This document shows positions 1-64,000 of a stretch of 64,000 nucleotides of DNA, one piece after another; position 1 is the stretch's first letter; every line of letters begins with the position of its first letter. The stretch is from Haloferax sp. Atlit-12N (GTDB lineage Archaea > Halobacteriota > Halobacteria > Halobacteriales > Haloferacaceae), in assembly GCF_003383095.1 (NCBI RefSeq), contig NZ_PSYW01000002.1, positions 868,001 to 932,000 of the forward strand, given 5' to 3'. Both the position numbers and the translations under genes were made by a program. Under the pieces are notes generated by a model. It was not told the DNA's origin, did not search any database, and was given only the letters and a program-made list of their open reading frames with translations.

Positions 1-332
1 AACGGCCCTCGGAGTGAGAGTTTCGGCGGGGACCCGTCGCCGTCCGGTGCCACGAACCGCTGTGTGAGCGACCGGAGTTCGGTGCCCTCGGGGTGCGAAA
101 TCGAGACGGCGAGCGGCCTCGGAAGGGGGCCGGAAGTGGGGTCGACGCCCACGGTGGCGAGGTCACCGTCGTCTCCGGCCCCGAATTTGAGGTATTTTCC
201 CCTGTCTCGGGGGTTGTCGTCGGTCTCGACAACCGGGTCCGTGTGTTCGGTTTGCGGGGCGAGAGAGCTACATCCCGCGGTCAGGGTGGAGGCGGCGGTC
301 AGGGCGGACGCGAGGAACACGCGACGGCGCAT
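1..332 (-). CDS. Tat-exported lipoprotein, N-terminal part (3' end outside window)
   Basis: The reading frame begins with ATG at 332 on the minus strand and runs off the left edge, giving about 110 residues. The N-terminus reads MRRRVFLASALTAASTLTAG followed by C-S-S: a twin-arginine start, a short hydrophobic stretch and a lipobox ending in Cys23. It should therefore be exported folded by Tat and anchored by a lipid on the outer face of the membrane. The mature part is acidic and low in complexity at first, and no catalytic motif is visible in what is present. Function unknown; many haloarchaeal binding proteins and redox proteins start this way. Confidence 0.75.
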   Translation of the reverse strand, partial: MRRRVFLASALTAASTLTAGCSSLAPQTEHTDPVVETDDNPRDRGKYLKFGAGDDGDLATVGVDPTSGPLPRPLAVSISHPEGTELRSLTQRFVAPDGDGSPPKLSLRGP

Positions 333-534
333 ACGTAGCAACACACCGGAGTCAGTAACAATTTTCTGGACTGGTGACACAGCTGTGAGTGCTTCGGCAG
401 CGTCCCAGTTCTGTTCGCTGTCGTCCGGTCACAACCGCGGCACACCGCCGACCGCGACCTCGTGGTTTCGGAGGCGGTCGCCGCGCTCGCGTCGATGCTG
501 TACCTATTTATCGGGGAACGCGGATGACACGTCT

Positions 535-732
535 ATGGCCTCGCAACTCGTTTTGGCCCTGCTGGCAGGCGTCTTCGCCGGAGCCCTGTTCGGCCTCATA
601 GAAACACCGATTCCGGCCCCGCCCAACCTCGCCGGGATACTGGGTATCGTCGGCATCTACCTCGGATACAAGGGTGTCCAGCGGTTGGGGTTCCACGTCG
701 ATATCTCGGGGGTGCTCGCGTCGCTGTTCTGA
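535..732 (+). CDS. XapX domain small membrane protein
   Basis: This encodes 65 residues with two hydrophobic helices, roughly residues 3-22 and 31-48. The loop between them carries I-P-A-P-P-N-L-A-G, and the conserved G-I-x-L-G-Y-K-G follows, the signature of the XapX (DUF1427) family. The family is named from an association with xapB-like nucleoside transport in bacteria, but its biochemical role is not established. I chose the ATG at 535 because a TATA-like element (CTATTTATC, about 503-511) lies some 27 bp upstream, as expected for a leaderless haloarchaeal transcript. It stands alone, convergent with the halocyanin gene. Confidence 0.8.
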   Translation: MASQLVLALLAGVFAGALFGLIETPIPAPPNLAGILGIVGIYLGYKGVQRLGFHVDISGVLASLF

Positions 733-792
733 GCGCGTAATTCGAGAAAACTCAGCACGGCATCGACTCCCCCGACTCCTCCTGTGGGCGGC

Positions 793-1890
793 CTACTCCG
801 AGTTCCCCTTCGGATAGGTCTCGCCCGCCGACTCGCCGCCCTCGCCTTTGAGCCACATGAACGCGCCGAACAGCGCGGGCGACGCCAGCATCGCGCCGAA
901 CGTCCCGGCCAGCGCGATGCCGCCGAGGCGCTCCGTCTCGGAGTCGCCGAACGGTTCGGCGACCGACGCGTTCGGCCCGCCCTCGTCGTCGGTGACGACG
1001 ACTGCACCCTTCATCCCGAGCGTCTTGTGCGGGGTGCAGGCGTAGGTGTACGTCCCGGCCTCCTCGAAGGTGTGTTCGAACGTGTGGTCGCCGGCGCTGA
1101 CGAGGTCGGACTCGAAGCTTCCGTCCTCGGCGACGACGTTGTGCGACCCGCCCTCGCCGTTCCACTCCCAAACGACGGTCGTCCCCTTCGAGACGCGAAT
1201 CGCCGCGGGGCCGAAGCCGAACGCCCCGCCGTTCGCCTGCGACCCGACCTCGACCGTCACGCGCTGGAGGCCGGTCTGCGCCTCCACGCCGTCGAAGTTC
1301 GAGGTGTTTTCGAACCACGCGTCGAGGTCAACGTCACCCTCGCCGCCGCTCTCGGCGGACGCCTCTGACTCTCCCTCGCTGGCCGAGTCGGTCGCCTCGG
1401 TCGCGGTCGCGCCGCCGGCGTCACCGACGACGATTGCGCCCTTCATGCCGAGCGTCTTGTGCGGCGTACAGACGTACGTGTAGACGCCTGCCGTGTCGAA
1501 CGTCTGCTCGAACGTGTGGCCGCTGTCGCCGACGAGGTCGGACTCGAAACTCCCGTCCTCGGCGGCGACGTTGTGCGACCCGCCTTTCCCGTTCCACTCC
1601 CAGACGACGGTCGTGCCGGGGTCGACGCGAACCGCGGCCGGGCCGAACCCGAACGCGCCGCCGTTTGCCTGCGACCCCACTGTTACCGTCACCGTCGAAC
1701 TTCCCGTCTTGTCCACCACCCCCTCGTAGTTCGAGGTCTGTGCGAACCACGAGTCGAGGTCGGTCCCCGACTGTGCTCGCGCGGAGTCGGCGACGCCCCC
1801 CAGCGCGGTCGTGGAGACGGCCGCGCCGCCGAGGAGTCGAAGTACGGTTCGCCGGCCGAGCGTCGGAGATGTGGAATCGTTCGAACTCAT
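793..1890 (-). CDS. Two-domain halocyanin (blue copper electron carrier), Tat-exported
   Basis: This 365-residue protein has a Tat signal (GRRTVLRLLGG, residues 12-22). Two plastocyanin/halocyanin domains follow, about 45-157 and 188-300, joined by a Ser/Glu-rich linker, and a C-terminal membrane helix spans about 322-347. Each domain has a complete type 1 copper set: His106, Cys141, His144, Met149 and His250, Cys285, His288, Met293. Halocyanins are membrane-attached one-electron carriers outside the membrane; this one could deliver electrons to or from two copper sites. It is divergent from a Bat-type regulator and two genes away from a multicopper oxidase, which may be a redox partner (inference). 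The two domains are very similar, so an internal duplication is likely. Confidence 0.93.
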   Translation of the reverse strand: MSSNDSTSPTLGRRTVLRLLGGAAVSTTALGGVADSARAQSGTDLDSWFAQTSNYEGVVDKTGSSTVTVTVGSQANGGAFGFGPAAVRVDPGTTVVWEWNGKGGSHNVAAEDGSFESDLVGDSGHTFEQTFDTAGVYTYVCTPHKTLGMKGAIVVGDAGGATATEATDSASEGESEASAESGGEGDVDLDAWFENTSNFDGVEAQTGLQRVTVEVGSQANGGAFGFGPAAIRVSKGTTVVWEWNGEGGSHNVVAEDGSFESDLVSAGDHTFEHTFEEAGTYTYACTPHKTLGMKGAVVVTDDEGGPNASVAEPFGDSETERLGGIALAGTFGAMLASPALFGAFMWLKGEGGESAGETYPKGNSE

Positions 1891-1991
1891 GATTGAGTGC
1901 GGCGAGGCGGTGGACCCACCCCGCTCGACACTCGACGGTCGGGGTTCCGGTGAAAAGCCCGTCTCGGTGGTTCCCGAACCGCGGTCGAGGG

Positions 1992-2005
1992 CCGAACATG
2001 TTCGG
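1992..2005. promoter_or_regulatory. 14-bp perfect palindrome, candidate operator (copy 1)
   Basis: CCGAACATGTTCGG is its own reverse complement and lies between the divergent halocyanin and Bat-type regulator genes. On the plus strand it directly precedes a TATA-like ACTATCTTT (2007-2015) about 32-40 bp before the regulator start at 2047. The identical 14-mer recurs at 3235-3248, the only other place I noticed it. A Bat-type or winged-helix regulator encoded here is the obvious candidate binder. The half-site CGAAC/GTTCG resembles, from memory, repeats described for NarO-type regulators, but with a 2-bp rather than a longer spacer. Confidence 0.7.
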
Positions 2006-2046
2006 AACTATCTTTGTGCGGCGGGGACGAGTTCGTTTCACTACCG

Positions 2047-2685
2047 ATGCCCCGGGCAACACTCTCCATCACGCTCCCCGAGCAGGTCTGGGTCTCCGAC
2101 CTCTCGGGCCGCTATCCGGACGCCGAGTTCACCGTCCTCGCGGCGATGCCGGCCGACGAGACGGGCGTCGGCCTCGTCGAGATACGGGCGACCGACATCG
2201 AGCCGGTCGTCACCACCATCGATGAGTACGACTCGGTCGTCTCGGTGACGATTCTCGAGGCCCAGCCGGAGCGCGCGCTGGTGCAGTTCGAGACGACCGA
2301 GCCGCTGTTGATTCTCACGCTCAGCGAGGTGGGCATCCCGCTGGAACTGCCCATCACCATCGTCGACAGCGAGGTGACCGTCGAGGTGACCGCGCCGCGG
2401 GAGAACCTCTCGGAGTTGGGCGAACAGCTCACCCAGTTCGGCATCCCGTTCGACCTCGTCTCCATCCACCAGTCGATAGACACGGAGTCGCTCCTCACCG
2501 ACGACCAGTACGACCTCCTCGAGACGGCGGTCGCCGAGGGCTACTACGACACGCCGCGGACGTGCACGCTCACCGGGCTCGCCGACGCCGTCGGGCTGGC
2601 GAAGTCGACGACGAGCGAGAAGCTCCACCGGGCGGAAGGGAAAGTCATGAAGGCGTTTCTCACGCGAGACGACGCGACGATCTAG
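2047..2685 (+). CDS. Bat-type (HTH-10) transcriptional regulator
   Basis: 212 residues from the ATG at 2047. The N-terminal two thirds are an alpha/beta region without recognisable ligand residues. The C-terminus (about 150-205) has the D-Q-Y-D-L-L-E-T-A...G-Y-Y-D-T-P-R signature and the L-A-D-A-V-G-L-A-K-S-T helix-turn-helix of the bacterio-opsin-activator HTH-10 family, which usually activates haloarchaeal promoters. An in-frame alternative start at 2014 would fall on the TATA element, so 2047 is preferred. It is divergent from halocyanin and ends 3 bp from the convergent winged-helix gene. It probably controls the copper locus through the shared palindrome. It lacks the N-terminal Cys cluster of NarO-like proteins. 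Confidence 0.85.
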   Translation: MPRATLSITLPEQVWVSDLSGRYPDAEFTVLAAMPADETGVGLVEIRATDIEPVVTTIDEYDSVVSVTILEAQPERALVQFETTEPLLILTLSEVGIPLELPITIVDSEVTVEVTAPRENLSELGEQLTQFGIPFDLVSIHQSIDTESLLTDDQYDLLETAVAEGYYDTPRTCTLTGLADAVGLAKSTTSEKLHRAEGKVMKAFLTRDDATI

Positions 2686-2688
2686 CCC

Positions 2689-3057
2689 TCAGTCGTCGGT
2701 CTGGTCGCTGACGGCCGACCACATCGTCGAGAGTTGGTCCGAGGCCGACCGCGACGGCGACGACACCGAAAGCGAGAGGTTGCCCGGTTCGCGCGTCACG
2801 ACCACCTCTTCGAAGCCGAGCGCGTAGCGGGCGGCGTCGCGGCCGCGGTCGCGTTTCTCCAAGAGCCCCGCCTCGACCATCTGTTCGAGCTTCCGGTACA
2901 CCGTCGAGCGCGGGAGGTCGCACGCGGCGGCGATGTCCGAGGCGGTCATCGGCCCGTCGAGTCGCTTGAGGACGGCGCGACACTGCGTGCTGGTGAGGGC
3001 GTCGAACACCGTCTCGAAGTCCGGTTCGAGCGCGTCTGAGAGTGGATTCGTCGACAT
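2689..3057 (-). CDS. Winged helix-turn-helix regulator
   Basis: 122 residues. About residues 14-80 form a winged helix of ArsR/TrmB type: an F-D-A-L-T-S motif, Q-C-R-A-V-L-K-R-L, a recognition helix around L-P-R-S-T-V-Y-R-K-L-E, and the wing E-K-R-D-R-G-R-D-A-A-R-Y. No metal-binding Cys/His cluster or sensor domain is visible; the tail is Ser-rich and acidic. A longer in-frame start at 3321 would overlap the divergent oxidase gene, so the ATG at 3057 is chosen; a TATA-like stretch is near 3128-3138. Divergent from the multicopper oxidase with a shared palindrome between them, it probably regulates this locus. Confidence 0.85.
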   Translation of the reverse strand: MSTNPLSDALEPDFETVFDALTSTQCRAVLKRLDGPMTASDIAAACDLPRSTVYRKLEQMVEAGLLEKRDRGRDAARYALGFEEVVVTREPGNLSLSVSSPSRSASDQLSTMWSAVSDQTDD

Positions 3058-3234
3058 CTGCGTAGACTTGGGTTGCTCGGCGCGGCGCGCGCGCCGTCGG
3101 TTCGGCTCTCCATACACCGCCGAGTCGTATGAAAGTCGTGGGGTGCCAGCGTCGGTGCAGTCGAACCGATGGCCGTCGATTCGAACTGGCACGCCCGGTT
3201 CGACCGTTGCCCCGCCCGGTACGTATCGACCGCG

Positions 3235-3248
3235 CCGAACATGTTCGG
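3235..3248. promoter_or_regulatory. 14-bp perfect palindrome, candidate operator (copy 2)
   Basis: An identical copy of CCGAACATGTTCGG found at 1992-2005, here between the divergent winged-helix regulator and multicopper oxidase genes, 66 bp before the oxidase start. Two exact 14-bp copies 1.2 kb apart, both in divergent promoters of the copper genes, argue for one regulator controlling the whole cluster. Confidence 0.7.
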
Positions 3249-3313
3249 ACAACTCCTGACTGGCGGGAACCGGCGAGACGGTATTCCATTCCCCCGGGCA
3301 ACGACCGACTGTA

Positions 3314-4471
3314 ATGAGCAACTACGTCGGTGCACCCGGTTCGACGGTGTCGCGTCGCGAATTCCTCGCCGCAACGGGGAGCGTCGGAGCACTCGGTCTC
3401 GCGGGGTGTGCAGCGCCCACGAACGGCGACGGTAACGCCGCCGTCGGCACGGACGAGACGACGGTCGCCCAGACGAGCGAGTCGGCGCTGCCGTACACCA
3501 GTCCGCCGGAGGTCGTGCAGGTCGACGAGCAGGGCGGGAAGGTCACCCTCAAGAGCGCGCCGGCGCGCCACGCGGCTCACCCCCTCGAGACGATGGGCGG
3601 GCCCGTCGAACTCCCGCAGGTGTGGGCGTTCAGCGCCGACGACGGTGAGCCGAGCGTCCCCGGACCGATTCTCCGGACGACCGAGGGCAACGACATGGAG
3701 GTCACGCTGGACAACACCGACGGGATGCGCCCGCACACGGTCCACTTCCACGGCGTCCGCAAGGCCTGGAAGGACGACGGCGTGCCGACGACGACGGGCA
3801 TCCGCGTCGACCCCGGCGAGAAACACACCTACACCATCCCGGCGAACGTCCCCGGGACGCACCTCTACCACTGTCACTACCAGACCCACCGGCACATCGA
3901 GATGGGGATGTACGGCATCCTCCGCGTCGACCCGAAGGGGTACGAACCGGCCGACAGGGAGTACTTCATGACCGTCCGCGACTGGGACTCGCGGCTCCCC
4001 CGGCAGATGGCCGGCGAGAACGTGAGCTACGACCCCCGGAACCGGAAGCCGGACGTGTTCACCGTCAACGGGAAGAGCGCGCCGCGGACGCTCCACCCCG
4101 AAGACGGCTCGCCCATGATCGTCGAACAGGGCGACACCGTCCGGGTCCACTACGTCAACGCGGGGTACATGAGCCATCCGATGCACATCCACAACCACCG
4201 CTTCCAAGTCGTCGAAAAGGACGGCGGCGTCGTCCCCGAGGCCGCCCGCCACGACATGGACGTGACGAACATCGCGCCCGCGGAGCGCCACACGATAGAG
4301 TTCACGGCTGACTCCCAGCCCGGCATCTATCTCATGCACTGCCACAAGGTCAACCACGTCATGAACGGGAACTTCTACCCCGGCGGCATGCTGGGCGGCG
4401 TCGTCTACAAGGAGGCGATGGACACCGACATCTTCGCGAAACTGATGGAGTACGCCGGCTACAATGGGTGA
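3314..4471 (+). CDS. Two-domain multicopper oxidase, Tat lipoprotein
   Basis: 385 residues with a Tat motif (SRREFLAATG, 13-22) and lipobox L-A-G-C (Cys32), so it is exported and lipid anchored. There are two cupredoxin domains. Domain 1 has H141-x-x-H144-x-H146 and H186-C187-H188-xxx-H192-xxxx-M197. Domain 2 has H288-P-M-H291-I-H293 and H342-C343-H344-xxx-H348. Both domains thus keep a type 1 Cys plus His pairs for trinuclear copper. The HCH motifs argue against NirK nitrite reductase, which has a single H-C without the second His. Likely substrates are metal ions or phenolics, with O2 as acceptor; halocyanin may be a partner (inference). The ATG at 3314 places the Tat motif close to the N-terminus. 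Confidence 0.88.
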   Translation: MSNYVGAPGSTVSRREFLAATGSVGALGLAGCAAPTNGDGNAAVGTDETTVAQTSESALPYTSPPEVVQVDEQGGKVTLKSAPARHAAHPLETMGGPVELPQVWAFSADDGEPSVPGPILRTTEGNDMEVTLDNTDGMRPHTVHFHGVRKAWKDDGVPTTTGIRVDPGEKHTYTIPANVPGTHLYHCHYQTHRHIEMGMYGILRVDPKGYEPADREYFMTVRDWDSRLPRQMAGENVSYDPRNRKPDVFTVNGKSAPRTLHPEDGSPMIVEQGDTVRVHYVNAGYMSHPMHIHNHRFQVVEKDGGVVPEAARHDMDVTNIAPAERHTIEFTADSQPGIYLMHCHKVNHVMNGNFYPGGMLGGVVYKEAMDTDIFAKLMEYAGYNG

Positions 4472-4559
4472 GCTGACAAGTCGGTGACGGCGCTCGCGCG
4501 CGCTCCCGGCGGCGTTTCAGCGACTGATTCTGCGTGACCGGCCGCGTCCGAGCTGCCCT

Positions 4560-4573
4560 ATAGTGTCAACTAT
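4560..4573. promoter_or_regulatory. Inverted repeat upstream of GH97 gene
   Basis: ATAGT-GTCA-ACTAT is a perfect inverted repeat with a 4-bp spacer. It lies about 20 bp upstream of the TATA-like AT-rich stretch that precedes the glycosidase gene, a typical place for a repressor or activator site. Confidence 0.45.
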
Positions 4574-4592
4574 CGAGGCGGCAATAAGATTT

Positions 4593-4610
4593 TTATTCGT
4601 TATAGAATAA
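4593..4610. promoter_or_regulatory. Core promoter with overlapping inverted repeat (GH97 gene)
   Basis: TTATTC-GTTATA-GAATAA is a perfect 6-bp-arm inverted repeat inside the AT-rich ATTTTTATTCG core promoter, ending 13 bp before the start codon at 4624. A protein bound here would block the basal factors, which suggests substrate-responsive control. Confidence 0.45.
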
Positions 4611-4623
4611 CAATTTTCCCAGA

Positions 4624-7600
4624 ATGTTTGATGAACAATCTCATACAAGCTCAGACGAGTCGGAGTTCAGTAGGAGACAGTTCCTCGGTGGCCTCACATC
4701 GTTGGCCGCGGCGACGTCGTACACGCTCGACGTTCCCGACGAAATCGCCGCGACCGTCTCGAACGACGACGACGGGGCCGTCCAGACGGTTTCGTCACCC
4801 GACGGGTCGCTCGTCGTCCGAGTCGATGTCTCCGACGGGACGCCGACCTACGCGGTCACGTACGAGGGCCGTCGGGTCGTCGAACCGTCGGGACTCGGTT
4901 TCGAGTTCGCGGAGCAACCGGCGTTCGGGACCGACCTCGCCGTCGCCGGCACCGAGCGGACGACGGTCGACGAGCGCTGGTCGCCCGTCTGGGGGCAGTA
5001 CGACGAGATTCGCGAGCACTACAACGAACTCCGCATCGGTCTCAGCGAGACGACCGCGCCGGAGCGAACCGTCACGCTCGCGATTCGCGTCTTCGACGAC
5101 GGCGTCGGCCTCCGCTACGTCTTCCCCGAGTCGTCCGGTTTCGGCGACTTCGTCGTCACGAGCGAGCAAACGGAGTTCGCGTTCGCCGACGACTTCACCG
5201 CCTGGTGGGTTGAAAACGACTTCAACAGCTACGAGTACGCCTACGAGCGGACCTCGCTGAGCGAAATCGGCGACGAGAGTTCGTTCGGCGGCGCGCACAC
5301 CCCGATGACGATGCGAGCCGACGACGACTGCTATCTGAGCGTCCACGAGGCGAGCCTCGTCGATTACGCGGCGATGGCAGTCGAACCCGTCTCGGCCGGG
5401 TCCACGACCTTCCGCTCGACGCTCGCACCGCTTCCCGACGGGACGAAAGTGACCGCGAGCGCGCCGCACGCGACGCCGTGGCGGACGATTCAGGTCGGGT
5501 CCAGCCCCGGCGACCTCGTCGGATCGACGCTCGTCGTGAATCTCAACGAGCCGCGCGACCCCGCGGACTTCCCGCAGGGGACCGACTGGATAGAACCGCA
5601 GAAGTTCCTCGGCGTCTGGTGGCTGATGATAACCGGCCGCGCCAACTGGCAGTATCAGGGCCCACAGACCGGAAACCACGGGGCGCAGACGAAGCGCATG
5701 AAGCGGTACATGGACTTCGCCAGCGAACACGGCGTTCCAAGCGTCCTCGTAGAGGGGTGGAACGAGGGCTGGCGAACCTACCCCGGAGACGGCAGCGCGA
5801 TGGACTTCGACGAGTCCTACCCCGATTTCGACATCGAGGCGGTGACCGCGTACGGCCGCAGTCTCGACCCGCCGGTCGCGATGACCGCCCACAACGAGAC
5901 CGCCGGTAACGTCTCGAACTACGAGTCGCAACTCACGAGCGAGTCGAGTCCGTTCGCCTTCTACGACGACCTCGGCATCAACTCGATAAAGACGGGGTAC
6001 GTCGCGGACAGCGGCGTCACCATCGACGGGGAGACGTACAACCACCACTGCCAGCCGCTCGTGAATCACCACCGGTTAGTCTACCGCGAGGCGGCCAGAC
6101 ACCGGCAGATGCTCGAAGTTCACGAGCCGCTCAAACCGACCGGCGAGCGGCGGACCTTCCCCAACGTCATGACCCGCGAGGGCGTCCTCGGACAGGAGTA
6201 CGATTCCTTCGGCTACATCGACCCAGAACACCACGTAACGTTCCCCTTCACCCGGATGCTCGGCGGCCCCGTCGAGTACACGCCCGGAATTTTCGACACC
6301 GACTCCGGGTCCGGCGGCATCGAGACGACGCGAGCCAAACAACTGGCGATGTATCCGACCTACTTCAGCGGCCTCCAGATGGTCGCCGACCTCCCGAGTT
6401 CGTACCTCGCCGACCGGGATGCCACGGTCGGCGTCGGCGACGTGGCACAGGCCGAGAACGCGGACCTGGACGGCGTTTCGACTGCCGCGCGGTGGGCGGG
6501 CGCACAGGGCGGCCAGTACGTCCCAATCGACCCCAACACCGTCGACGCCGGCGCAGGGCTCTCGTGGACCGTCGAGGGCGTCGCCGAGGACGCCACGTAC
6601 GACCTGCATCTCCGGTACGCCAGCGACGGGGAGAACAACGCCGTCCCCGAGGACACGTCGCGGACGGCCACGGTGCTGGTCGACGGGGCCGAACAGGGGC
6701 AGGTGACGCTCCCGCCGACCGACTACTGGGACGACTGGAACGCCGTTTCGACGCCGGTGTCGCTGTCGGCGGGCGACAACGTGCTGGCGGTGCGACTCGA
6801 CGATGGCGACACGGGCGGGTTCAACCTCGACGCCGTCGCCGTCACGCAGACCGGCGCGTCGATGCCTGAACCGGCGACGGACCCGACGCTCGGGCCGACC
6901 GTCGACGCCTTCGACTTCATCGAGTCGGTCCCTGCCGGGCCGTGGAGCGACACCCGCGTCGTCGACGCCGAAATCGGCTCCTACTCGGTGGTCGCGCGAC
7001 AGCACGACGACGAGTGGTTCGTCGGCGCGATGACCGACGGGAACGGCCGCGCCCTCGACGTGCCGTTGGACTTCCTCGACGACGCGCCGGGCGAGCGTAA
7101 GGGACACACCGAGAACCGAACCGGCGCGGGCCACGGCGGGTCGAACGGTCGCGGTCACACCAAGGGGACGTACGTCCTCGAACTCTACTCCGATGGTACC
7201 GACGCGGCGTACGACTCGAACCTCGACGCCGTCCGCGTCGACGAGGCGGTCGTCACCGCGGACACGACCGTCCTCGCGTCGATGGTCGAGACCGGCGGCA
7301 CCGCGATGCGACTCAGACCGGCCACGAACGACGACCTCGCGCGACTGCCGCGATACCGGCGGCCCGACCAGGAGGTCGCGGTCGAGGTGCGCGACGAGCC
7401 GTTCGTCGGCGAGTCGTTCGTGACCGCGACGGGGTCGAACGACGGCGACTACATCGGCGGGACGACCCTCCGTCTCGTCGTCGACGGCGACCTCGCCGCG
7501 ACAACGAACGTGCGGTTCGAGCCGGGGGCGACCGATGCGCGGGACGAACTCTCGTACGCCATCGAGACGCCCGGCGAGTACGAGGTCGCCGTCGAGACGG

Positions 7601-8340
7601 TAGACGGCGAGACGCTGGCCGACGAGACGGTGACGGTACGGCCGCCCGAGACGGTCGCCGACCTCGGCGACCCGTCTGGAGACGACCACGGCCCCGGTGG
7701 GTACGTCTATCCGACCAACGGGGCCTTCGAGGACGGCGCGTTCGACCTCCGGTCGGTCACGGTCGAACAGACGCCGAGTCGGTACCAGTTCAGTTTCGAG
7801 GTCGAAAGCCTCTACAACGCCTTCGGGAGCAGTCGCGGCTTCTCGCCGCAGTTGTTCCTCCTGTGGGTGCGCGACCCCGAGAAACAGGGCGGGGCTGACG
7901 AGAGTCTCGACGACCTCGGGGCGAACGTGACGTTCGACGCGCCGTGGCACTACCGCCTCGAACTCAGCGGCTTCACCAAGAGCGCCGTCGACGCCACCGG
8001 CGCGGCCCTCACCGACGACGAGGGGAGCACAGTCACGCTCGGCGAGGCGGTCGATACCGACGCGAACACCGTCACGCTGACGCTCGACCGGGCCGCCTTC
8101 GACGGCGTCGATGCCGCCGACCTCGAAGTCGTCGCCGCGGTCCAGTCCGAAGACCGGGGGTCGCTCCGCCCCGTCGCGGAGACGGCCGGCGAGTACGTTT
8201 TCGGCGGCGCGAAGGCGGGCGCGGTCGACGCCGCGCCGCTCCTCGCCGACCTCGTCGCGCCCGACGGGCGGACCCAGTCGTCGGTCCTCGACTACGCCGC
8301 CGGTCAGCGCGCGACGATTCCGTTCGTCTCGCTGGGATAG
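4624..8340 (+). CDS. GH97 family glycoside hydrolase with C-terminal DOMON-like module, Tat-exported
   Basis: 1,238 residues, about twice a usual GH97 enzyme. The order is: Tat signal (SRRQFLGG, 16-23); GH97 N-terminal beta-sandwich (about 50-300); catalytic barrel with the hallmark V-E-G-W-N-E-G-W (near 380) and S-Y-P-D-F-D-I, then I-K-T-G-Y-V-A-D (near 453) and H-E-P-L-K-P-T-G-E-R-R-T (near 500). A carbohydrate-binding-like beta-sandwich (about 640-750) interrupts the C-terminal GH97 domain. A glucodextranase C-type DOMON-like module (about 1010-1235) ends the protein. GH97 enzymes are alpha-glucosidases or alpha-galactosidases; the Gly in I-K-T-G-Y may fit the inverting alpha-glucosidase branch. 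It acts extracellularly on polysaccharide, and no transporter genes are adjacent. Confidence 0.9.
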   Translation: MFDEQSHTSSDESEFSRRQFLGGLTSLAAATSYTLDVPDEIAATVSNDDDGAVQTVSSPDGSLVVRVDVSDGTPTYAVTYEGRRVVEPSGLGFEFAEQPAFGTDLAVAGTERTTVDERWSPVWGQYDEIREHYNELRIGLSETTAPERTVTLAIRVFDDGVGLRYVFPESSGFGDFVVTSEQTEFAFADDFTAWWVENDFNSYEYAYERTSLSEIGDESSFGGAHTPMTMRADDDCYLSVHEASLVDYAAMAVEPVSAGSTTFRSTLAPLPDGTKVTASAPHATPWRTIQVGSSPGDLVGSTLVVNLNEPRDPADFPQGTDWIEPQKFLGVWWLMITGRANWQYQGPQTGNHGAQTKRMKRYMDFASEHGVPSVLVEGWNEGWRTYPGDGSAMDFDESYPDFDIEAVTAYGRSLDPPVAMTAHNETAGNVSNYESQLTSESSPFAFYDDLGINSIKTGYVADSGVTIDGETYNHHCQPLVNHHRLVYREAARHRQMLEVHEPLKPTGERRTFPNVMTREGVLGQEYDSFGYIDPEHHVTFPFTRMLGGPVEYTPGIFDTDSGSGGIETTRAKQLAMYPTYFSGLQMVADLPSSYLADRDATVGVGDVAQAENADLDGVSTAARWAGAQGGQYVPIDPNTVDAGAGLSWTVEGVAEDATYDLHLRYASDGENNAVPEDTSRTATVLVDGAEQGQVTLPPTDYWDDWNAVSTPVSLSAGDNVLAVRLDDGDTGGFNLDAVAVTQTGASMPEPATDPTLGPTVDAFDFIESVPAGPWSDTRVVDAEIGSYSVVARQHDDEWFVGAMTDGNGRALDVPLDFLDDAPGERKGHTENRTGAGHGGSNGRGHTKGTYVLELYSDGTDAAYDSNLDAVRVDEAVVTADTTVLASMVETGGTAMRLRPATNDDLARLPRYRRPDQEVAVEVRDEPFVGESFVTATGSNDGDYIGGTTLRLVVDGDLAATTNVRFEPGATDARDELSYAIETPGEYEVAVETVDGETLADETVTVRPPETVADLGDPSGDDHGPGGYVYPTNGAFEDGAFDLRSVTVEQTPSRYQFSFEVESLYNAFGSSRGFSPQLFLLWVRDPEKQGGADESLDDLGANVTFDAPWHYRLELSGFTKSAVDATGAALTDDEGSTVTLGEAVDTDANTVTLTLDRAAFDGVDAADLEVVAAVQSEDRGSLRPVAETAGEYVFGGAKAGAVDAAPLLADLVAPDGRTQSSVLDYAAGQRATIPFVSLG

Positions 8341-8515
8341 AGTCCGCCGACGCGACGGCCCGACGTGCGTTCCCCTCGGCCCGTCGAGTTTGCCCGAGGC
8401 GTCCCTGAACGATACGTCTCAACATCAAATCCTCCGAACACGTCTTTCCACCCCATATATACACCGACGATAATGGCGGTTCGATTTCTTTTGACTCGCG
8501 GGGGAAGCGCCGGTG

Positions 8516-8941
8516 ATGGGACTTCCGGAGATGGACTCGGCTGTGTTGTTCGGCCTGATTACGATGGTGACGTGGGGGATTTGGATCATCTTAGGCAACG
8601 CCGCGTCGGAGTCCATCGACCCGAGAACCGCTGCCGCCATCTCGTATCTCGTGGCGGCGCTTCTCGCATTCGGCTTCATCATCGTCTCAGACGCATCGCT
8701 TGCAGTGACCCCGAGAGGCGGACTCCTTGCCGGCGTGGCCGGGTTGTTCACCGGAATTGGCCTCATCTCGATGTACATCGGGTTCACTCACGGGTCGACG
8801 ACGGTGGTCTCGACTCTCGGTGCGATGTACTTCGTCGTCGCGGCCATCATCGGGATGATAATTCTCGGAGACGAACTGACCGTCACGAAACTCACGGGAA
8901 TCGCGTTCGCGGTCGTCGGAATCGTCTTGGTCACCCAGTGA
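8516..8941 (+). CDS. EamA-type (DMT) transporter, half-length
   Basis: 141 residues and about five membrane helices, matching one EamA repeat: an N-terminal T-M-V-T-W-G-I-W-I-I-L-G-N segment and a C-terminal G-D-E-L-T-V-T-K-L-T-G-I-A-F-A-V-V-G-I motif. Full-length drug/metabolite transporters have two such repeats, so this probably works as a dimer, like half-size DMT proteins. An upstream GTG at 8513 is also in frame, and an internal ATG at 8531 is possible. Substrate unknown. It lies alone, downstream of the glycosidase with a gap of about 175 bp. Confidence 0.85.
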   Translation: MGLPEMDSAVLFGLITMVTWGIWIILGNAASESIDPRTAAAISYLVAALLAFGFIIVSDASLAVTPRGGLLAGVAGLFTGIGLISMYIGFTHGSTTVVSTLGAMYFVVAAIIGMIILGDELTVTKLTGIAFAVVGIVLVTQ

Positions 8942-8981
8942 CCCGCTGACTCGTGTCGTTCTCTAGCGGTAATACGGCGCT

Positions 8982-9089
8982 TTACTGCTCCGAGTTCGGG
9001 GAGCCGAGGCCGTAGTCTTCCGGGTCAGACTTGTTGGTCACCGACAGGGCGAAGAGCGCTCCGAACAGCGCGAGCGAGAGAGAGAACAT
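8982..9089 (-). CDS. Candidate 35-residue single-span membrane microprotein
   Basis: From ATG at 9089 to TAA at 8982 on the minus strand the frame gives 35 residues: a hydrophobic N-terminal helix (MFSLSLALFGALFALSV), then a polar acidic tail ending P-N-S-E-Q. A TATA-like CGTATTGG lies about 23 bp upstream. Size, hydrophobic segment and codon use look genuine, but a protein this short cannot be proved from one sequence. It sits alone between the EamA gene and the DUF5789 gene. Function unknown. Confidence 0.5.
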   Translation of the reverse strand: MFSLSLALFGALFALSVTNKSDPEDYGLGSPNSEQ

Positions 9090-9214
9090 ATCCAACCGCA
9101 GTGGACCAATACGTACTGATGTGGACGGGCCAAAGAGTGGTACGTACAGAGAGGACGCGTCTCGGGACGTAGGTCACCGAAACATCGCCACGACAGGGAC
9201 GGCTTCGGACGCAC

Positions 9215-9535
9215 TCATCTCCGATTTATCAGTCGCTGTATCCGGTCGCGAACGTCGTCCGCGGAGTCGTATATTTCGTTGTCGACCGAAGCGAGCACCT
9301 CGTCGATGGGTTTCCACCCTCCTTGTGTTTCGACCTCGTAGTCGCCGTAGTTCTCGACGAGTTGCTCCGTTGTGGTCGGATAGTCTTGAACTTCAAGTGC
9401 ATCGTCGAGGTCCCCAAGTTCCTCCCCAGGTTTGGGTTCGTCGGCGCGGTCACGCGCCTCTTGGAGCGCTCGCTCGCGCTGGCGCTGTTCTTCGTTGGCC
9501 GCTTGCTTATCTCGACCCTGTTTGTCGTCTGGCAT
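9215..9535 (-). CDS. DUF5789 family small charged protein
   Basis: 106 residues from the ATG at 9535. The N-terminal third is a highly charged helix rich in Gln, Arg and Glu (MPDDKQGRDKQAANEEQR). The C-terminal half has Y-P-T-T-T-E-Q-L-V-E-N-Y-G-D-Y-E-V-E and a final amphipathic helix V-R-D-R-I-Q-R-L-I, typical of haloarchaeal DUF5789 proteins. These are conserved in Halobacteria and of unknown role. No membrane segment or signal peptide. An in-frame ATG at 9544 is an alternative start. Divergent from thiC, with a 355-bp intergenic region. Confidence 0.82.
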   Translation of the reverse strand: MPDDKQGRDKQAANEEQRQRERALQEARDRADEPKPGEELGDLDDALEVQDYPTTTEQLVENYGDYEVETQGGWKPIDEVLASVDNEIYDSADDVRDRIQRLINRR

Positions 9536-9853
9536 CCTTGGCATTTTGAAAGCGAGCGCCATAATGCTGTGGTCGGTTCTCGGGGCGGTCGCTTCCGCCA
9601 CACCACCGCTCAGCGATACTGCCTCGACCAGCGAACGGTGAACACACTGACTTGACGACCGGCTCTCAACGAGCCGAACGGGACATTAGCAGATTGCTGC
9701 GAACACCCGCTCGATTCAGCACGCAACGCCTATCAGTATCTGAGGGTTTCGACACCGCCGACTGACCCCGTGGTGTCGGATTCCGGTGGGAACGCACTCG
9801 GTCCACTATCTCATTCCCGGAGTCTCCGGCCGTCTCCAGCACCCGCGGCTGTC
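9536..9853. other. Intergenic region upstream of thiC
   Basis: No gene is visible. It holds small inverted repeats: GGCTC/GAGCC at 9661-9675 and CGACACC/GGTGTCG at 9750-9778, both upstream of the expected thiC transcription start. They are therefore unlikely to be a thiC riboswitch, and I do not see the conserved TPP-aptamer bases. Confidence 0.5.
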
Positions 9854-9875
9854 ACAACTGTTATTAGCCAGTTGT
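9854..9875. promoter_or_regulatory. thiC promoter with inverted repeat around the TATA box
   Basis: ACAACTG-TTATTAGC-CAGTTGT is a perfect 7-bp-arm inverted repeat. Its spacer contains the TATA-like TTATTA, centred about 27 bp before the thiC ATG at 9891, so the transcript is probably leaderless. A regulator bound here would exclude TBP. ThiR, the thiamine-responsive archaeal repressor (an HTH joined to a ThiN domain), is a good candidate; the assignment is inference. Confidence 0.6.
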
Positions 9876-9890
9876 ATCACTAGGTAATCA

Positions 9891-11339
9891 ATGGCGTCAA
9901 CGCAACTCCAACACGCCCGAGAGGGACGCGTCACCCCTGCGATGGAACGCGTCGCGGAGCGCGAGAACCGCGACCCCGAGTTCGTCAGGAAACAGGTCGC
10001 CGAGGGGCAAGCGGTCATCCCCGCGAACCGCAACCACGACTCGCTCGACCCGATGATTATCGGCCGCGAGTTCGCCACGAAGGTCAACGCGAACATCGGC
10101 AACAGCGAGACGACGAGCGACCTCACAGAAGAGTTAGAAAAGCTCCACACCGCGGTCCACTACGGCGCGGACACGGTGATGGACCTCTCGACGGGGTCGA
10201 ACCTCGACGAGATTCGCGAGGCAAACGTCGCGTACTCGCCGGTCCCCATCGGCACCGTCCCCATCTACGAGGCGGTCAAGCGCGTCGACAGCCCCGAAGA
10301 TATCACCCGCGACCTGCTCCTCGACATCATCGAGAAACAGGCCGAGCAGGGTGTCGACTACATGACGATTCACGCGGGCGTGCTGATGGAGCACCTCCCG
10401 CTCACCGACGGCCGGAAGACGGGCATCGTCTCCCGCGGCGGCTCTATCCTCGCCCAGTGGATGGAAGAAAACGGCGAGCAGAACCCGCTGTACGTCGCGT
10501 TCGAGGATATCTGTGACATCTTCGCCGAACACGACGTGACGTTCTCGCTCGGCGACGGCCTCCGCCCCGGCTGTCTGGCCGACGCCGGCGACGACGCGCA
10601 GTTCGCCGAACTCGACACGCTGGGCGAACTCACGCAGACCGCGTGGGACTACGGCGTGCAGGTGATGGTCGAAGGCCCCGGTCACGTTCCGATGGACCAA
10701 ATCGCCGACAACGTCGAGCGCCAGCAGGACGTCTGCGACGGCGCGCCATTCTACGTCCTCGGGCCGCTCGTCACCGACGTGGCTCCCGGCTACGACCACA
10801 TCACGAGCGCCATCGGCGCGACCGAAGCCGGCCGCGCCGGCGCGGCGATGCTGTGTTACGTCACGCCCAAGGAACACCTTGGCCTCCCCGACCGCGAAGA
10901 CGTGCGCGAGGGGCTCGCAGCCTACCGGATCGCCGCCCACGCGGCCGACGTTGCGAACGACCTTCCCGGCGCGCGCGACTGGGACGACGCGCTCTCGGAG
11001 GCTCGCTACGAGTTCGACTGGACGCGACAGTTCGACCTCGCGCTCGACCCCGAGCGGGCGCGGTCGTACCACGACCAGACGCTCCCCGGCGACAACTACA
11101 AAGAGGCGCGCTTCTGCTCGATGTGCGGCGTCGAGTTCTGTTCGATGCGTATCGACCAGGACGCCCGCGAGGCCGACGGCGAGATGGAGACAATCGCGTC
11201 CGCGACCGACCTCGACGCGTCGCCCGCGGCCGACGCGAACCTCCCCCCGGTCGGCGCGCACGACACCGACCGCGTCCCCGACGAAATCGAAATCGGCGGT
11301 GTCACGTTCACGCCCGAGTCCGCCCACGGCGACGACTGA
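9891..11339 (+). CDS. thiC: Phosphomethylpyrimidine synthase ThiC
   Basis: 482 residues. ThiC is a radical-SAM enzyme that converts aminoimidazole ribotide to HMP phosphate, the pyrimidine half of thiamine. Family signatures are present: the N-terminal I-P-A-N-R-N-H, the V-M-D-L-S-T-G barrel segment, [10 protein letters not shown], and the C-terminal C-S-M-C-G-V-E-F-C that binds the 4Fe-4S cluster (C-x2-C-x4-C). The C-terminal tail of about 60 residues after the cluster is acidic. The start at 9891 is supported by the TATA element 27 bp upstream. It stands alone, followed after 120 bp by an antiporter gene. Confidence 0.97.
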
Positions 11340-11459
11340 CGACCCGCCGCGTCCGCGACCCACCGACCAACCGACTCCGCGGGCCACCGACCGAACCCAC
11401 CGCGCTCGACCACCCCGTGTCGGTGGCTTCTTTTTCCGCGTCGCTGAAAGGGAGTACCA

Positions 11460-12494
11460 ATGGTCCTCGGCAGTCTCGTCCCGTCGTCGCCGCTCGCGAA
11501 CGTCGTCGTGATTCTCCTGACGACCGGCCTCATCTGGGTCGGCAGCGGCTGGCTCGAAGAGTCCGCCGACCACCTCGCGGCGTACTACGGCCTTCCCGCG
11601 GTCGTGCAGGGCTCTATCATCGTCGCCCTCGGGTCGAGCTTTCCCGAGTTCGCCAGCGTCGCCATCGCCGCCACCGCGGGCGTCTTCGACATGGGCGTCG
11701 GCGCAATTGTCGGCTCGGCCATCTTCAACATCCTCGTGATTCCGGCGCTGTCGGGGCTCGCCACCGACGGCGACCTCGAAACGAGTCGGCTCGTCGTCTA
11801 CAAGGAGGCGCAGTTCTACATGGTCGCCGTCGCCACGCTCGTCGTCACCTTCTCGCTGGCGGTCATCTACTTCCCCGCGCCCGACGGCCCAGCGCTGACG
11901 GGGGAGCTCACCCGCCCGGTCGCGCTCATTCCCCTGCTCCTCTACGGGCTCTACCTGTTCATCCAGTGGCAGGACGTTTCGGAGTACGAAGCCGAGGACG
12001 CTGGCGTCGCCGACGGCATCGGCCGGGAGTGGGTACGACTCCTCGGCGGCCTCCTCGTCATCCTCATTGGCGTCGAACAACTGGTCGGGAGCGTCGAATC
12101 GCTCAGCGGGACCTTCGGCGTCCCGACGTTCCTCGCGGGGGTCACTATCGTCGCCGCCGCGACGAGCCTCCCAGACACGCTCGTCAGCGTCCGCTCGGCC
12201 GCCGACGGCAACAGCGCGACGAGCCTCGGCAACGTCCTCGGGTCGAACACGTTCGACCTGCTCGTCGCCATCCCCGTGGGCGTCCTCATCGTCGGGAGCG
12301 TCCCGGTCGACTTCGCCGTCGCCGTCCCCATGCTGGGCGTGCTGACGCTGGCGACTGTCCTGCTGTTCGGCCTGCTCCGGACGGACCTTTCGCTCTCGCG
12401 GGTGGAGTGCTACGTGCTCGGCGCGGCGTATCTCGTCTTCGTCGGCTGGATTATCGCCGAAACCGCGGGCGTTACGAGCCTGCTTCGGAACTGA
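11460..12494 (+). CDS. CaCA family sodium/calcium-type antiporter
   Basis: 344 residues and about ten membrane helices in two inverted halves. The two alpha repeats that bind the ions are clear: G-S-S-F-P-E-F-A-S-V with G-A-I-V-G-S-A-I-F-N-I near residues 60-95, and A-T-S-L-P-D-T-L-V-S-V with N-V-L-G-S-N-T-F-D-L near 235-270. The second repeat has Asp where the first has Glu, as in many YrbG-like members. It should exchange Na+ (or H+) for Ca2+ or another cation across the membrane. It is convergent with the stress-protein gene. Confidence 0.92.
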   Translation: MVLGSLVPSSPLANVVVILLTTGLIWVGSGWLEESADHLAAYYGLPAVVQGSIIVALGSSFPEFASVAIAATAGVFDMGVGAIVGSAIFNILVIPALSGLATDGDLETSRLVVYKEAQFYMVAVATLVVTFSLAVIYFPAPDGPALTGELTRPVALIPLLLYGLYLFIQWQDVSEYEAEDAGVADGIGREWVRLLGGLLVILIGVEQLVGSVESLSGTFGVPTFLAGVTIVAAATSLPDTLVSVRSAADGNSATSLGNVLGSNTFDLLVAIPVGVLIVGSVPVDFAVAVPMLGVLTLATVLLFGLLRTDLSLSRVECYVLGAAYLVFVGWIIAETAGVTSLLRN

Positions 12495-12545
12495 CGCGAA
12501 AGCGGCCGGCGTCCGCCGACTGCGGGCCGGCGCTCGGCCCCCAAC

Positions 12546-13445
12546 CTACTCGTCTCGTGGCTCTCTGACCGTCACCACCGGCACCGGCGAGGTCCGGACC
12601 AGTTTCTCGGCGACACTCCCGAGCATGTAGCGGTCGAAGCCCGTGTGGCCGTGTGTGCCCATCACCACGAGGTCAACGTCCTGTTCGTCGATGTACGCGA
12701 GGATGCCGTGGTGAATCGACACGTCGCGGCCGACGGACTCGCGGACCGTCTCGACGCCCGCGGCGGCCGCCACGTCGCCCGCTTGTTCGACCGCGTCGCT
12801 CGCCCGCTCTTCGAGTTCGTCGATGAGGAGCGGGCCGCGGATGTCCGCGCCGAAAGCGGCGACGTTGACGACCGAAATCGCGTGAAGCGCCGCGTCGGTC
12901 GCCGCGGCCAACTCGCTGCCGAACGTGACCGCCGCGGTCGAACAGGCGCTCCCGTCGGTGGGCGTCAGCACGTCGGCGTAGGGGTACGCGAGGTCGGTCG
13001 CCGCGTCGGGACGGACGGTGAGTACGGGCACGTCGGACCGCCGGACGACGCGCTCGGTGGTGCTCCCGAGGAGCAGGCGGCTCAGCCCCGTCCGCCCGTG
13101 GGTCGGCATGACGACGAGGTCAACGTCCTGTTCGGCGGCGTACTCGGTGATGACCCGATACGGCTCGCCGCGTTCGATGCTCGTCACGACCGCCGCATCG
13201 GACTGGGACGCGCGGGCCGCGGCGTCGCTCACAAATCGCTCACCGTCGGTTCGGCGGCGCTCGCCTGCCGCTCCATCGCTTTCGTCCCCCTCCTCGCGCA
13301 GGTTCGGGCGTCGCTCGGGCGCTGGTGGGGCGACGTGCAGCAGGTGGAGGGTCGCGTCGTGGGCGGCGGCCATATCGACGACGTGGTCGAGGACGGCGTC
13401 CGCGCCGTCGCTCCCGTCGGTCGGAAAGAGGAGTCGGTCGAACAT
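12546..13445 (-). CDS. Universal stress protein with two UspA domains
   Basis: 299 residues with two tandem UspA domains, about 1-145 and 155-295. Each starts with an F-P-T-D-G-S or T-P-T-D-G-S strand. Each ends with the ATP-binding G-x2-G-x9-G-S pattern: T-H-G-R-T-G-L-S-R-L-L-L-G-S-T and T-H-G-H-T-G-F-D-R-Y-M-L-G-S-V. An acidic insertion (about 50-75) lies in the first domain. Tandem Usp proteins bind ATP and help in stress survival; the exact role is unknown. A TATA-like GAATAT precedes the ATG by about 10-15 bp. Confidence 0.93.
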   Translation of the reverse strand: MFDRLLFPTDGSDGADAVLDHVVDMAAAHDATLHLLHVAPPAPERRPNLREEGDESDGAAGERRRTDGERFVSDAAARASQSDAAVVTSIERGEPYRVITEYAAEQDVDLVVMPTHGRTGLSRLLLGSTTERVVRRSDVPVLTVRPDAATDLAYPYADVLTPTDGSACSTAAVTFGSELAAATDAALHAISVVNVAAFGADIRGPLLIDELEERASDAVEQAGDVAAAAGVETVRESVGRDVSIHHGILAYIDEQDVDLVVMGTHGHTGFDRYMLGSVAEKLVRTSPVPVVTVREPRDE

Positions 13446-13523
13446 GGTTCGATATTCTCAGCGAACTCACAAAAGCGACGAGGGTGGTCGCTGCGAGGTG
13501 AGAAGTCGACCGCGCCCTCGCCG

Positions 13524-13721
13524 TCAGCGTCGAAGCGCCCAGACCGCCAGTCCGATGACCTCCCGAAGCGTTACGCCCGCCGCGAACACGTACACCGTCT
13601 GCAACGGTAGTTCGAGGAAATCGATGGCTGCCACCGCGAGTGACATCACGATGGCCATCCCGACCCACCCGAGTGCGAACCGGCGCTCCGACGCCGACGT
13701 GTGCGTACCCAACTCGACCAT
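13524..13721 (-). CDS. Small two-helix membrane protein
   Basis: 65 residues with two hydrophobic helices (about 17-36 and 42-62), a polar N-terminus and a basic C-terminus (W-A-L-R-R). It resembles the many small haloarchaeal membrane proteins without an assigned function. It lies upstream of, and in the same direction as, the universal stress protein, separated by 78 bp. AT-rich sequence just after 13721 on the plus strand (TATTTAATTTC) can supply its TATA box. No family name recognised. Confidence 0.7.
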   Translation of the reverse strand: MVELGTHTSASERRFALGWVGMAIVMSLAVAAIDFLELPLQTVYVFAAGVTLREVIGLAVWALRR

Positions 13722-13802
13722 ACTCCCTGACTCTGTTGAACGTATTTAATTTCTCGTGCTGACACGACCGCGAAGGCGGTCGCGACAGCGGCGTTCAGAC
13801 TC

Positions 13803-13861
13803 CTCCGCTCGGAGCGCGCTACTCCTCTTGGGCGTCGACCACCGCGACGCCCGCGAGGTCG
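13803..13861 (-). pseudogene. Second, diverged copy of the malic enzyme 3' end
   Basis: This stretch repeats the last codons, stop and start of the 3' flank of the malic enzyme gene (13935-13993). The first 34 bases (13803-13836 and 13935-13968) are identical; the rest differs at a few positions that fall at third codon positions. On the minus strand it still reads [12 protein letters not shown]-stop but has no gene body. The silent-site differences suggest a remnant of an older or foreign allele rather than a recent tandem duplication. Confidence 0.7.
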
Positions 13862-13922
13862 AACGACCACCTTTTTCCGGTTCGGGTTCGCTCCGCTCAC
13901 CCTCTCCGCAAAAATCTGGACC

Positions 13923-13950
13923 AAAAAATCCTCGCTCCGCTCGGAGCGCG
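13923..13950 (-). terminator. Hairpin plus T-run downstream of malic enzyme
   Basis: Reading the minus strand after the stop codon, GCTCCG-AG-CGGAGC forms a hairpin followed by GAGGATTTTTTGG. A second T-run (ATTTTTG) comes about 15 bases later, at 13909-13914. This is a good candidate for intrinsic termination of the malic enzyme transcript. Confidence 0.6.
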
Positions 13951-16206
13951 CTACTCCTCTTGGGCGTCCACTACCGCAACACCCGCAAGGTTGACGATGT
14001 CTTTGACTTCGTCGCCGCGCTGGAGGACGTGGACGGGTTTGTCCATGCCGACGAGCATCGGGCCGATGGCCTCCGCGCCGCCGAGGCGCTGAAGCAGTTT
14101 GTAACCGATGTTCCCCGCTTCGAGGTTCGGGAAGACGAGGACGTTCGCGGGGTCGTCGAGGTCCGCGAAGTCGTAGGTGTCGGTCAGCATCTCCTCGACG
14201 AGGGCGGTGTCGGCCTGCATCTCGCCGTCGACCGGGAAGTCCACGTCGGGGTCGGCGTGCAGTTGTTCGACCGCGTCGCGGGGCTTGCGCGTCCCCTCGT
14301 TCGTGACGCTTCCAAAGTCGGAGTACGAAAGCAGCGCCGCGCGCGGGTCGACGTTGAAGCGCCGGGCGAGTTCGGCGGTGTGTTTCGTCACCTCGGCGAG
14401 CACGTTCTCGTCGGGGTCGAGGTTGACCGTCGCGTCGGCGCAGAAGATGACGCGGTTCCGGAACGTCAGCATGTAGACGCCGGCGGCGTAGTCGGCGTCG
14501 TCGGCCGTGCCGATAATCTGCAGCGGCGGGCGGAGCGCCGAGGGGTAGTGGTGAGTCAACCCGGTCAGCATCGCGTCCGCGTCGTCCATGGCGACCATGA
14601 CGCTGGCGAAGTAGTTCGAGTCGCTCCGCACGAGTTCGGCCGCCTCCGTCCGGGTGAGGCCCTTGCGCTGGCGGCGCTCGTAGAGGTGGTCCACGTAGTG
14701 GTTCCACTCGCCGCTTTCGGGGTCGGCGATGGTCGGGTCGAAGTCGAGGCCGAGGTCCTCGGCGGTCCGGAGAATCTCCTTCGTCCGGCCGACGAGGATG
14801 GGTTCGGCGATGCCCTCTTCGACCAACTGGCTCGCGGCGCGAATCATCTTCTCGTCTTCGCCCTCGGCGAGGACGACCCGCTTGGGGTTCGTCGCCGCCT
14901 TGTTGAGGACGACGCGCATCATCTCGCGGGACTTCCCGAGGCGGGCTTCCAACTCCTCGCGGTAGTCGTCGAGGTCACGCTCGCGCCGGGCCGCGCCGCT
15001 CTCCATGGCCGCCTCGGCGACGGCGGGCGTCACCTCGTAGAGGACGCGCTGGTCGAGTGGCTTGGGGATGAGGTAGTCCGGGCCGAACTGCAGCGGGCCG
15101 TCCCCGTAGGCCTTGACGACCGCGTCGGGCACGTCCTGTCGAGCGAGGTTCGCCAGCGCCTCGGCGGCCGCGCGCTTCATCTCCTCGTTGATTTCGGTAG
15201 CGCGCACGTCAAGCGCGCCGCGGAAGATGAAGGGGAACCCGAGGACGTTGTTCACCTGATTCGGGTAGTCGGAGCGCCCGGTCGCCATGATAACCGTGTC
15301 GTCGCGGGCCTCTTTCGCGTCCTCGTAGGCGATTTCGGGGTCCGGGTTCGCCATCGCGAAGATGATGGGGTTGTCGGCCATCGACCGCACCATCTCCTGA
15401 CTGACGATGCCGCCGACCGAGAGGCCGACGAGCACGTCCGCGCCCTCGATTGCGTCTTCGAGGTCGCCGTCGTCGACGCCGCGAGCGAACGGTTCGGCGT
15501 ACTCGTCGAGGTCGCCGGCCTCGGCCCGCGACTCCGAGAGAACGCCGTCGATGTCGCACAGCGTGATGTTCTCGTGGGGGATACCCAGCGAGACGTAGAA
15601 TCGCGCCGTCGCGGTCGCGGCCGCGCCCGCTCCCGAGAAGGTGACGTTCAGCGACGACAGTTCCTTGTCCGCGATGTCGGCGGCGTTCAAAAGCGCCGCC
15701 CCCGAGATGATGGCCGTGCCGTGCTGGTCGTCGTGGAACACGGGGATGTCCATCCGGTCGCGCAGAGACTCTTCGATTTCGAAGCACTCGGGCGCGCGGA
15801 TGTCCTCCAAGTTGATGCCGCCGAACGTCGGCTCCATCGCGGCGACCGACTCCACGAACGCTTGGGGGTCGTCGTGGTCGAACTCGACGTCGAACACATC
15901 GATGTCGGCGAAGCGCTTGAACAGCACGCCCTTGCCTTCCATCACCGGTTTCGACGCCTGCGCCCCGATATCACCGAGGCCGAGGACGGCGGAGCCGTTC
16001 GAGACGACGCCGACGAGGTTGCCCTTCGCCGTGTACTCGTAGGCGGTATTCTCGTCGTCAGCGATGTCGCGACACGGCGCGGCCACGCCCGGCGAGTACG
16101 CTAGACTCAGGTCGCGTTGGGTGTTCGTCGGCTTCGTCGTCGCAATTTCCACTTTCCCCGCGGGCGGACGCCGATGGTAGTCTCGGGCGTCGTCTTCGAG
16201 TGTCAT
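13951..16206 (-). CDS. maeB: NADP-dependent malic enzyme fused to phosphotransacetylase-like domain
   Basis: 751 residues, the standard length of the ME-PTA (MaeB) fusion. The N-terminal 430 residues are malic enzyme: [28 protein letters not shown], the E-G-K-G metal/substrate segment, D-D-Q-H-G-T-A, and the nucleotide-binding G-A-G-A-A-A-T-A. The C-terminal 320 residues resemble phosphate acetyltransferase and in this family usually act as a regulatory, acetyl-CoA-sensing domain. It decarboxylates malate to pyruvate with NADP. A TATA-like TGATTATTTC lies near 16265-16275. A diverged second copy of its 3' end lies at 13803-13861. Confidence 0.95.
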
Positions 16207-16383
16207 TGCTCGTGATGGGTACGGTCAGGTAGGTAGACTCTTCGCTCCGACAGAGACATACAGAGAAATAATCATGTAGAACTCGACCGCTCGGCACCGG
16301 ACTTTCGCGCCGAGGAGGCGGGCGAGCGGGGTCGAACGAGGCGGGTCGCGGTCGACGCGAGGGCCGACTCGCGCGCCGCGCAG

Positions 16384-16674
16384 TCAACGGAGCGACTCGT
16401 GCGGCATCGTGTACAACTGCACGTTCTCCGCGATGGACACCTCCTCGAAGTGGCTCTTCGTTACGAACAGGTCCGAAACGTCTTCGACCTGTTCGAGCGG
16501 ATAGATATGCTTCGCGCTCCCGTAGCCGTGGTAGACCTCGACCGGAACGGCGAACGCAACCTCTCCCTCGTCGACTTCGACTGTCGCCCCGAACGTCATC
16601 CCCTCGTCGTCGTCGGCGACTGTACAGATGGTCGACGGTACGGTTTCCCCTGCATCGTATCTCTCTTTGGCCAT
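16384..16674 (-). CDS. Small unknown protein, paralogue A
   Basis: 96 residues, paired with the 83-residue protein at 17175-17426. The shared core is G-E-T-V-P...I-C-x-V, F-A-V-x-V-x-V-Y-x-G-Y-G-S-A-K-H-x-Y-P-x-E-Q-V-E, D-L-F-V-T and L-Y-T-x-P-H-x-x-L-R at the C-terminus. Paralogue A has about 15 extra acidic residues after the first strand. The predicted fold is mostly beta, cytoplasmic, without a membrane segment. The start at 16674 matches the paralogue's N-terminus and has an A/T-rich element (about 16695-16703) in the TATA position. An earlier in-frame Met (16716) would add C-V-G-C. Function unknown. Confidence 0.72.
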   Translation of the reverse strand: MAKERYDAGETVPSTICTVADDDEGMTFGATVEVDEGEVAFAVPVEVYHGYGSAKHIYPLEQVEDVSDLFVTKSHFEEVSIAENVQLYTMPHESLR

Positions 16675-17174
16675 TCGTTGACAACCCACACAATTTTTCA
16701 TTACTGTAAGCAGCATCTCTCCTTACCCATACTCCGGAGGCGTACTGCTCAAGTTCCAGCCATATGTCCAACGAGCACCGTGATAATTATTACTCAACTC
16801 ACAGAACTAACTGATGAATTGATAATTCCTGTACGGGAATTTCCGTGACTGTCGGCTCACCGCGCCACAGTCGAAGCACGGTCCTCGAGTTCTACCTGCG
16901 TCCACTTAACGCGCCGTGTAAGTCGTCTATACGTGAACTACTCGGCACCCGTACCTCCATGACCAGTCCGGATCGATGCGGTTGCCGTCGCGTGAGCGCG
17001 CGTAGCTGTCGATGGGTTGTCTGGTCGAGCCGATGGTACGTCTGCGAGTTTCGGCCCGTGTGACCCATCGTCAACTCTCGGATACTTCGACCGCTATGTT
17101 CGGTCGTCGAATGCGGCTCACGCTCGTGAGTCGGGCGCGACGCGGAGGCGAACGAGCGCGCGACCACGAACCGC
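16675..17174. other. Intergenic stretch between the paralogues, no gene seen
   Basis: Open frames here have random-looking composition. The part at 16740-16850 is AT-rich and contains an inverted repeat AATTCC-TGTACG-GGAATT (16824-16841). Nothing else is supportable. Confidence 0.5.
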
Positions 17175-17426
17175 TCAGCGGAGCTCGTCGTGTGGAATCG
17201 TGTAGAGTCGGACTTCGTCTGCGACCACGACCTCGTCGGTGTCGCCGCTCGTGACGAACAGGTCCCAGATTCGTTCGACTTGCTCTGTCGGATAGACGTG
17301 CTTGGCGCTCCCGTACCCGTCGTAGACGTCGACGGAGACGGCGAACGTGATTTCTTCCTCCTCGGCGGGGACCGAGCAGATGTCTACTGGTACTGTTTCA
17401 CCCACTTCGTAGTGTGTAGCCACCAT
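17175..17426 (-). CDS. Small unknown protein, paralogue B
   Basis: 83 residues, the shorter sister of the protein at 16384-16674 (shared G-E-T-V-P, D-G-Y-G-S-A-K-H-V-Y-P, D-L-F-V-T and L-Y-T-I-P-H-D-E-L-R). The whole protein aligns, so the pair arose by local duplication, with an acidic insertion gained or lost between them. The 10-bp palindrome GGAACGTTCC (17434-17443) lies 8 bp before its start codon and could be an operator. No family recognised; no membrane segment or cysteine cluster. Confidence 0.75.
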   Translation of the reverse strand: MVATHYEVGETVPVDICSVPAEEEEITFAVSVDVYDGYGSAKHVYPTEQVERIWDLFVTSGDTDEVVVADEVRLYTIPHDELR

Positions 17427-17775
17427 GTTGTATGGAACGTTCCTTGTCAGTACCTACGAATCCGCATTTTCACGGAGTACTGAAGGCACTCATTCGGTTG
17501 GAAGTCCATGTAACAGCCAATAATTGTTTCTCCGAGTGACAGTCGAGAGGACGATCCCCATCGGCGAGTCGCCGAGAGACGGGATTGGTAGCCATGTCCA
17601 CACCTAGTGTGACAGAGTTATAGTCATTACACCTTTCTGTTCTGCTCTTGTAAGGTCCCGAAGGTGTTCTCACGGTGGTTCGGTCAGGAGGCGCGAGACT
17701 CGCCGACACCGCGGCCCAGTCAATTGTTTCCAACGTACCATACAATTATACTATTTCAATAAGCACTTGCCGCTG
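17427..17775. other. Upstream region of the giant secreted protein
   Basis: 349 bp without a gene. It contains the palindrome at 17434-17443, the 24-bp motif at 17608-17631, and an AT-rich core promoter (ACAATTATACTATTTCAATAAG, about 17740-17763) just before the large gene. Confidence 0.55.
17608..17631. promoter_or_regulatory. 24-bp dyad-like motif shared with 30435-30458
   Basis: TGTGACAGAG-TTATAG-TCATTACA matches the site at 30435-30458 at 17 of 24 positions by eye. The match continues into the flanking CCTTTC in both. It lies about 145 bp before the giant secreted protein gene. Candidate operator; binder unknown. Confidence 0.4.
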
Positions 17776-20700
17776 ATGCGAGCACGGATAGCAGTTACAC
17801 TAGGGGCAGTGCTGTTCGTCTGCTCGGTCGCATTGGTTGGGGTTAGTGCGGCAGAGGAGATTCAGCAACCACCGGACACAGAAGTACAACCAGTAAACGA
17901 AAGCGGGGTTCTCGAGGTGGTGTTCATCGACACGGAGTCGGGCGAAGACTACCATTTCGAAGGGGGTGATGTGGACACGTCGTCGCTCCCGCGAGGGGAG
18001 TATCTCGTCGTCACCTACGCACGGGCCGACGGCGGCATCGAAAAGCAGACCGAACGTGTCGAACTCACGGACGATTCGACGGTCACGGCGAGCGACGCCG
18101 AGTCGTCCGACGAACTCCTCAGTTCGGTTAGCCACGACTCGGACCCGGAAATCGACGTGGCGGCGAGCGTCGCCTACGAGTACGGCGAACCCTCGTACGA
18201 CAGCGACGGAACCGTCGACATCCGCGTGAGCGCGGTGAACGTGACGACGGACGAGTACGTGCCGGCGAACACGTCGGTCACCGTCGAAATCGAGACGCCG
18301 AACGGGGTGGACACGTTCAACGCGACGACCGGCGAGAACGGAACGGCGGTCGTCGACTACGACCTCGCCGGCCGTGATGACGGCGAGTACCGAGTGTACG
18401 TCTCGTCGGAGGCGACCGGCTACACCGGCTACGCGAGCTTTACCGCTGGCGCGCGAGCCCAGCTCGTTCCGCAGTACTACCGCCAGACGACACCGCGGAA
18501 CAGCACCGTGGGCGTCGCCGTCCACACGAGCGTCGACGGGGAACCCACGACCGGTGACCCGGTTTATATCACGGTTGAGGCACCCGACGGGAACGTAACT
18601 GAGCGGAACGTGACAACGGGAGCAGACAGCTTCGCTCGGTTCACGTTCACGACGACACAGACGGGGCCATACGTCGTTCGCGCGACCGGGCCGAACGGTG
18701 ACACCGAGCGCGCGACTATCGATTCGGCGGAGTATATCAGCACCGTCAACATCCCGAACTGGTGGGAGCTTCGACCGGGCGAGCGCGCGTCGATTTCCGG
18801 AACGGTTCTCACCGAGACGGGCGAGCCGCTGGCGAACGAGGAGCTGACGCTTCGCGTCGAAAACGAGACCGACGCGGTCGTCGAGACGCAGACGCTCACG
18901 ACGACCGCAAGCGGTCAGTTCGTGACGTCGTGGGACGTGCCGGCGAACCAGACGGAGTATCGCGTCCACTACGATGTCACGCTCCACGCGAACGGCGTTC
19001 GAATCGCTGAAGACGCCGAACTCGAAGTCGAGAACCGGACGACCGTGGACGACGACCCGGTGACAGACGAGCCGGAGACTGACGAGCCGGTGGCCGAGGT
19101 GATGGTCGAACCGGGCGCCCGCGAGGTCGGTCCGAACGGGACCGTGACGGCGACCGTCTCGGTCGAGCGAAACGACACGCTGGTGAGCGATACGGACGTT
19201 CGCGTGCTCTCGGGAATCGACGGGACGGCCGTCGATTACCAGACGGTCACGACGAACGGAAGCGGTGCGGCGACGGTGTCGTTCGACCTGCCGCGGTCGC
19301 TCGCGGACTACCACAACAGGGACGTCCGACTTCGCGCGATGACGACCGTCAACGACAGCGCGGTCGTCGGCTACGGCTCCACCCGCATTTCACAGGGCAG
19401 AACGGACCTTGACGGAGAGTACGGCACGGTACCCGGCCAGTCGGCGAACGGGTCGGTTTCGGTCACCGACGCGAACGGCGCGCCCGTCTCGAACGCACCC
19501 GTCGCGTACATCGGCGCGCGTGACGGCCTGCGAGCCGGCGTGTTCGCGACCGGACTTGTGACGACGAACGCGAGCGGGCAGGCGTCGTTCACCTACGACG
19601 TGCCCGCGGACGCGCAACTCTCGGTCGCGCTCGCGGCCGACAGCCGTACTCGGGACTTCAACTACTGGACGTCCCCGTCGCTGAGCCAGTACGACATAAA
19701 CGTCCGCGTCGGGGACCGCGGGAACGGCTACACCGAAGTCGCACCCGGCGAGACGGTGACAGTCAACTACGATGTCCCCGACGAGACGGTCGAAGGCGGC
19801 GTGCTCACCGTCTACTCGTGGGACAACGACGCGGAAGACCGCGTGCTCACGACCCGGACGCTCGAGCCGGGCGAGAACGTGACAGTCAGGGTTCCGGCGA
19901 CGACCGAGGCCGATAGCTACTCCGCGATGGTCCAGACCGTCACCGCAGACGGTCGGCTCTCGTCGGACGAGGGCTACATCGACGTCAACCAGAGCGCGGA
20001 GCCGGTCCGCGAGACCACGTCCGTCTCCGGTCGCATAACGACGACCGACGGGACGCCGCTGGTCAACGACACGGTCGCGTTCTTCGACGAGTCGCTCAAC
20101 ACCCCGACGGCCGCCGCGACGACGAACGACACCGGCTTCTACAACACGACGCAGGACATCGCCGAGTTCGACCAGTCGGTGTTGCAAAACACCGAATACC
20201 ACGTCGGCTTCTACCAGTTCAACGGAAGCGAGTCGGCCGCCAGAGCCGACGCGTGGCCGCGCGATGGCGTCGCGGACATCTACGCGGTCGACCGAATCAA
20301 CACGTCGCAGACGACGACCGTCGACGCGGAGATTCCCGAAGGCCACGTCCTCAACGTCTCCGTGACGGCCGAAAACGGGACTGCGGTCGAAGACGCGCGG
20401 CTCCGAGTCACGCACGCGAACGGCTCGGCGAAGGCGGCGTACGGAGCCCGGACGAACGCGAACGGACTGCTCACCCTCGGTGACGCACCCCGCCCCGGCG
20501 TGGAACTCACCGGCAACGTGACCGTTGAGGTCGCGCCGCCGGCGGACTCCGACGCGTACGAGGAGACGATTCAACAGCAGCACGTCACCGTGACGAACGA
20601 CACGGAACTCTCGTTCACGCTCGCCGCGAGCGAGACGGGCGCGTCGCCGGCGAACCTGACTGGCTTCGTGGAGACCGACGACGGGACCGTCCCGCCCGGT

Positions 20701-22443
20701 GAGGTCGTCCTCGACACTCGTCTCGGCGCATCCGACGGCGACGTGTCGTCGCTCGGGCCGAACGGCGAATACGACCTGACGGCCGCCGAGGGTGCCTATC
20801 AGGTCTCGTTCGTCCAGCCGAGTAGCCAAGTCGACGGGGTTCCGGACCTCTACCCGCTGCACCGCGTCTACGCCGACGAATCGATGCACCTCGGGAGCGA
20901 CGAACTGCCGAGCGCCAGCCGGCTCAACGTAACGGTGCTCGACAGGCAGGGCGAGCCGGCCGACGACGCGACGGTCGTCGTCGCCTACGGCGGGAACCGC
21001 GTGTTCGATTCCGTCAGGGGTGAGACCGACAGTGACGGGCGGTTCATCTTCGGCCAGACGCAGGGTGTCGAAGTCGCCGGCCCGGACGCGGTCCCCAACG
21101 ACTACGGCGGCAACGTGCAGGTCCAGGCCAGAGGACCAAACGGAACCTTCGTCGGGACGCGGCTGAACGTCACGTCGGACACGAACCTCACGGTCCGGTT
21201 GACCGACCGAGTGAACGTCACCGGCCAGTTCGTCCGGCCGGACAGCGAACCGGCGGTTAATCGGACGACGGTCGTCCTCGGCGACACGAACGGGACGTCC
21301 GGCGGCGGCTTCGCTCGGACGGCCGACGACGGGTCGTTCGGCGTGTCCGTCGCGGAAAACGGGACGTACAACGTGAAGTTCCGACAGGAACGGTACGGCG
21401 AACAGGGTGTGAGCTTCCCGCGCGACGGCGTCTCTGACGTCTACGCGACGACATCGATTGACGTGGGGACCGCCCCGCACGACGTCGGAGCAGTCGCGGT
21501 TCCCGAGGCACACCTCCTCAACGTCTCCGTCGTCGACGCGAACGGCGACCCGGTCGAGAACGCCCGCGTCACCGTCGACCACCGCAACAACGGCTCGGTC
21601 GGGTTCGTCTCCGGAAGCACGCTTCCGAACGGGACGATGGTGCTCGACGCGACCGGTCGCCCCGGTGTCGAACTCGTCGGCGACCTCCGGCTGACCGTCG
21701 AAGCGCCGCCGAACGCGACCGACCTCGAAGGCGTCGAGACCACGGAGACGCTCACGCTCACCGGAGACCGAAACGTGACCGTCCAGTTGGGTGACGCGGA
21801 CAACGCGACGCCGGACGCGGTCGACGTGCGGGCGCTCGCGACGCCGACGACTGCGAGCGTGAACGAGACCGTGAGCGTCGACCTCGTCGCGACGAACGTC
21901 ACCGACGGCGTCGGCGCGTTCGAAACGACGCTCAACCTGACGAACGGCACGGCGGGAACGATTACAGACGTGACCGTCCTCGGTTCGCCACACACGGCGA
22001 ATGTGACGTACGGCGCGGAGAATGACTCGGCCGCAATCGATGCGTTCGGCATGGACACGGCGCAGAACGGGACCGTCACCTTCGCCCGCGTGAACGTCAC
22101 GCTCACGTCCGCCGGAACGTCCGAACTCGCGGTGTCGGAGACGGTGCTGGGAAGCGAACCCGGCACCGAGTACGACGTCGGCTCCGAGCGCGGCGCGACC
22201 CTCACCGCGGTCGCGCTAGAGCCGGTCGGCGAATCGGACGCCGCGCCGACCGACCCGGACGGCGACGGAACGTTCGAGGACATCAACGGTGACGGAAACG
22301 TGACCGTCTCGGACGTGCAGGCCATGTTCGCGAACCGGAACAGTCCGGCCATCACCGACAACGCCGACGAGTTCGACTTCTCCGGTAACGGCGAGGTCAA
22401 CATCGTCGACGTACAGCGGTTGTTCGTCGAGATTCGGGACTGA
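17776..22443 (+). CDS. Giant secreted multi-domain protein with C-terminal cohesin-like and dockerin modules
   Basis: About 1,555 residues from the ATG at 17776; a TTG at 17767 would add three residues. A Sec signal peptide (about 1-26, ending V-S-A-A) is followed by many beta-sandwich repeats of Ig-like or carboxypeptidase-regulatory type. They contain recurring G-x-A-V-x-x-Y or G-x-F-x-x-x-Y turns and N-V-T sequons that could be N-glycosylated. Near 1350-1480 is a cohesin-like module. Residues about 1494-1553 form a type I dockerin: D-P-D-G-D-G, D-I-N-G-D-G-N-V-T-V-S-D-V-Q-A-M-F and a second Ca-loop D-F-S-G-N-G-E-V-N-I-V-D-V-Q-R-L-F. No membrane anchor is visible, so anchoring may be by the dockerin. 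Probably a surface or matrix scaffold; no enzyme domain seen. Confidence 0.88.
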   Translation: MRARIAVTLGAVLFVCSVALVGVSAAEEIQQPPDTEVQPVNESGVLEVVFIDTESGEDYHFEGGDVDTSSLPRGEYLVVTYARADGGIEKQTERVELTDDSTVTASDAESSDELLSSVSHDSDPEIDVAASVAYEYGEPSYDSDGTVDIRVSAVNVTTDEYVPANTSVTVEIETPNGVDTFNATTGENGTAVVDYDLAGRDDGEYRVYVSSEATGYTGYASFTAGARAQLVPQYYRQTTPRNSTVGVAVHTSVDGEPTTGDPVYITVEAPDGNVTERNVTTGADSFARFTFTTTQTGPYVVRATGPNGDTERATIDSAEYISTVNIPNWWELRPGERASISGTVLTETGEPLANEELTLRVENETDAVVETQTLTTTASGQFVTSWDVPANQTEYRVHYDVTLHANGVRIAEDAELEVENRTTVDDDPVTDEPETDEPVAEVMVEPGAREVGPNGTVTATVSVERNDTLVSDTDVRVLSGIDGTAVDYQTVTTNGSGAATVSFDLPRSLADYHNRDVRLRAMTTVNDSAVVGYGSTRISQGRTDLDGEYGTVPGQSANGSVSVTDANGAPVSNAPVAYIGARDGLRAGVFATGLVTTNASGQASFTYDVPADAQLSVALAADSRTRDFNYWTSPSLSQYDINVRVGDRGNGYTEVAPGETVTVNYDVPDETVEGGVLTVYSWDNDAEDRVLTTRTLEPGENVTVRVPATTEADSYSAMVQTVTADGRLSSDEGYIDVNQSAEPVRETTSVSGRITTTDGTPLVNDTVAFFDESLNTPTAAATTNDTGFYNTTQDIAEFDQSVLQNTEYHVGFYQFNGSESAARADAWPRDGVADIYAVDRINTSQTTTVDAEIPEGHVLNVSVTAENGTAVEDARLRVTHANGSAKAAYGARTNANGLLTLGDAPRPGVELTGNVTVEVAPPADSDAYEETIQQQHVTVTNDTELSFTLAASETGASPANLTGFVETDDGTVPPGEVVLDTRLGASDGDVSSLGPNGEYDLTAAEGAYQVSFVQPSSQVDGVPDLYPLHRVYADESMHLGSDELPSASRLNVTVLDRQGEPADDATVVVAYGGNRVFDSVRGETDSDGRFIFGQTQGVEVAGPDAVPNDYGGNVQVQARGPNGTFVGTRLNVTSDTNLTVRLTDRVNVTGQFVRPDSEPAVNRTTVVLGDTNGTSGGGFARTADDGSFGVSVAENGTYNVKFRQERYGEQGVSFPRDGVSDVYATTSIDVGTAPHDVGAVAVPEAHLLNVSVVDANGDPVENARVTVDHRNNGSVGFVSGSTLPNGTMVLDATGRPGVELVGDLRLTVEAPPNATDLEGVETTETLTLTGDRNVTVQLGDADNATPDAVDVRALATPTTASVNETVSVDLVATNVTDGVGAFETTLNLTNGTAGTITDVTVLGSPHTANVTYGAENDSAAIDAFGMDTAQNGTVTFARVNVTLTSAGTSELAVSETVLGSEPGTEYDVGSERGATLTAVALEPVGESDAAPTDPDGDGTFEDINGDGNVTVSDVQAMFANRNSPAITDNADEFDFSGNGEVNIVDVQRLFVEIRD

Positions 22444-22493
22444 ACCCACCTCGCGGGGGAACGACCCAACGGCGTTTCTTTTTCCAACTGGCC

Positions 22494-22517
22494 ACGCGGG
22501 AGCGACTGCTCCCGCGT
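22494..22517. terminator. Bidirectional hairpin between convergent genes
   Basis: ACGCGGGAGC-GACT-GCTCCCGCGT is a perfect 10-bp stem with a 4-base loop, between the stop codons of the giant protein gene and the convergent small membrane protein gene. A T-rich stretch (TTTCTTTTTCC, 22475-22485) precedes it on the plus strand. A plausible terminator for both directions. Confidence 0.6.
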
Positions 22518-22521
22518 TGTC

Positions 22522-22752
22522 TCACCGACCGCCGCTACCGAACTCGTTCGACAGGATACCGGGGAGGTCGGTTAGCCAACTGACGACCGCGCAGACGACC
22601 ATCACGCCGACCGCAGCCATGTATCCCCACACCGTGACCGTGTCGAGTACGAGGTCGATAGCGACGAAACCGGAGAGGATGACGGCACCGCTGACCGCCG
22701 CCGCGACGACGACGATCAGCGCGCCGTAGGCACGTACCGGATTGGTTACCAT
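22522..22752 (-). CDS. Small two-helix membrane protein
   Basis: 76 residues with two hydrophobic helices (about 10-36 and 40-62) and a short polar C-terminus (S-N-E-F-G-S-G-G-R). The start at 22752 is followed upstream on the minus strand by AT-rich sequence (ATGTTGTTGAATATACATTTG) suited to a TATA box. It is convergent with the giant secreted protein gene. No family recognised and no conserved polar residue in the helices that would suggest transport. Confidence 0.72.
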   Translation of the reverse strand: MVTNPVRAYGALIVVVAAAVSGAVILSGFVAIDLVLDTVTVWGYMAAVGVMVVCAVVSWLTDLPGILSNEFGSGGR

Positions 22753-23152
22753 ACGAACAAATGTATATTCAACAACATAAATGTGAAGCCCGGACCACGT
22801 CGGGCCGAGAGCGACCCCCGTCGTTCGGCGACGGCGCTTGCGGACTGAGCGCGGGGGACCGACGCCTACTCACGGTTGGCTTCGAAGGTAAGAAAGTGGT
22901 CAGTCGGCCTCGGTAGTGGTGGTGGGTCTATGGAAGGAACACCGAGGCTCAGTTCGTCCTGACCAGAGTCATGTTTATTAGGCGAACCTAAATACATATC
23001 GACACGAATTAATACTGGCCTCTCACGTCCTCTATCGGCGACTGTTCCGCGGTATTCGTCTGGACTGGAAACCCTCGCCCCTTGATAGGCTCAGGGTCGA
23101 ACCGCTCGAATCGACCGAGGTATTTTTCATTGACACGTTCGATGGCGTAGGT
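22753..23152. other. 400-bp intergenic region
   Basis: No protein gene found; the frames present are very short or antisense to the PRC-barrel gene. It contains a DtxR/SirR-like box at 22977-22990, an AT-rich stretch after it (to about 23010), and the TATA box of the PRC-barrel gene (TATTTTTCAT, 23121-23130). Confidence 0.5.
22977..22990. promoter_or_regulatory. DtxR/SirR-like inverted repeat
   Basis: TTAGG-CGAA-CCTAA is a perfect 5-bp-arm inverted repeat and closely resembles the TTAGGnnnnCCTAA core of sites bound by DtxR/MntR/SirR metalloregulators. It is embedded in AT-rich DNA. No metal-related gene follows on either strand within 150 bp. Confidence 0.4.
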
Positions 23153-23425
23153 ATGGTCCCCCAGTCACCGACGGGCATCGAACCGATTCCGAGCATCGAA
23201 GGCCGCCCCGTGTACACCGCCTCGGGGAACCGGTTGGGCGAGGCCGTCGACCTCTGTGTCGACCTCGACGCCGACCGCGTGACCGCGCTTCTCGTCTCGG
23301 TCGAAGACCCACCTGAGGGAATGGAAGTCGGCCCGCGGGGGATTCGGGTCCCGTTTAGGTCCGTTCGGGGGATGGCCGACATCATCGTCCTGACGGGCGA
23401 CCCCGGTATCGAAGCCGCCGACTGA
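23153..23425 (+). CDS. PRC-barrel domain protein
   Basis: 90 residues forming one PRC-barrel: the I-x-G-R-P-V-Y-T-A-S-G-N-R-L-G-E-A-V-D start, a hydrophobic A-L-L-V-S-V strand and the I-R-V-P-F-R-S-V-R-G-M-A-D-I-I-V-L end. Haloarchaeal stand-alone PRC-barrel proteins are small, abundant and linked by some studies to cell division or RNA processing (CdpB-like). Nothing here identifies which type this is. The ATG at 23153 lies 23-32 bp after the TATA-like element at 23121-23130, so it is probably leaderless. A hairpin (ACGACCG/CGGTCGT, 23490-23512) follows downstream. Confidence 0.85.
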   Translation: MVPQSPTGIEPIPSIEGRPVYTASGNRLGEAVDLCVDLDADRVTALLVSVEDPPEGMEVGPRGIRVPFRSVRGMADIIVLTGDPGIEAAD

Positions 23426-23698
23426 TTCGAACACCGGTTTTCGACCGTCCACGCGGCCAACGAGCACATATGTTGATATACTCTGCACGACGACCGTATA
23501 GCGGGCGGTCGTGTTGGTCAGGATGTGGACAGCACGATTGCCCAGCCACGGGGCCCGTCCCGCCTGCACGCCTCTGACAGACGGTTGGGCCCAAACCGTT
23601 CAGGCTGCGAGTCGCGACGTTCGCGACCCGCACTGACGGTCGAGAGACGCGAAAACTGTTGTAGATACGTTGATACGAGTGGGTCGAGTAGGCGACGT

Positions 23699-24058
23699 AT
23701 GAGCCTCTACGAGTCGATTCACGAGTTCGTCGGTGAGCACGAGACGCTCCGGTCGGTCAGCCACTACGAGGAGATGACGGTGCTTCTGACCGAGACGCGA
23801 CTCGTCCAGATTCGACACGACGGCGAGCAGGCGACCCCGGAGGAAGTCCGGGAGGTGCGGACGATACAGCTCAACCGCCCCGTCTTCGCCGGCTGCTCGG
23901 TCGAACTCGAATCGGACCGAACCGTGGTCGGCTTCCACGACAGCACCGGCGAGACGGTTCGACTGGTCACGCTCCCCGTCCGCGACTTCGAGTTCGCGGC
24001 GACGTTTTCGGCCGTCGTCGGCGACGCGGAAGCCGGCGCGCCCTTCATCGAGCGGTAA
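23699..24058 (+). CDS. Conserved-looking protein of unknown function
   Basis: 119 residues from the ATG at 23699. The protein begins M-S-L-Y-E-S-I-H-E-F-V-G-E-H-E-T-L-R and then consists mainly of short beta strands (M-T-V-L-L-T-E-T-R-L-V-Q-I; R-T-V-V-G-F-H-D). It suggests a small beta barrel like a PH/GRAM or Sm-like fold; this is a guess from pattern alone. Cytoplasmic, acidic, no membrane segment. The frame is open further upstream (to 23525), but that part has atypical Arg/Ser-rich composition, so the short start is preferred. It lies 54 bp before the beta-helix gene. Confidence 0.72.
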   Translation: MSLYESIHEFVGEHETLRSVSHYEEMTVLLTETRLVQIRHDGEQATPEEVREVRTIQLNRPVFAGCSVELESDRTVVGFHDSTGETVRLVTLPVRDFEFAATFSAVVGDAEAGAPFIER

Positions 24059-24112
24059 TCAGGTCAACCGACTGGGTCGGCGACGAGGGAGAATCCGGAC
24101 GTTCTCGATGTC

Positions 24113-25537
24113 GTGACAATCTATTTACGTGATAACGACGAACGGTCGAGCGACGTGGAACGCCCCGCTCGCTGTGCTTACAAGCACGTCTTCGACGCCG
24201 CCGACGAGACGGGTGCCGACGAATCGCCATCGGTGTGGCGGTGTCCGCACCCCGCGAGCGGTGCGGCCGACCGCTGTCTCTTTCACCGCCCTGTCGACGA
24301 AACGCGGTCCGCGGCCGTCACCGAGGCGCTCCGCGAGGCGATTGCCGACCCCGAGCGACCGTCGGCGTTCGTGGGCGGAACGTTCGAGCGCATCGACCTC
24401 GCAGGGCTGACGCTCGCGTCCGACGCGCCGCTTGACTTCCGCGGCGCGATGGTGAAAGGAGATATCGACCTGCGCGACGCGGCGCTCGGCGGCGCGCTCC
24501 GACTCGACCGCGTCTCGGTCGGCGGCGCGGTGTGCATGCAGCGACTCGACGCGCCCGCGGCGGTCGTCTGTCGCAACCTGCAGGTCGGCGGCCGCTGGGT
24601 GCTCTACGGGGCGCGGTTCGGCGAGCGATTCGACGCGACTGGCTTCAGCGCGGGGGCGGTCGTGGCGACCGAGACACGCTTCGAGGCCGGGGCGACGTTC
24701 AGGAAGGGCGTCGTCGACGACGGCGTGTCGCTCGCGAAGGCTCGTTTCGGCGGGCCGGCGTGGTTCTCCCACACCCGACTGGGCGGCCGTCTCGACCTCG
24801 GGAACGTCACGTGCGACCGTCGGCTCTCCCTCGCGCACTGCCGCGTCCGCGGGAGCATCGTCGCCACGTCGGCGACTGTCGGCGACGGCCTCTCGCTCGA
24901 ACACCTGACGGTCGACGGCGAACTCGACTCGACCCGACTCACCGTGGACGGCGGTATCGACGCGACGAGCGCCGGGTTCGGTGGCCCGGTCGACTGCACG
25001 GGGCTCACCGCCCGCGACGGGACCGTTGACTTCACGCACAGCGCGTTCGGTGGCCCGGTCTCCTTCGACAACGCGACCGTCGAGGGGCGGGCGCTCCGCT
25101 TCCGGAGCGCGCGGTTCGAGTCGGGACCGGCGTCGTTCGTCCGCGCGACTGTCGCCGGCGGCTTCGACTTCTCCGACGCGGTCTGTTCGGCCGACTCGCC
25201 GGTTCGCGTGGTCGAAACCACGGTCGGCGGGAGCGTCGTCTGCGACCACGCGCGCTTCGGCGACGAGGTGTTCTGTTCGGGCGTCCACGTCGCGCACGAC
25301 GTGGACTTCTCCGACTGCACCGTCGAGTCGCTCGTCTTCGGGGTGGAAATCGAGGGCCGACTGGACTTCGCGTACACGCACGTGACGGACGCTGCGGCCT
25401 TCGGCGACACCGTCGTCCGCGGCCCCGCCCGATTCACCAGCGCGCGGTTCGACGCGGACCCCACGCTCACCGAGGCGACCCTCGGCGACACGGTCGCGGC
25501 CTACGACATGTCCGTCGAACCCGCCGGCGGGCAGTAG
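24113..25537 (+). CDS. Beta-helix (pentapeptide-like repeat) protein with N-terminal Cys/His motif
   Basis: 474 residues. The N-terminus has a C-A-Y-K-H segment and W-R-C-P-H-P...C-L-F-H (about 21-58), a Cys/His set that could bind zinc and that is known in haloarchaeal pentapeptide-repeat membrane proteins. From about residue 95 the protein is a regular right-handed beta-helix. Each ~20-residue coil has phrases such as A-x-F-G-G-P-V, G-G-x-D-F-S-x-A and V-x-G-x-L-x-L. There is no membrane segment, so it lacks the channel part some relatives carry. I use the GTG at 24113 because no ATG precedes the Cys/His motif; GTG at residue 15 is possible. Function unknown. Confidence 0.78.
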   Translation: MTIYLRDNDERSSDVERPARCAYKHVFDAADETGADESPSVWRCPHPASGAADRCLFHRPVDETRSAAVTEALREAIADPERPSAFVGGTFERIDLAGLTLASDAPLDFRGAMVKGDIDLRDAALGGALRLDRVSVGGAVCMQRLDAPAAVVCRNLQVGGRWVLYGARFGERFDATGFSAGAVVATETRFEAGATFRKGVVDDGVSLAKARFGGPAWFSHTRLGGRLDLGNVTCDRRLSLAHCRVRGSIVATSATVGDGLSLEHLTVDGELDSTRLTVDGGIDATSAGFGGPVDCTGLTARDGTVDFTHSAFGGPVSFDNATVEGRALRFRSARFESGPASFVRATVAGGFDFSDAVCSADSPVRVVETTVGGSVVCDHARFGDEVFCSGVHVAHDVDFSDCTVESLVFGVEIEGRLDFAYTHVTDAAAFGDTVVRGPARFTSARFDADPTLTEATLGDTVAAYDMSVEPAGGQ

Positions 25538-25660
25538 CAACTCGGCGGGGAATAACGGGACGGCGGTGGGTCGTGGCGGGGCGTCGGTTCGGACGCCGGC
25601 GGCGGTACGAACCCCGAACCCGGCGAACATTATATGTCGCGCCGGAGAGTGGTCTGAGGC

Positions 25661-26563
25661 ATGTCGAGTGACGGGCAGAACACCCTCATCGCCCTCTACC
25701 GGCGGTACGTCGACGCCGACCCCGACGAGACGACCGTCTACGCGGGCTTCGCGCTGTTCTTTACGGCTATCGGACTGCTCGCCGTCGCGCTCGCGGCGGT
25801 GGTGTGGAGCGGCGGCATCCCGCCCGAGAACATCTTCAAGTACGAACTCCGCGAGGTCGCGGGCGTCACCGGCGCGCTCGGGATTCCCCTCCTCCTCGTC
25901 TCAGTCGTGGTCCTGCTTCCCTCCCAGTACCGGTTCCCGACGGTCCTCGCGGCCGCTGGACTCCTCGTCTGTGCGGTCGCCGTCGTCCAGTTCGTCGGCG
26001 CGTACCCCCACAACTGGAACGTCTCCGCGAGTGCCGACCGGAGCGGCCGCATCGTCGGCATCTACTCGCTCGGCGCGGTGGCGGTCGTCGCCGCCAGCGG
26101 CACGTCGCTCGTCGGCTTCCAACTCGCCCGTGCGAGGACGAGCGGCTCCGCTACGGGCAGGAACGACGCGGAGACCGACACGGCCGACGACGGCGAGGAC
26201 GAGGAAGCCGTCTCCGCGCAGGTCCGCCGCGACATGGACGAGGCGATGTCGAACACCGAACTGTCGTGGGGCGGCGTCCGCAAGACCGAGACCACCCGCC
26301 TCAAGCTCGATACCTCCGCCGTCGACGACGTGGACCGGGCGAGCTTCGAGAACGCCAAGGTGACCGAGACGCGCGGCGGCGGGGTCGACGACGCGGTCGC
26401 CGGGCTGCAGGGGCTCCGCGGCGGGAAGAAGGACACGGCGGTCGGCGACAGCACGGACGACCAGGCCGCCGCGCTGGCCGAGCTTCGGAAGCAACAGCAG
26501 GCGGAGGCCGAACGCGAGGACTCGGACGGCGTGGTCGACCGAATTCGCGGACTGTTCTCCTGA
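25661..26563 (+). CDS. DUF7139-type membrane protein upstream of the actin homologue
   Basis: 300 residues. Four hydrophobic helices span about 27-50, 68-88, 92-114 and 130-150, with a conserved G-A-Y-P-H-N-W-N between helices 3 and 4. A long acidic cytoplasmic tail (about 155-300) carries T-E-L-S-W-G-G-V-R-K-T-E-T-T-R-L and ends in an amphipathic D-R-I-R-G-L-F. It is often annotated as a permease, but the topology looks more like a membrane anchor with a cytoplasmic interaction tail. The volactin-like gene starts 105 bp downstream in the same direction, so a link to the cytoskeleton is possible (inference). Confidence 0.8.
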   Translation: MSSDGQNTLIALYRRYVDADPDETTVYAGFALFFTAIGLLAVALAAVVWSGGIPPENIFKYELREVAGVTGALGIPLLLVSVVVLLPSQYRFPTVLAAAGLLVCAVAVVQFVGAYPHNWNVSASADRSGRIVGIYSLGAVAVVAASGTSLVGFQLARARTSGSATGRNDAETDTADDGEDEEAVSAQVRRDMDEAMSNTELSWGGVRKTETTRLKLDTSAVDDVDRASFENAKVTETRGGGVDDAVAGLQGLRGGKKDTAVGDSTDDQAAALAELRKQQQAEAEREDSDGVVDRIRGLFS

Positions 26564-26668
26564 GTCGTCGCGGGACGCCGGGCTATCGGTTCGGCGTTGG
26601 ATTCATTGGCAGAAGTGAATGTCAAAACCGCATACAGATTTATGCGACAGCCCTACGACGCGTGAGGT

Positions 26669-27712
26669 ATGGCGAAAGGCCTTGACGTAGGTACCATGAA
26701 CATCCTGTCCGCGAGCCAGGATGGAAGTGAGACCGTATTTGTCCAGCAGCGAAACTCGTTCGTCGAAATCGACTACAGCGACATGGCGGAGCAGATGCTC
26801 TCGCGAAGCGACGTGCTCCACATCCGCAAGGACGACAAAGTGTACGTCGTCGGCGACGACGCGCTCAACTTCGCGAACATCTTCGGCAAGGAGACGCGCC
26901 GGCCGATGCAACACGGCATCCTCTCCAGCGAGGAGTCCTCCGCGATTCCGATGATCAAGCTCATCATCGAGCAGGTCGTCGGCTCGCCCTCCCGGCCGAA
27001 CGAGCGCCTCTTCTATTCGAGTCCGGCGGACCCCATCGACTCGGACCTCTCGACGCTGTATCACGACAAGACGCTCGAATCGATGCTCGGCGACATGGGC
27101 TACGACCCCGAACCCATCAACGAGGGGATGGCGGTCATCTACAGCGAACTCGCCGACAACAACTTCACCGGCCTCGGCGTCTCGTTCGGCGCGGGCATGA
27201 CGAACATCTGTCTGGCGTACTACGCGGTGCCAGTCATGCAGTTCTCCATCGCCCGCGGCGGCGACTGGATCGACCAGCAGACCGCACAGGCCACCGGGAC
27301 GGCCGTCGACAAGGTCACGTCCATCAAGGAAGACGACTTCCAGCTCGACTTCCGCACGGACGTCGGCGGCGTCGAGGGCGCGCTCTCGATTTACTACGAG
27401 AACCTCCTCGACTACGTTATCGAGAACATCGAGCGCGAGGTCGACGAGGAAGACATCGAAGAGGGCCTCGACGTGCCCGTCGTCGTCACCGGCGGCACCT
27501 CCAGCCCCGACGGCTTCGAGGAGCTGTTCGAACACCACCTCGAAGACTCGACGATTCCGTTCTCCGTCAACGAGGTCCGGAGCATCGACCGCCCGCTGTA
27601 CAGCGTCGCCCGCGGGTCGCTCGTCGCCGCCCGCTCCGAAGAGGAGTCCGACGGGAGCGCCTCCGAACCCGAACCGGAACCCGAAGCGGAAGCCGCGCCG
27701 GAATCGAACTGA
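26669..27712 (+). CDS. volA: Volactin/salactin-like actin-family protein
   Basis: 347 residues, an actin/Hsp70-fold ATPase: an N-terminal phosphate-1-like strand (G-L-D-V-G-T-M-N-I), the phosphate-2-like loop [13 protein letters not shown] (about 170-182) and the adenosine motif [13 protein letters not shown] (about 271-283). The C-terminal tail is a Glu/Pro-rich acidic stretch. It matches the haloarchaeal actin homologues named salactin and volactin, which form dynamic filaments linked to cell shape or partitioning; the name is from memory of those papers. TATA-like AGATTTATG (26637-26644) lies 27 bp upstream of the ATG. It sits beside a CetZ tubulin gene. Confidence 0.87.
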
Positions 27713-27796
27713 GCGCCGACCCGAACTGACGCACCCGACCGGACAGTACGTCACGACCGAGGTCGACGCGCCGCCGGGAGCGCGCGAGCGAGCGCG

Positions 27797-28300
27797 TTAC
27801 TCGTCTCCCGTGCGGTCCCCGCGGTCGCCGTCCTCCCCGTTTTTGCGCTGGTAGTCGCTTGACTCGCGGTCAGCGGCGTCGCTGTCACCCGTCTCGTCGG
27901 CCTCGACGGCCCCGGAGTCAGCGACGCCTTCAGTCGCGTCGCTCTCGTCGGTGACTGCGGCGGCTTCTCCGTTGGCGGCGTCAGCCTCGTTGCCCTCGGG
28001 TTCGGACTCGTTATCGTCGTCAGCGGGCTCGTTGTCGTCGTCAGCAGACTCGTTGTCGCCGTCAGCAGACACGTCGTTACCGCCTTCGTCTCCAGCCGCC
28101 ACGACCTCCTCCCGCTCGCGCGCCTCGCGGACCGCCCGCGCGTGAAAGCGGGCTATCGCGTCGTCCCACGACTCTCGGTTCGGCGCGTCGCGCTCGTGGA
28201 CCGTCTCGACGCCGACGAAGCCGCACCGCTCGCAGTAGCGCGCTGCGCGGCCGTCGAACGAGAGCGTCGAGAGTGGCTGTGAACACCGCGGACAGGTCAT
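27797..28300 (-). CDS. Zinc-ribbon protein with long acidic tail
   Basis: 167 residues. Residues 1-30 form a zinc ribbon with two Cys pairs (C-P-R-C at 3-6 and C-E-R-C at 23-26). A helix follows (W-D-D-A-I-A-R-F-H-A-R-A-V-R-E-A-R-E), then about 95 residues of Asp/Glu/Asn/Ser-rich low-complexity sequence with repeats such as A-D-D-D-N-E. It resembles small haloarchaeal zinc fingers often placed near transcription or cytoskeletal genes. Encoded on the opposite strand between the actin-like and CetZ genes, and divergent from CetZ. The acidic repeats probably vary in length between strains. Confidence 0.82.
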   Translation of the reverse strand: MTCPRCSQPLSTLSFDGRAARYCERCGFVGVETVHERDAPNRESWDDAIARFHARAVREAREREEVVAAGDEGGNDVSADGDNESADDDNEPADDDNESEPEGNEADAANGEAAAVTDESDATEGVADSGAVEADETGDSDAADRESSDYQRKNGEDGDRGDRTGDE

Positions 28301-28424
28301 GCAGTTTGCCGATAATTCTCACCCGGGTCGTATAGAACTACCCCGTCGGCGGCGGGGCCGAAGAACTACGGGTGACAGTCCGCTAACAGAAGATTCACCA
28401 TCGATGGCGTGCCACAGAGAGACG

Positions 28425-29612
28425 ATGAAGGTCCTTTGCTTCGGAGTGGGACAAGCGGGTGGGAACGTCCTCGACGCCCTCCTTCGGTACGAACAGCGCA
28501 CGAACGCCGACTACGTCGTCGACGCGGTGGCGTACAACACCGCGTCGGCGGACCTCCGCGGCCTCGATAATGTCCCCGAGGAGAATCGCATCCTCTTCGG
28601 CGCGGACGAGGTGAGCGGTCACGGCGTCGGCGCGGACAACGAACTCGCCGCGGAACTCGCCGAGCGCGACAGCCGACAGCTCCTTCGCGGCACCGACGGG
28701 TCGCCGACCTCCACGGCCGACGCGTTTCTCATCTTCGCCGGACTCGGCGGCGGCACGGGAAGCGGTGCGGCTCCCGTGCTCGCGAAGCACCTCCAGCGCA
28801 TCTACGAACAGCCCATCTACGGCGTCGGCATCCTCCCCGCCGCAGACGAGGGCGCACTCTACTCGCGCAACGCCGCGCGGTCGCTCAAGACGTTCGTCGA
28901 CGTGACCGACCACGTGTTCGCGTTCGACAACGGGGCGTGGGCGCACGCCGGCGAGGACGTCGCGGCGGCCCACGACTCGATGAACGAAGAGTTGGTGCGA
29001 CGCCTCGGCATCCTCTTCGCCTCGGGCGAGGTAAGCGAGTCGGGAACGGTCGGCGAGAGCGTCGTCGACTCCTCGGAGGTCATCAACACCCTCCGCGGCG
29101 GCGGCATCTCGACTATCGGCTACGCGGCGAGCGAACTCCCCGAGAGCGACGACGGCGGCGGGTTCAGCATCAAGGGGCTGTTGGGCGGCGGGTCGTCGTC
29201 GGTGGACGAACTCGACTCTATCAACCGCATCACGACCCAGACGCGGAAGGCGGTGCTCGGTCGGCTCACCCTCCCGTGTGACGTGGATTCCGCGTCCCGG
29301 GGATTGGTCGTCGTCAGCGGCCCGCCCGAGTGGCTCAACCGGAAGGCCATCGAGCGGAGTCGGACGTGGGTCGAAGAGCAGACCGGGAGCATGGAGGTCC
29401 GCGGCGGCGACTACCCGCTCCCCGAGTCGAACCACGTCGGCGTGCTCGTCCTCCTCGGCGACGTGTCGCGGAGCGACCGCGTGTCCGAAATCCAGTCGAC
29501 CGCCGTCGAGGCCGAGCGCGACCGCCGCGACCGCGAGACCGGCGGTGACGGCGGTGACGGCGGGGACGACGCGGAGGCAGTCGTCGACGAGCGCCTCGAT
29601 ACGTTGTTTTAA
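28425..29612 (+). CDS. cetZ: CetZ-family tubulin-like GTPase
   Basis: 395 residues from the ATG at 28425 (M-K-V-L-C-F-G-V-G-Q-A-G-G-N). Tubulin/FtsZ features: the N-terminal nucleotide strand, A-Y-N-T-A-S-A-D-L, the GTP-binding G-L-G-G-G-T-G-S-G-A-A-P (about 109-120), and a G-I-L-P strand. CetZ proteins lack the FtsZ C-terminal tail and control cell shape and motility in haloarchaea. The insert D-D-G-G-G-F-S-I-K-G-L-L-G-G-G and the acidic Gly/Asp C-terminus are peculiar to this paralogue. An in-frame ATG at 28404 is possible. The pairing with an actin homologue 0.7 kb away suggests coordinated work (inference). Confidence 0.93.
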   Translation: MKVLCFGVGQAGGNVLDALLRYEQRTNADYVVDAVAYNTASADLRGLDNVPEENRILFGADEVSGHGVGADNELAAELAERDSRQLLRGTDGSPTSTADAFLIFAGLGGGTGSGAAPVLAKHLQRIYEQPIYGVGILPAADEGALYSRNAARSLKTFVDVTDHVFAFDNGAWAHAGEDVAAAHDSMNEELVRRLGILFASGEVSESGTVGESVVDSSEVINTLRGGGISTIGYAASELPESDDGGGFSIKGLLGGGSSSVDELDSINRITTQTRKAVLGRLTLPCDVDSASRGLVVVSGPPEWLNRKAIERSRTWVEEQTGSMEVRGGDYPLPESNHVGVLVLLGDVSRSDRVSEIQSTAVEAERDRRDRETGGDGGDGGDDAEAVVDERLDTLF

Positions 29613-29711
29613 CCCGGTCGCGTCGCAGACCGCCGCCGGAGCGGGGGTGCGGCCGGCGGCGATTCGTTCCGGAGAAAGTGTCAAATACTCTCTCGGTGAA
29701 CAGCTAGGTGC

Positions 29712-30107
29712 GTGTCTGAGACAAGCATAGCGGCGACGCCGCGCATCCTCGCGTACGGCCCGCAACCCGCGGGGTCGGCGATGGCACAGTCCGACGTGGA
29801 CGTGGAGTTCGTGGAGTCGAATCAAGAGTTGTTCGAACGGTTGACCGCGGCACCGGCCCATCTCGTCATCTGCCTTCACGCCCCACCGGTGTTCGAGGGC
29901 GTCGAGGCGGTCAAGGGTATCCGGCGGTTCGACGCGACGGTCCCGGTGGTGCTGGCGTCGCGAATCCAGAATACGATGCTCAACCTCCAAGCGGTACAGT
30001 CGCAGGTCACCTGGAGCGTGAACCTCGCGGACGAGGGGCCCATCGAGGAGGCACTATCAGACCTCGTCAGCGACGCGAGAGAGTGGTTGGAACGGCAAGC
30101 GGAGTAG
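29712..30107 (+). CDS. Receiver-like small protein downstream of CetZ
   Basis: 131 residues starting at GTG 29712. The strand/helix pattern resembles a CheY-like receiver: R-I-L-A-Y-G, V-D-V-E-F-V, H-L-V-I-C-L, V-P-V-V-L-A-S and a final helix A-R-E-W-L-E. The phosphorylated Asp position at the end of strand 3 is a His-Ala instead (C-L-H-A-P), so it is probably a non-phosphorylated pseudo-receiver. Ninety-nine base pairs after CetZ in the same direction, so it may be co-transcribed. No other family features seen. Confidence 0.68.
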   Translation: MSETSIAATPRILAYGPQPAGSAMAQSDVDVEFVESNQELFERLTAAPAHLVICLHAPPVFEGVEAVKGIRRFDATVPVVLASRIQNTMLNLQAVQSQVTWSVNLADEGPIEEALSDLVSDAREWLERQAE

Positions 30108-30134
30108 TCACCGGCACGACCCAGCCGGGACGTG

Positions 30135-30392
30135 TCAGTTGCCGGTCGACGGGAAGTCGAACGGGACCATCGTCTGCTCCTCCTCGTCGGCCGCGTCGGC
30201 GGCCGAGAACGAGACCCGTCTGAGTTCGTTCTGTACGGCCCACAACCGTTCGAAGAGTCGGTCGAACTCGTCGTCTGCGTCGTCCGGGAGGTCGCGAGCG
30301 CACTCCCACAGGAGTTCCTCGGCGCGGTCGACGTGGGCCGTCGCCCGGTCGAGTGCGTCGCTGGGCCGTCGTGCCGATGTGTGTTCCGTCAT
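30135..30392 (-). CDS. Small acidic helical protein of unknown function
   Basis: 85 residues from the ATG at 30392; an in-frame Met at 30419 is an alternative. Two long amphipathic helices (about 12-36 and 39-60, with A-T-A-H-V-D-R-A-E-E-L-L-W-E-C-A-R-D) suggest a helical hairpin. The C-terminus (E-E-E-Q-T-M-V-P-F-D-F-P-S) is acidic. No membrane segment. The conspicuous 24-bp dyad at 30435-30458 overlaps its probable promoter region, so it could encode, or be controlled by, the regulator of that site. Convergent with the receiver-like gene. Confidence 0.65.
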   Translation of the reverse strand: MTEHTSARRPSDALDRATAHVDRAEELLWECARDLPDDADDEFDRLFERLWAVQNELRRVSFSAADAADEEEQTMVPFDFPSTGN

Positions 30393-30434
30393 ACCAGGTG
30401 AGACGATACCGAGAAGCATAGTCGTTTCATTAGC

Positions 30435-30458
30435 TGTAACAAAGATAACTTCGTTACA
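30435..30458. promoter_or_regulatory. 24-bp near-perfect palindrome, candidate operator
   Basis: TGTAACAAAG-ATAA-CTTCGTTACA has 10-bp arms with a single mismatch. It lies 43 bp before the 85-residue gene (minus strand) and about 40 bp upstream of the TATA box at 30500-30507 (plus strand), so it could control both. A related 24-mer with the same flank CCTTTC is at 17608-17631. Confidence 0.6.
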
Positions 30459-30527
30459 CCTTTCCGAGAGATTGTTCTCCAAGCTGACAATCAGAATGAT
30501 TTATATATTCGAAGTGGCTGTGTTCAG

Positions 30528-30630
30528 TTGGATGCAGCACCGTACAGAGTAACCCCTCGGACGCATCCAATTGACCGAACTCATCCCCCCTTCCCCCCTT
30601 CCCCTTAGGTTCGGTCACCCCTTTACGGGG
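30528..30630 (+). ncRNA. Candidate structured RNA / 5' leader with three hairpins
   Basis: A strong TATA box (TTTATATA, 30500-30507) predicts transcription starting at about 30527-30530. The transcript would begin with stem 1, TTGGATGC/GCATCCAA (30528-30535 with 30563-30570). Stem 2, TGACCGAAC/GTTCGGTCA (30572-30580 with 30609-30617), has a pyrimidine-only C/T-rich segment in its loop. The adjoining stem 3 is CCCC-TTTAC-GGGG (30618-30630). All stems are perfect, and stems 2 and 3 abut. It may be a leader of the beta-helical surface protein gene (start 30768) or a separate small RNA. No known RNA family recognised. Confidence 0.5.
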
Positions 30631-30767
30631 CGAAACTAACGCTCCCCAGTCGAGACTGTCCTCACGCGCCGAGCGACAGGAGAACGGCTACACAGCCGAC
30701 CCCCGGCAGTCCGGTGTGTACAAGACGCTCCGCGCCCAAGGAGCAGGTAGTCTCTGGAGACCGTCAC

Positions 30768-32552
30768 ATGAATCAGAACCTGTGGTACGCCGGGATACTC
30801 ATCGCGGTGCTCGGCGTCACGCTCGCCGCGGTTCCGACGGGCAGTTTTAGCTCGGTCTCCGGACAGCGGCCGGTCGACGTCTCGGTCGTCGGCGACGACC
30901 GGGCCCTCGTCGCGCTCGAACCGACCGGCGAGGTCGTGACGCGCCCCGGCCGCGGCAACGCCGTGACGGTCGGGTCAATCGTGAACAACCTCGGCACCGA
31001 CGTGACGGTCGAGTACAGCGCCCGCTTGGACACGAACGCCCTCTCGCTCGCACAGTCCGACGGGTCGCCGACGCTCGGACGAGGCGGCGAACACCAGGTG
31101 ACGGCCTACTGCCGGCGACCGAACACGGGCAGCGGCGTGGCGACACTCATCGTCGAAGTCGACTCGGCGCAGGCGGACGGCGTCTCCATCTCCGGGGCGA
31201 CGCTCGAAGCGCGAGTCGAGTACGATTGCACGAGCGGGAACGGCGGTGGCAATCCCGGCAACGGCGGTGGCAACGATGGTGGTGATGGCGGCGACGGCGG
31301 CGATGGCGGCGATGGCGGCGACGGCAACCCCTCGGGGCCGTCGAACGGCGTCGCGTACGTCGACACCGACGAGGACATCGCCTACGACGATGGCGAGCGC
31401 GTCCTGACCGAACAGGAAGTCGCGACGTTCGACGACGACGATGCGGTGCTCGTCGTCGGGACCGACAACGGAACTATCGACAACAGTTGGCGCGCTATCG
31501 ACATCTCGGCCAAACGCGTCGTCGTCAGGCACACGACGTTCACGAGCGGTGACTCGGTCGATATCGAGGCTGAGACGAGCATCGAGTTCACCGACGTCAC
31601 CGTCGTCTCCGACTGGGGCGAGGTCACCGTCTCGGGCGAGTCGATAACGCTCCGTCGGTCGACCATAGACGCGAAGAACGGGAAGATAGAACTCGCGGCC
31701 GACGACGGGACGCTCGACGTGCGCGAGAGCACGGTTCGCGGGAAAAACGACAAGGTCGAACTGACCGGAGAGACGATTCAGGCCGGGAGCGCGACCATCC
31801 GGAACACGAATGACGAAATCGACCTCGCGGCCGACGACGGCCCCGTGAACGTCACGGGAGCGACGCTCGACAACCAGAACGGCAAGGTCACCGTCTCGGG
31901 CGAGTCGGTTCAGGCCCGCGGCGCGGCCATCAGCACGCGAAACGGAAAAATCGAACTCGCGGCCGACGACGGTTCGGTGGACATCCGCGACGCGAGCCTC
32001 CAGAACCGGAACCGAGACATCGAGGTGAGCGGGGAGACGGTGTCGGCGCGGAACGCCTCGATTACGGTCGTCAACGGACGGATTTCGCTCGACGCCGACG
32101 ACGGCCTCCTCGACATCGAGGACGCGACGGTCCACGGGGAGAAACAGATTGACCTCACTGGCGAGCGCGTCGGTGCCGCGGGCGCGTCCATCGAGACGAA
32201 GAACGCTCAGATAGACCTTCAGTCAGGGGCCGGCGACATGACGCTCGACGGCGCGACGGTCGAGACGAAGAACGCGCAGATTACCGTCGAATCCGCGGGC
32301 GAACTCCGCGCGAACGACAGCGTCTTCGAGACGACGAACGCGGACGTGTCGCTTTCGGCCGCCGGCGACGTGTTCCTTCGCGACGCGAGCCTGCGAACCA
32401 CGAACGCCGAACTCACCGTCGAACTCGGCGACGCCTCGGCGACGCTCTCGGTCGATGGCCTCGAAGTCCGGGACCGGGACGACACCCTCGACTACGACCC
32501 CGGCGACGCGGGAGTGACCGGAACGCCGAGCGCCGGACAGGTTCGCGGGTAG
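30768..32552 (+). CDS. Secreted beta-helical repeat protein with Gly/Asp linker
   Basis: 594 residues from the ATG at 30768, preceded by GGAG as a possible ribosome site. A signal peptide or anchor is followed by a beta domain (about 25-150, with V-E-Y-S-A-R-L-D-T and a two-Cys pair C-R-R/Y-D-C). Next come a Gly/Asn/Asp linker (about 155-187) and a C-terminal array of about 350 residues made of ~23-residue coils such as K-I-E-L-A-A-D-D-G, V-T-V-S-G-E-S and A-T-I-x-x-x-N-G. This is a beta-helix or adhesin-like stack. No anchor at the C-terminus. It probably lies on the cell surface and may join the neighbouring DUF1102/SipW module (inference). Confidence 0.82.
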   Translation: MNQNLWYAGILIAVLGVTLAAVPTGSFSSVSGQRPVDVSVVGDDRALVALEPTGEVVTRPGRGNAVTVGSIVNNLGTDVTVEYSARLDTNALSLAQSDGSPTLGRGGEHQVTAYCRRPNTGSGVATLIVEVDSAQADGVSISGATLEARVEYDCTSGNGGGNPGNGGGNDGGDGGDGGDGGDGGDGNPSGPSNGVAYVDTDEDIAYDDGERVLTEQEVATFDDDDAVLVVGTDNGTIDNSWRAIDISAKRVVVRHTTFTSGDSVDIEAETSIEFTDVTVVSDWGEVTVSGESITLRRSTIDAKNGKIELAADDGTLDVRESTVRGKNDKVELTGETIQAGSATIRNTNDEIDLAADDGPVNVTGATLDNQNGKVTVSGESVQARGAAISTRNGKIELAADDGSVDIRDASLQNRNRDIEVSGETVSARNASITVVNGRISLDADDGLLDIEDATVHGEKQIDLTGERVGAAGASIETKNAQIDLQSGAGDMTLDGATVETKNAQITVESAGELRANDSVFETTNADVSLSAAGDVFLRDASLRTTNAELTVELGDASATLSVDGLEVRDRDDTLDYDPGDAGVTGTPSAGQVRG

Positions 32553-32601
32553 TCGTAGTCGGGAGCGCGCGGACGTTGCAGACTATCGGCGTCCAGCGCA
32601 C

Positions 32602-33762
32602 TCACAGATACTTGCGTCTGAACTGCTCGACGAGTGAGACGTTCCGGCCCGTCGAGCGCAGCCGAATCGGGCCGAGACCGAGCGCGAGGACGCTCACGAG
32701 GAGCGTCGCGAACGCCAACACGGCGTCGATAGCCGCGATTGCGAGGAACGGATGAACCTCGTGTAAGCCGAGGATGACTGTCTGCGGGAGCACGGGAACG
32801 TACAGCTGTTCGCGTATTTCGCGGTCGTACGCGCCGGTCTGGTCCGGCGCTTGGATGGTGAGCGACGTGTTTCGCGACCCCTTCCCCGGAACCGTGAGCA
32901 CGGACTGACCAAAGGAGACGCCCGGGTCACGGGATTCGAGGACAGTGATAATCGGGACGTAGCCGTTGTTCGTCAGCGTGTAGTCGATGACCGCCGTCTC
33001 GCCGACGCCGACGACGAGCGGGCTCTCGTTCGGCGACTCGGAACTCACGATGGTCAGTTCCGTCGGCCCCGACCCGAGAACCATACTCAGCGTCGCGGGC
33101 GTGACGACGATGACGACGAGCAGGAAGAGAACGACGCCGCTCGTGTAGTAGTCCGGGCGGCGACGGCTGTGCGAACTCTGTTTGCGCCCGCCACCGGAGC
33201 CGTCGAACACGAGACTCAGCGCGATGAGAATCCCACCGATGGCGACGAGGAACATGGGTGATGGCTCCCCGTCGGCGGCGCTCTCGAAGCCCGGGAGGCT
33301 CCCGAGGAGGTCGAACGCGCCGGTTGCGAGCCCGTTCACCGCCCCCACGACGGCACCGAGTTGCGGAATGACGACGACGTTTCCGTTCACCTGGAGCGCC
33401 TCGGCGACGATTTGGGACCGCTTGACCGGCGGCTCGACGCTCTCTTGGTCGGTGAAGGGGTTGGCGTCGCCGCGCGTGATGTACCCCTCTTCGGTCCACC
33501 TGACCACCCGGTGGGTCGTCAGCCCGCCGCCGTGGAGTTCACGCGCGTTGAACACGACCACGTCGCCGGATTCGGGGTCTTCGAGCAGGACCGAGGGGAC
33601 CGCGATGAAGCCGTCGCCGGGCTCCATCGTCGGTGCCATACTCCCCGTCTCGACGTAACCGAGGAGCACCGGCTGGCCGAGCGCCTGCCCGAACAGAAGC
33701 GCGACGACGGCGAGGACGAGGAGTCCGAGCACCGCGTATTCGAGGACGTCGCTGAGTTTCAC
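32602..33762 (-). CDS. ER-type signal peptidase I (SipW/Sec11-like) with C-terminal extension
   Basis: 386 residues, more than twice the typical archaeal signal peptidase. The catalytic part (about 1-170) has an N-terminal membrane helix, G-S41-M-A-P-T-M (nucleophile Ser), T-T-H84-R-V-V (His in place of bacterial Lys) and R-G-D99-A-N-x-x-x-D105. It is therefore the Ser-His-Asp ER type, like SipW. More membrane helices follow at about 174-190, 210-232 and 350-372, with an exported beta domain between the last two (about 235-345). It is divergent from three DUF1102 genes and so is probably dedicated to their processing, as SipW is to TasA (inference). Confidence 0.88.
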   Translation of the reverse strand: MKLSDVLEYAVLGLLVLAVVALLFGQALGQPVLLGYVETGSMAPTMEPGDGFIAVPSVLLEDPESGDVVVFNARELHGGGLTTHRVVRWTEEGYITRGDANPFTDQESVEPPVKRSQIVAEALQVNGNVVVIPQLGAVVGAVNGLATGAFDLLGSLPGFESAADGEPSPMFLVAIGGILIALSLVFDGSGGGRKQSSHSRRRPDYYTSGVVLFLLVVIVVTPATLSMVLGSGPTELTIVSSESPNESPLVVGVGETAVIDYTLTNNGYVPIITVLESRDPGVSFGQSVLTVPGKGSRNTSLTIQAPDQTGAYDREIREQLYVPVLPQTVILGLHEVHPFLAIAAIDAVLAFATLLVSVLALGLGPIRLRSTGRNVSLVEQFRRKYL

Positions 33763-34067
33763 GGCGTGTGTGAAACACTACGTGTGAACCCGTAATTACC
33801 TATCGCCGTTCCGTCCGTCTTTCGGGGCCCGGAGAACGGGCGCGCGGGAGTCGGCGGAGTCCGTCACGCGTCACGATGTGGGGGACCATCGCTTCCGATG
33901 TGCTAGTATGTCGTGTCCAATGATGTTACGGTTCGAGAACCGTGTCACCAAGAGCCGTGCAAAGAGGCATCACGAACGTCGAGTTCGAACGAAAATCGAC
34001 AGACTGCGAGCTGGTTTCTCGGTCTTAAATTCTCGCTTGAACGTCGAACATGCGCCCCGAAAGGTGG
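33763..34067. other. Divergent promoter region of the signal peptidase and DUF1102 genes
   Basis: No gene. A TATA-like GTAATTACC (33790-33798) suits the signal peptidase on the minus strand. TCTTAAATT (34023-34031) suits the DUF1102 operon on the plus strand, giving a leader of about 160 nt that contains the structure at 34068-34138. An extra copy of GCTTGAACG is at 34035-34043. Confidence 0.5.
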
Positions 34068-34138
34068 GCTTGAACGGGGGTCGCCGGGGAGAAAGCCGGG
34101 CTTGTCGAACGGAACGGCGACCGAGAACTCGTTCAAGC
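34068..34138 (+). ncRNA. Candidate structured 5' leader of the DUF1102 operon
   Basis: A nested hairpin. The outer stem is GCTTGAACG/CGTTCAAGC (34068-34076 with 34130-34138), the middle stem GGTCGCCG/CGGCGACC (34079-34086 with 34115-34122) and the tip AAGC-CGG-GCTT (34093-34103). All three are perfect, and they stack in the order expected of one folded RNA. It lies 75 bp before the start codon at 34213, downstream of the TATA-like element. The same 9-mer GCTTGAACG occurs at 34035-34043 and could compete for the 3' strand if transcribed. Confidence 0.55.
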
Positions 34139-34212
34139 ACCGGAATACAAAGTGGGTAGGACCTGATGGAAGAGATAACGACGCAGTCACCTGTGTCAGG
34201 GAGAATACAACC

Positions 34213-34827
34213 ATGGCAATCAACAGACGCAACATCTTGATCGGACTCGGAGCACTCGTCGGCGGCGGTGGCGCACTCGTCGGAACGGGAGCGTTTACGA
34301 CCGTGAGTGCGGCGCGTGAAGTGAGTGTGAGCACGGCCGGCGACGGGAGCGCGTTCCTGTCCATTACTGGCGATGGCGAATATGTGACCGATGACAGCAG
34401 CGATGGAACGCTGACGATCGATCTCGGTTCGGTTGGTACAGACGCCTCAAGTAACGCTGGTAGTGGCTTCAACCAAGAAGCGATCACGACGCTTAGTGAT
34501 GTACTTACTATCGGAAACAACTCTGCAGAAGACGAGACAATCACAGTTGGTGTCTCTACGGCAGCTCCCGGCTCGTCGCCGTCAGCGAACAAGAACACGA
34601 CGATGCTCATTCAAGATAGCAGCCAGGATAGTCAGAACGTCGCTCTCGTCACGTTCACCGTGGACAGTCAATCAGTCGGTTCTGGATCCACCACGGGAGT
34701 CGATGTGACTGTTAACACGATGTCGTCAGATATGGAGGGCTTCACTAACAGTAGCGCTACATTCGACACCAATAGCAGCGACAACACTCCGCGTCTGACC
34801 ATCGTCGCGACCGAGTCTAGCAGCTAA
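34213..34827 (+). CDS. DUF1102 family secreted protein (first of three)
   Basis: 204 residues. The N-terminus M-A-I-N-R-R-N-I-L-I-G-L-G-A-L-V-G-G-G-G plus A-L-V-G-T-G-A-F-T-T-V-S-A matches the SipW-dependent-like signal of haloarchaeal DUF1102 proteins, with the cleavage region near T-V-S-A-A. The mature part is Ser/Thr/Asn-rich and all-beta, with phrases such as L-T-I-D-L-G-S-V and V-T-F-T-V-D-S, consistent with a camelysin/TasA-like jelly-roll. Probably exported and processed by the adjacent signal peptidase, and possibly a fibre subunit (inference). It is followed after 3 bp by the second gene and so is co-transcribed. Upstream in-frame starts exist but fall in the leader. Confidence 0.85.
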   Translation: MAINRRNILIGLGALVGGGGALVGTGAFTTVSAAREVSVSTAGDGSAFLSITGDGEYVTDDSSDGTLTIDLGSVGTDASSNAGSGFNQEAITTLSDVLTIGNNSAEDETITVGVSTAAPGSSPSANKNTTMLIQDSSQDSQNVALVTFTVDSQSVGSGSTTGVDVTVNTMSSDMEGFTNSSATFDTNSSDNTPRLTIVATESSS

Positions 34828-34830
34828 TCT

Positions 34831-35514
34831 ATGAAACGACGAAACATCATCGCGGCAATCGGGACGCTCGCCATCGGCAGCGGCACGGCAATCGGAACAG
34901 GCGCGTTCGACGCGACGAGTACGAGCGCCGACTCGTCGATGAGTATCATCACCGAACGGTCCGACGTGAACGTCGACGTGAACCCCGGGAGCGGGGCCGG
35001 GAGCGGGAATATTCGAGGGAGCCTGTACAGCGACACCGAAATCGAGAACCTCGACGTCGACGACCTCCCGCTGGCGGCCGTCTCTGATAACGGCCAAGGG
35101 ATGGTTCACGTCCAGATTATCGGCGTCGTCGGCACCGACGAGACGTTCTCGAACATCGTGGAGTTGACGAACAACGACGTTGACCAGAGCTACGAGATGG
35201 GATTCTACTACGACGGCGGCTTCACCGAGGAGGTCACGTCGGGTGACAAGCTGACCAAATCCGAGGCAACTGACGTGTTCGAGTTCACGCACGACTCGAC
35301 GGTCATCTCCAGTCTCGACGGGACGACCGGAAGCACCGTAGCGCTCGACGCGTCCGGCGGTACCAACGACACCGTACAGGTCGATATCGAGTTCAACGGG
35401 ACCAACACGCGCCTGAACGAGGAGTACGGCCTGAGTGCGGGCGGGTTTGGGACCGGTACTGCGACCCAGATGGAACTCATCGACCAAGTTACCGTGTTTG
35501 CGGACGAAGTCTAA
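34831..35514 (+). CDS. DUF1102-like secreted protein (second of three)
   Basis: 227 residues, starting M-K-R-R-N-I-I-A-A-I-G-T-L-A-I-G-S-G-T plus A-I-G-T-G-A-F, the same signal type as the first gene, and beginning 3 bp after it. The mature domain is acidic and all-beta, with I-V-E-L-T-N-N-D-V-D-Q-S-Y-E-M-G-F-Y-Y-D near the middle. That L-T-N-N phrase is the conserved donor/edge-strand region of the family. No membrane anchor at the C-terminus. Probably a structural subunit or minor component of the same assembly as its neighbours (inference). Confidence 0.83.
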   Translation: MKRRNIIAAIGTLAIGSGTAIGTGAFDATSTSADSSMSIITERSDVNVDVNPGSGAGSGNIRGSLYSDTEIENLDVDDLPLAAVSDNGQGMVHVQIIGVVGTDETFSNIVELTNNDVDQSYEMGFYYDGGFTEEVTSGDKLTKSEATDVFEFTHDSTVISSLDGTTGSTVALDASGGTNDTVQVDIEFNGTNTRLNEEYGLSAGGFGTGTATQMELIDQVTVFADEV

Positions 35515-35532
35515 CGACCTACGGAGGTTTCC

Positions 35533-36153
35533 ATGCCCACACGCCGCCAGACTCTCTTCGTTCTCAGCAATTTCTTCATCGTCGGCGGCGTCCTCGGCGT
35601 GAGCGCCACGACGACGACCCAGTCCACGTCGGGGGCGAGTTTTCGCATCGTCGCACCCGACTACCTCTCTCTCACGGCGGCGAACGACCCGCCGATTCAC
35701 GTCGAGACGAACTCGTCCGGCTACGTGACACGACTCACCCCCGGCGGCGACAAGAACGGCGTCAACAAGCGCGCCATCACGCGTTTCGAGGATATCGTCC
35801 GCCTCACCAACGTCAGCGAGGTCGACATCGACGGCATCTACTTCGAGTTCGACGTGACGAGCGACTCGCTTTCGGACTCGACACTCGAAGACGTGGAGGC
35901 GGCGCTGCAGGTCACGGCGGGCGACGAGGCGCTCGCCCCGGGAACGGACGGAGACGACCTCCTCGACGTGAGCCCGGCGGTATCGGGATCAGAGGGAGTC
36001 CTCGGACCGGGCGAGTCGGTCCCGTTCGGTATCCAACTCAACCTCATCCCGTGGACTGGACCGAGCACGCTGGAGGACCTCCCGGACCCCGAGACGTACA
36101 GCGCCACGCTACGGATTCACGTCGAGCGGGAGTCGTCGGACTCCGGTGACTAA
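35533..36153 (+). CDS. DUF1102-like secreted protein (third of three)
   Basis: 206 residues. The signal (M-P-T-R-R-Q-T-L-F-V-L-S-N-F-F-I-V-G-G-V-L-G-V) lacks the G-T-G-A-F part but is otherwise alike. The mature part is all-beta and contains D-I-V-R-L-T-N-V-S-E-V-D-I-D-G-I-Y-F-E-F, matching the L-T-N element of the second gene, and an F-G-I-Q-L-N-L-I-P-W strand. No C-terminal anchor, no cysteines. It starts 18 bp after the second gene and completes a three-gene operon. It may be a capping or accessory subunit (inference). Confidence 0.8.
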   Translation: MPTRRQTLFVLSNFFIVGGVLGVSATTTTQSTSGASFRIVAPDYLSLTAANDPPIHVETNSSGYVTRLTPGGDKNGVNKRAITRFEDIVRLTNVSEVDIDGIYFEFDVTSDSLSDSTLEDVEAALQVTAGDEALAPGTDGDDLLDVSPAVSGSEGVLGPGESVPFGIQLNLIPWTGPSTLEDLPDPETYSATLRIHVERESSDSGD

Positions 36154-36250
36154 CCGGGGTGATGCCGTTGGGACGCCGGCGAGGCGGTATCTGTGCGGCC
36201 GCTGACAGCAGAGGAACTATGTGCGGCGGCGCAGTATCGACGGTCGATAG

Positions 36251-36844
36251 ATGAGTCCCAGCGGTGCCGGTGGGTTGCTCGGCCGCGCGTCGGCCTCAGA
36301 GGCCGACGACGGCAGCGAGGGCGACGACGCGTTGACGCGCGACGAGATTTTCGACCTGATGAGCAACCACCGCCGGCGATACACCCTCCACTACTGCAAG
36401 CGGGCCGACGGCACGGTCCAACTCTCCGACCTCGCAGAGCAGGTCGCGGCGTGGGAACAGGACAAGGAGATTCCGGACCTGACCTCCGCCGAGCGAAAGA
36501 CCGTCTACACGTCGCTCCAGCAGACGCACCTGCCGCGGCTCGAACAGGCCGGCGTCCTCCGATACGACCGGGGCGAAGTCGAACTCACGGAGCGCATGGA
36601 GCGCCTCGATATCTACATGGACATCGTCCCCGAGAACTCGGTTCCGTGGGGGGTGTACTACCTCGGCCTCTCGGCGCTGTCGGGCCTCGTCGTGGGGGCC
36701 CTGTGGGCCGGCGTACTCCCGACGGGGACGGTCCCGCTTCTCGCCTACCCGACCGCCATCGTCGCGGCGTTCGGTCTCTCGGCGGCGTACCACACCGTGA
36801 CGAACCGCCGCTACCAGTTCGAGAACCTCGAACGACCGCCGTAG
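36251..36844 (+). CDS. DUF7344 HTH protein with two membrane helices
   Basis: 197 residues. An acidic N-terminus is followed by a winged helix (about 28-115) with the DUF7344 phrase I-F-D-L-M-S-N-H-R-R-R-Y-T-L-H-Y, V-Q-L-S-D-L-A-E-Q-V, and Y-T-S-L-Q-Q-T-H-L-P-R-L. Two membrane helices follow (about 133-157 and 160-182). DUF7344 proteins are presumed transcription regulators; here the helices would tether the DNA-binding domain to the membrane. Next to the DUF1102 operon and convergent with the DUF5305 gene, it is the likely local regulator (inference). Confidence 0.85.
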   Translation: MSPSGAGGLLGRASASEADDGSEGDDALTRDEIFDLMSNHRRRYTLHYCKRADGTVQLSDLAEQVAAWEQDKEIPDLTSAERKTVYTSLQQTHLPRLEQAGVLRYDRGEVELTERMERLDIYMDIVPENSVPWGVYYLGLSALSGLVVGALWAGVLPTGTVPLLAYPTAIVAAFGLSAAYHTVTNRRYQFENLERPP

Positions 36845-36870
36845 GGTTCGCTGTTTTTGCCCGGTCCGAC

Positions 36871-37893
36871 TCAGAGATTGAGCCACGCGTGCGTGTTCGT
36901 CTCGTCGAGCGAGTAGTAGTATATCTCGCTGCTGTCGATGACGGCGTACGTCTCGATTTCGGGGTCGAAGATGACGCGACGGTTCGTGTCGATGGCCACG
37001 TCGACGAGGTCTTCGAGGGTGAGAATCGAGATGTACGGCTTGTTCGCGTCTGTCGGGAACTCACCGCGGGAAATCCACTCCTCGTGGCGACTGTGCGAGA
37101 TTTTCGTTCGGAGTTCCTCGGGGTCGCTCCGGTACTCGGTGCGGATGACGAGACCCGCGAGTCCGAACAGCACCAGCGCGGCCGCGACGAGGCTGCCGTA
37201 CTCGACGGGGGTCGACGGTTGCGTCACGCTCCGCGCGACGGTCGTCGAGTGCCGCCGGTCGTCCGCCAGCGACCGTTCGAGGTAGTAGGCCCGCCCGGAG
37301 AACACGAGCGGCGTGCTCGCTTCGAGCGTCCCGCTGTACGAGCCCGTCTGGTACGTCACCGTGAGGTTGACGCTCGTCCTGAACTGTCCGACGCCACCGG
37401 TCTCGGTCCGCTTTTGCTGGAGGTCGCGGTCGAGCGTGGAGACGTTGACTACGGGCGCGTTGACGGCGGTCCCGTTGGTGACTGTCGTCCGGTCGTCGAC
37501 GAGGACAGTCTCGTTCTCGTAGAACGGCGAGCCGTCTCGGACGCCGACGGTGCGAAGGACCAATCGCTGGGTGACGTTGACCGATTGATTCGCTGGAACG
37601 TCGGTGTGGACGCGGAACGACACGTCGGGCGAGATTGTCATGAAGTAGACAGAGCGGTTCTCCAGCGTCGACCCGCGCTCGTAGAGCGTCGTGTTCTGGG
37701 TGACGACCGCTCGCGTGTCGACGCCGGTCTCGACCGACTGCACGTTCGTCTCTTCGGTCACCGTCTGGGTCGTCGGCGTGAGAAAGACGTAGCCGGCGGC
37801 GACCAGACACGCGACGCCCGCGATAGCGAGCACGGCGACCAGCACCCGAGCCTGCTGCGTGACGAAGAGTTCGAGGCGGTCGTCAAATCCCAT
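36871..37893 (-). CDS. DUF5305 membrane protein
   Basis: 340 residues. An N-terminal membrane helix (about 17-40) and a second helix near 225-245 enclose a large extracellular beta domain (about 50-220) rich in N-x-S/T sequons (N-V-S, N-V-T, N-L-T). A cytoplasmic C-terminal part (about 250-340) contains I-L-T-L-E-D-L-V-D-V-A-I-D-T-N-R-R-V-I. This is the DUF5305 layout, a family often found beside signal peptidase and DUF1102 genes in haloarchaea. Possible role as an assembly platform or sensor for the exported proteins (inference). Confidence 0.86.
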   Translation of the reverse strand: MGFDDRLELFVTQQARVLVAVLAIAGVACLVAAGYVFLTPTTQTVTEETNVQSVETGVDTRAVVTQNTTLYERGSTLENRSVYFMTISPDVSFRVHTDVPANQSVNVTQRLVLRTVGVRDGSPFYENETVLVDDRTTVTNGTAVNAPVVNVSTLDRDLQQKRTETGGVGQFRTSVNLTVTYQTGSYSGTLEASTPLVFSGRAYYLERSLADDRRHSTTVARSVTQPSTPVEYGSLVAAALVLFGLAGLVIRTEYRSDPEELRTKISHSRHEEWISRGEFPTDANKPYISILTLEDLVDVAIDTNRRVIFDPEIETYAVIDSSEIYYYSLDETNTHAWLNL

Positions 37894-38003
37894 TGTCGAG
37901 AGGGGGACGCGACACTCGCGGGACGTACATACGGGCAGGTAGTTCGAGACGCAAGAAAACTTTTGTCCTAGCGACCGATAGGTTCTGCGAGGCAGTACAG
38001 TAC

Positions 38004-39155
38004 ATGGTCTCCGACCCCGTCGACAACGACCCAGCGGACGAGACTCCGTCGTCGTTCGAAGCCTGGCTGGACCAGCGAATGAGCGAGACCGGTAAATCGC
38101 GCGACCAGTTGTGCCAGGAGTTGCTCGCGTCGCACTGGCAACTCAACGAAATCACGGAACTGCTGGGTCGCGACAGCCCCGCCCCGGACGAGAGGTCCAG
38201 CGAGGCGAAGCACGCAACGCGCTCACCGTCCAGAGATGATACGGAACCGAACAAGCCCGTGAGCGACGACGAACTAGCCGAGGTCCTCGAACTCATCGAG
38301 GGGCTCGAATCGGAGGTCGAGACGGAAGCACAGCGGCGCGCGCGCCTCGAACAGTCGGTTCAGGCGCTCACGACGCGACTGGACGAGGTCGATGCCGAAC
38401 TCGACGAGGTCGAAGCCGCGCTCGACGGGGTCGAGGACCTGCCGGACGAACTCGACGAGGTCGAATCGACGCTCCGCGAGCGACACCGGACGCTCGACGC
38501 GCGGTTCGACGACGAGTTTGAGAACCTCCAGACGATTCTCGAGCACCTCGTCGATACCGACGGCCGCATCGAGACGAAACTCACGGAGCTCGAGACGCAG
38601 TACGGGGCCGAGATACGCGAGATACGGGCCGAACGCGAGCAGCTTCGCCGGGTGAAACAGGCCGCAAAGGAAGTCGATACCCACGAGGGTGACTGCGAAC
38701 ACTGCGGAGAGACCATCGACCTCGCGCTGCTCACCAGCCCGGAGTGTCCGAACTGTCAGCGCCCGCTGCACGGCGTCGAAAAAGAGACCAGATGGCTCGT
38801 GCTCACCGACTACACCGTGACGGTCGCGAGTAGCGACGGTGGCACGCGGCGCGCACCGAGTGCGAATGCACGACCCGACGGCGCGAGCGACCGCGACGCC
38901 CCACGGGGCCCCGCTGGCTCCGGCGACCAAACGCCCGAATCGAAGCGTGACGCGTCGGGAACGTCCGACCGCTCGGTGAGCCAGAGTCGGGCGGCGGTCA
39001 ACGAGATAATCGACTCGTTCGAGTCGGTCTCGACCGGCGACGACGGGACCGACGAGACCGACGAGACGGCGGACGCCACAGATGCTATCGACCCGGACGC
39101 GGCGATGGACGCCGACGAGAACACGTTCGAGTGGAACGAAGACGACGTCCGGTGA
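38004..39155 (+). CDS. Coiled-coil protein with zinc ribbon
   Basis: 383 residues from the ATG at 38004; the open frame before it has an atypical, basic composition. After an acidic N-terminus, a coiled coil of about 130 residues (about 90-220, heptads such as L-E-Q-S-V-Q-A-L-T-T-R-L-D-E-V-D) leads to a zinc ribbon with C-E-H-C and C-P-N-C (about 231-254). A low-complexity acidic tail ends the protein. No membrane segment. The family is unknown to me; the layout suggests a scaffold that binds nucleic acid or protein. Convergent with the DUF7504-type gene. Confidence 0.8.
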   Translation: MVSDPVDNDPADETPSSFEAWLDQRMSETGKSRDQLCQELLASHWQLNEITELLGRDSPAPDERSSEAKHATRSPSRDDTEPNKPVSDDELAEVLELIEGLESEVETEAQRRARLEQSVQALTTRLDEVDAELDEVEAALDGVEDLPDELDEVESTLRERHRTLDARFDDEFENLQTILEHLVDTDGRIETKLTELETQYGAEIREIRAEREQLRRVKQAAKEVDTHEGDCEHCGETIDLALLTSPECPNCQRPLHGVEKETRWLVLTDYTVTVASSDGGTRRAPSANARPDGASDRDAPRGPAGSGDQTPESKRDASGTSDRSVSQSRAAVNEIIDSFESVSTGDDGTDETDETADATDAIDPDAAMDADENTFEWNEDDVR

Positions 39156-39170
39156 GGCGCGACGCCCGTC

Positions 39171-40073
39171 TCAGCCGAGCGATAGCGACCCGTCGGCCTC
39201 GAACTCTATCGCTGCGTCAAACAGGGATTTGAAGGTTCGGAGCGTCTGGTCGTCGTGTCGCGCCGGGTCGACGTGGTAATGGGCGCGTGCGCCCGCCGAA
39301 GAGATGCGATTCGTGAGGATGTGGAGGAACCGGAAGACGCGCTGGTTGTTGTTCACCGCGGCGATGAGGTCCGAAAGCGAGTGCACACAGAGCGTCGATT
39401 GAACCGACGACTCGCCCCACTCGTTCAGCGACTTCGTGATGAGGAGTCCGATGCGACGGAGGTCCGTCGCCTTCGTGACGGTTCTGATAGTTATCGGCAG
39501 GTCGGCGGCGTCGATTCTCCCGGAGGCGTCGTACGACTGGACGCTGATGAGCGTCTGGTTTTCGACGCTCCCGACGCGGTAGTTGTTGAGGATGTTGAGC
39601 TGCTCTTCGGGCGTCGTCTCGACGGACACGAGAAGCTGATTTGCGGCCCCCGAGTCGCCAGTCATGAGCTGCGTACAGAGGCTGTACTCCGCTGCGGTCT
39701 CCGCCGGGCCGACGATGAGGATGTTAGACTGCTCGGAAACGAGGTCGAACACTGCCTCCGCCTTCTCGTCGAAGTTGGCCTCGTCGAAGGGGGCGTCCGG
39801 GATGTCGTCGATGAGGTCCCACTCGGACGCCTCGTCGTCCGGTAGCGACGCAGGCGAGCCCTGTTTCCGCCGAATTGACTCCGCGAGTTCGGAGAGCTTC
39901 GAGGGCGTCCGGTCGGTCGTCGGTCCGTCTTCTCCCGCCGGCGAGGCGCTGTCGCCCGATTTATCCGAGGTCGGCGTCCCGTCTTCCACGCGGTCCGCAA
40001 GGTCAGATAACGACGGCGAGTTCTGTATCTCGGTGTCGGAGTCTCCCGACTCCGCATCGTTACGGTCTGCCAT
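39171..40073 (-). CDS. DUF7504-type RecA-fold protein
   Basis: 300 residues from the ATG at 40073. The first 110 residues are acidic and disordered, with a repeated S-L-S-D-L-A-D-R or K-L-S-E-L-A-E-S motif. The rest is a RecA/KaiC-like core: N-I-L-I-V-G-P-A-E-T-A-A-E-Y at the Walker A position but without the G-K-T/S, then Q-L-L-V-S-V-E-T-T-P and L-C-V-H-S-L-S-D-L-I, ending A-H-Y-H-V-D-P-A-R-H-D-D-Q-T-L. This agrees with DUF7504 proteins, thought to be inactive KaiC relatives in signalling. Cytoplasmic. The upstream extension of the frame is AT-rich and not used. Confidence 0.8.
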   Translation of the reverse strand: MADRNDAESGDSDTEIQNSPSLSDLADRVEDGTPTSDKSGDSASPAGEDGPTTDRTPSKLSELAESIRRKQGSPASLPDDEASEWDLIDDIPDAPFDEANFDEKAEAVFDLVSEQSNILIVGPAETAAEYSLCTQLMTGDSGAANQLLVSVETTPEEQLNILNNYRVGSVENQTLISVQSYDASGRIDAADLPITIRTVTKATDLRRIGLLITKSLNEWGESSVQSTLCVHSLSDLIAAVNNNQRVFRFLHILTNRISSAGARAHYHVDPARHDDQTLRTFKSLFDAAIEFEADGSLSLG

Positions 40074-40670
40074 ATTGGCCGATGGGTGTGAACATGGGTT
40101 GCGAGGGAGTTCGTGAAGCGGTGGCGACTGAGCGGGAACGAGAGCGAGAACGTGTCTCGTTCCCAACGTATTGCACTGTTTTGAACTCGCGGGACGTTCA
40201 CTTAATCTCTGGGGCTTTCCGGGCGAAAGACAGGATGGCCTTGTGCCCCCGTTCCGCGAGAACAGATGAGCTAACAGATTTCGTATTAGAAGACGAATTG
40301 ATATCTGAAATTTAATTTCGTCTGCTCGAATTCTGGTAGAGACGGAAGCAATAGAATTGTTTATTATATACAATATCATTTGCATCTTGGAATCGCGTTC
40401 GCAGAACTCATGCACAAGAGCGCAGAATACGATATTATCTAAATGAGTACAAATGTGTTATTTTCTTTCCAATAAAATCAATTGGGAACCTAATTAGACA
40501 GATTCTGACTTATTCAAAGAGTTCATCAAGTCGTGGATTCTGTTCTGAGCGCGACTGTGGGGTCGCACAACTACAGAGTAGAAATTCGTATATTCAGCAT
40601 TTCTGATGATGGGTGAAATGCTATTCGGACCGAAGGTCGACCAGTCTAGTCAGAAAGTTTAGTGTGTTGG
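40074..40670. other. AT-rich gene-free island
   Basis: About 600 bp, of which 40280-40640 is markedly AT-rich against the GC-rich background (for example TTTATTATATACAATATC near 40359-40376). No frame of protein-like composition, no repeat flanks and no origin-type repeat were found. It may be a decayed insertion or a spacer between transcription units. Confidence 0.6.
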
Positions 40671-41060
40671 TTACTTGCCGAATCTGATGCCGTCTTCGAC
40701 CAGTCGGAGGTTTCGTTCTCGGTCGATATGCGGCTTCAGCCAGTCGTACTCCTCGATTTGGAGGATGAGGTCCGCTTGGAGGTTCCGCCACGCGATAGCG
40801 TAGATGGGCGATTGCCCCCACGCGCGGAGTTCGGGGATGAACTCGTCGTAGCGCTCGTAGTGGCCTTCGAGGCGTTCGAGCGCGTCGACCACGTAGCCGG
40901 CGGCCTCCGATTCCGTCTCCGCGCCGTCGATGGCCCGGTTCAGTCGGGTTTCGAGCCCCTCAACGGCGCGTTGCATGTCCTGTGCCGCCGTGCCGTCGGC
41001 CTCCGGAAGCGAGTCGATGATGGGCTTCGGAACGCCGAGCGAGAGTGGTTCGATATCCAT
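40671..41060 (-). CDS. Helical protein of unknown function
   Basis: 129 residues from the ATG at 41060. It is mostly helical: M-D-I-E-P-L-S-L-G-V-P-K-P-I-I-D-S-L-P-E, then amphipathic helices with R-A-V-E-G-L-E-T-R-L-N-R-A-I and V-V-D-A-L-E-R-L-E-G-H-Y-E-R-Y. A Trp-rich middle (R-A-W-G-Q-S-P-I-Y-A-I-A-W-R-N-L-Q) and a D-W-L-K-P-H end follow. No membrane segment or metal motif. Codon use matches the neighbours. Family not recognised. Confidence 0.7.
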   Translation of the reverse strand: MDIEPLSLGVPKPIIDSLPEADGTAAQDMQRAVEGLETRLNRAIDGAETESEAAGYVVDALERLEGHYERYDEFIPELRAWGQSPIYAIAWRNLQADLILQIEEYDWLKPHIDRERNLRLVEDGIRFGK

Positions 41061-41244
41061 GCCTCGAACTGGGCGGCAAGGCGGCAAAAAGGCGGCGACG
41101 GTCGCAGCATGGTGCGGACGTACTCCCATACCACGACGTCGCCGAGATGGCGGGGTCGAACAGCGTGGCCACTCGTCACCGAGAACAGCGCGCCGGGGTG
41201 CCTCCGAAGGCCGTCCCGACCTCCGGTTGCGGCGCGTTGCTCTG

Positions 41245-41553
41245 TTACGCGTTCGTCTCGTCGGTCCGTGCCCTGAGTTCGGATTCGACGAGGGCGTCGA
41301 AGTCGACGCCGTCTGTCCGGTACTGGTCGCGGTGTTCGATGACGACCAGCCCCTTGTCCGTGATTTCGTACAGCCCGGAGTTCGGCGCGGGCCCGACTCG
41401 CGCCACCAGCCCGTAGTCCGCTAAAATCGGCAGTCGTGTGTTGATGTACGAACGGTTCTTATCAAGGATATACGAGAGATTTACGGCGGTGTTCCGCCTC
41501 CTGTCCGAGAGTCCCTCGAGGATATCGAAGTCAGTTGGGACGGCCAACTTCAT
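41245..41553 (-). CDS. Winged-helix protein, PhiH1-repressor-like
   Basis: 102 residues. The winged helix is clear: D-I-L-E-G-L-S-D-R-R-R-N-T-A-V-N-L-S-Y-I-L-D, R-S-Y-I-N-T-R-L-P-I-L-A-D-Y-G-L-V, and the wing R-V-G-P-A-P-N-S-G-L-Y-E-I-T-D-K-G. This matches the PadR/phiH1-repressor-like group common in haloarchaea. No ligand or metal motif. The ATG at 41553 is taken because upstream codons are atypical. It stands alone; targets unknown. Confidence 0.82.
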   Translation of the reverse strand: MKLAVPTDFDILEGLSDRRRNTAVNLSYILDKNRSYINTRLPILADYGLVARVGPAPNSGLYEITDKGLVVIEHRDQYRTDGVDFDALVESELRARTDETNA

Positions 41554-41701
41554 ACATGGTTGTTCGTAGCCGCTGTTAAATAAACAGCTTATGCGAAATT
41601 CAAGGCTAAAGCCCCGCGCTTCAGGACGGAGAGGATGTCGACAGGAGGGCGTGCGATCGGGTTCGCGTGGCGAGGGTCGACAGGGGCGGCAATTTCGGGA
41701 C

Positions 41702-41971
41702 TTACCGATGGTCGAGCGCGTCGCGTGCGAGGCGCAAGTCCTCGATAATTCGCGTGTGGCGGTCGATTGCATCGTCGATATGTCGCGCCGTCGCCGCCGT
41801 GTCGGCCCCGCCATCACCGTGGTACTGCGCCTGTAGCAAGTGCGATTCCAAGGCCCGTGACGTGGAGTCACTCGCCGCCAACAGCGCCTGGGTAATCGTC
41901 CAGTCTATCGTCCCATCGTCGGGGAGTTCGTCGAACTCCAAGCGCTCCCCCTCGTGTCGTTCTGCCATCAT
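41702..41971 (-). CDS. Small helical protein of unknown function
   Basis: 89 residues (two ATGs in tandem, 41971 and 41968, may be used). The core is two helices: W-T-I-T-Q-A-L-L-A-A-S-D-S-T-S-R-A-L-E-S-H-L and R-H-I-D-D-A-I-D-R-H-T-R-I-I-E-D-L-R. A TATA-like element (ATAACTTTAAG, about 41993-42003) lies 25-30 bp upstream. A GGCCCA-CGT-TGGGCC inverted repeat (41972-41986) directly precedes the start and could be an autoregulatory site. No family recognised. Confidence 0.65.
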   Translation of the reverse strand: MMAERHEGERLEFDELPDDGTIDWTITQALLAASDSTSRALESHLLQAQYHGDGGADTAATARHIDDAIDRHTRIIEDLRLARDALDHR

Positions 41972-42190
41972 GGCCCACGTTGGGCCGGGATACTACTTAA
42001 AGTTATAGCGACGTGATAATTCCGACGAGACCCGTCGCATAGAAAACCGGGTATACGCCCCATTTAGCGGCGTTCAAAAGCTGATTAATTCCTCGATGAA
42101 AAAATATCAGATTGAGAGATGGTTAGGGGATTTCGAGAGGTGTCAGGCGATTTGGGTCGGACCGGTGACGGTTCTCGGATCGGGTTCGAG

Positions 42191-43948
42191 TTACCGTTCT
42201 TCGACGTGGCGAATCTCGACGCCGATGCCGCGCGTAGATTCGACGAGTTCGCGGCCACCCATCTCCGCGCGACCGATGGCGAACGCCTTCGGCCCCTCGA
42301 CGACGACCTCGTCGCCCGGGCGGATGTCAGCGTCGGCGTCCACGACGCCCGGCGCGAGGACCGAGCCGTGGGGGACGAAGCCGTCGATTTCGACCGTCTT
42401 CGTCGGCGCGTCGCTGTCGCGCCACACCTTCGCGCCTTCGAGGGTAAAGGAGAGCACGCCGTACTGCGGGACCATCGTCGCTAACTGCTCGCCCGCGTCG
42501 TTCCACACCTGCAGTTTGGGGAACCGACTCGTCATCTCCAACTCCACGTCGGCAAAGAGCGCGTCGCCAGCTTCCGGGCCGAGTTGGTAGTCGGCGAGCG
42601 CCTTCACGACGTTGTGCTCGCGCTCCTCGCGGGTGAACTTGGGTTCGCCGTCGAGCGTCCGCATGAGGTTCCCGATGGACTCCGTCGTCGTCGGGTGTTC
42701 CGAGACGGTGAACTCCACGTCGAGGTCCAAATCGTCGGCGACGCGTTCGACGATTTCCGTGTACGCGCCCGGTGGGAGGTGCGCGATGATTCGCGGGTAG
42801 TCGTTGCGCTCCAGATAGCGCCGGAGCACCTCGGCGACGAACGACTTCTCGTCTTCCGACCAGTCGCCCGTGACGACCGAGTCGTAGTGCTGGGCGGGGT
42901 AGGTGAGTTCGAGTTCCTGCGGGACGACGCCGATGGGCGAGGTCATCGACACCATGTGCGCGCGGTACTGGACGGCCTCCTGGAACTGTCGGTGGCTCTG
43001 GGACTCGCTGTAGGGCTTTTTCGCCGAGCACGGCAGGAGTACGAGCGGGTTGTCGAAGCGGTTCCGGTAGCGTTTGGTCACGCGGTCGGCGAACCGCTGA
43101 ATCTCCACGCGGTCGATGGACTCCTCGGAGGCCGCGGTGAGTTCCGAGTCGCGGATGACGGGAACTCGTTCCTCCATGAAGCTGTACTGCTGGTCGAACC
43201 GTCGGAACAGGGCGGTCAGCCACTGGTCGTGGCGGGCCTGCCCCTCCACGTAGTCACGGAGCCGACCGTCGCGCACGCGGCGGCGGACCCGCGCGAGTTC
43301 GGCGCGCAGGGCGTTGGCGTTGTGGTCGGCGGCGTCGGCGCGGGTGAACTCCGAGGCTGGTTTGCGGCAGGCCTCGCAGGCACAGGGGAATTCGTCGAGG
43401 TCTTCGAGGAAGTACTCGCCGTCGCTCGTGAGGTAGAAGCCCTCGAGGCCGCGGGCGCGGGCGAGCGTCTCGTCGACGAGGTCGACGCCCGCGTAGACGA
43501 GAAGCGAGACGTTGCGCGGTGTGGCGACACCCGAGAGCATGAGCGCCGTGTCGGCGGGGAGGTTCTCCTTCGCCTCGATGACGTTGTCGCGGAAGGCGCG
43601 CGCGTGGCCGACGAAGCCCTGCGCGTCGGAGAGGACGTAGGCGTCAGCGCCGTAATCGTCGGCCGTGTCGGCGGTGACGACGGCTGCCGAGGGGAAATCC
43701 ATGTCGGGGTAGTCAACGGCGAACGACTCGCGCACCTCGTCGGCGCTCCCGGCGGGAAGCGAGCGGTGGGGGAGCACGGTCAGCACGTCGTCGGAGCCGT
43801 CGGGGAGTTCGCGCTCGGCCGCCCAGAGACTGCCGGCGTCCGCGAGCACGTCGTCCACGACCGCCGGCGTCGTCACCGCCTCGGAGAGCCGCAACTCCCC
43901 GATTCGGGCGGCGCCGTCGCGGGCGTGAACCTCGAAGTAATCGGTCAT
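42191..43948 (-). CDS. arcS: Archaeosine synthase subunit ArcS (TgtA2)
   Basis: 585 residues from the ATG at 43948 (M-T-D-Y-F-E-V). ArcS converts preQ0 in tRNA position 15 to archaeosine. The N-terminal half resembles TGT but lacks its catalytic Asp. It carries C-A-C-E-A-C-R-K-P (near 185-193), then the ArcS-specific L-P-C-S-A-K-K-P-Y-S-E-S-Q-S-H (about 310-325), and ends in a PUA domain (about 505-580) for tRNA binding. The partner enzyme TgtA is at 49059-50636. Divergent from no gene; the small coiled-coil protein at 44070 lies upstream on the same strand. Confidence 0.95.
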   Translation of the reverse strand: MTDYFEVHARDGAARIGELRLSEAVTTPAVVDDVLADAGSLWAAERELPDGSDDVLTVLPHRSLPAGSADEVRESFAVDYPDMDFPSAAVVTADTADDYGADAYVLSDAQGFVGHARAFRDNVIEAKENLPADTALMLSGVATPRNVSLLVYAGVDLVDETLARARGLEGFYLTSDGEYFLEDLDEFPCACEACRKPASEFTRADAADHNANALRAELARVRRRVRDGRLRDYVEGQARHDQWLTALFRRFDQQYSFMEERVPVIRDSELTAASEESIDRVEIQRFADRVTKRYRNRFDNPLVLLPCSAKKPYSESQSHRQFQEAVQYRAHMVSMTSPIGVVPQELELTYPAQHYDSVVTGDWSEDEKSFVAEVLRRYLERNDYPRIIAHLPPGAYTEIVERVADDLDLDVEFTVSEHPTTTESIGNLMRTLDGEPKFTREEREHNVVKALADYQLGPEAGDALFADVELEMTSRFPKLQVWNDAGEQLATMVPQYGVLSFTLEGAKVWRDSDAPTKTVEIDGFVPHGSVLAPGVVDADADIRPGDEVVVEGPKAFAIGRAEMGGRELVESTRGIGVEIRHVEER

Positions 43949-44069
43949 ACCCGCTTTCGGCCCCCGACGGGCAATTAACTTGTCTTCTGCGGGCGCGCCG
44001 TGCTGGGCGGGACGCCGGGCGTCGTCGTACACGGCGAGTCACGCGAAAAAACAGCGGAGAGGAAGGGGA

Positions 44070-44423
44070 TTACTCGTTTGACCGACTGTCTTCGACTTCG
44101 ATGCGCTGGGGGTCTTCCGTTCGCGTGTCGGCGTCGTCACCGCCGCCGAGTAACGACGACTGCAAGTTCTTCGCGAACGACTCGACCTGGTTTCGGAGCG
44201 TCTTGACCTCCGTCTCGAACTCCTCGACGGAGCGCTCGACGTAGTGGACCCGCTGAATCGGAATCCGACGAACCACGTCGTTGCCGCCGGCGTCCTCGTC
44301 GAGTTTCACTATCCAGTGGTCCTGAAAGTAGGCGATGCTCTCGTTTTCGACGCGTTTCTCGACGGTTCCCTCGTCGGGGTCGTCGTAGACGATTACCGCC
44401 GTACCGAGGTCTGTGTCCGTCAT
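44070..44423 (-). CDS. Small protein with beta N-terminus and coiled-coil C-terminus
   Basis: 117 residues from the ATG at 44423. Beta strands (A-V-I-V-Y-D-D, E-S-I-A-Y-F-Q-D-H-W-I-V-K-L) resemble a small beta barrel. The R-R-I-P-I-Q-R-V-H-Y-V-E-R strand leads into a helix V-E-E-F-E-T-E-V-K-T-L-R-N-Q-V-E-S-F and an acidic, disordered tail. No signal or membrane segment. Upstream of and in the same direction as arcS (121 bp). Function unknown. Confidence 0.75.
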   Translation of the reverse strand: MTDTDLGTAVIVYDDPDEGTVEKRVENESIAYFQDHWIVKLDEDAGGNDVVRRIPIQRVHYVERSVEEFETEVKTLRNQVESFAKNLQSSLLGGGDDADTRTEDPQRIEVEDSRSNE

Positions 44424-44555
44424 CACAGGGAGTTGTGTCCAGACACTTCTATGTCTGGTGGCACGGCGAACTCGCCGGCGGCCGAGGCCACCGGTTCCGC
44501 CGCTCTACTTCCACCGAGCCTACCGAATTTAGCCCGTCCCGCCCGAACAGCCACT

Positions 44556-45017
44556 ATGAACGCCTCCGACCCCACCGGCCCGTGGTCGCGCGACCGCGTC
44601 GACGACTTCCTCGCCGACGCGACCGTCCCGATTCGGCTCTCGTGTCGCACCCCAGCGGACGACCTCTGGATGCTCTCGCTGTGGTACGAGTGGGACCCCG
44701 AGGCGGCCGAACTCCGGTGTGCCACTTCGGCCGACGCCGACGTGGTGCGGTTCCTCCGCGCCCACGACGACGTGGCGTTCGAAATCTCGACCAACGACCC
44801 GCCGTACCGGGGCGTCCGCGGCCGGGGCACCGCGACCGTCGAACCCGACGCGGAGAAGGCAGTGCTGCGGCGACTCATCGTCCGGTATCTCGGCGACACC
44901 GACTCGGAACTGGCCGAGCGGTTGCTCTCGCCCGACCGCGACGAGGTCGTGATTCGGATTCACCCCGAGCGGCTGCATACGTGGGACTACGCGGCGCGGA
45001 TGCGTTCGTCGGAATAG
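44556..45017 (+). CDS. Pyridoxamine 5'-phosphate oxidase-like FMN-binding protein
   Basis: 153 residues, a single split-barrel domain. Features: D-F-L-A-D-A-T-V-P-I-R-L-S-C, L-W-M-L-S-L-W-Y-E-W-D-P-E, L-R-C-A-T-S-A-D-A-D-V-V-R-F-L, V-A-F-E-I-S-T-N-D-P-P-Y-R-G-V-R-G-R-G-T-A and the C-terminal I-R-I-H-P-E-R-L-H-T-W-D-Y. This fits the PPOX/general-stress FMN family rather than true pyridoxamine oxidase. Probably a cytoplasmic flavin or heme-binding reductase; substrate unknown. Convergent with the DUF7282 gene. Confidence 0.86.
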   Translation: MNASDPTGPWSRDRVDDFLADATVPIRLSCRTPADDLWMLSLWYEWDPEAAELRCATSADADVVRFLRAHDDVAFEISTNDPPYRGVRGRGTATVEPDAEKAVLRRLIVRYLGDTDSELAERLLSPDRDEVVIRIHPERLHTWDYAARMRSSE

Positions 45018-45065
45018 TCGGCACTCACGCTCGGCGGCGTAAAATAACCCCAAAGCGGGGCGCGT

Positions 45066-45099
45066 GCCGCGCGGGGGTGGCTTTTCTGGCCCGCGCGGC
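45066..45099. terminator. GC-rich hairpin between convergent genes
   Basis: GCCGCGCGGG/CCCGCGCGGC is a perfect 10-bp stem with a 14-base loop, about midway between two convergent stop codons. CCCC-AAAGC-GGGG (about 45050-45062) lies just before it. It may end transcription from both sides. Confidence 0.5.
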
Positions 45100-45154
45100 G
45101 TACGAAAAAGGGTGCCTCTGTGTGGTGGTGGGCCGGTGCGTCGTCAGCGGGGGG

Positions 45155-47158
45155 TTACCGACGCCGGGCGGCGACGAGCGCCGCCGCGACGAGCGCGACG
45201 AGGGCCACGACGAGGCCGAAGCCGGGCGCTTCAGTAGACGACTCGCTCGTCGTCTCCATCGACTCGTCGGTCATCTCGGTCGTGGGTTCGTCGGTCATCG
45301 TCTCGGTCGGCGTCTCGGTCATCATGCCTTCGACCGTGTAGTCGGCCGTCGTGACGACCGCGCCGCCCGCGGCGACGTAGGGCCCGTCGTTTTCGCCCTC
45401 ACCGGTCACGAAGTCGTAGGCCTCGTTGCCGTTGGTGTCCATGTGCGCCATCGGGACGATGGTGCCGGACTCTTCGAGCGGCGCGTCGAGGGTGATTTCG
45501 ACGTTCTCGTGGGTGCCGGGTTCGAGGTACGCGGAGGTGCCGCGGACGCTCTCGAAGACCTGGCCCTCGGTGACCGTCGCGTCGTGGACCGTCACGAAGC
45601 CGCCGTCGTGGAGCGTGACGGAGTCGACGGTGACGGTCGTGCCGTCGCCGGACTGGTCCATCGCGGTCACGACCGCGTTGACCGAGGTGTGGGCGCTGGC
45701 GACGACCGCGCCGCCGTCAGCCGTGAAGGGGCCGTCGGCCTCGCCCTCGCCGGTCACGAAGTCGTATTCCTCGTTGTCGTTCGTGTCCATGTGCGCCATG
45801 GGAGTGAGCACCTGCGAGGAGCGAATCGGCTCGTCGAGAGTGACTTCGACGTCCTCGTGGACGCCGGCAGGCAGGTACATCGAGGTGCCGACCACGCTAT
45901 CGAACACCGCGCCGCCCGACAGCGACGGGTCGTGAATCGTCACGAAGCCGCCCTCGGAGAGTTCGACCCGGTCGACCACGACGGTCGCGCCGTCCGAGGA
46001 CTTCATCGTGTAGTCGACGCTGGCGGAGACGGTCGCGTTGCCGCTGTCGACGACGGCGCTGCCGTCAGCCGTGTACGGGCCGTCCGTCTCACCTTCCGAT
46101 TCGGGGAAGGTGTACATCTCGTCGCCGTCAGAGTCGACGTGCGCCATCGGGACGACGGTGGTCGTCTCGTTCAGCGGCGAGTCGAGCGTGACCCGCACGT
46201 CGTGGTGCAGGCCGGGTTCGAGGTACATCGAGGTGCCGCGGATGCTCTCGAACACCGCGCCCTCGGTGACGGTGCCGTCGTGAATCGTCACGAAGCCGCC
46301 CTCGGGCAGGTACGCCAAGTCGACGACGACGGAGTAGCCGCCGGTGGCCTTCGCGGTGTAGTTCACGCTCGCGGTGTCCGAAGGCATGGCCATCGCGGTG
46401 TCGACGACGGCGCTGCCGTCAGCCGTGTACGGGCCGTCGGTCTCGCCTTCCGACTCGGGGAAGGTGTAGGTCTCGTCACCGTCGGTGTCCATGTGCGCCA
46501 TCGGGACGAGCGTCGTGTTCTCGGTCACGGGCGCGTCCAGTTCGACGCGGACGTTCTCGTGGACGCCGGCGGGCAGGTACGCCGAGGTGCCGCGGATGCT
46601 CTCGAAGACCGCGCCTTCAGTGACGGAGGCGTCGTGAATCGTCACGAAGCCGCCCTGCGAGAGTTCGACGCGGTCGACCACGACCGAGTCGCCGGTCGTG
46701 GGCTGGTCGGACATCGAGACGGTCGCGCTCGCGTTGACCATCGCGGTGTCGACGACGGCGCTGCCGTCAGCCGTGTACGGGCCGTCCGCCTCGCCGTTAG
46801 CCGCGACGAACGAGTAGACGCGGTCGCCGTCGGAGTCCATGTGGGGCATGGCGACGAACGTGCCGGACTCGCCGACCGGTTCGTCGAGGTGAACGGTCAC
46901 GTTCTCGTGCGTGCCGGCGTCGAGGTACATCGACGAGCCGACGACGCTCCCGAGGACGTTGCCGTCCGTGACGGAGGCGTCGTGAATCGTCACGAAGCCG
47001 CCGTCGGGGAGCGTGACGGAGTCGACCGTCACGGTCGTCCCGCCTGTCGCTTGGTTCTCGAAGGAGACGGACGCGGTCTCCTGTTGTGCCGCTGCGGCCG
47101 CCGGGATGCCCCCGACGACCACGACGAGTGTCATCAACACTGCGAGTGTGCGTCGCAT
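45155..47158 (-). CDS. Surface protein with five DUF7282 repeats and PGF-CTERM anchor
   Basis: 667 residues. A Sec signal peptide (about 1-24) is followed by five near-identical repeats of about 120 residues. Each carries G-G-F-V-T-I-H-D-x-S-V, V-F-E-S-I-R-G-T-S, P-M-A-H-M-D-T-D-G-D-E and E-G-E-x-D-G-P-Y-T-A-D-G-S-A-V-V-D. A Thr/Glu-rich stretch leads to the C-terminal P-G-F-G-L-V-V-A-L-V-A-L-V-A-A-A plus R-R-R. The last element is the PGF-CTERM signal used by archaeosortase A, which cleaves it and attaches a lipid. The repeats suggest a cell-surface spacer or adhesin. A TATA-like element (TTTTAAATATTC, about 47172-47183) precedes the start. Repeat number likely varies between strains. Confidence 0.9.
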   Translation of the reverse strand: MRRTLAVLMTLVVVVGGIPAAAAAQQETASVSFENQATGGTTVTVDSVTLPDGGFVTIHDASVTDGNVLGSVVGSSMYLDAGTHENVTVHLDEPVGESGTFVAMPHMDSDGDRVYSFVAANGEADGPYTADGSAVVDTAMVNASATVSMSDQPTTGDSVVVDRVELSQGGFVTIHDASVTEGAVFESIRGTSAYLPAGVHENVRVELDAPVTENTTLVPMAHMDTDGDETYTFPESEGETDGPYTADGSAVVDTAMAMPSDTASVNYTAKATGGYSVVVDLAYLPEGGFVTIHDGTVTEGAVFESIRGTSMYLEPGLHHDVRVTLDSPLNETTTVVPMAHVDSDGDEMYTFPESEGETDGPYTADGSAVVDSGNATVSASVDYTMKSSDGATVVVDRVELSEGGFVTIHDPSLSGGAVFDSVVGTSMYLPAGVHEDVEVTLDEPIRSSQVLTPMAHMDTNDNEEYDFVTGEGEADGPFTADGGAVVASAHTSVNAVVTAMDQSGDGTTVTVDSVTLHDGGFVTVHDATVTEGQVFESVRGTSAYLEPGTHENVEITLDAPLEESGTIVPMAHMDTNGNEAYDFVTGEGENDGPYVAAGGAVVTTADYTVEGMMTETPTETMTDEPTTEMTDESMETTSESSTEAPGFGLVVALVALVAAALVAARRR

Positions 47159-47410
47159 GTCTCAGAGGGGGACGAATATTTAAAAGAAGATTTTCCGAAC
47201 TGTCACCCAAATCTCTCCCCGATGTGTCCCCAGTCGCCCGATTTCGGCGGCCAGAAGCCTTATCTGGCGGTCGGGGGAGCACCGATTCGTCGGACCGAGC
47301 GCGCCGACTGGTGAGGTCGATTCGCGCTCGGAAGTCGCGGTTCGAAGGCGGCGAATCGGGCCCGATGAGACGGGGTTAAATACCGCTCGTCCACCAACTA
47401 TCGCTATCGG

Positions 47411-48274
47411 ATGTCCTACACCTACTCGGGCGACGCGCATCTCGGGCTCGCGGCGTCCTACCGCGCCGACGACGACCCCTTCCCCACGGACACGTCGCTT
47501 TCGTTCCCGCGGCGGAATCACCTGCGAGAGGACGTCGACCTCATCAAGCGACTCCTGTTCCCGCGCTGTTGGAACGCCGGGCCGTGGGTCGGCGACGAGG
47601 AACTCCTCCGCGACGGCGTCGCCAACTTCGGCGCGCTCTGTTACTCCGGCATCGACCCCTACACGGACGAGGACCCCAAGCCCGTCGTAGACGAAGTCGT
47701 CAAGCGGCTCCCAGATATCCGCGAGACGCTGAAGAAGGACGTCGAAGCGGCGTACAAAGGTGACCCCGCCGCCCGCGGTTACATGGAACTTATCCGGTCG
47801 TACCCCGGCGTGCAGGCGATTATCGTCCACCGCGTCGCCAACGCCTTCTACGAGGCCGGCGCGCCCGAATACGCCCGCGAACTCGCCGAGTACGCGAAGA
47901 TGGAGTCGGGCATCGACATCCACCCCGGCGCGACCATCGGCGACTACTTCTTCATCGACCACGGTACCGGCGTCGTCATCGGCGAGACGACGACTATCGG
48001 CGAGTGGGCGCGCATCTATCAGGACGTGACCCTCGGCGCGCTCCACTTCGAGGAGGACGAGGACGACGAACACTCGCTCAAGAAGGGGTACAAACGCCAC
48101 CCGGACATCGGCGACAGCGTCGTCATCGGCGCGGGGACCAAGGTGCTCGGCGCGGTCTCCGTCGGCGACCACGTGAGCATCGGCGCAAACTCGTGGGTCA
48201 CCGAAGACGTGCCGGACCACACGAGCGTCTACATCTCGGAACACCCGACTCACGAGCGGAAACACCGCAACTGA
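47411..48274 (+). CDS. cysE: Serine O-acetyltransferase
   Basis: 287 residues. The N-terminal helical region (about 1-150) and C-terminal left-handed beta-helix carry G-I-D-I-H-P-G-A-T-I-G-D-Y-F-F-I-D-H-G-T-G-V-V-I-G-E-T, V-T-L-G-A-L and V-V-I-G-A-G-T-K-V-L-G-A. They identify the EpsC-type serine acetyltransferase, which makes O-acetylserine for cysteine synthesis. The catalytic His/Asp pair is in the I-D-H-G-T-G segment. A leaderless start is likely, as GTTAAATAC (47376-47384) lies 27-35 bp before the ATG. No cysK is nearby. Confidence 0.94.
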   Translation: MSYTYSGDAHLGLAASYRADDDPFPTDTSLSFPRRNHLREDVDLIKRLLFPRCWNAGPWVGDEELLRDGVANFGALCYSGIDPYTDEDPKPVVDEVVKRLPDIRETLKKDVEAAYKGDPAARGYMELIRSYPGVQAIIVHRVANAFYEAGAPEYARELAEYAKMESGIDIHPGATIGDYFFIDHGTGVVIGETTTIGEWARIYQDVTLGALHFEEDEDDEHSLKKGYKRHPDIGDSVVIGAGTKVLGAVSVGDHVSIGANSWVTEDVPDHTSVYISEHPTHERKHRN

Positions 48275-48324
48275 GCGGGCGGGGGTGCGTCAAAACCGGA
48301 CGAGAGCGGGAGAAAACAGCGTTT

Positions 48325-48630
48325 TCAGTCGAACGTAATCCACGCGAGGAACACGAGACCGACCGTCTCGAAGACGTGTAACAGCATCATCAGTCGCCAC
48401 GCGATGACGGGCACGTCGGTGCTGAACCACCCCGAGAGCGTCGGGTCGAGGATGTACATGTAGAACGCCAGCGCGTTCTCGGCGAGGAGGAACACCCCGA
48501 ACACGAGGAGTCCGACGGCGTGTTTAGACCTGAAGGTCAGGTAGTTTCGGGCCCACACCGCCGACAGTGCGAGTAGCACGACGACGTTGACGCCCGAGGA
48601 GACCGTCGCGACGTCCACCCAGATACTCAT
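48325..48630 (-). CDS. Three-helix membrane protein of unknown function
   Basis: 101 residues with three membrane helices (about 12-30, 36-58 and 78-98). Conserved-looking features are N-Y-L-T-F-R-S-K-H after helix 1 and W-R-L-M-M-L-L-H in the third. Haloarchaeal proteins of this type often sit next to a small winged-helix gene, as here (48710-48985, same strand, 79 bp upstream). No function assigned. Confidence 0.78.
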   Translation of the reverse strand: MSIWVDVATVSSGVNVVVLLALSAVWARNYLTFRSKHAVGLLVFGVFLLAENALAFYMYILDPTLSGWFSTDVPVIAWRLMMLLHVFETVGLVFLAWITFD

Positions 48631-48709
48631 TCGTTCTCTCCTTTCCCCGTCATCCTGATATACGCTTTCCCAAATCTTTCCATAATCACCGCGTCCGTGG
48701 CTCGCATGC

Positions 48710-48985
48710 TCAGTCCATCCGCTCGACGATTGTCTCGACGGTCTCCCAGTTGGCGCGACACCGCGGCGACGGGAGATAGACCGCGCCGTAGTCGTCGCCG
48801 CTCCGCTGGACCACGTCGTTGTCCATGAGCACGTCGAGGTGATGCCGGACGGTCTTGTAGTCGAGGTCGAGCGTCTCGGCCAGTTGGTTGGCGTTTCGCG
48901 GCTGTTCCTCTACGGTCCTGAGGATACGCACACGGTTTTCACCGCCGCGGGTTCCCGTGAGTACGTACCAGAGGACAGCCTCCAT
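48710..48985 (-). CDS. ArsR-like winged-helix protein
   Basis: 91 residues from the ATG at 48985. M-E-A-V-L-W-Y-V-L-T-G-T-R-G-G-E-N-R-V-R-I-L, N-A-N-Q-L-A-E-T-L-D-L-D-Y-K-T-V-R-H-H-L-D-V-L and a short wing define the fold. No metal-binding Cys pair of classical ArsR is present; the single Cys (R-C-R) is at the end. Probably regulates the adjacent membrane protein gene (inference). An upstream in-frame start at 49021 is possible but less likely. Confidence 0.82.
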   Translation of the reverse strand: MEAVLWYVLTGTRGGENRVRILRTVEEQPRNANQLAETLDLDYKTVRHHLDVLMDNDVVQRSGDDYGAVYLPSPRCRANWETVETIVERMD

Positions 48986-49058
48986 CGTGTTCGTTGATAC
49001 GTCGGGTGAACCTAAGAGCATCGACCGACAGACGCCGACGCGACCGCCCGGGCCGGCA

Positions 49059-50636
49059 CTACTCCTCTGACAGGCCGGCGGAGTCGCCCTCGACGCGCTC
49101 GTCGTCTCCGTCGCTCACGTCGGCTTCGTCGGCTTCGTCACTCTCGTCGGCCAATCGCTCGGAGACCGTCGAAAGCGACTCTAACTCGACCGAATCGGGG
49201 ACGCGAGCGAGCGCCGACTCGGGCCAGTCGCCGTGCGCCAGCGTGAACGCCGCGTCGGGGTTCTCCTCGACCAGCCGCGAGACGCCGCGGGCGGCCTGCT
49301 CGTAGGCGTCGCGGTCGAGTCGCTCGGGCACTTCGGCGGTGAGCGGGTACGTCTCGGAGAGCGACCGCGGGAACGGGCCGAACGGCGGGACGACCCGCCA
49401 CGTCGCGTCGAAGTCGTCGCCGGAGGGGATGCCGCCCTCGGTGAGGAGGACGTGGCCCTCGGCGGTCAGGCGGTCCATGCGGGCGTGGTGGCGCGCGACC
49501 TCGGGGCGGTGGGCGCTCTCGTTGGAGGCGTAGAAGAACGCGCCCTTCGAGGCGGGGTCCTCGCGTTCGAGCTGGTCGACGTGGTCGAGGAGCGCGCGGT
49601 AGCCGTCGAGCATCGCCGGGTGCGAGCGGGCGCGCTCCTCGACGAGTTCCATCAGGTCGCCGTCGCGGATGGCCTGCTTGATGCGGCGGAGTTCAGCGAA
49701 CGTGACGTGGAGGTTGTGTTCGGCGAGCAGTTGCTCCTGTTCTTTCGACCCCGCGGCCCGCAGGTCGTCAGGCGAGTACTCCGTGCAGATAGGGCAGGTA
49801 CACGGGAGGTATTCGAGGTCTTCGAGGTGTTCGGTCCCGCGGACGGTGAGATACCGGCCGTCGCGGGCGTAGAGAGCGTAGGCGGCGGAGTCGAACAGGT
49901 CGCAGCCGAGGGCGACGGCGAGCGCGAGCATCATTGGGTGGCCCGCGCCGAACAGGTGGACCGGGGCGTCGACGCCGAGGCCCCGCTTGGCGGCCGCGAC
50001 AGCGTCGACCATGTCGTCGTAGCGGTAGGCGTTCATCATCGGGACGACCGCGCCCACGGGGAACACGTCGAGGTCGGTCGCGTCGGCGTGGCGGCCGGCC
50101 TCCTCGCGGAGGTCCGGGTAGGTCGACCCCTGCACGGGGGCGTTGACGAGCATCTCGCCCGTGTCGGCCGCCTCGGCGTCGGCGAGGGCCTGTCTGGTGA
50201 TTTCGAGGTCCGTCTCGGCCTGCTCGCGGGCCACGTCCGGTGGCGTCGGGATGTCGACCGGCGTGGCGATGTCGGTGCCGATGTCCCACTGGAACTGGAG
50301 AATCTCCTCGGTCGTCGTGTCGATTTCGCCGTACTCGGCGAGTTGGAACGACCCCGAGTCGGTCATGATGGCCCCGTGGAAGTCGAGCATCTCGTGGAGG
50401 CCGACGTCGAGGGCCTCCTCGCGGAGGTGCTCGTTCGTCTTGATGATGTAGGAGTTGGTGATGAGGATGTCCGCGCCGAACTCGGACTCCAACCGCGCGG
50501 GCGAAATCGTGTCGATGTTCGGGTTGACGACCGGCAGGAGGGCCGGCGTCTCGACGGTGACCCCCGCACGCGGGACCGAGAGCCGACCGATTCGGCCGGC
50601 GAGGTCCCCGTCGCGGAGTTCGAAGTGGTCGCGCAT
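49059..50636 (-). CDS. tgtA: tRNA-guanine(15) transglycosylase TgtA
   Basis: 525 residues. It swaps guanine 15 of tRNA for preQ0, the first step of archaeosine formation. TIM-barrel features include [15 protein letters not shown] (nucleophile region), [12 protein letters not shown] and V-G-A-V-V-P-M-M. The zinc site C-T-C-P-I-C is near residues 278-283. After about 490 residues comes an acidic tail ([14 protein letters not shown]). The PUA domain usual in archaeal TgtA seems missing or shortened, since the protein ends soon after the C-terminal linker domain. It acts with ArcS at 42191. Confidence 0.95.
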
Positions 50637-50822
50637 GGAGTGGCGTTTCCCGAGCGCGGCGGTAAGGGTTGCGTTCGCGGGTCGGCCGCGCGCCCAAAAA
50701 CAGACGCACGACCGGAAATAGTCTCATGCGTTGAAATATTCTAGAAAATATACACCATGGGTATCAAACGTGATTTTTTGGGCGAACAGTTTACAAAGAG
50801 ATTGGCTCAACGGAGAGGATAG

Positions 50823-51104
50823 ATGTTAGCCGACTTATCACCACTCGAAGTAACCGCGCTCGCCGTCGCCCTCGTCGGGCTGATACCGGTTATCACGCAG
50901 TACAGAGACGAGACCAAACTGTTCGCCGCGGGGTACGTCCTGCTCGTGGTCGGGATGGTCGCGACGAACGTCGAGGCGCTCTTCCTCGGGTCGGTGCTCA
51001 ACTTCGTCGAGCACGCGGTCGGCATCGGCCTCGCAGGCGTCACGTTCTTCGCGGCCGCGTACGTCCGCCGGAAAAACGTCATCAAAGGCGGTGAGGGCTC
51101 GTGA
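50823..51104 (+). CDS. Small membrane protein, first gene of transducer operon
   Basis: 93 residues with three hydrophobic helices (about 6-24, 33-50 and 56-80) and a basic end (V-R-R-K-N-V-I-K). Preceded by GGAGAGG (50813-50819), a good ribosome site, and an A/T-rich promoter (GTTTACAAAG, about 50787-50796). The next gene, a chemotaxis transducer, starts at GTG overlapping this stop codon (GTGA, 51101-51104), so they are translationally coupled. It may serve as the sensor or membrane partner of that transducer, which lacks an extracellular domain (inference). Confidence 0.82.
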
Positions 51105-52621
51105 TAGTCGACGCGCTGTTCGACGCTATCGGAACCCTCGGATTCATCGGCGCGGCGGTGCTGGCGTGGCTCAACTACCGCGACACCGATGCCGAAGCGT
51201 CGTTCTGGTTGACGTACGCGTTCGCCTCCGTACTGGCGATTCTGTGGATGGTCAGCCTCACGATGGAAAAGCTCGGTATCTACCCCGAGATATTCAACCT
51301 CGTGACCTCGCCGCTCATGACCGCCACGGTCGCCGTCTTCGCCATCGGTGGCACCGCGACGCTCGCCATCGTCGCGGACATGAAGGAACTCGTCGACAGC
51401 GCCGAAGAACGGCGGCGGGAACTCGACGCGCTCACGACGGACCTCGAACGGCAGGCCGAGAACTACGGCGACGCGATGCAGACGGCCGCCGACGGCGACC
51501 TCACCGTCCGCGTCGACGCCGAGAGCAACAACGACGCGATGCGCCGCATCGGGCGGGGCTTCAACGAGATGTTGGAGGCCATCGACTCGGTCATCGTCCA
51601 GATACAGACGTTCGCCGAGCAGGTCGACGACGAGAGCTCCGAAGTCACCGCGAGCGCGGACGCCGTGAAGACGACGAGCACGGACGTGGCGAACAGCATC
51701 GAGGAGATTTCGGCGGGCAACGAGACGCAACACCGGAACCTCAACGCCGCGGAGTCCGAACTGAGCAACCTCTCTGCGACCATCGAGGAGATCGCCTCCT
51801 CGTCCGAGGAGATCGCGCGGCAGTCCCAACAGACCGTCGGGCGCGCCAAGGAGAGCCAAGCGGCCGCCAGTTCGACCATCGAGAAGATGGAGCAGTTGGA
51901 GTCGCGGTCGACCGAGACCGTCTCCGAGGTCGAGGAACTCCAGCAGTCGGTCACGCAGATCAGCGAGGTCGTCGACCTCATCGACGACATCGCGGAGAAG
52001 ACGAGCATCCTCGCGCTCAACGCCTCCATCGAGGCGGCGGGCGCGGGCGACGCGGGTGAGGGCTTCGCCGTCGTCGCCAGCGAGGTGAAGACGCTCGCAG
52101 AGGAGACCGCCGAGGCGACCCAGGAGGTCGACTCGCTCATCCGCGACATCGAGCAGTCGACCGAGAGCGTCGCCGAAGACACCTTCGAGACGCAAGACGA
52201 GGTCGAAGCCAGCCGCGAGACCGTCGGCGAAACGGTCGAGGTGCTCGAAGAGATCGTCCACAAAATCGAAGACAGCAACGACTCCATCCAGTCCATCAGC
52301 AGCGCCACCGACGAGCAGGCGCAGTCGACCCAAGAGGTCGTCACGATGATGGACGAGATAACGAACCTCAGCGACCGGACGGCCTCCGAGGCGCAGAACG
52401 TCTCCGCCGCGGCCGAAGAACAGACGGCCGCGACCCAGCAGATTGCGGCGTCGTCCTCGTCGCTCTCGGAGCGCGCACAACAGCTCAAATCGCTCGTCTC
52501 GCAGTTCGACTCCGGGCGCGCGACGGGCGGTGTACCGGGCGGCGAGACGGCTACGTCCCCCGCCTCGACCCCTAACCGAGCGATGCGGGCGGACGGACGC
52601 GGCGAGAACCGCCCGAACTGA
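51101..52621 (+). CDS. Methyl-accepting chemotaxis transducer without extracellular sensor
   Basis: 506 residues beginning at a GTG that overlaps the previous stop. Two or three membrane helices span about 8-25, 35-55 and 65-88 with only short loops, so there is no extracellular ligand domain. A HAMP domain follows (about 90-150, with A-D-G-D-L-T-V-R-V), then a long coiled coil with the MCP signalling tip [31 protein letters not shown]. The sensing mode resembles transducers that sense inside the membrane or the energy state. The membrane protein encoded just before it may be its sensor. Confidence 0.92.
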
Positions 52622-52697
52622 CCGACGAGACCGACGACCGGCGCGCGAGCGAGCGCCCCCGACGAACGTTTTTCCGCCGACTCGCCGAACGGCCGAT

Positions 52698-53180
52698 ATG
52701 GAACCTGTCAGCGAGTCCGACCTCGACTGGACGGTCCGCGACGGCGTCGAAGGCACGTTCAAACAGAAGGGACTGGGCGCGGCCGCCGGAAGCGACGACC
52801 TCGGCTGTAGCCTCTACGAACTCCCGCCCGGTGCACAGCCGTGGTCGTATCACTACCACGCCGCGAACGAGGAGGCGCTGTACGTCCTCTCCGGGCGCGG
52901 ACAGGTCCGCCTCGGCGGCGAGGTCCACGCCCTCCGCGAAGGCGACTACGTCCCCTGTCCGACCGACGAGTCCGGAGCGCACTGCGTCGTCAACGACAGC
53001 GACGAACCGCTCCGGTATCTGGCGATATCAACCATGAATGAACCCGACGTGACGATACACCCGGACATCGACAAAGTCGGCGTCTACGTGGGCGCGCCGC
53101 CGGGGAGTTCGGCGGAGCGAACCGTCTCGACGTTCTACGACCACGAATTCGACGGCGATGAGTTCGACGGCGACGACTGA
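52698..53180 (+). CDS. Cupin-domain protein
   Basis: 160 residues. The single cupin barrel has G-A-Q-P-W-S-Y-H-Y-H-A-A-N-E-E-A-L-Y-V-L-S-G-R-G (motif 1: two His and Glu that can bind a metal) and a looser motif 2 with G-D-Y-V-P-C-P-T-D-E-S-G-A-H. The C-terminal tail ends F-D-G-D-E-F-D-G-D-D, a small acidic repeat. Enzyme or binding function unknown; related proteins are sugar- or nucleotide-associated. Cytoplasmic. Convergent with the SLC13 gene. Confidence 0.88.
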   Translation: MEPVSESDLDWTVRDGVEGTFKQKGLGAAAGSDDLGCSLYELPPGAQPWSYHYHAANEEALYVLSGRGQVRLGGEVHALREGDYVPCPTDESGAHCVVNDSDEPLRYLAISTMNEPDVTIHPDIDKVGVYVGAPPGSSAERTVSTFYDHEFDGDEFDGDD

Positions 53181-53218
53181 GTCGGCGGTGGCCGACTCAC
53201 ACGGCGGGGGTGACGCGC

Positions 53219-55090
53219 CTACGCGCCGACGCCCCAGAAGAACGCGATGCCGGCCACGGTGACGACCGACAGGAGCAACTGCAGCGGCGCGCCGACGCGG
53301 AGGAAGTCGGAGAACGTGTAGCCGCCGGGACCGTAGACGAACAGGTTCGTCTGGTAGCCGACGGGGGTCATGAACGCCGTCGAGGCCGCAAAGGTCACGG
53401 CGAGGACGAACGAGAACGCGTTGGCCCCAATTGATTGGGCGGCGCTGGCGGCGACCGGAATCATGAGCACGACGCTCGCGTTGTTCGAGATGACGCTCGT
53501 GAGCAACCCGGTCGCGACGTAGAACACCCACAGCACGCCGATTGCGGGGAGGAACGTCGCCGTCGAGGCAACGGCGTCACCGAGGAGCGCCGCGGCACCC
53601 GTCTGTTGGAGCGCGACGCCGAGCGGGATGACGCCCGCGAGCAGGAAGATGACGTTCCACTCGACCGATTTGTACAGTTCGTTCGGCTTGAGGACGCCGG
53701 TGAGAATCATCGCGACGACGCCGCCGAGCGCCGAGACGACGATTGGGAGGACGTTGAACGCCGGGAGCGCGACGACCCCGGCGATGATGGCGACGGCGAA
53801 CGGCGTCTTTTCGGTTCGGTAGTCTGCGTCGTCGAACTCGTGGGCGACGATGAAGTCCTCGTTTTGGACGAGTCGCGTGAGGCTGTCGGGTGGAGCCTGC
53901 ACGAGGAGCGTGTCGCCGACGCGGATGTCGATGTCCTCGAACCGGTCGCGGACGACCTTCCCGCGGGTCCGAAAGGCGAGCACGTTCGCGTCGTAGCGCT
54001 GCCGGAACGTCGAACTGGCGAGGCTCTCGCCGACGAGAAACGAGCCCGAAGGGATGACGACTTCGACCATGACAGGCTCTTCTTCGCCGGGGTGGAGTTC
54101 GCTCTCCGAGCGGGGGCCGCCGACGAACGTCAGCCCCTCCGAGCGCATGATTCGTTCGAGCGTCTCCCGGTTCGTGCGGAGTCGGAGCGTGTCGTTCTCG
54201 TGAATCTCCTTTCGGGCCAGCGGTTCGAGGAACTGCTCGCCGTAGCGGATGAGCTGTAACACGTCGATGTCGAGGTCGTCGTCACCGAGGGCCTCTTGGA
54301 CGGTCTGGCCGATGAGCGTCGAGTCCGCGGGGACGACCACGTCGGCGAGGTACTCCTGAAGCGCGTACTCCTCGACGAGGTCGTCCTCGGCGGGCACCCG
54401 TTTGGGGAGCAGGCGGACGCCGACCGTCATGAGGTAGACCGCACCGACCACGAAGACGATGACGCCGAGTTTGGTGAACTCGAACATGCTGAAGGCGTGG
54501 AGACCGAGACCGGGCGACTCCCGCCCGAGTTGGGCCGCGATGTCGCTGGCGAGGATGTTCGTCGAGGTGCCGATGACCGTCAGGGTACCGCCGAGCATCG
54601 AGGCGAACGAAAGCGGCATGAGGAGCTTCGACGGCGAGGTCTTGCCCTTGTGCGCGAGGTCCGCGACGACCGGAACGAGGATGGCGACGACCGGCGTGTT
54701 GTTGATGAATCCCGACACCGGACCGGTGACGCCAATCGTCGCGGCGAGTTGCTTCGATTGGCTGGTGCCGGCGTAGTCGGCCATCTTCCGCCCGATGAGT
54801 TGGACGATACCGGTTCGGTTGACGCCCGTACTCAGGATGAGCATCGCCAGCACGGTGATGGTCGCCGGACTGGCGAACCCCGAAAGCCCCTCCTGCGGGG
54901 TGATTTGCGTCCACGGCTCCAACACCATCAGGAGGACCATCACGACGATGGCGGTCACGTCGATGGGGAGCCACTCGGTGGCGAACAAGACGAGAGAAAG
55001 CAAGATGAGCGCGAAGACGACGAGCATATCGCCCGTGACGGCCGCCGGGACGAGTCCCTCGACGACCGACACGAGTGTGGAGAAGAACAC
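53219..55090 (-). CDS. SLC13/DASS-type permease with two TrkA-C domains
   Basis: 623 residues. Membrane helices form two halves (about 20-205 and 405-620), with family features P-A-T-I-T-V-L-A-M, G-F-I-N-N-T-P-V-V-A-I-L-V-P and G-G-T-L-T-V-I-G-T-S-T-N-I, and a repeated S-N-N-A-S-V-V-L in the second half. Between them are two TrkA-C (RCK_C) domains (about 230-310 and 325-400), which bind regulatory ligands. This is the layout of SLC13 permeases that move Na+ with sulfate or dicarboxylates. Convergent with the cupin gene. Confidence 0.92.
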   Translation of the reverse strand: MFFSTLVSVVEGLVPAAVTGDMLVVFALILLSLVLFATEWLPIDVTAIVVMVLLMVLEPWTQITPQEGLSGFASPATITVLAMLILSTGVNRTGIVQLIGRKMADYAGTSQSKQLAATIGVTGPVSGFINNTPVVAILVPVVADLAHKGKTSPSKLLMPLSFASMLGGTLTVIGTSTNILASDIAAQLGRESPGLGLHAFSMFEFTKLGVIVFVVGAVYLMTVGVRLLPKRVPAEDDLVEEYALQEYLADVVVPADSTLIGQTVQEALGDDDLDIDVLQLIRYGEQFLEPLARKEIHENDTLRLRTNRETLERIMRSEGLTFVGGPRSESELHPGEEEPVMVEVVIPSGSFLVGESLASSTFRQRYDANVLAFRTRGKVVRDRFEDIDIRVGDTLLVQAPPDSLTRLVQNEDFIVAHEFDDADYRTEKTPFAVAIIAGVVALPAFNVLPIVVSALGGVVAMILTGVLKPNELYKSVEWNVIFLLAGVIPLGVALQQTGAAALLGDAVASTATFLPAIGVLWVFYVATGLLTSVISNNASVVLMIPVAASAAQSIGANAFSFVLAVTFAASTAFMTPVGYQTNLFVYGPGGYTFSDFLRVGAPLQLLLSVVTVAGIAFFWGVGA

Positions 55091-55138
55091 GTCTGTTCGA
55101 GGGGATAGCGAAGGAAAAAGGCTGGTATCGACGGCCGC

Positions 55139-55912
55139 TCAGAACAGCAGTCCGGTCGGGACCTCGCCGGGGTTCATCTCGGCGAACTTGAACACGAGGT
55201 ACGCCAGGGAGAACAGCGTCGCGTTGTACGCGCCGTGGATGAGCGCCGGGACGGCGATGTTGTCGGTCAGTTCGTACGCCGAGCCGAAGACGACGCTCGG
55301 GAAGAACAGGATGCCGATGGTGACGAGGCGGCCGCCCGCGCCGCCGGTGAGCGCGACGTAGTGAATCGCCGCGAAGATGGCGCTGGCGAGGGCGATACCC
55401 GGAACCGGGCCGAACGACTCGCGGATGCGGTTCTGGACGACTCCGCGGAACAGCAGTTCCTCGCCGGGGCCGATGAGGAGGAACGACGCCGGGATGAGGA
55501 GCAACAGCACCTCGGGGTCCTGTGCAGCGATTTCGGTCACTTGGTTCGACCCCGCTTGGACGCCGAACGTCGAGACGAGGAACGCGCCGACGAACGCCGC
55601 GACGAGTGCCGTCACGTAGCCGAGGACGACCGCGACGATGTCGCGGAGCGACGGGACGGAGACGCCGAAGTACGAGCGGTCGAGGCCGCGGTATCGGGTG
55701 TAGACGAGGGCGACGCCGCCGAAGGCGATGCCCTGCAGGAGAACCAGCGATATAACGACGAGCGCGAGGGGCGTCAGTTCGACGCCCGCGCTCAACGCCG
55801 CGAGCTGTGTGATGACGACGAGTATCGTGCCCACCGCGAGACCGCCGCCGCCGAGGGCGATAGCCGCGAGGAAGGACCGAACGGGGTCAGGGAGGCGCGT
55901 CGTAGTAGCCAC
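55139..55912 (-). CDS. CPBP-family intramembrane protease
   Basis: 257 residues and about eight membrane helices. The conserved G-P-G-E-E-L-L-F-R-G-V-V-Q-N-R-I-R (Glu pair and Arg) is near residue 150, and F-A-A-I-H-Y (His) follows about 35 residues later. These are the CPBP/Abi intramembrane glutamic-type protease motifs of the Rce1 family. It probably cleaves within the membrane or modifies membrane proteins; the substrate is unknown. Lies upstream of the SLC13 gene on the same strand, separated by 48 bp. Confidence 0.9.
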   Translation of the reverse strand: MATTTRLPDPVRSFLAAIALGGGGLAVGTILVVITQLAALSAGVELTPLALVVISLVLLQGIAFGGVALVYTRYRGLDRSYFGVSVPSLRDIVAVVLGYVTALVAAFVGAFLVSTFGVQAGSNQVTEIAAQDPEVLLLLIPASFLLIGPGEELLFRGVVQNRIRESFGPVPGIALASAIFAAIHYVALTGGAGGRLVTIGILFFPSVVFGSAYELTDNIAVPALIHGAYNATLFSLAYLVFKFAEMNPGEVPTGLLF

Positions 55913-56090
55913 AGGCGACCTCTTAGAGCGCCGGCATCAAAATCCTTCTCGCCTCGGAACGGGGTTCGAGGGGCGAACGCGAGTGTGAGTCGGTCGCCTG
56001 ACCACTCGGTGAACTGACGCGCGGCCCGCGGCCGACCGAGAAATGTCGGACAGTCGCTACGTTTTACCGCGACGCAGCTCAACTCAGCGT

Positions 56091-56747
56091 ATGCGATATC
56101 TCGCGGTGCTGGTCAAACCGGAGAGTCGGGACGCGTTCCATCCCCTCGGAAAGCGGTTGACGGAAGCGCCGTCGGTCGAGAGGCGAGCGATTCATCACGT
56201 CGAGTTGCTCGCCGACGGCACCGTGTTGCTGTTCGCCGAAGCGAGCGGCAGTCAAGAGCGATACAGACAGATTATGGAGAACGCCCCGAGCGTCATTGAC
56301 TACCTCGTCTCGGGAGATGACCCTTGGATGGCCGTGAGTAATTTCGAACCGACAGAGCCGTCGCGGCGGACGCTGGAACTACAACGGGAATCTCCGCTGG
56401 TAATCGAGACTCCGATGCGCTTCACCGATGACGGAGGTATCAAGCTGACGTGTCTGGGAACCGACGAGGCGTTCGGAGAACTGTTCGAAGTCGGTGTCGA
56501 AAGAGCGAGTGTCTCGGTCGAACTACTCGAAATGGGCGATTTCGAACCCGACAAGTCGACGTTCAGCAGGACGTTGACTCCCCGACAAGAGGAGGTACTG
56601 GAGGCGGCAGTTCAGTTGGGATACTACGACGTTCCCCGAGAGGCGTCACTTCGGGACGTTGGGGAGGCAGTCGGAATCACTCCTTCGACGGCCGGTGAAC
56701 ACCTCCGAAAAGTCGAACAGCGCGTGTTCAACGAACTTGTTTGCTAA
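56091..56747 (+). CDS. Bat-type (HTH-10) transcriptional regulator
   Basis: 218 residues from the ATG at 56091. The N-terminal ~150 residues are an alpha/beta sensor-like region (M-R-Y-L-A-V-L-V-K-P), related in layout to the regulator at 2047. The C-terminus has L-T-P-R-Q-E-E-V-L-E-A-A-V-Q-L-G-Y-Y-D-V-P-R and V-G-E-A-V-G-I-T-P-S-T-A-G-E-H-L-R-K, the HTH-10 signature. No Cys cluster. An earlier in-frame start at 56043 is possible. The hairpin set at 56816-56843 follows it. Confidence 0.87.
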   Translation: MRYLAVLVKPESRDAFHPLGKRLTEAPSVERRAIHHVELLADGTVLLFAEASGSQERYRQIMENAPSVIDYLVSGDDPWMAVSNFEPTEPSRRTLELQRESPLVIETPMRFTDDGGIKLTCLGTDEAFGELFEVGVERASVSVELLEMGDFEPDKSTFSRTLTPRQEEVLEAAVQLGYYDVPREASLRDVGEAVGITPSTAGEHLRKVEQRVFNELVC

Positions 56748-56815
56748 CGTTTTCGCGTCGGACGTTGCGGGACGGCGGACGGTGGGTGCGGTTCGCGCCA
56801 GACACGGTGATAAAA

Positions 56816-56843
56816 GTAGCCTCACGGCTACGGCAGTAGCCGT
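56816..56843 (+). other. Alternative hairpins in the gap after the Bat-type gene
   Basis: GTAGCC-TCAC-GGCTAC-GGCA-GTAGCC. The middle GGCTAC can pair either with the upstream GTAGCC (56816-56821) or with the downstream one (56836-56841). The second hairpin extends to 8 bp (ACGGCTAC/GTAGCCGT, 56824-56843). Two exclusive foldings suggest an attenuator or terminator. It lies between the regulator and the hydrolase gene, both on the plus strand. Confidence 0.4.
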
Positions 56844-56936
56844 ACCCCGGTCTGTCACCTGCGCTTAGGTACCGGTTCGAACTCACATGAGTCCCGCACA
56901 GAGACAGCGCCCGATCATCACTCCGAGCCAACAGCA

Positions 56937-57830
56937 ATGACGGACACAGACACCCACCCAAGCACCGACGGCTCGCTCATCGACGCGTCCGGCATCGAAT
57001 CCACCACCCGTCACGTTAACGGCGTCCGGTTACACGTCGTTACTGCAGGCGACTCCGACGACCCACTAGTCGTGTTACTGCACGGCCATCCCGACTTCTG
57101 GTACGGGTGGCGCGCCCAGATTCCGCGGCTCGTCGAGGCGGGCTTCCGAGTGGTCGTCCCCGACCAGCGAGGGTGTAACCTGAGCGAGGCCCCCGACGGA
57201 ATCGACTCCTACCGAGTGTCAGAACTGACAGCGGACGTGTGCGCCCTCATCCGTGACGAGGGACGGGAGTCTGCCCACCTGATCGGCCACGATTTCGGCG
57301 GGTTCGTCGCATGGAACGTCGCCCTCCGCCAACCGTCCGCGGTCGACCGACTCGGGATTCTGAACGTCCCACACCCGGCGGTGTACCGAACGACCCTGCG
57401 GTCGAGCCCCGAGCAGATCGCCCGGAGTTGGTACGTCTGGTTCTATCAGTTGCCGAGGCTCCCCGAATGGATTCTCAGTTGGAACGACGCGAGCAGGATG
57501 GTCGCCGCCCTCGAAAAGACGTCCAACCCGGGGACGTTCGACCGAGAGACTATCGACCGCTATCGGGCCGCCTGGCGGCACACGGGTATCGGGCCGCGAA
57601 TAGACTGGTATCGTGGGTTCCTCCGGACGGAAAGCCCGCCCCGCGAGGTCGTCACCCAACCGACGCTGGTCTGTTGGGGCGAAGACGACATCGCACTCGT
57701 CCCCTCAATGGCGAAACAGAGCATCGACTACTGCGAGGACGGCCGGCTTCGGACGTTCCCCGACGCGTCGCATTGGGTACACCACGAGCGCGAGGAGGTG
57801 ACCGACGAGCTGATTCGTCATCTCTCCTGA
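56937..57830 (+). CDS. Alpha/beta hydrolase, epoxide hydrolase-like
   Basis: 297 residues. H-G-H-P-D-F-W-Y-G-W forms the oxyanion loop (H-G-x-P). G-H-D-F-G-G carries an Asp nucleophile, which points to epoxide hydrolases or haloalkane dehalogenases rather than esterases. The acid is probably in G-E-D-D-I-A-L-V-P and the base is His in S-H-W-V-H-H-E. A cap domain (about 145-215) has Trp and Tyr residues typical of epoxide hydrolases. Cytoplasmic, without a signal. Natural substrate unknown. Confidence 0.88.
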   Translation: MTDTDTHPSTDGSLIDASGIESTTRHVNGVRLHVVTAGDSDDPLVVLLHGHPDFWYGWRAQIPRLVEAGFRVVVPDQRGCNLSEAPDGIDSYRVSELTADVCALIRDEGRESAHLIGHDFGGFVAWNVALRQPSAVDRLGILNVPHPAVYRTTLRSSPEQIARSWYVWFYQLPRLPEWILSWNDASRMVAALEKTSNPGTFDRETIDRYRAAWRHTGIGPRIDWYRGFLRTESPPREVVTQPTLVCWGEDDIALVPSMAKQSIDYCEDGRLRTFPDASHWVHHEREEVTDELIRHLS

Positions 57831-57898
57831 GCGGCGGCCCAGGAGGCGAACGCAAACGCAGGACGAAAAGGGGAACCAGCGACGGCCCTCTCGGCTCC

Positions 57899-58447
57899 TT
57901 ACTCGCCGGCGAGTTCGTAGTAGAGCACGCCGAGAACCGTCCGGGCGTCGCGCACCTCGCCCGCGAGGACGGCCCGCTTGAGGTCGTCGTACTCGACCGT
58001 CGTCGGGCGGATGCTCTCGTTGAAGTCGAGGTTCTGGTCGGCGCTCGGCTCGCACCCGCGCGCGACGAAGTAGTGGTGGACCGAATTGGCGATACCGTTG
58101 GCCGGCTCGACGGTCACGAGCGGTTCGACCGCCTCGGCCTCGTGGCCGGTCTCTTCCGCGAGTTCGCGCCGGGCGGCCGCGGCGTAGTCGTCGTCGTCCG
58201 GTTCAGTGCCGCCGGCGGGGAGTCCGCGGTTCGTCCGGCCGACGGCCTGCCGCCACTCGTCGATGACGACCACGTCGCCGTCCGGCGTGAAGGGGACGAC
58301 GACGACAGCCGCCGGCTCGTCGACGTAGTGGAAGTCCGTCTCGGTCCCGTCGGGGAGCCGAACGTCGTCCATGCGGATGTCGAAGCCGGGACACGAGTAG
58401 TCGATGCGCGTGTCGGTGGTCTCCCACGCGAGGTCGTCGTCGCTCAT
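57899..58447 (-). CDS. Nudix hydrolase (ADP-ribose/NDP-sugar type)
   Basis: 182 residues from the ATG at 58447. The Nudix box G-G-T-E-P-D-D-D-D-Y-A-A-A-A-R-R-E-L-A-E-E-T-G is near 92-114 and is complete (G-x5-E-x7-R-E-x2-E-E-x-G, allowing for the D-rich loop). The upstream V-I-D-E-W-R-Q-A-V-G strand resembles ADP-ribose pyrophosphatases. It probably cleaves nucleoside diphosphate sugars; the exact substrate is not determined from sequence. Convergent with the hydrolase gene. Confidence 0.9.
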   Translation of the reverse strand: MSDDDLAWETTDTRIDYSCPGFDIRMDDVRLPDGTETDFHYVDEPAAVVVVPFTPDGDVVVIDEWRQAVGRTNRGLPAGGTEPDDDDYAAAARRELAEETGHEAEAVEPLVTVEPANGIANSVHHYFVARGCEPSADQNLDFNESIRPTTVEYDDLKRAVLAGEVRDARTVLGVLYYELAGE

Positions 58448-58492
58448 GACATCACGTGCCGGCGGTGATTCCAAAAGCGTCGCGGTGCCCCG

Positions 58493-59224
58493 CTACCCAG
58501 CGTCGTCGAACGAGACGGTCGCGAGGTCGGCTTCGAGGTCGTCGACGTACTCGTTGTACGCCTCCACGAACGCGACGAAGTCGCCGGCGAGTTCGCGCAC
58601 GTCGGGTGCGGCGGGCGGTTCGTACTGCGACAGCAGGTAGATGCCGCCCTCGCCACCGACGCGCAGGTACGACGCCCGCGGGCCGTCCCACTTCAACTCC
58701 CAGCGCGTCCCGCCGACCCGCTGGGTGAAGGTGCCGTACTCGCCGTCGAAGCGGTTGAGTTCGCCCGCCATGGTGTCGGCCACCTCGCGGATGGTCGAGA
58801 CGAGTTGGTCCCGCTGGGCGACGATTTCCTCGGTCGTCGTCACGGCGGGGAACTCCGTCGGTACGTCGTCGAGGACGCCGTCGAGCGACTCGACGTGCTC
58901 GTTGTACGCCTCAACGAACGCCGGGTAGTCCTGCATCGCCGTTCCGAGCGCCTTCGGCTCCGGGGGCTGTTTGGTCGAGACGACGTACGTCTCGCCGCCC
59001 GACTTCCCCTTGAACCGGAGGTACTGCAGCGCGCCCGCTTCGTACTTGAGCGTCCACGTCCCGCGGCGCGTCTTGAACGTCTCCTGGCCGTAGTCGCCGC
59101 CCTGGAGGATGGCGAGTTCGCGCGCGATGGTGCCCGCGTGGGCCTCGACCGCGGCGACGACCTCGTCGCGGTTGGCCGCGACGTCGTCGACGCTCGTGAT
59201 ATCGAACGAGAGGGCGTCAGTCAT
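58493..59224 (-). CDS. Protein with two tandem copies of an unknown ~100-residue domain
   Basis: 243 residues. Two halves align clearly: R-D-E-V-V-A-A-V-E with R-D-Q-L-V-S-T-I-R-E; G-T-W-T-L-K-Y-E-A-G-A-L-Q-Y-L-R-F-K-G-K-S-G-G-E-T-Y with G-T-R-W-E-L-K-W-D-G-P-R-A-S-Y-L-R-V-G-G-E-G-G-I-Y; and F-V-E-A-Y-N-E-H-V with F-V-E-A-Y-N-E-Y-V. An internal duplication is therefore certain. Cytoplasmic, alpha/beta. Function unknown; the repeated Gly-Gly-x-Y-x-x-S strand may form a binding face. Same strand as the Nudix gene, 45 bp upstream of it. Confidence 0.85.
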   Translation of the reverse strand: MTDALSFDITSVDDVAANRDEVVAAVEAHAGTIARELAILQGGDYGQETFKTRRGTWTLKYEAGALQYLRFKGKSGGETYVVSTKQPPEPKALGTAMQDYPAFVEAYNEHVESLDGVLDDVPTEFPAVTTTEEIVAQRDQLVSTIREVADTMAGELNRFDGEYGTFTQRVGGTRWELKWDGPRASYLRVGGEGGIYLLSQYEPPAAPDVRELAGDFVAFVEAYNEYVDDLEADLATVSFDDAG

Positions 59225-59301
59225 TGTCGGTGGGACGGCGCTGGAGGGGATAAGTGCGTCCGTCGCCGGTTTTGTCATCGATAGTACACGTCTCGAACGT
59301 G

Positions 59302-60060
59302 ATGAGCCAACACAGGGCAACGATTGGTGGGACAATCGGGGGCATGGCACGACGGGCGAATCCGGCATTCGCGGGCGGCATCGTCGCCGTCTCGGTGGTC
59401 GCACTCGCGTACGCGGTCACGGCCGGTTCGCTCCAGCAACACACGTTCGTCCACGTCATGGCGGGCCTGCTCTGGACGGGCACCGACCTGTTCATGGGGG
59501 CGATTCTCGGGCCGGTCATCGGCGGCCTGACGGACGAACAGAGCGCCGCGGTGTTCGAGCGCCTCACGCCGAAGACCGCGTTTTTCCTCCCGTCGATGGC
59601 GCTCGTCACTATCGCGGGCGGCATCACGCTCGCCCAGCGACTCGGGGTGTTTCCCCACGCCGAACCGTGGCTCGCGCTGTTCACCGCCGCGAACCTGATT
59701 CCGATTTGTCTCCTGCTCGGTCGCCGGCTGAACGCGTGGCGCGACCGGCGCTGGCAGGTCGTCTTCGCCGTCGCCACGGTCGGGTCGCTCGCGTGGGTCG
59801 CGACCACCATCGGCGACTTTCAGATGACCACACCGGCCATCGTCGTCGCGCTCGTCGTCGTCACGATTCTCACGGTGCAGGGCTTCGGCTTCCTGATGCC
59901 CGGCGAGATACGGATGTACTTCGAGATGACCTCCGAGGACCCGGACCCCGGCGTCATCTCCGCCATCGGAAAACAGAACGCCATGCTCGGCGGCGTGCAG
60001 GGAGTGTTCCAACTCGTCCTCATCGCCGACATGGTGTACCTCCGCTACGGCGGGTTCTGA
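59302..60060 (+). CDS. Multi-span membrane protein of unknown function
   Basis: 252 residues from the ATG at 59302 (an in-frame ATG at 59344 is an alternative). About six or seven membrane helices; the first half has H-V-M-A-G-L-L-W-T-G-T-D-L-F-M-G-A and the second A-M-L-G-G-V-Q-G-V-F-Q. His/Trp pairs in helices (F-V-H-V-M) could bind heme, but I cannot show this. Similar proteins are annotated only as integral membrane proteins. It stands alone and is convergent with the methyltransferase gene. Confidence 0.8.
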   Translation: MSQHRATIGGTIGGMARRANPAFAGGIVAVSVVALAYAVTAGSLQQHTFVHVMAGLLWTGTDLFMGAILGPVIGGLTDEQSAAVFERLTPKTAFFLPSMALVTIAGGITLAQRLGVFPHAEPWLALFTAANLIPICLLLGRRLNAWRDRRWQVVFAVATVGSLAWVATTIGDFQMTTPAIVVALVVVTILTVQGFGFLMPGEIRMYFEMTSEDPDPGVISAIGKQNAMLGGVQGVFQLVLIADMVYLRYGGF

Positions 60061-60073
60061 GTCGAAAACGAGG

Positions 60074-60691
60074 TCAGTCGGTCCGGCGGAACACGCGGAG
60101 GGTGTCGCGGTCGCCGTGCTCGCAAGCGACCTGTTCGAAGCCGAACGGCTCGAACACGGCCGCCCAGTCGCGGTAGTACAGCGGGAAGTCGTACTCCTCG
60201 TCGTTGACGCCGCGGTCCTCGGGCGGGACCGACTGGTCGCCCTCGTTTTCGACGGTGACGAAGTAGTCGCTCGCACTTCGAGCGACCGCCTCGAACACCC
60301 ACGCGTCGTCGGGATGGATGTGCTGGAGCGTCTCGATGGAGTAGACGGCGTCGAACTGGCCCGGAGAGAACTCCTCGACGACCTCCTCGATGGCGGCGGC
60401 GTGGAACGTCCCGCAGTCGGCGAGGTCTGGGTAGGCGTCGGCCATCACCTCGAAGCAGTCGGGGTTGATGTCGACGCCGTGGAGGTTCTCGAAGCCGTGT
60501 TCGCGGAGGTGCGAGAGGTGCCGACCGGGACCACAGCCGAGTTCGAGAATCGACGCGGAGGGGTCGAGCGAGCCCTCGAACACCCGTCGAATCGACTCGC
60601 TCGTCTCGTTCGGTCCGTAGTACGCGTAGTACTCCGGCGAGAACTCTCCCGACCGGTCTGCCCACTTCCGACGAACGTCGTTAGCATCCAC
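60074..60691 (-). CDS. Class I SAM-dependent methyltransferase
   Basis: 205 residues. Motif I I-L-E-L-G-C-G-P-G-R-H-L is near 48-59, then G-V-D-I-N-P (motif II) and F-D-A-V-Y-S-I-E-T-L-Q-H-I-H-P (motif IV). This is the general class I fold, close to small-molecule methyltransferases of the UbiE/Trm group. Substrate not deducible. The start at 60691 gives a complete N-terminus, M-D-A-N-D-V-R-R-K-W-A-D-R. Convergent with the membrane protein gene at 59302. Confidence 0.9.
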   Translation of the reverse strand: MDANDVRRKWADRSGEFSPEYYAYYGPNETSESIRRVFEGSLDPSASILELGCGPGRHLSHLREHGFENLHGVDINPDCFEVMADAYPDLADCGTFHAAAIEEVVEEFSPGQFDAVYSIETLQHIHPDDAWVFEAVARSASDYFVTVENEGDQSVPPEDRGVNDEEYDFPLYYRDWAAVFEPFGFEQVACEHGDRDTLRVFRRTD

Positions 60692-60943
60692 GGTGTCGGA
60701 GACCGTCCGGCCACGCGTAAAGCCTCGTCGGCCGCGGCCCGCCGAATTCGGTGAGCAGAACTGCCGATACCACAGCTTACCGCGGAATCGCCGTCAGACT
60801 ACTAGGCGAACGCGACCAGAACCGACGTATCAGAACATTCGTCTACAAAGTTCGATGATTCAGAAAAGTATTCAATAAAATAACCCCGTGACAACACGAC
60901 CCTCACAAGTCTTATCCGTAAAGGGCGTGTGTGTTCAAAAGCA

Positions 60944-61138
60944 ATGGCGAAAGGAAACGTTGATTTCTTCAACGACACTGGCGGCTACGGTTTCATTTCG
61001 ACGGACGATGCTGACGACGACGTGTTCTTCCACATGGAAGACATCGGCGGCCCGGACCTCGAAGAAGGCACGGATGTTGAGTTCGACATCGAGCAGGCCC
61101 CCAAGGGCCCCCGCGCGACGAACCTCACGCGCCTTTAA
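60944..61138 (+). CDS. cspA: Cold-shock domain protein
   Basis: 64 residues, the full cold-shock domain: M-A-K-G-N-V-D-F-F-N-D-T-G-G-Y-G-F-I-S (RNP1-like) and D-V-F-F-H-M-E-D-I (RNP2), with the usual acidic haloarchaeal surface. It binds single-stranded nucleic acid and acts as an RNA chaperone. Promoter: CTTATCC (60911-60917), giving a short leader. Upstream sequence 60860-60890 is AT-rich. The hairpin GCCGCG-TTT-CGCGGC (61152-61166) follows the gene. Confidence 0.96.
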   Translation: MAKGNVDFFNDTGGYGFISTDDADDDVFFHMEDIGGPDLEEGTDVEFDIEQAPKGPRATNLTRL

Positions 61139-61151
61139 ACTAATTTAGTAC

Positions 61152-61166
61152 GCCGCGTTTCGCGGC
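61152..61166 (+). terminator. Hairpin downstream of cspA
   Basis: GCCGCG-TTT-CGCGGC is a perfect 6-bp stem, 13 bp after the cspA stop codon. A 5-bp inverted repeat ACTAA-T-TTAGT (61139-61149) precedes it. No clear T-run follows, so termination is only plausible. Confidence 0.4.
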
Positions 61167-61283
61167 AGAACGATAACTCACATTTTGCGTATATTCGACC
61201 GGCGAGCGACGCGTTCGCGGCCGGTCGACTACGCGAACTCTCCACTCACCACCCAGAGCGCGTCGGCCGCGCGAACTACTAAC

Positions 61284-63578
61284 TCAGAGCGTGTCGGCCG
61301 CACGGGCCTGCTCGGAGCGACGGCGCGCCTGTTCGAGTCGCCGGTCGGTCGCCCGCGAGAGCGACCCCGGAAGCTCCCCGCGCGCCTCGGCTAACCGCTC
61401 AGCCACGCGTTCGAGCCGCGACGCGACGGTGTCGAGGCTCTCGTCCGCCCGGCCGCGCTCGCCGGCCTCGGCGCGTTCCGCGGCCCGGTTCGCGGCCTCG
61501 GCGACCGATTCGAGCGCCTGCGCCAGCCCGCGAACCGCGTTCGCCTGCCCGCCGCCCGTGGCCGTTTGGGTCGAGTCGTCCGGGGTGCCCGTGTCCGCCG
61601 AGTTGTCCGAATCGTCCGAATCGTCCGAGCCATCATCGACCGCCGCGACCGCCGCGGCCGTCTCCGCGGAGATATCTGCGAGGAACGTCGCGAGCGACGC
61701 CTTCCCGGTTCGGGGTTCGTCGATGCGGACGCTCGGAATCGACGCGGGCGTGGTGTCGCCGTCTGAGACCGAGTCCGAGTCCGCGTCTGCGTCCGCCGCC
61801 GCGTTCGGGTCGGGGTTCACGCGGAACGCGCCGAGTTCGTCGTCACTGTCGCGGACTTCGACGGTGTACGCGCCGCCGCGGTGGACGTAGACGGCGTCCG
61901 GCCCGGACAGCGGCGCGTCGTACAGTCGGCCGCCGAAATCGTCTTCGAGCGCGAGCGCCGTCAGGTCGCGGTCGGTCCCATCGGCGTCAACTTCCACTTT
62001 CGTCGCGGACTCCCGGGCGACGAGCGGGATTTCGCCGTCCACCCCGGCCGTGGTGAGGGTACCGCCGTCGTCGTCGCCGTCGGATGACGATTCGGTCTCC
62101 GTCGTGGACGACGAACCGGACTCTGCGTCGCCCACCTGAACCGTCTCGCTGTGTGGTGCCGAGCCCGCGCCGTTGACCGTGAGTCGATGCTCGCCCGCGG
62201 GCACGTTCTGCAGGACGCCGAGGCCGCCGAACGTCGGCGCGGCCTCGGGGTCACTCTCCAAGAGGAGGACGGACTCGACGCCCGACTCACGGGTCGTCAC
62301 GCCCTCGCCGTCCGGCGCGTCCGCGTCGGTGACGGCCTCCGTCACCCGGACGAAAAGCGTGTTGAGCGCCGAGGGCTCGTCGACGACGTCGTACCGCTCG
62401 GCGAGGGCGCTCCGATGGGTCGGGTCGGTGATATCGGCCGCGGGGTCGACGTAGCGCGACTGACTCCACGGCGTGCTCGTCGTCGTGAGGTGGCTCGCAA
62501 TCGCGTCCTCGACGAAGCCGGGGACCGCGAACTCGAAGCTCAGTTGCGGCCCGGTGAACTCAGTAATGTGTTCGACCTCGCCCGCGGGGACGAGCGCGTA
62601 CTCGATGTCGGCGTCCGCGTCGGCGTCGCCGTCGTCGTCCGCCGTCTCGGGTCCGAACACCAGTCCCGTCGACCGTTCTGGGAGGTCCGTCGGCGGCGAC
62701 GATAGCGCGTCGAACGACCGAATCGTGAGCGCCTCGCTGACGAGGGATTCGCGCGTGACCGACGGGAGTCGCTCGTCTTCGTACACCGGCGCGCCGTCGA
62801 GTTCCGGGACGACGTAGGGCAGCCGCGCGCCCTCGTCTCTCGGGAGGCCGTAGGCGATGGGTATCTCCGCGGCGTCCTCGATGCGGTCGAACGCTCGGTT
62901 CGTGATGTCCGCGAACGTCCCGCCCGTCGGGAGCCGCTGGAACCGGTCGGCGCGGTCGTTGAGCGAGAGCGCGCTGGAGTGCGACCCGAGTTCCGACAGC
63001 ACCCGCGGCGGGCGGTCGGGGTCGGGGTCGAGAAACTCGTTGTTCGGCACCGACCGCGAGTGCGAACTCGCGACGTACAGTTGGGGGACCGGCTCGTCGT
63101 CCGCCGTGTCGACGAAGACGTGCAGGACCTCCCAGTCGTGCCAATGGAAGTTCGTCGTGAACTGGTCGAACACCGAGTAGAACCAGTACTGCACCGCCGT
63201 CAGCGACGAGTCCTCGTATCGGACCACGTTGTAGAACACCGTCGGCTCCGGCGCTCGCTCGCCGGTCTCCCGCTGTGTCGCGTGGTAGCCGTCGAAGGCG
63301 TCGAAGCCGTCGACGACCGTCTCGCCGTCCCGGTCGCTCGCATACGACCGCGGGTCCGTCGGGAACCACGTCTCGTCGGCGTCGAAGTAGAGCGTCGGCG
63401 CGAACCGGGCGGCGAGGTCGCGGGCGACGTCGGCGTCGACGCTGGCTGTCGGGGCGGCGGTGCTCGTGGTCTCGCTCGAGTCGCCGCCGAGGGCCGAACA
63501 CCCGGCGAGCGACCCGAGACCGGCGCTCCCGAGCGCGGCGAGGAACGCCCGTCGGTCGAACGCGGGTCGGTCCGTCAT
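61284..63578 (-). CDS. Vps62-like Tat lipoprotein
   Basis: 764 residues. A Tat signal (D-R-R-A-F-L-A-A-L-G-S-A-G) and lipobox L-A-G-C (Cys28) predict export and lipid anchoring. The Vps62-type domain (about 50-380) has F-A-P-T-L-Y-F-D-A-D-E-T-W-F-P-T-D-P, F-H-W-H-D-W-E and V-Y-E-D-E-R-L-P. The rest is Asp/Glu/Thr-rich with beta strands, then a low-complexity stretch and a C-terminal helical region rich in Ala and Arg. Vps62 domains occur in surface and defence-linked proteins of unclear function. A partial repeat of its 3' end lies downstream (61254-61273). Last complete gene in the window. Confidence 0.85.
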   Translation of the reverse strand: MTDRPAFDRRAFLAALGSAGLGSLAGCSALGGDSSETTSTAAPTASVDADVARDLAARFAPTLYFDADETWFPTDPRSYASDRDGETVVDGFDAFDGYHATQRETGERAPEPTVFYNVVRYEDSSLTAVQYWFYSVFDQFTTNFHWHDWEVLHVFVDTADDEPVPQLYVASSHSRSVPNNEFLDPDPDRPPRVLSELGSHSSALSLNDRADRFQRLPTGGTFADITNRAFDRIEDAAEIPIAYGLPRDEGARLPYVVPELDGAPVYEDERLPSVTRESLVSEALTIRSFDALSSPPTDLPERSTGLVFGPETADDDGDADADADIEYALVPAGEVEHITEFTGPQLSFEFAVPGFVEDAIASHLTTTSTPWSQSRYVDPAADITDPTHRSALAERYDVVDEPSALNTLFVRVTEAVTDADAPDGEGVTTRESGVESVLLLESDPEAAPTFGGLGVLQNVPAGEHRLTVNGAGSAPHSETVQVGDAESGSSSTTETESSSDGDDDGGTLTTAGVDGEIPLVARESATKVEVDADGTDRDLTALALEDDFGGRLYDAPLSGPDAVYVHRGGAYTVEVRDSDDELGAFRVNPDPNAAADADADSDSVSDGDTTPASIPSVRIDEPRTGKASLATFLADISAETAAAVAAVDDGSDDSDDSDNSADTGTPDDSTQTATGGGQANAVRGLAQALESVAEAANRAAERAEAGERGRADESLDTVASRLERVAERLAEARGELPGSLSRATDRRLEQARRRSEQARAADTL

Positions 63579-63683
63579 CTGTCTATGTGGTGGAGTCGAG
63601 GACGGAACAAATCTCTTGTGTCGTTCGGCGACGGAGAATGCGGGGCCAGTTGGCGGGACCGTCGGTGCGGCGTGGGCGACCGC

Positions 63684-64000
63684 TCAGAACTCGCCGTTGA
63701 TGATGTCGGCGACGTGCTGCCGGTCGAACAGCTGTTCTTCCTCCGGGATTTCGGGGTACGGACCGCCGTCCGAGGTCGGCCACGCGCCGAACTCCTCGGG
63801 ATGGAACTGCTTGGCGCTCATCTCCAGTTGGAACAGGTTGAGAATCGGACCCTGATAGCGCGCGCCCTGCGGGTAGACGCGGCCGTTCTGGACCGCCGAA
63901 ATCTCCGCGGCGACGGGGTCGTCTTCGAGCGTCGCTCGGAGGTCGTTCATGCTGACGTTCGGCTGCATCCCGCTCAGGAAGAGAATAACGTCGGGGTCGG
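63684..64000 (-). CDS. ABC transporter metal-chelate/cobalamin-type binding protein, C-terminal part
   Basis: The frame runs off the right edge and ends at 63684 (about 105 residues visible). It shows D-P-D-V-I-L-F-L-S-G followed later by I-S-A-V-Q-N-G-R-V-Y and I-L-N-L-F-Q-L-E-M-S-A-K-Q-F-H-P-E-E-F, the C-terminal lobe of TroA/BtuF-like solute-binding proteins. These bind iron-siderophore or cobalamin complexes outside the membrane. The signal peptide and N-terminal lobe are outside the window. Which ligand cannot be told. Confidence 0.8.
   Translation of the reverse strand, partial: DPDVILFLSGMQPNVSMNDLRATLEDDPVAAEISAVQNGRVYPQGARYQGPILNLFQLEMSAKQFHPEEFGAWPTSDGGPYPEIPEEEQLFDRQHVADIINGEF

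Follow-up and report, generated by a model that had tools for sequence, protein, structure and literature searches.

Surface fibres of the Tafi type are represented among the Halobacteria by a solved structure (PDB 9p0a, 'Structure of Natrinema sp. J7-2 Tafi pilus', released 2025-07-23) and by the NCBIfam models TafA, TafC, TafE and TafF, whose loci in other Halobacteria share with the locus described here the pilins, an adapter, a peptidase, DUF5305 and DUF7344. Two other systems bear comparison, the archaeal bundling pili built of AbpA in Pyrobaculum calidifontis (PDB 7ueg), a member of another archaeal phylum, and the SipW-TasA-TapA system of Bacillus, in which a dedicated ER-type peptidase stands beside a beta-sandwich fibre subunit, that of the biofilm scaffold fibre to which the Tafi fibre is related. 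In the latter, TasA is assembled by donor-strand exchange starting from a self-complemented monomer (PMC9674648). The locus reported here is very probably a form that the archaeal Tafi pilus system takes in Haloferax. An earlier note on this DNA knew of no experimental description of the gene set; that the set is undescribed does not hold, as the 9p0a structure and the Taf models already exist. The kind of system is thus known; what may be new in it is that the adhesin is swapped, that the pilin bodies are exchangeable, that the signals are of the Tat type and that the peptidase bears a chaperone-like domain.

The window analysed is a stretch of 64,000 nucleotides from Haloferax sp. Atlit-12N (contig NZ_PSYW01000002.1, positions 868,001 to 932,000), with Haloferax sp. 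Q22, H. gibbonsii, H. prahovense and H. marisrubri as nearest named relatives (peptidases 95–96% identical). Every gene of the locus was found where the earlier note had placed it, with the peptidase divergent from three adjacent secreted genes on the plus strand and a repeat-rich secreted protein located beside them. The features were as follows.

30768..32552, plus strand: secreted two-domain beta-helix protein, likely a fimbrial adhesin (gene coordinates, TafE/TafA profiles, 44-residue repeat)
32602..33762, minus strand: signal peptidase of the SipW type (ER-type Ser/His/Asp), extended at its C-terminus (TIGR02228, 61 bits)
33763..34212, no strand: intergenic region between the divergent peptidase and pilin genes (gene coordinates)
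34213..34827, plus strand: pilin A, most likely the major Tafi pilin (TafE/TafA and 9p0a matches)
34348..35480, plus strand: hypervariable stretch comprising the pilin A body and almost the whole of pilin B (sliding identity, five Haloferax genomes)
34831..35514, plus strand: pilin B, second Tafi-type pilin (NCBIfam TafE, E 1.6e-9; PDB 9p0a, E 8.8e-5)
35533..36153, plus strand: pilin C, third pilin-like protein, a candidate minor pilin or cap (iterated profile)
36251..36844, plus strand: DUF7344 protein, candidate membrane-tethered regulator (PF24035)
36871..37893, minus strand: DUF5305 membrane protein, candidate assembly platform or anchor (PF17231)

A Volactin gene (actin-like, 450 bits; window 26669–27712) and a CetZ tubulin-like gene (242 bits; 28299–29612) were located near each other upstream of the pilus locus. 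Defence models gave zero matches.

Pilin A matched the NCBIfam models TafE (E 4.5e-15, 55.8 bits, cut-off 155) and TafA (E 1e-9, 38.8 bits, cut-off 190); because these scores are far under the curated cut-offs, it is regarded as a relative and not called a member. Pilin B matched the same two models, also under the cut-offs, and pilin C, to which no Pfam or NCBIfam family was assigned, was grouped with the other two solely through an iterated profile built from relatives. The window differs from the NCBIfam Taf loci in these low pilin scores, and also in that TafF gave no hit at E<=1 among the seven window proteins. The DUF1102 label previously given to the three genes had to be abandoned, as neither they nor any other protein of the window matched Pfam DUF1102 (PF06510) at E<=1; a Halobacterium relative reached only 20.8 bits with a cut-off of 22.2.

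Searching the PDB with pilin A returned one matching chain, 9p0a (E 5.7e-13). The 9p0a sequence was 100% identical over 215 residues to a pilin of Natrinema gari (our locus L125, 6890–7534), the gene of which is located 1.4 kb upstream of the equivalent long peptidase, followed by DUF5305. The Haloferax locus and the Tafi pilus of Natrinema have in common a homologous pilin with the same head motif, predicted cleavage site and fold class, as well as the position of the pilin gene beside a long SipW-type peptidase and DUF5305; they differ in that the mature bodies share just about a fifth of their residues and that the Haloferax locus has three genes for pilin-like proteins, with the peptidase gene divergent from them, and also encodes a beta-helix protein. 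Fold prediction, which had been proposed as a check, came out in favour of a pilin: AlphaFold2 modelled pilin A as an all-beta protein (pLDDT 75.9), for which the best structural matches were 9p0a (Z 7.6, 125 residues) and, next, 7ueg of the Pyrobaculum bundling pilus (Z 6.8, 111 residues), although values of Z < 8 are moderate and can reflect a mere common arrangement, so that the sequence match to 9p0a weighs more. Any likeness to AbpA would lie in the pilin fold, the Z being below the level that tells kinship from a common arrangement; no sequence-level match to it was found, and its gene neighbourhood is presumably a different one. TasA entries were absent from the list of structural matches, an absence that excludes nothing. 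Cleavage of pilin A was predicted after A27, within a conserved head (residues 1–45) followed by a hypervariable body. Since A27 is invariant and 9p0a contains 188 resolved residues ending at 215, the mature chain would start at F28.

Comparison of five Haloferax genomes, that of the window included, revealed that the peptidase, pilin C, DUF7344 and DUF5305 were 91–99% identical (pilin C, 91–97%) and that residues 1–45 of pilin A were 96–100% identical, whereas identity was 40–59% in the pilin A body (one pair, 88%) and 33–89% in pilin B, for which the window's allele was unlike those of the four nearest relatives (33–40%). At the DNA level, identity fell near 34.35 kb and recovered near 35.48 kb, sliding values being 43–65% within 34348–35480 (one pair 76–94% over pilin A) versus about 85–98% in most flanking windows. 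Estimates of dS for the pilin A body ranged from 1.3 to >4, with two pairs undefined and 0.40 in one similar pair, whereas those for the neighbours and the pilin A head were 0.07–0.40, with a sharp border near codon 45. In addition, which strains paired as similar depended on whether pilin A, pilin B or the flanks were compared. Saturated synonymous sites in the body together with changing strain pairs fit the acquisition of diverged alleles, the border lying within the conserved head, and since no spare (silent) pilin cassettes were found in the genome, just one orphan relative, the exchange would be between strains. The sequence pattern is thus one of outward-facing pilin bodies that appear to be exchanged among strains by recombination, while the head and the machinery stay constant.

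Surface proteins are frequently under diversifying selection, and the variability of pilins A and B might accordingly have arisen by fast point mutation under positive selection rather than by allele exchange. We consider this unlikely, as point mutation would account neither for saturation that stops at a sharp border, with low values in the head and the neighbours, nor for a strain resemblance that changes from pilin A to pilin B to the flanks. Regarding the extent of the pattern for which allele exchange is the preferred explanation, the same contrast between head and body was observed in several other close pairs (Natrinema limicola / N. hispanicum, and Natronococcus) and was absent in N. 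gari, N. pallidum and N. altunense. With pilins of constant head and swapped bodies, the surface fibre may serve in strain recognition or in escape from viruses; virus escape or partner recognition would be possible causes of the exchange. Pilin A had no match in the plasmid and phage collections. A further variable block, upstream of pilin A in the 5' part of the divergent intergenic region (33800–34000; 70–84% identity among relatives) and situated between two conserved stretches, is possibly regulatory. It was also noticed that the orphan relative (L153, G000:C2:721000–737000; 7571–8554) combines the head and body of a Tafi-type pilin with a fused tail that is weakly similar to bactofilin; a similar orphan was present in one other Haloferax genome.

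The assignment of the peptidase to the ER type was borne out by an alignment of 44 rows (the window and 43 relatives), in which Ser41, His84 and Asp99 were invariant, and the long extension noticed earlier was found to comprise about 250 residues. In the AlphaFold2 model, the extension (pLDDT mostly 81–90) is predicted to form an extracellular MSP/PapD-like Ig domain (residues about 228–342) with a further transmembrane helix on either side. The catalytic part matched SipA of Streptococcus pyogenes (Z 10.0), a signal-peptidase homologue required in pilus polymerisation, and LepB of Escherichia coli (Z 9.8). The extension domain most resembled MSP domains (VAP-A, Z 8.5), with further matches to the pilus chaperones CupB2, Caf1M, YadV and FimC (Z 6.3–6.8), which places it by prediction in the fold class of the PapD chaperones of chaperone-usher pili; in contrast to these systems, Haloferax has no outer membrane or usher, and the likeness is one of predicted fold. 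As the MSP/PapD-like fold is common, a chaperone role for the extension is hypothetical. Profile comparison of the extension, DUF5305 and the pilins gave no detectable relation. In four Halonotius loci (L088, L099, L123 and L138), the open frames of the long peptidase extended to about 685–766 codons, which may reflect a fusion, a late stop or an early start.

Conservation of the neighbourhood, which the earlier note had set beforehand as a check that could refute its reading, was evident among 116 genomes of the order. The long SipW-type peptidase was present in 76 of them, TafE-like proteins in 72 and DUF5305 in 74; DUF5305 was located within 6 kb of 89 of the 99 long SipW-type peptidase genes, and in 66 of these 89 loci it was directly downstream on the same strand. 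Within 80 named loci, some of them shortened by contig ends, DUF5305 was found in 75, pilin-like genes in 70 and DUF7344 in 67. A Tafi-type pilin was carried by 9 of 15 Haloferax genomes. The arrangement of peptidase and DUF5305 is far beyond chance and represents a real, conserved module. Since the solved pilus 9p0a is tied to a gene set occurring in about two-thirds of the 116 sampled genomes, the fused peptidase, DUF5305 and DUF7344 become clear targets.

The DUF5305 protein (PF17231, E 5.3e-43, 147.4 bits) has, by hydropathy, a transmembrane segment, an external beta domain, a second transmembrane segment and a conserved cytoplasmic domain, and in its tail W273, P280, V297, D298, A300, I301, D302 and V307 were invariant. 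Its earlier designation as a platform stands in so far as DUF5305 is the constant partner of the peptidase, which fits such a role, the role itself being that of a candidate. DUF5305 was also detected in other families of the phylum: in the three loci examined (L157, L158 and L160) it directly followed a SipW-type peptidase, the upstream genes carrying the SipW-dependent signal domain above the cut-off in L157 and looking TasA-like by eye in L158 and L160, and in a fourth locus a SipW-type peptidase was situated about 5 kb away. The association of DUF5305 with SipW-type peptidases, in this locus as well as next to TasA-type genes of other archaea, suggests one ancient export partner. The DUF7344 protein (PF24035, E 5.4e-29, 100.8 bits) has an N-terminal winged-helix-like domain and, by hydropathy, C-terminal transmembrane segments, from which it might tentatively be taken as a candidate regulator of the locus.

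The beta-helix protein consists of a pilin-like N-terminal domain (about residues 1–160), a Gly/Asp-rich linker and a beta-helix with a 44-residue repeat. In a whole-genome profile search its N-terminus was matched by TafE (2.0e-4) and TafA (2.2e-4), and its motif GSFSSVSGQRPVDVSVVGDD aligned with the pilin heads; no twin-arginine motif was found in it. The gene adjoins the locus in Haloferax and Halobellus. TafC follows the same plan, an N-terminal pilin-like segment joined to a LamG/concanavalin-like domain, with LamG in place of the helix; TafC had no match in the Haloferax genome, and the beta-helix protein occupies its place there, a further difference from the NCBIfam Taf loci. As it begins like a pilin, it is probably the fimbrial adhesin of the locus. 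Compared with the window's gene, the beta-helix gene of another locus (L071, 10211–12370) contained two extra stretches of about 90 bases, as if the number of helix turns varied among strains.

The motifs NRRNIL, KRRNII and TRRQTL are present near the start of pilins A, B and C, respectively. A TATFIND-style rule (a twin-arginine motif plus an uncharged stretch) was passed by all three and by 101 of the 108 short pilin-like proteins, whereas among all other reading frames the pass rate was about 2% (with the pilins counted in, 184 of 5101 frames passed). Because the twin-arginine motif is almost invariant, export of the pilins by the Tat pathway is likely. The following pathway can be proposed: 1) pilins A, B and C would be exported by the Tat pathway, probably folded, 2) the SipW-type peptidase would cut after the invariant A27, freeing an N-terminus that reads FTTVSAARE..., 3) this conserved N-terminal strand would insert, as donor, into the groove of the adjacent subunit, a step suggested by the conserved head and the fold match, and the pilus would polymerise by donor-strand complementation as in TasA and, as far as the fold goes, AbpA, 4) the MSP/PapD-like extension and DUF5305 may hold subunits at the membrane or pass them on, 5) the beta-helix protein, sharing the N-terminal domain of the pilins, may be incorporated as adhesin, and 6) DUF7344 might conceivably control expression.

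In this pathway the pilin-like proteins are fibre subunits. They could instead be independent proteins secreted to the cell surface, such as adhesins or enzymes, and matured by the same peptidase, given that the filament in Haloferax sp. Atlit-12N is a predicted one and that neither pilin C nor the beta-helix protein could be assigned to a family. However, a homologue from an equivalent locus is the subject of a solved filament entry (9p0a), and the head is preserved while the body changes, as expected if the head is needed in assembly, which together make separate surface proteins distinctly improbable. With regard to the pilus, the idea that pilins exported in the folded state by Tat are cleaved by a peptidase bearing its own PapD-like chaperone domain (cut and catch), with a constant head and strain-swapped bodies, is offered as a speculative one that we ourselves hold to be doubtful. 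If true, it would amount to a chaperone-assisted donor-strand pathway without an usher and to strain-specific fibre coats. The Tat-type signals pose a testable question, namely how subunits that are exported folded still exchange strands.

The proposal that the locus is dedicated to exporting and assembling a beta-sandwich fibre of the TasA/AbpA kind is upheld by the fold match, the conserved neighbourhood and the presence of a peptidase of its own in addition to the housekeeping peptidases of the genome, Sec11a (C2:301.5 kb) and Sec11b (C1:1469.5 kb), which were identified by their neighbouring genes and are tentatively named after the gene neighbourhoods of Haloferax volcanii. The proposal that this locus is the genome's counterpart of Bacillus SipW-TasA fared otherwise, as a separate operon (G000:C3:394.8–399.9 kb; L154, 6858–11866), encoding two camelysin-family proteins, a peptidase and a fourth secreted protein, came closer. 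With the SipW model (NF046067, cut-off 190), the peptidase of that operon scored 119 bits versus 27.8 for the window peptidase; the SipW-dependent signal domain (TIGR04088) was above cut-off in that operon and not found in the window; and the PF12389 (TasA/camelysin) hits of the genome were all on contig C3, none being in the window.

The window locus resembles SipW-TasA-TapA in having a dedicated ER-type peptidase beside the gene of a beta-sandwich fibre subunit and in probable strand donation, and differs from it in that its pilins match neither the TasA/camelysin nor the SipW-signal models and carry Tat-type instead of Sec-type signals, in the extra MSP/PapD-like domain of the peptidase and in the lack of TapA. 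That the locus represents a genuine SipW-TasA (camelysin) system as in Bacillus is scarcely tenable, its membership being already largely refuted, for the points on its side (ER-type catalytic residues, a weak SipW score, the sharing of DUF5305 with TasA-type loci of other archaea and a related fold through AbpA) are opposed by a score far under the cut-off, by the missing PF12389 and TIGR04088 matches and by the location elsewhere of the operon that has them. The peptidase at C3:397216 had also been considered as the housekeeping one and was rejected, as it belongs to the camelysin operon. Twin-arginine-like signals were also noticed in this operon.
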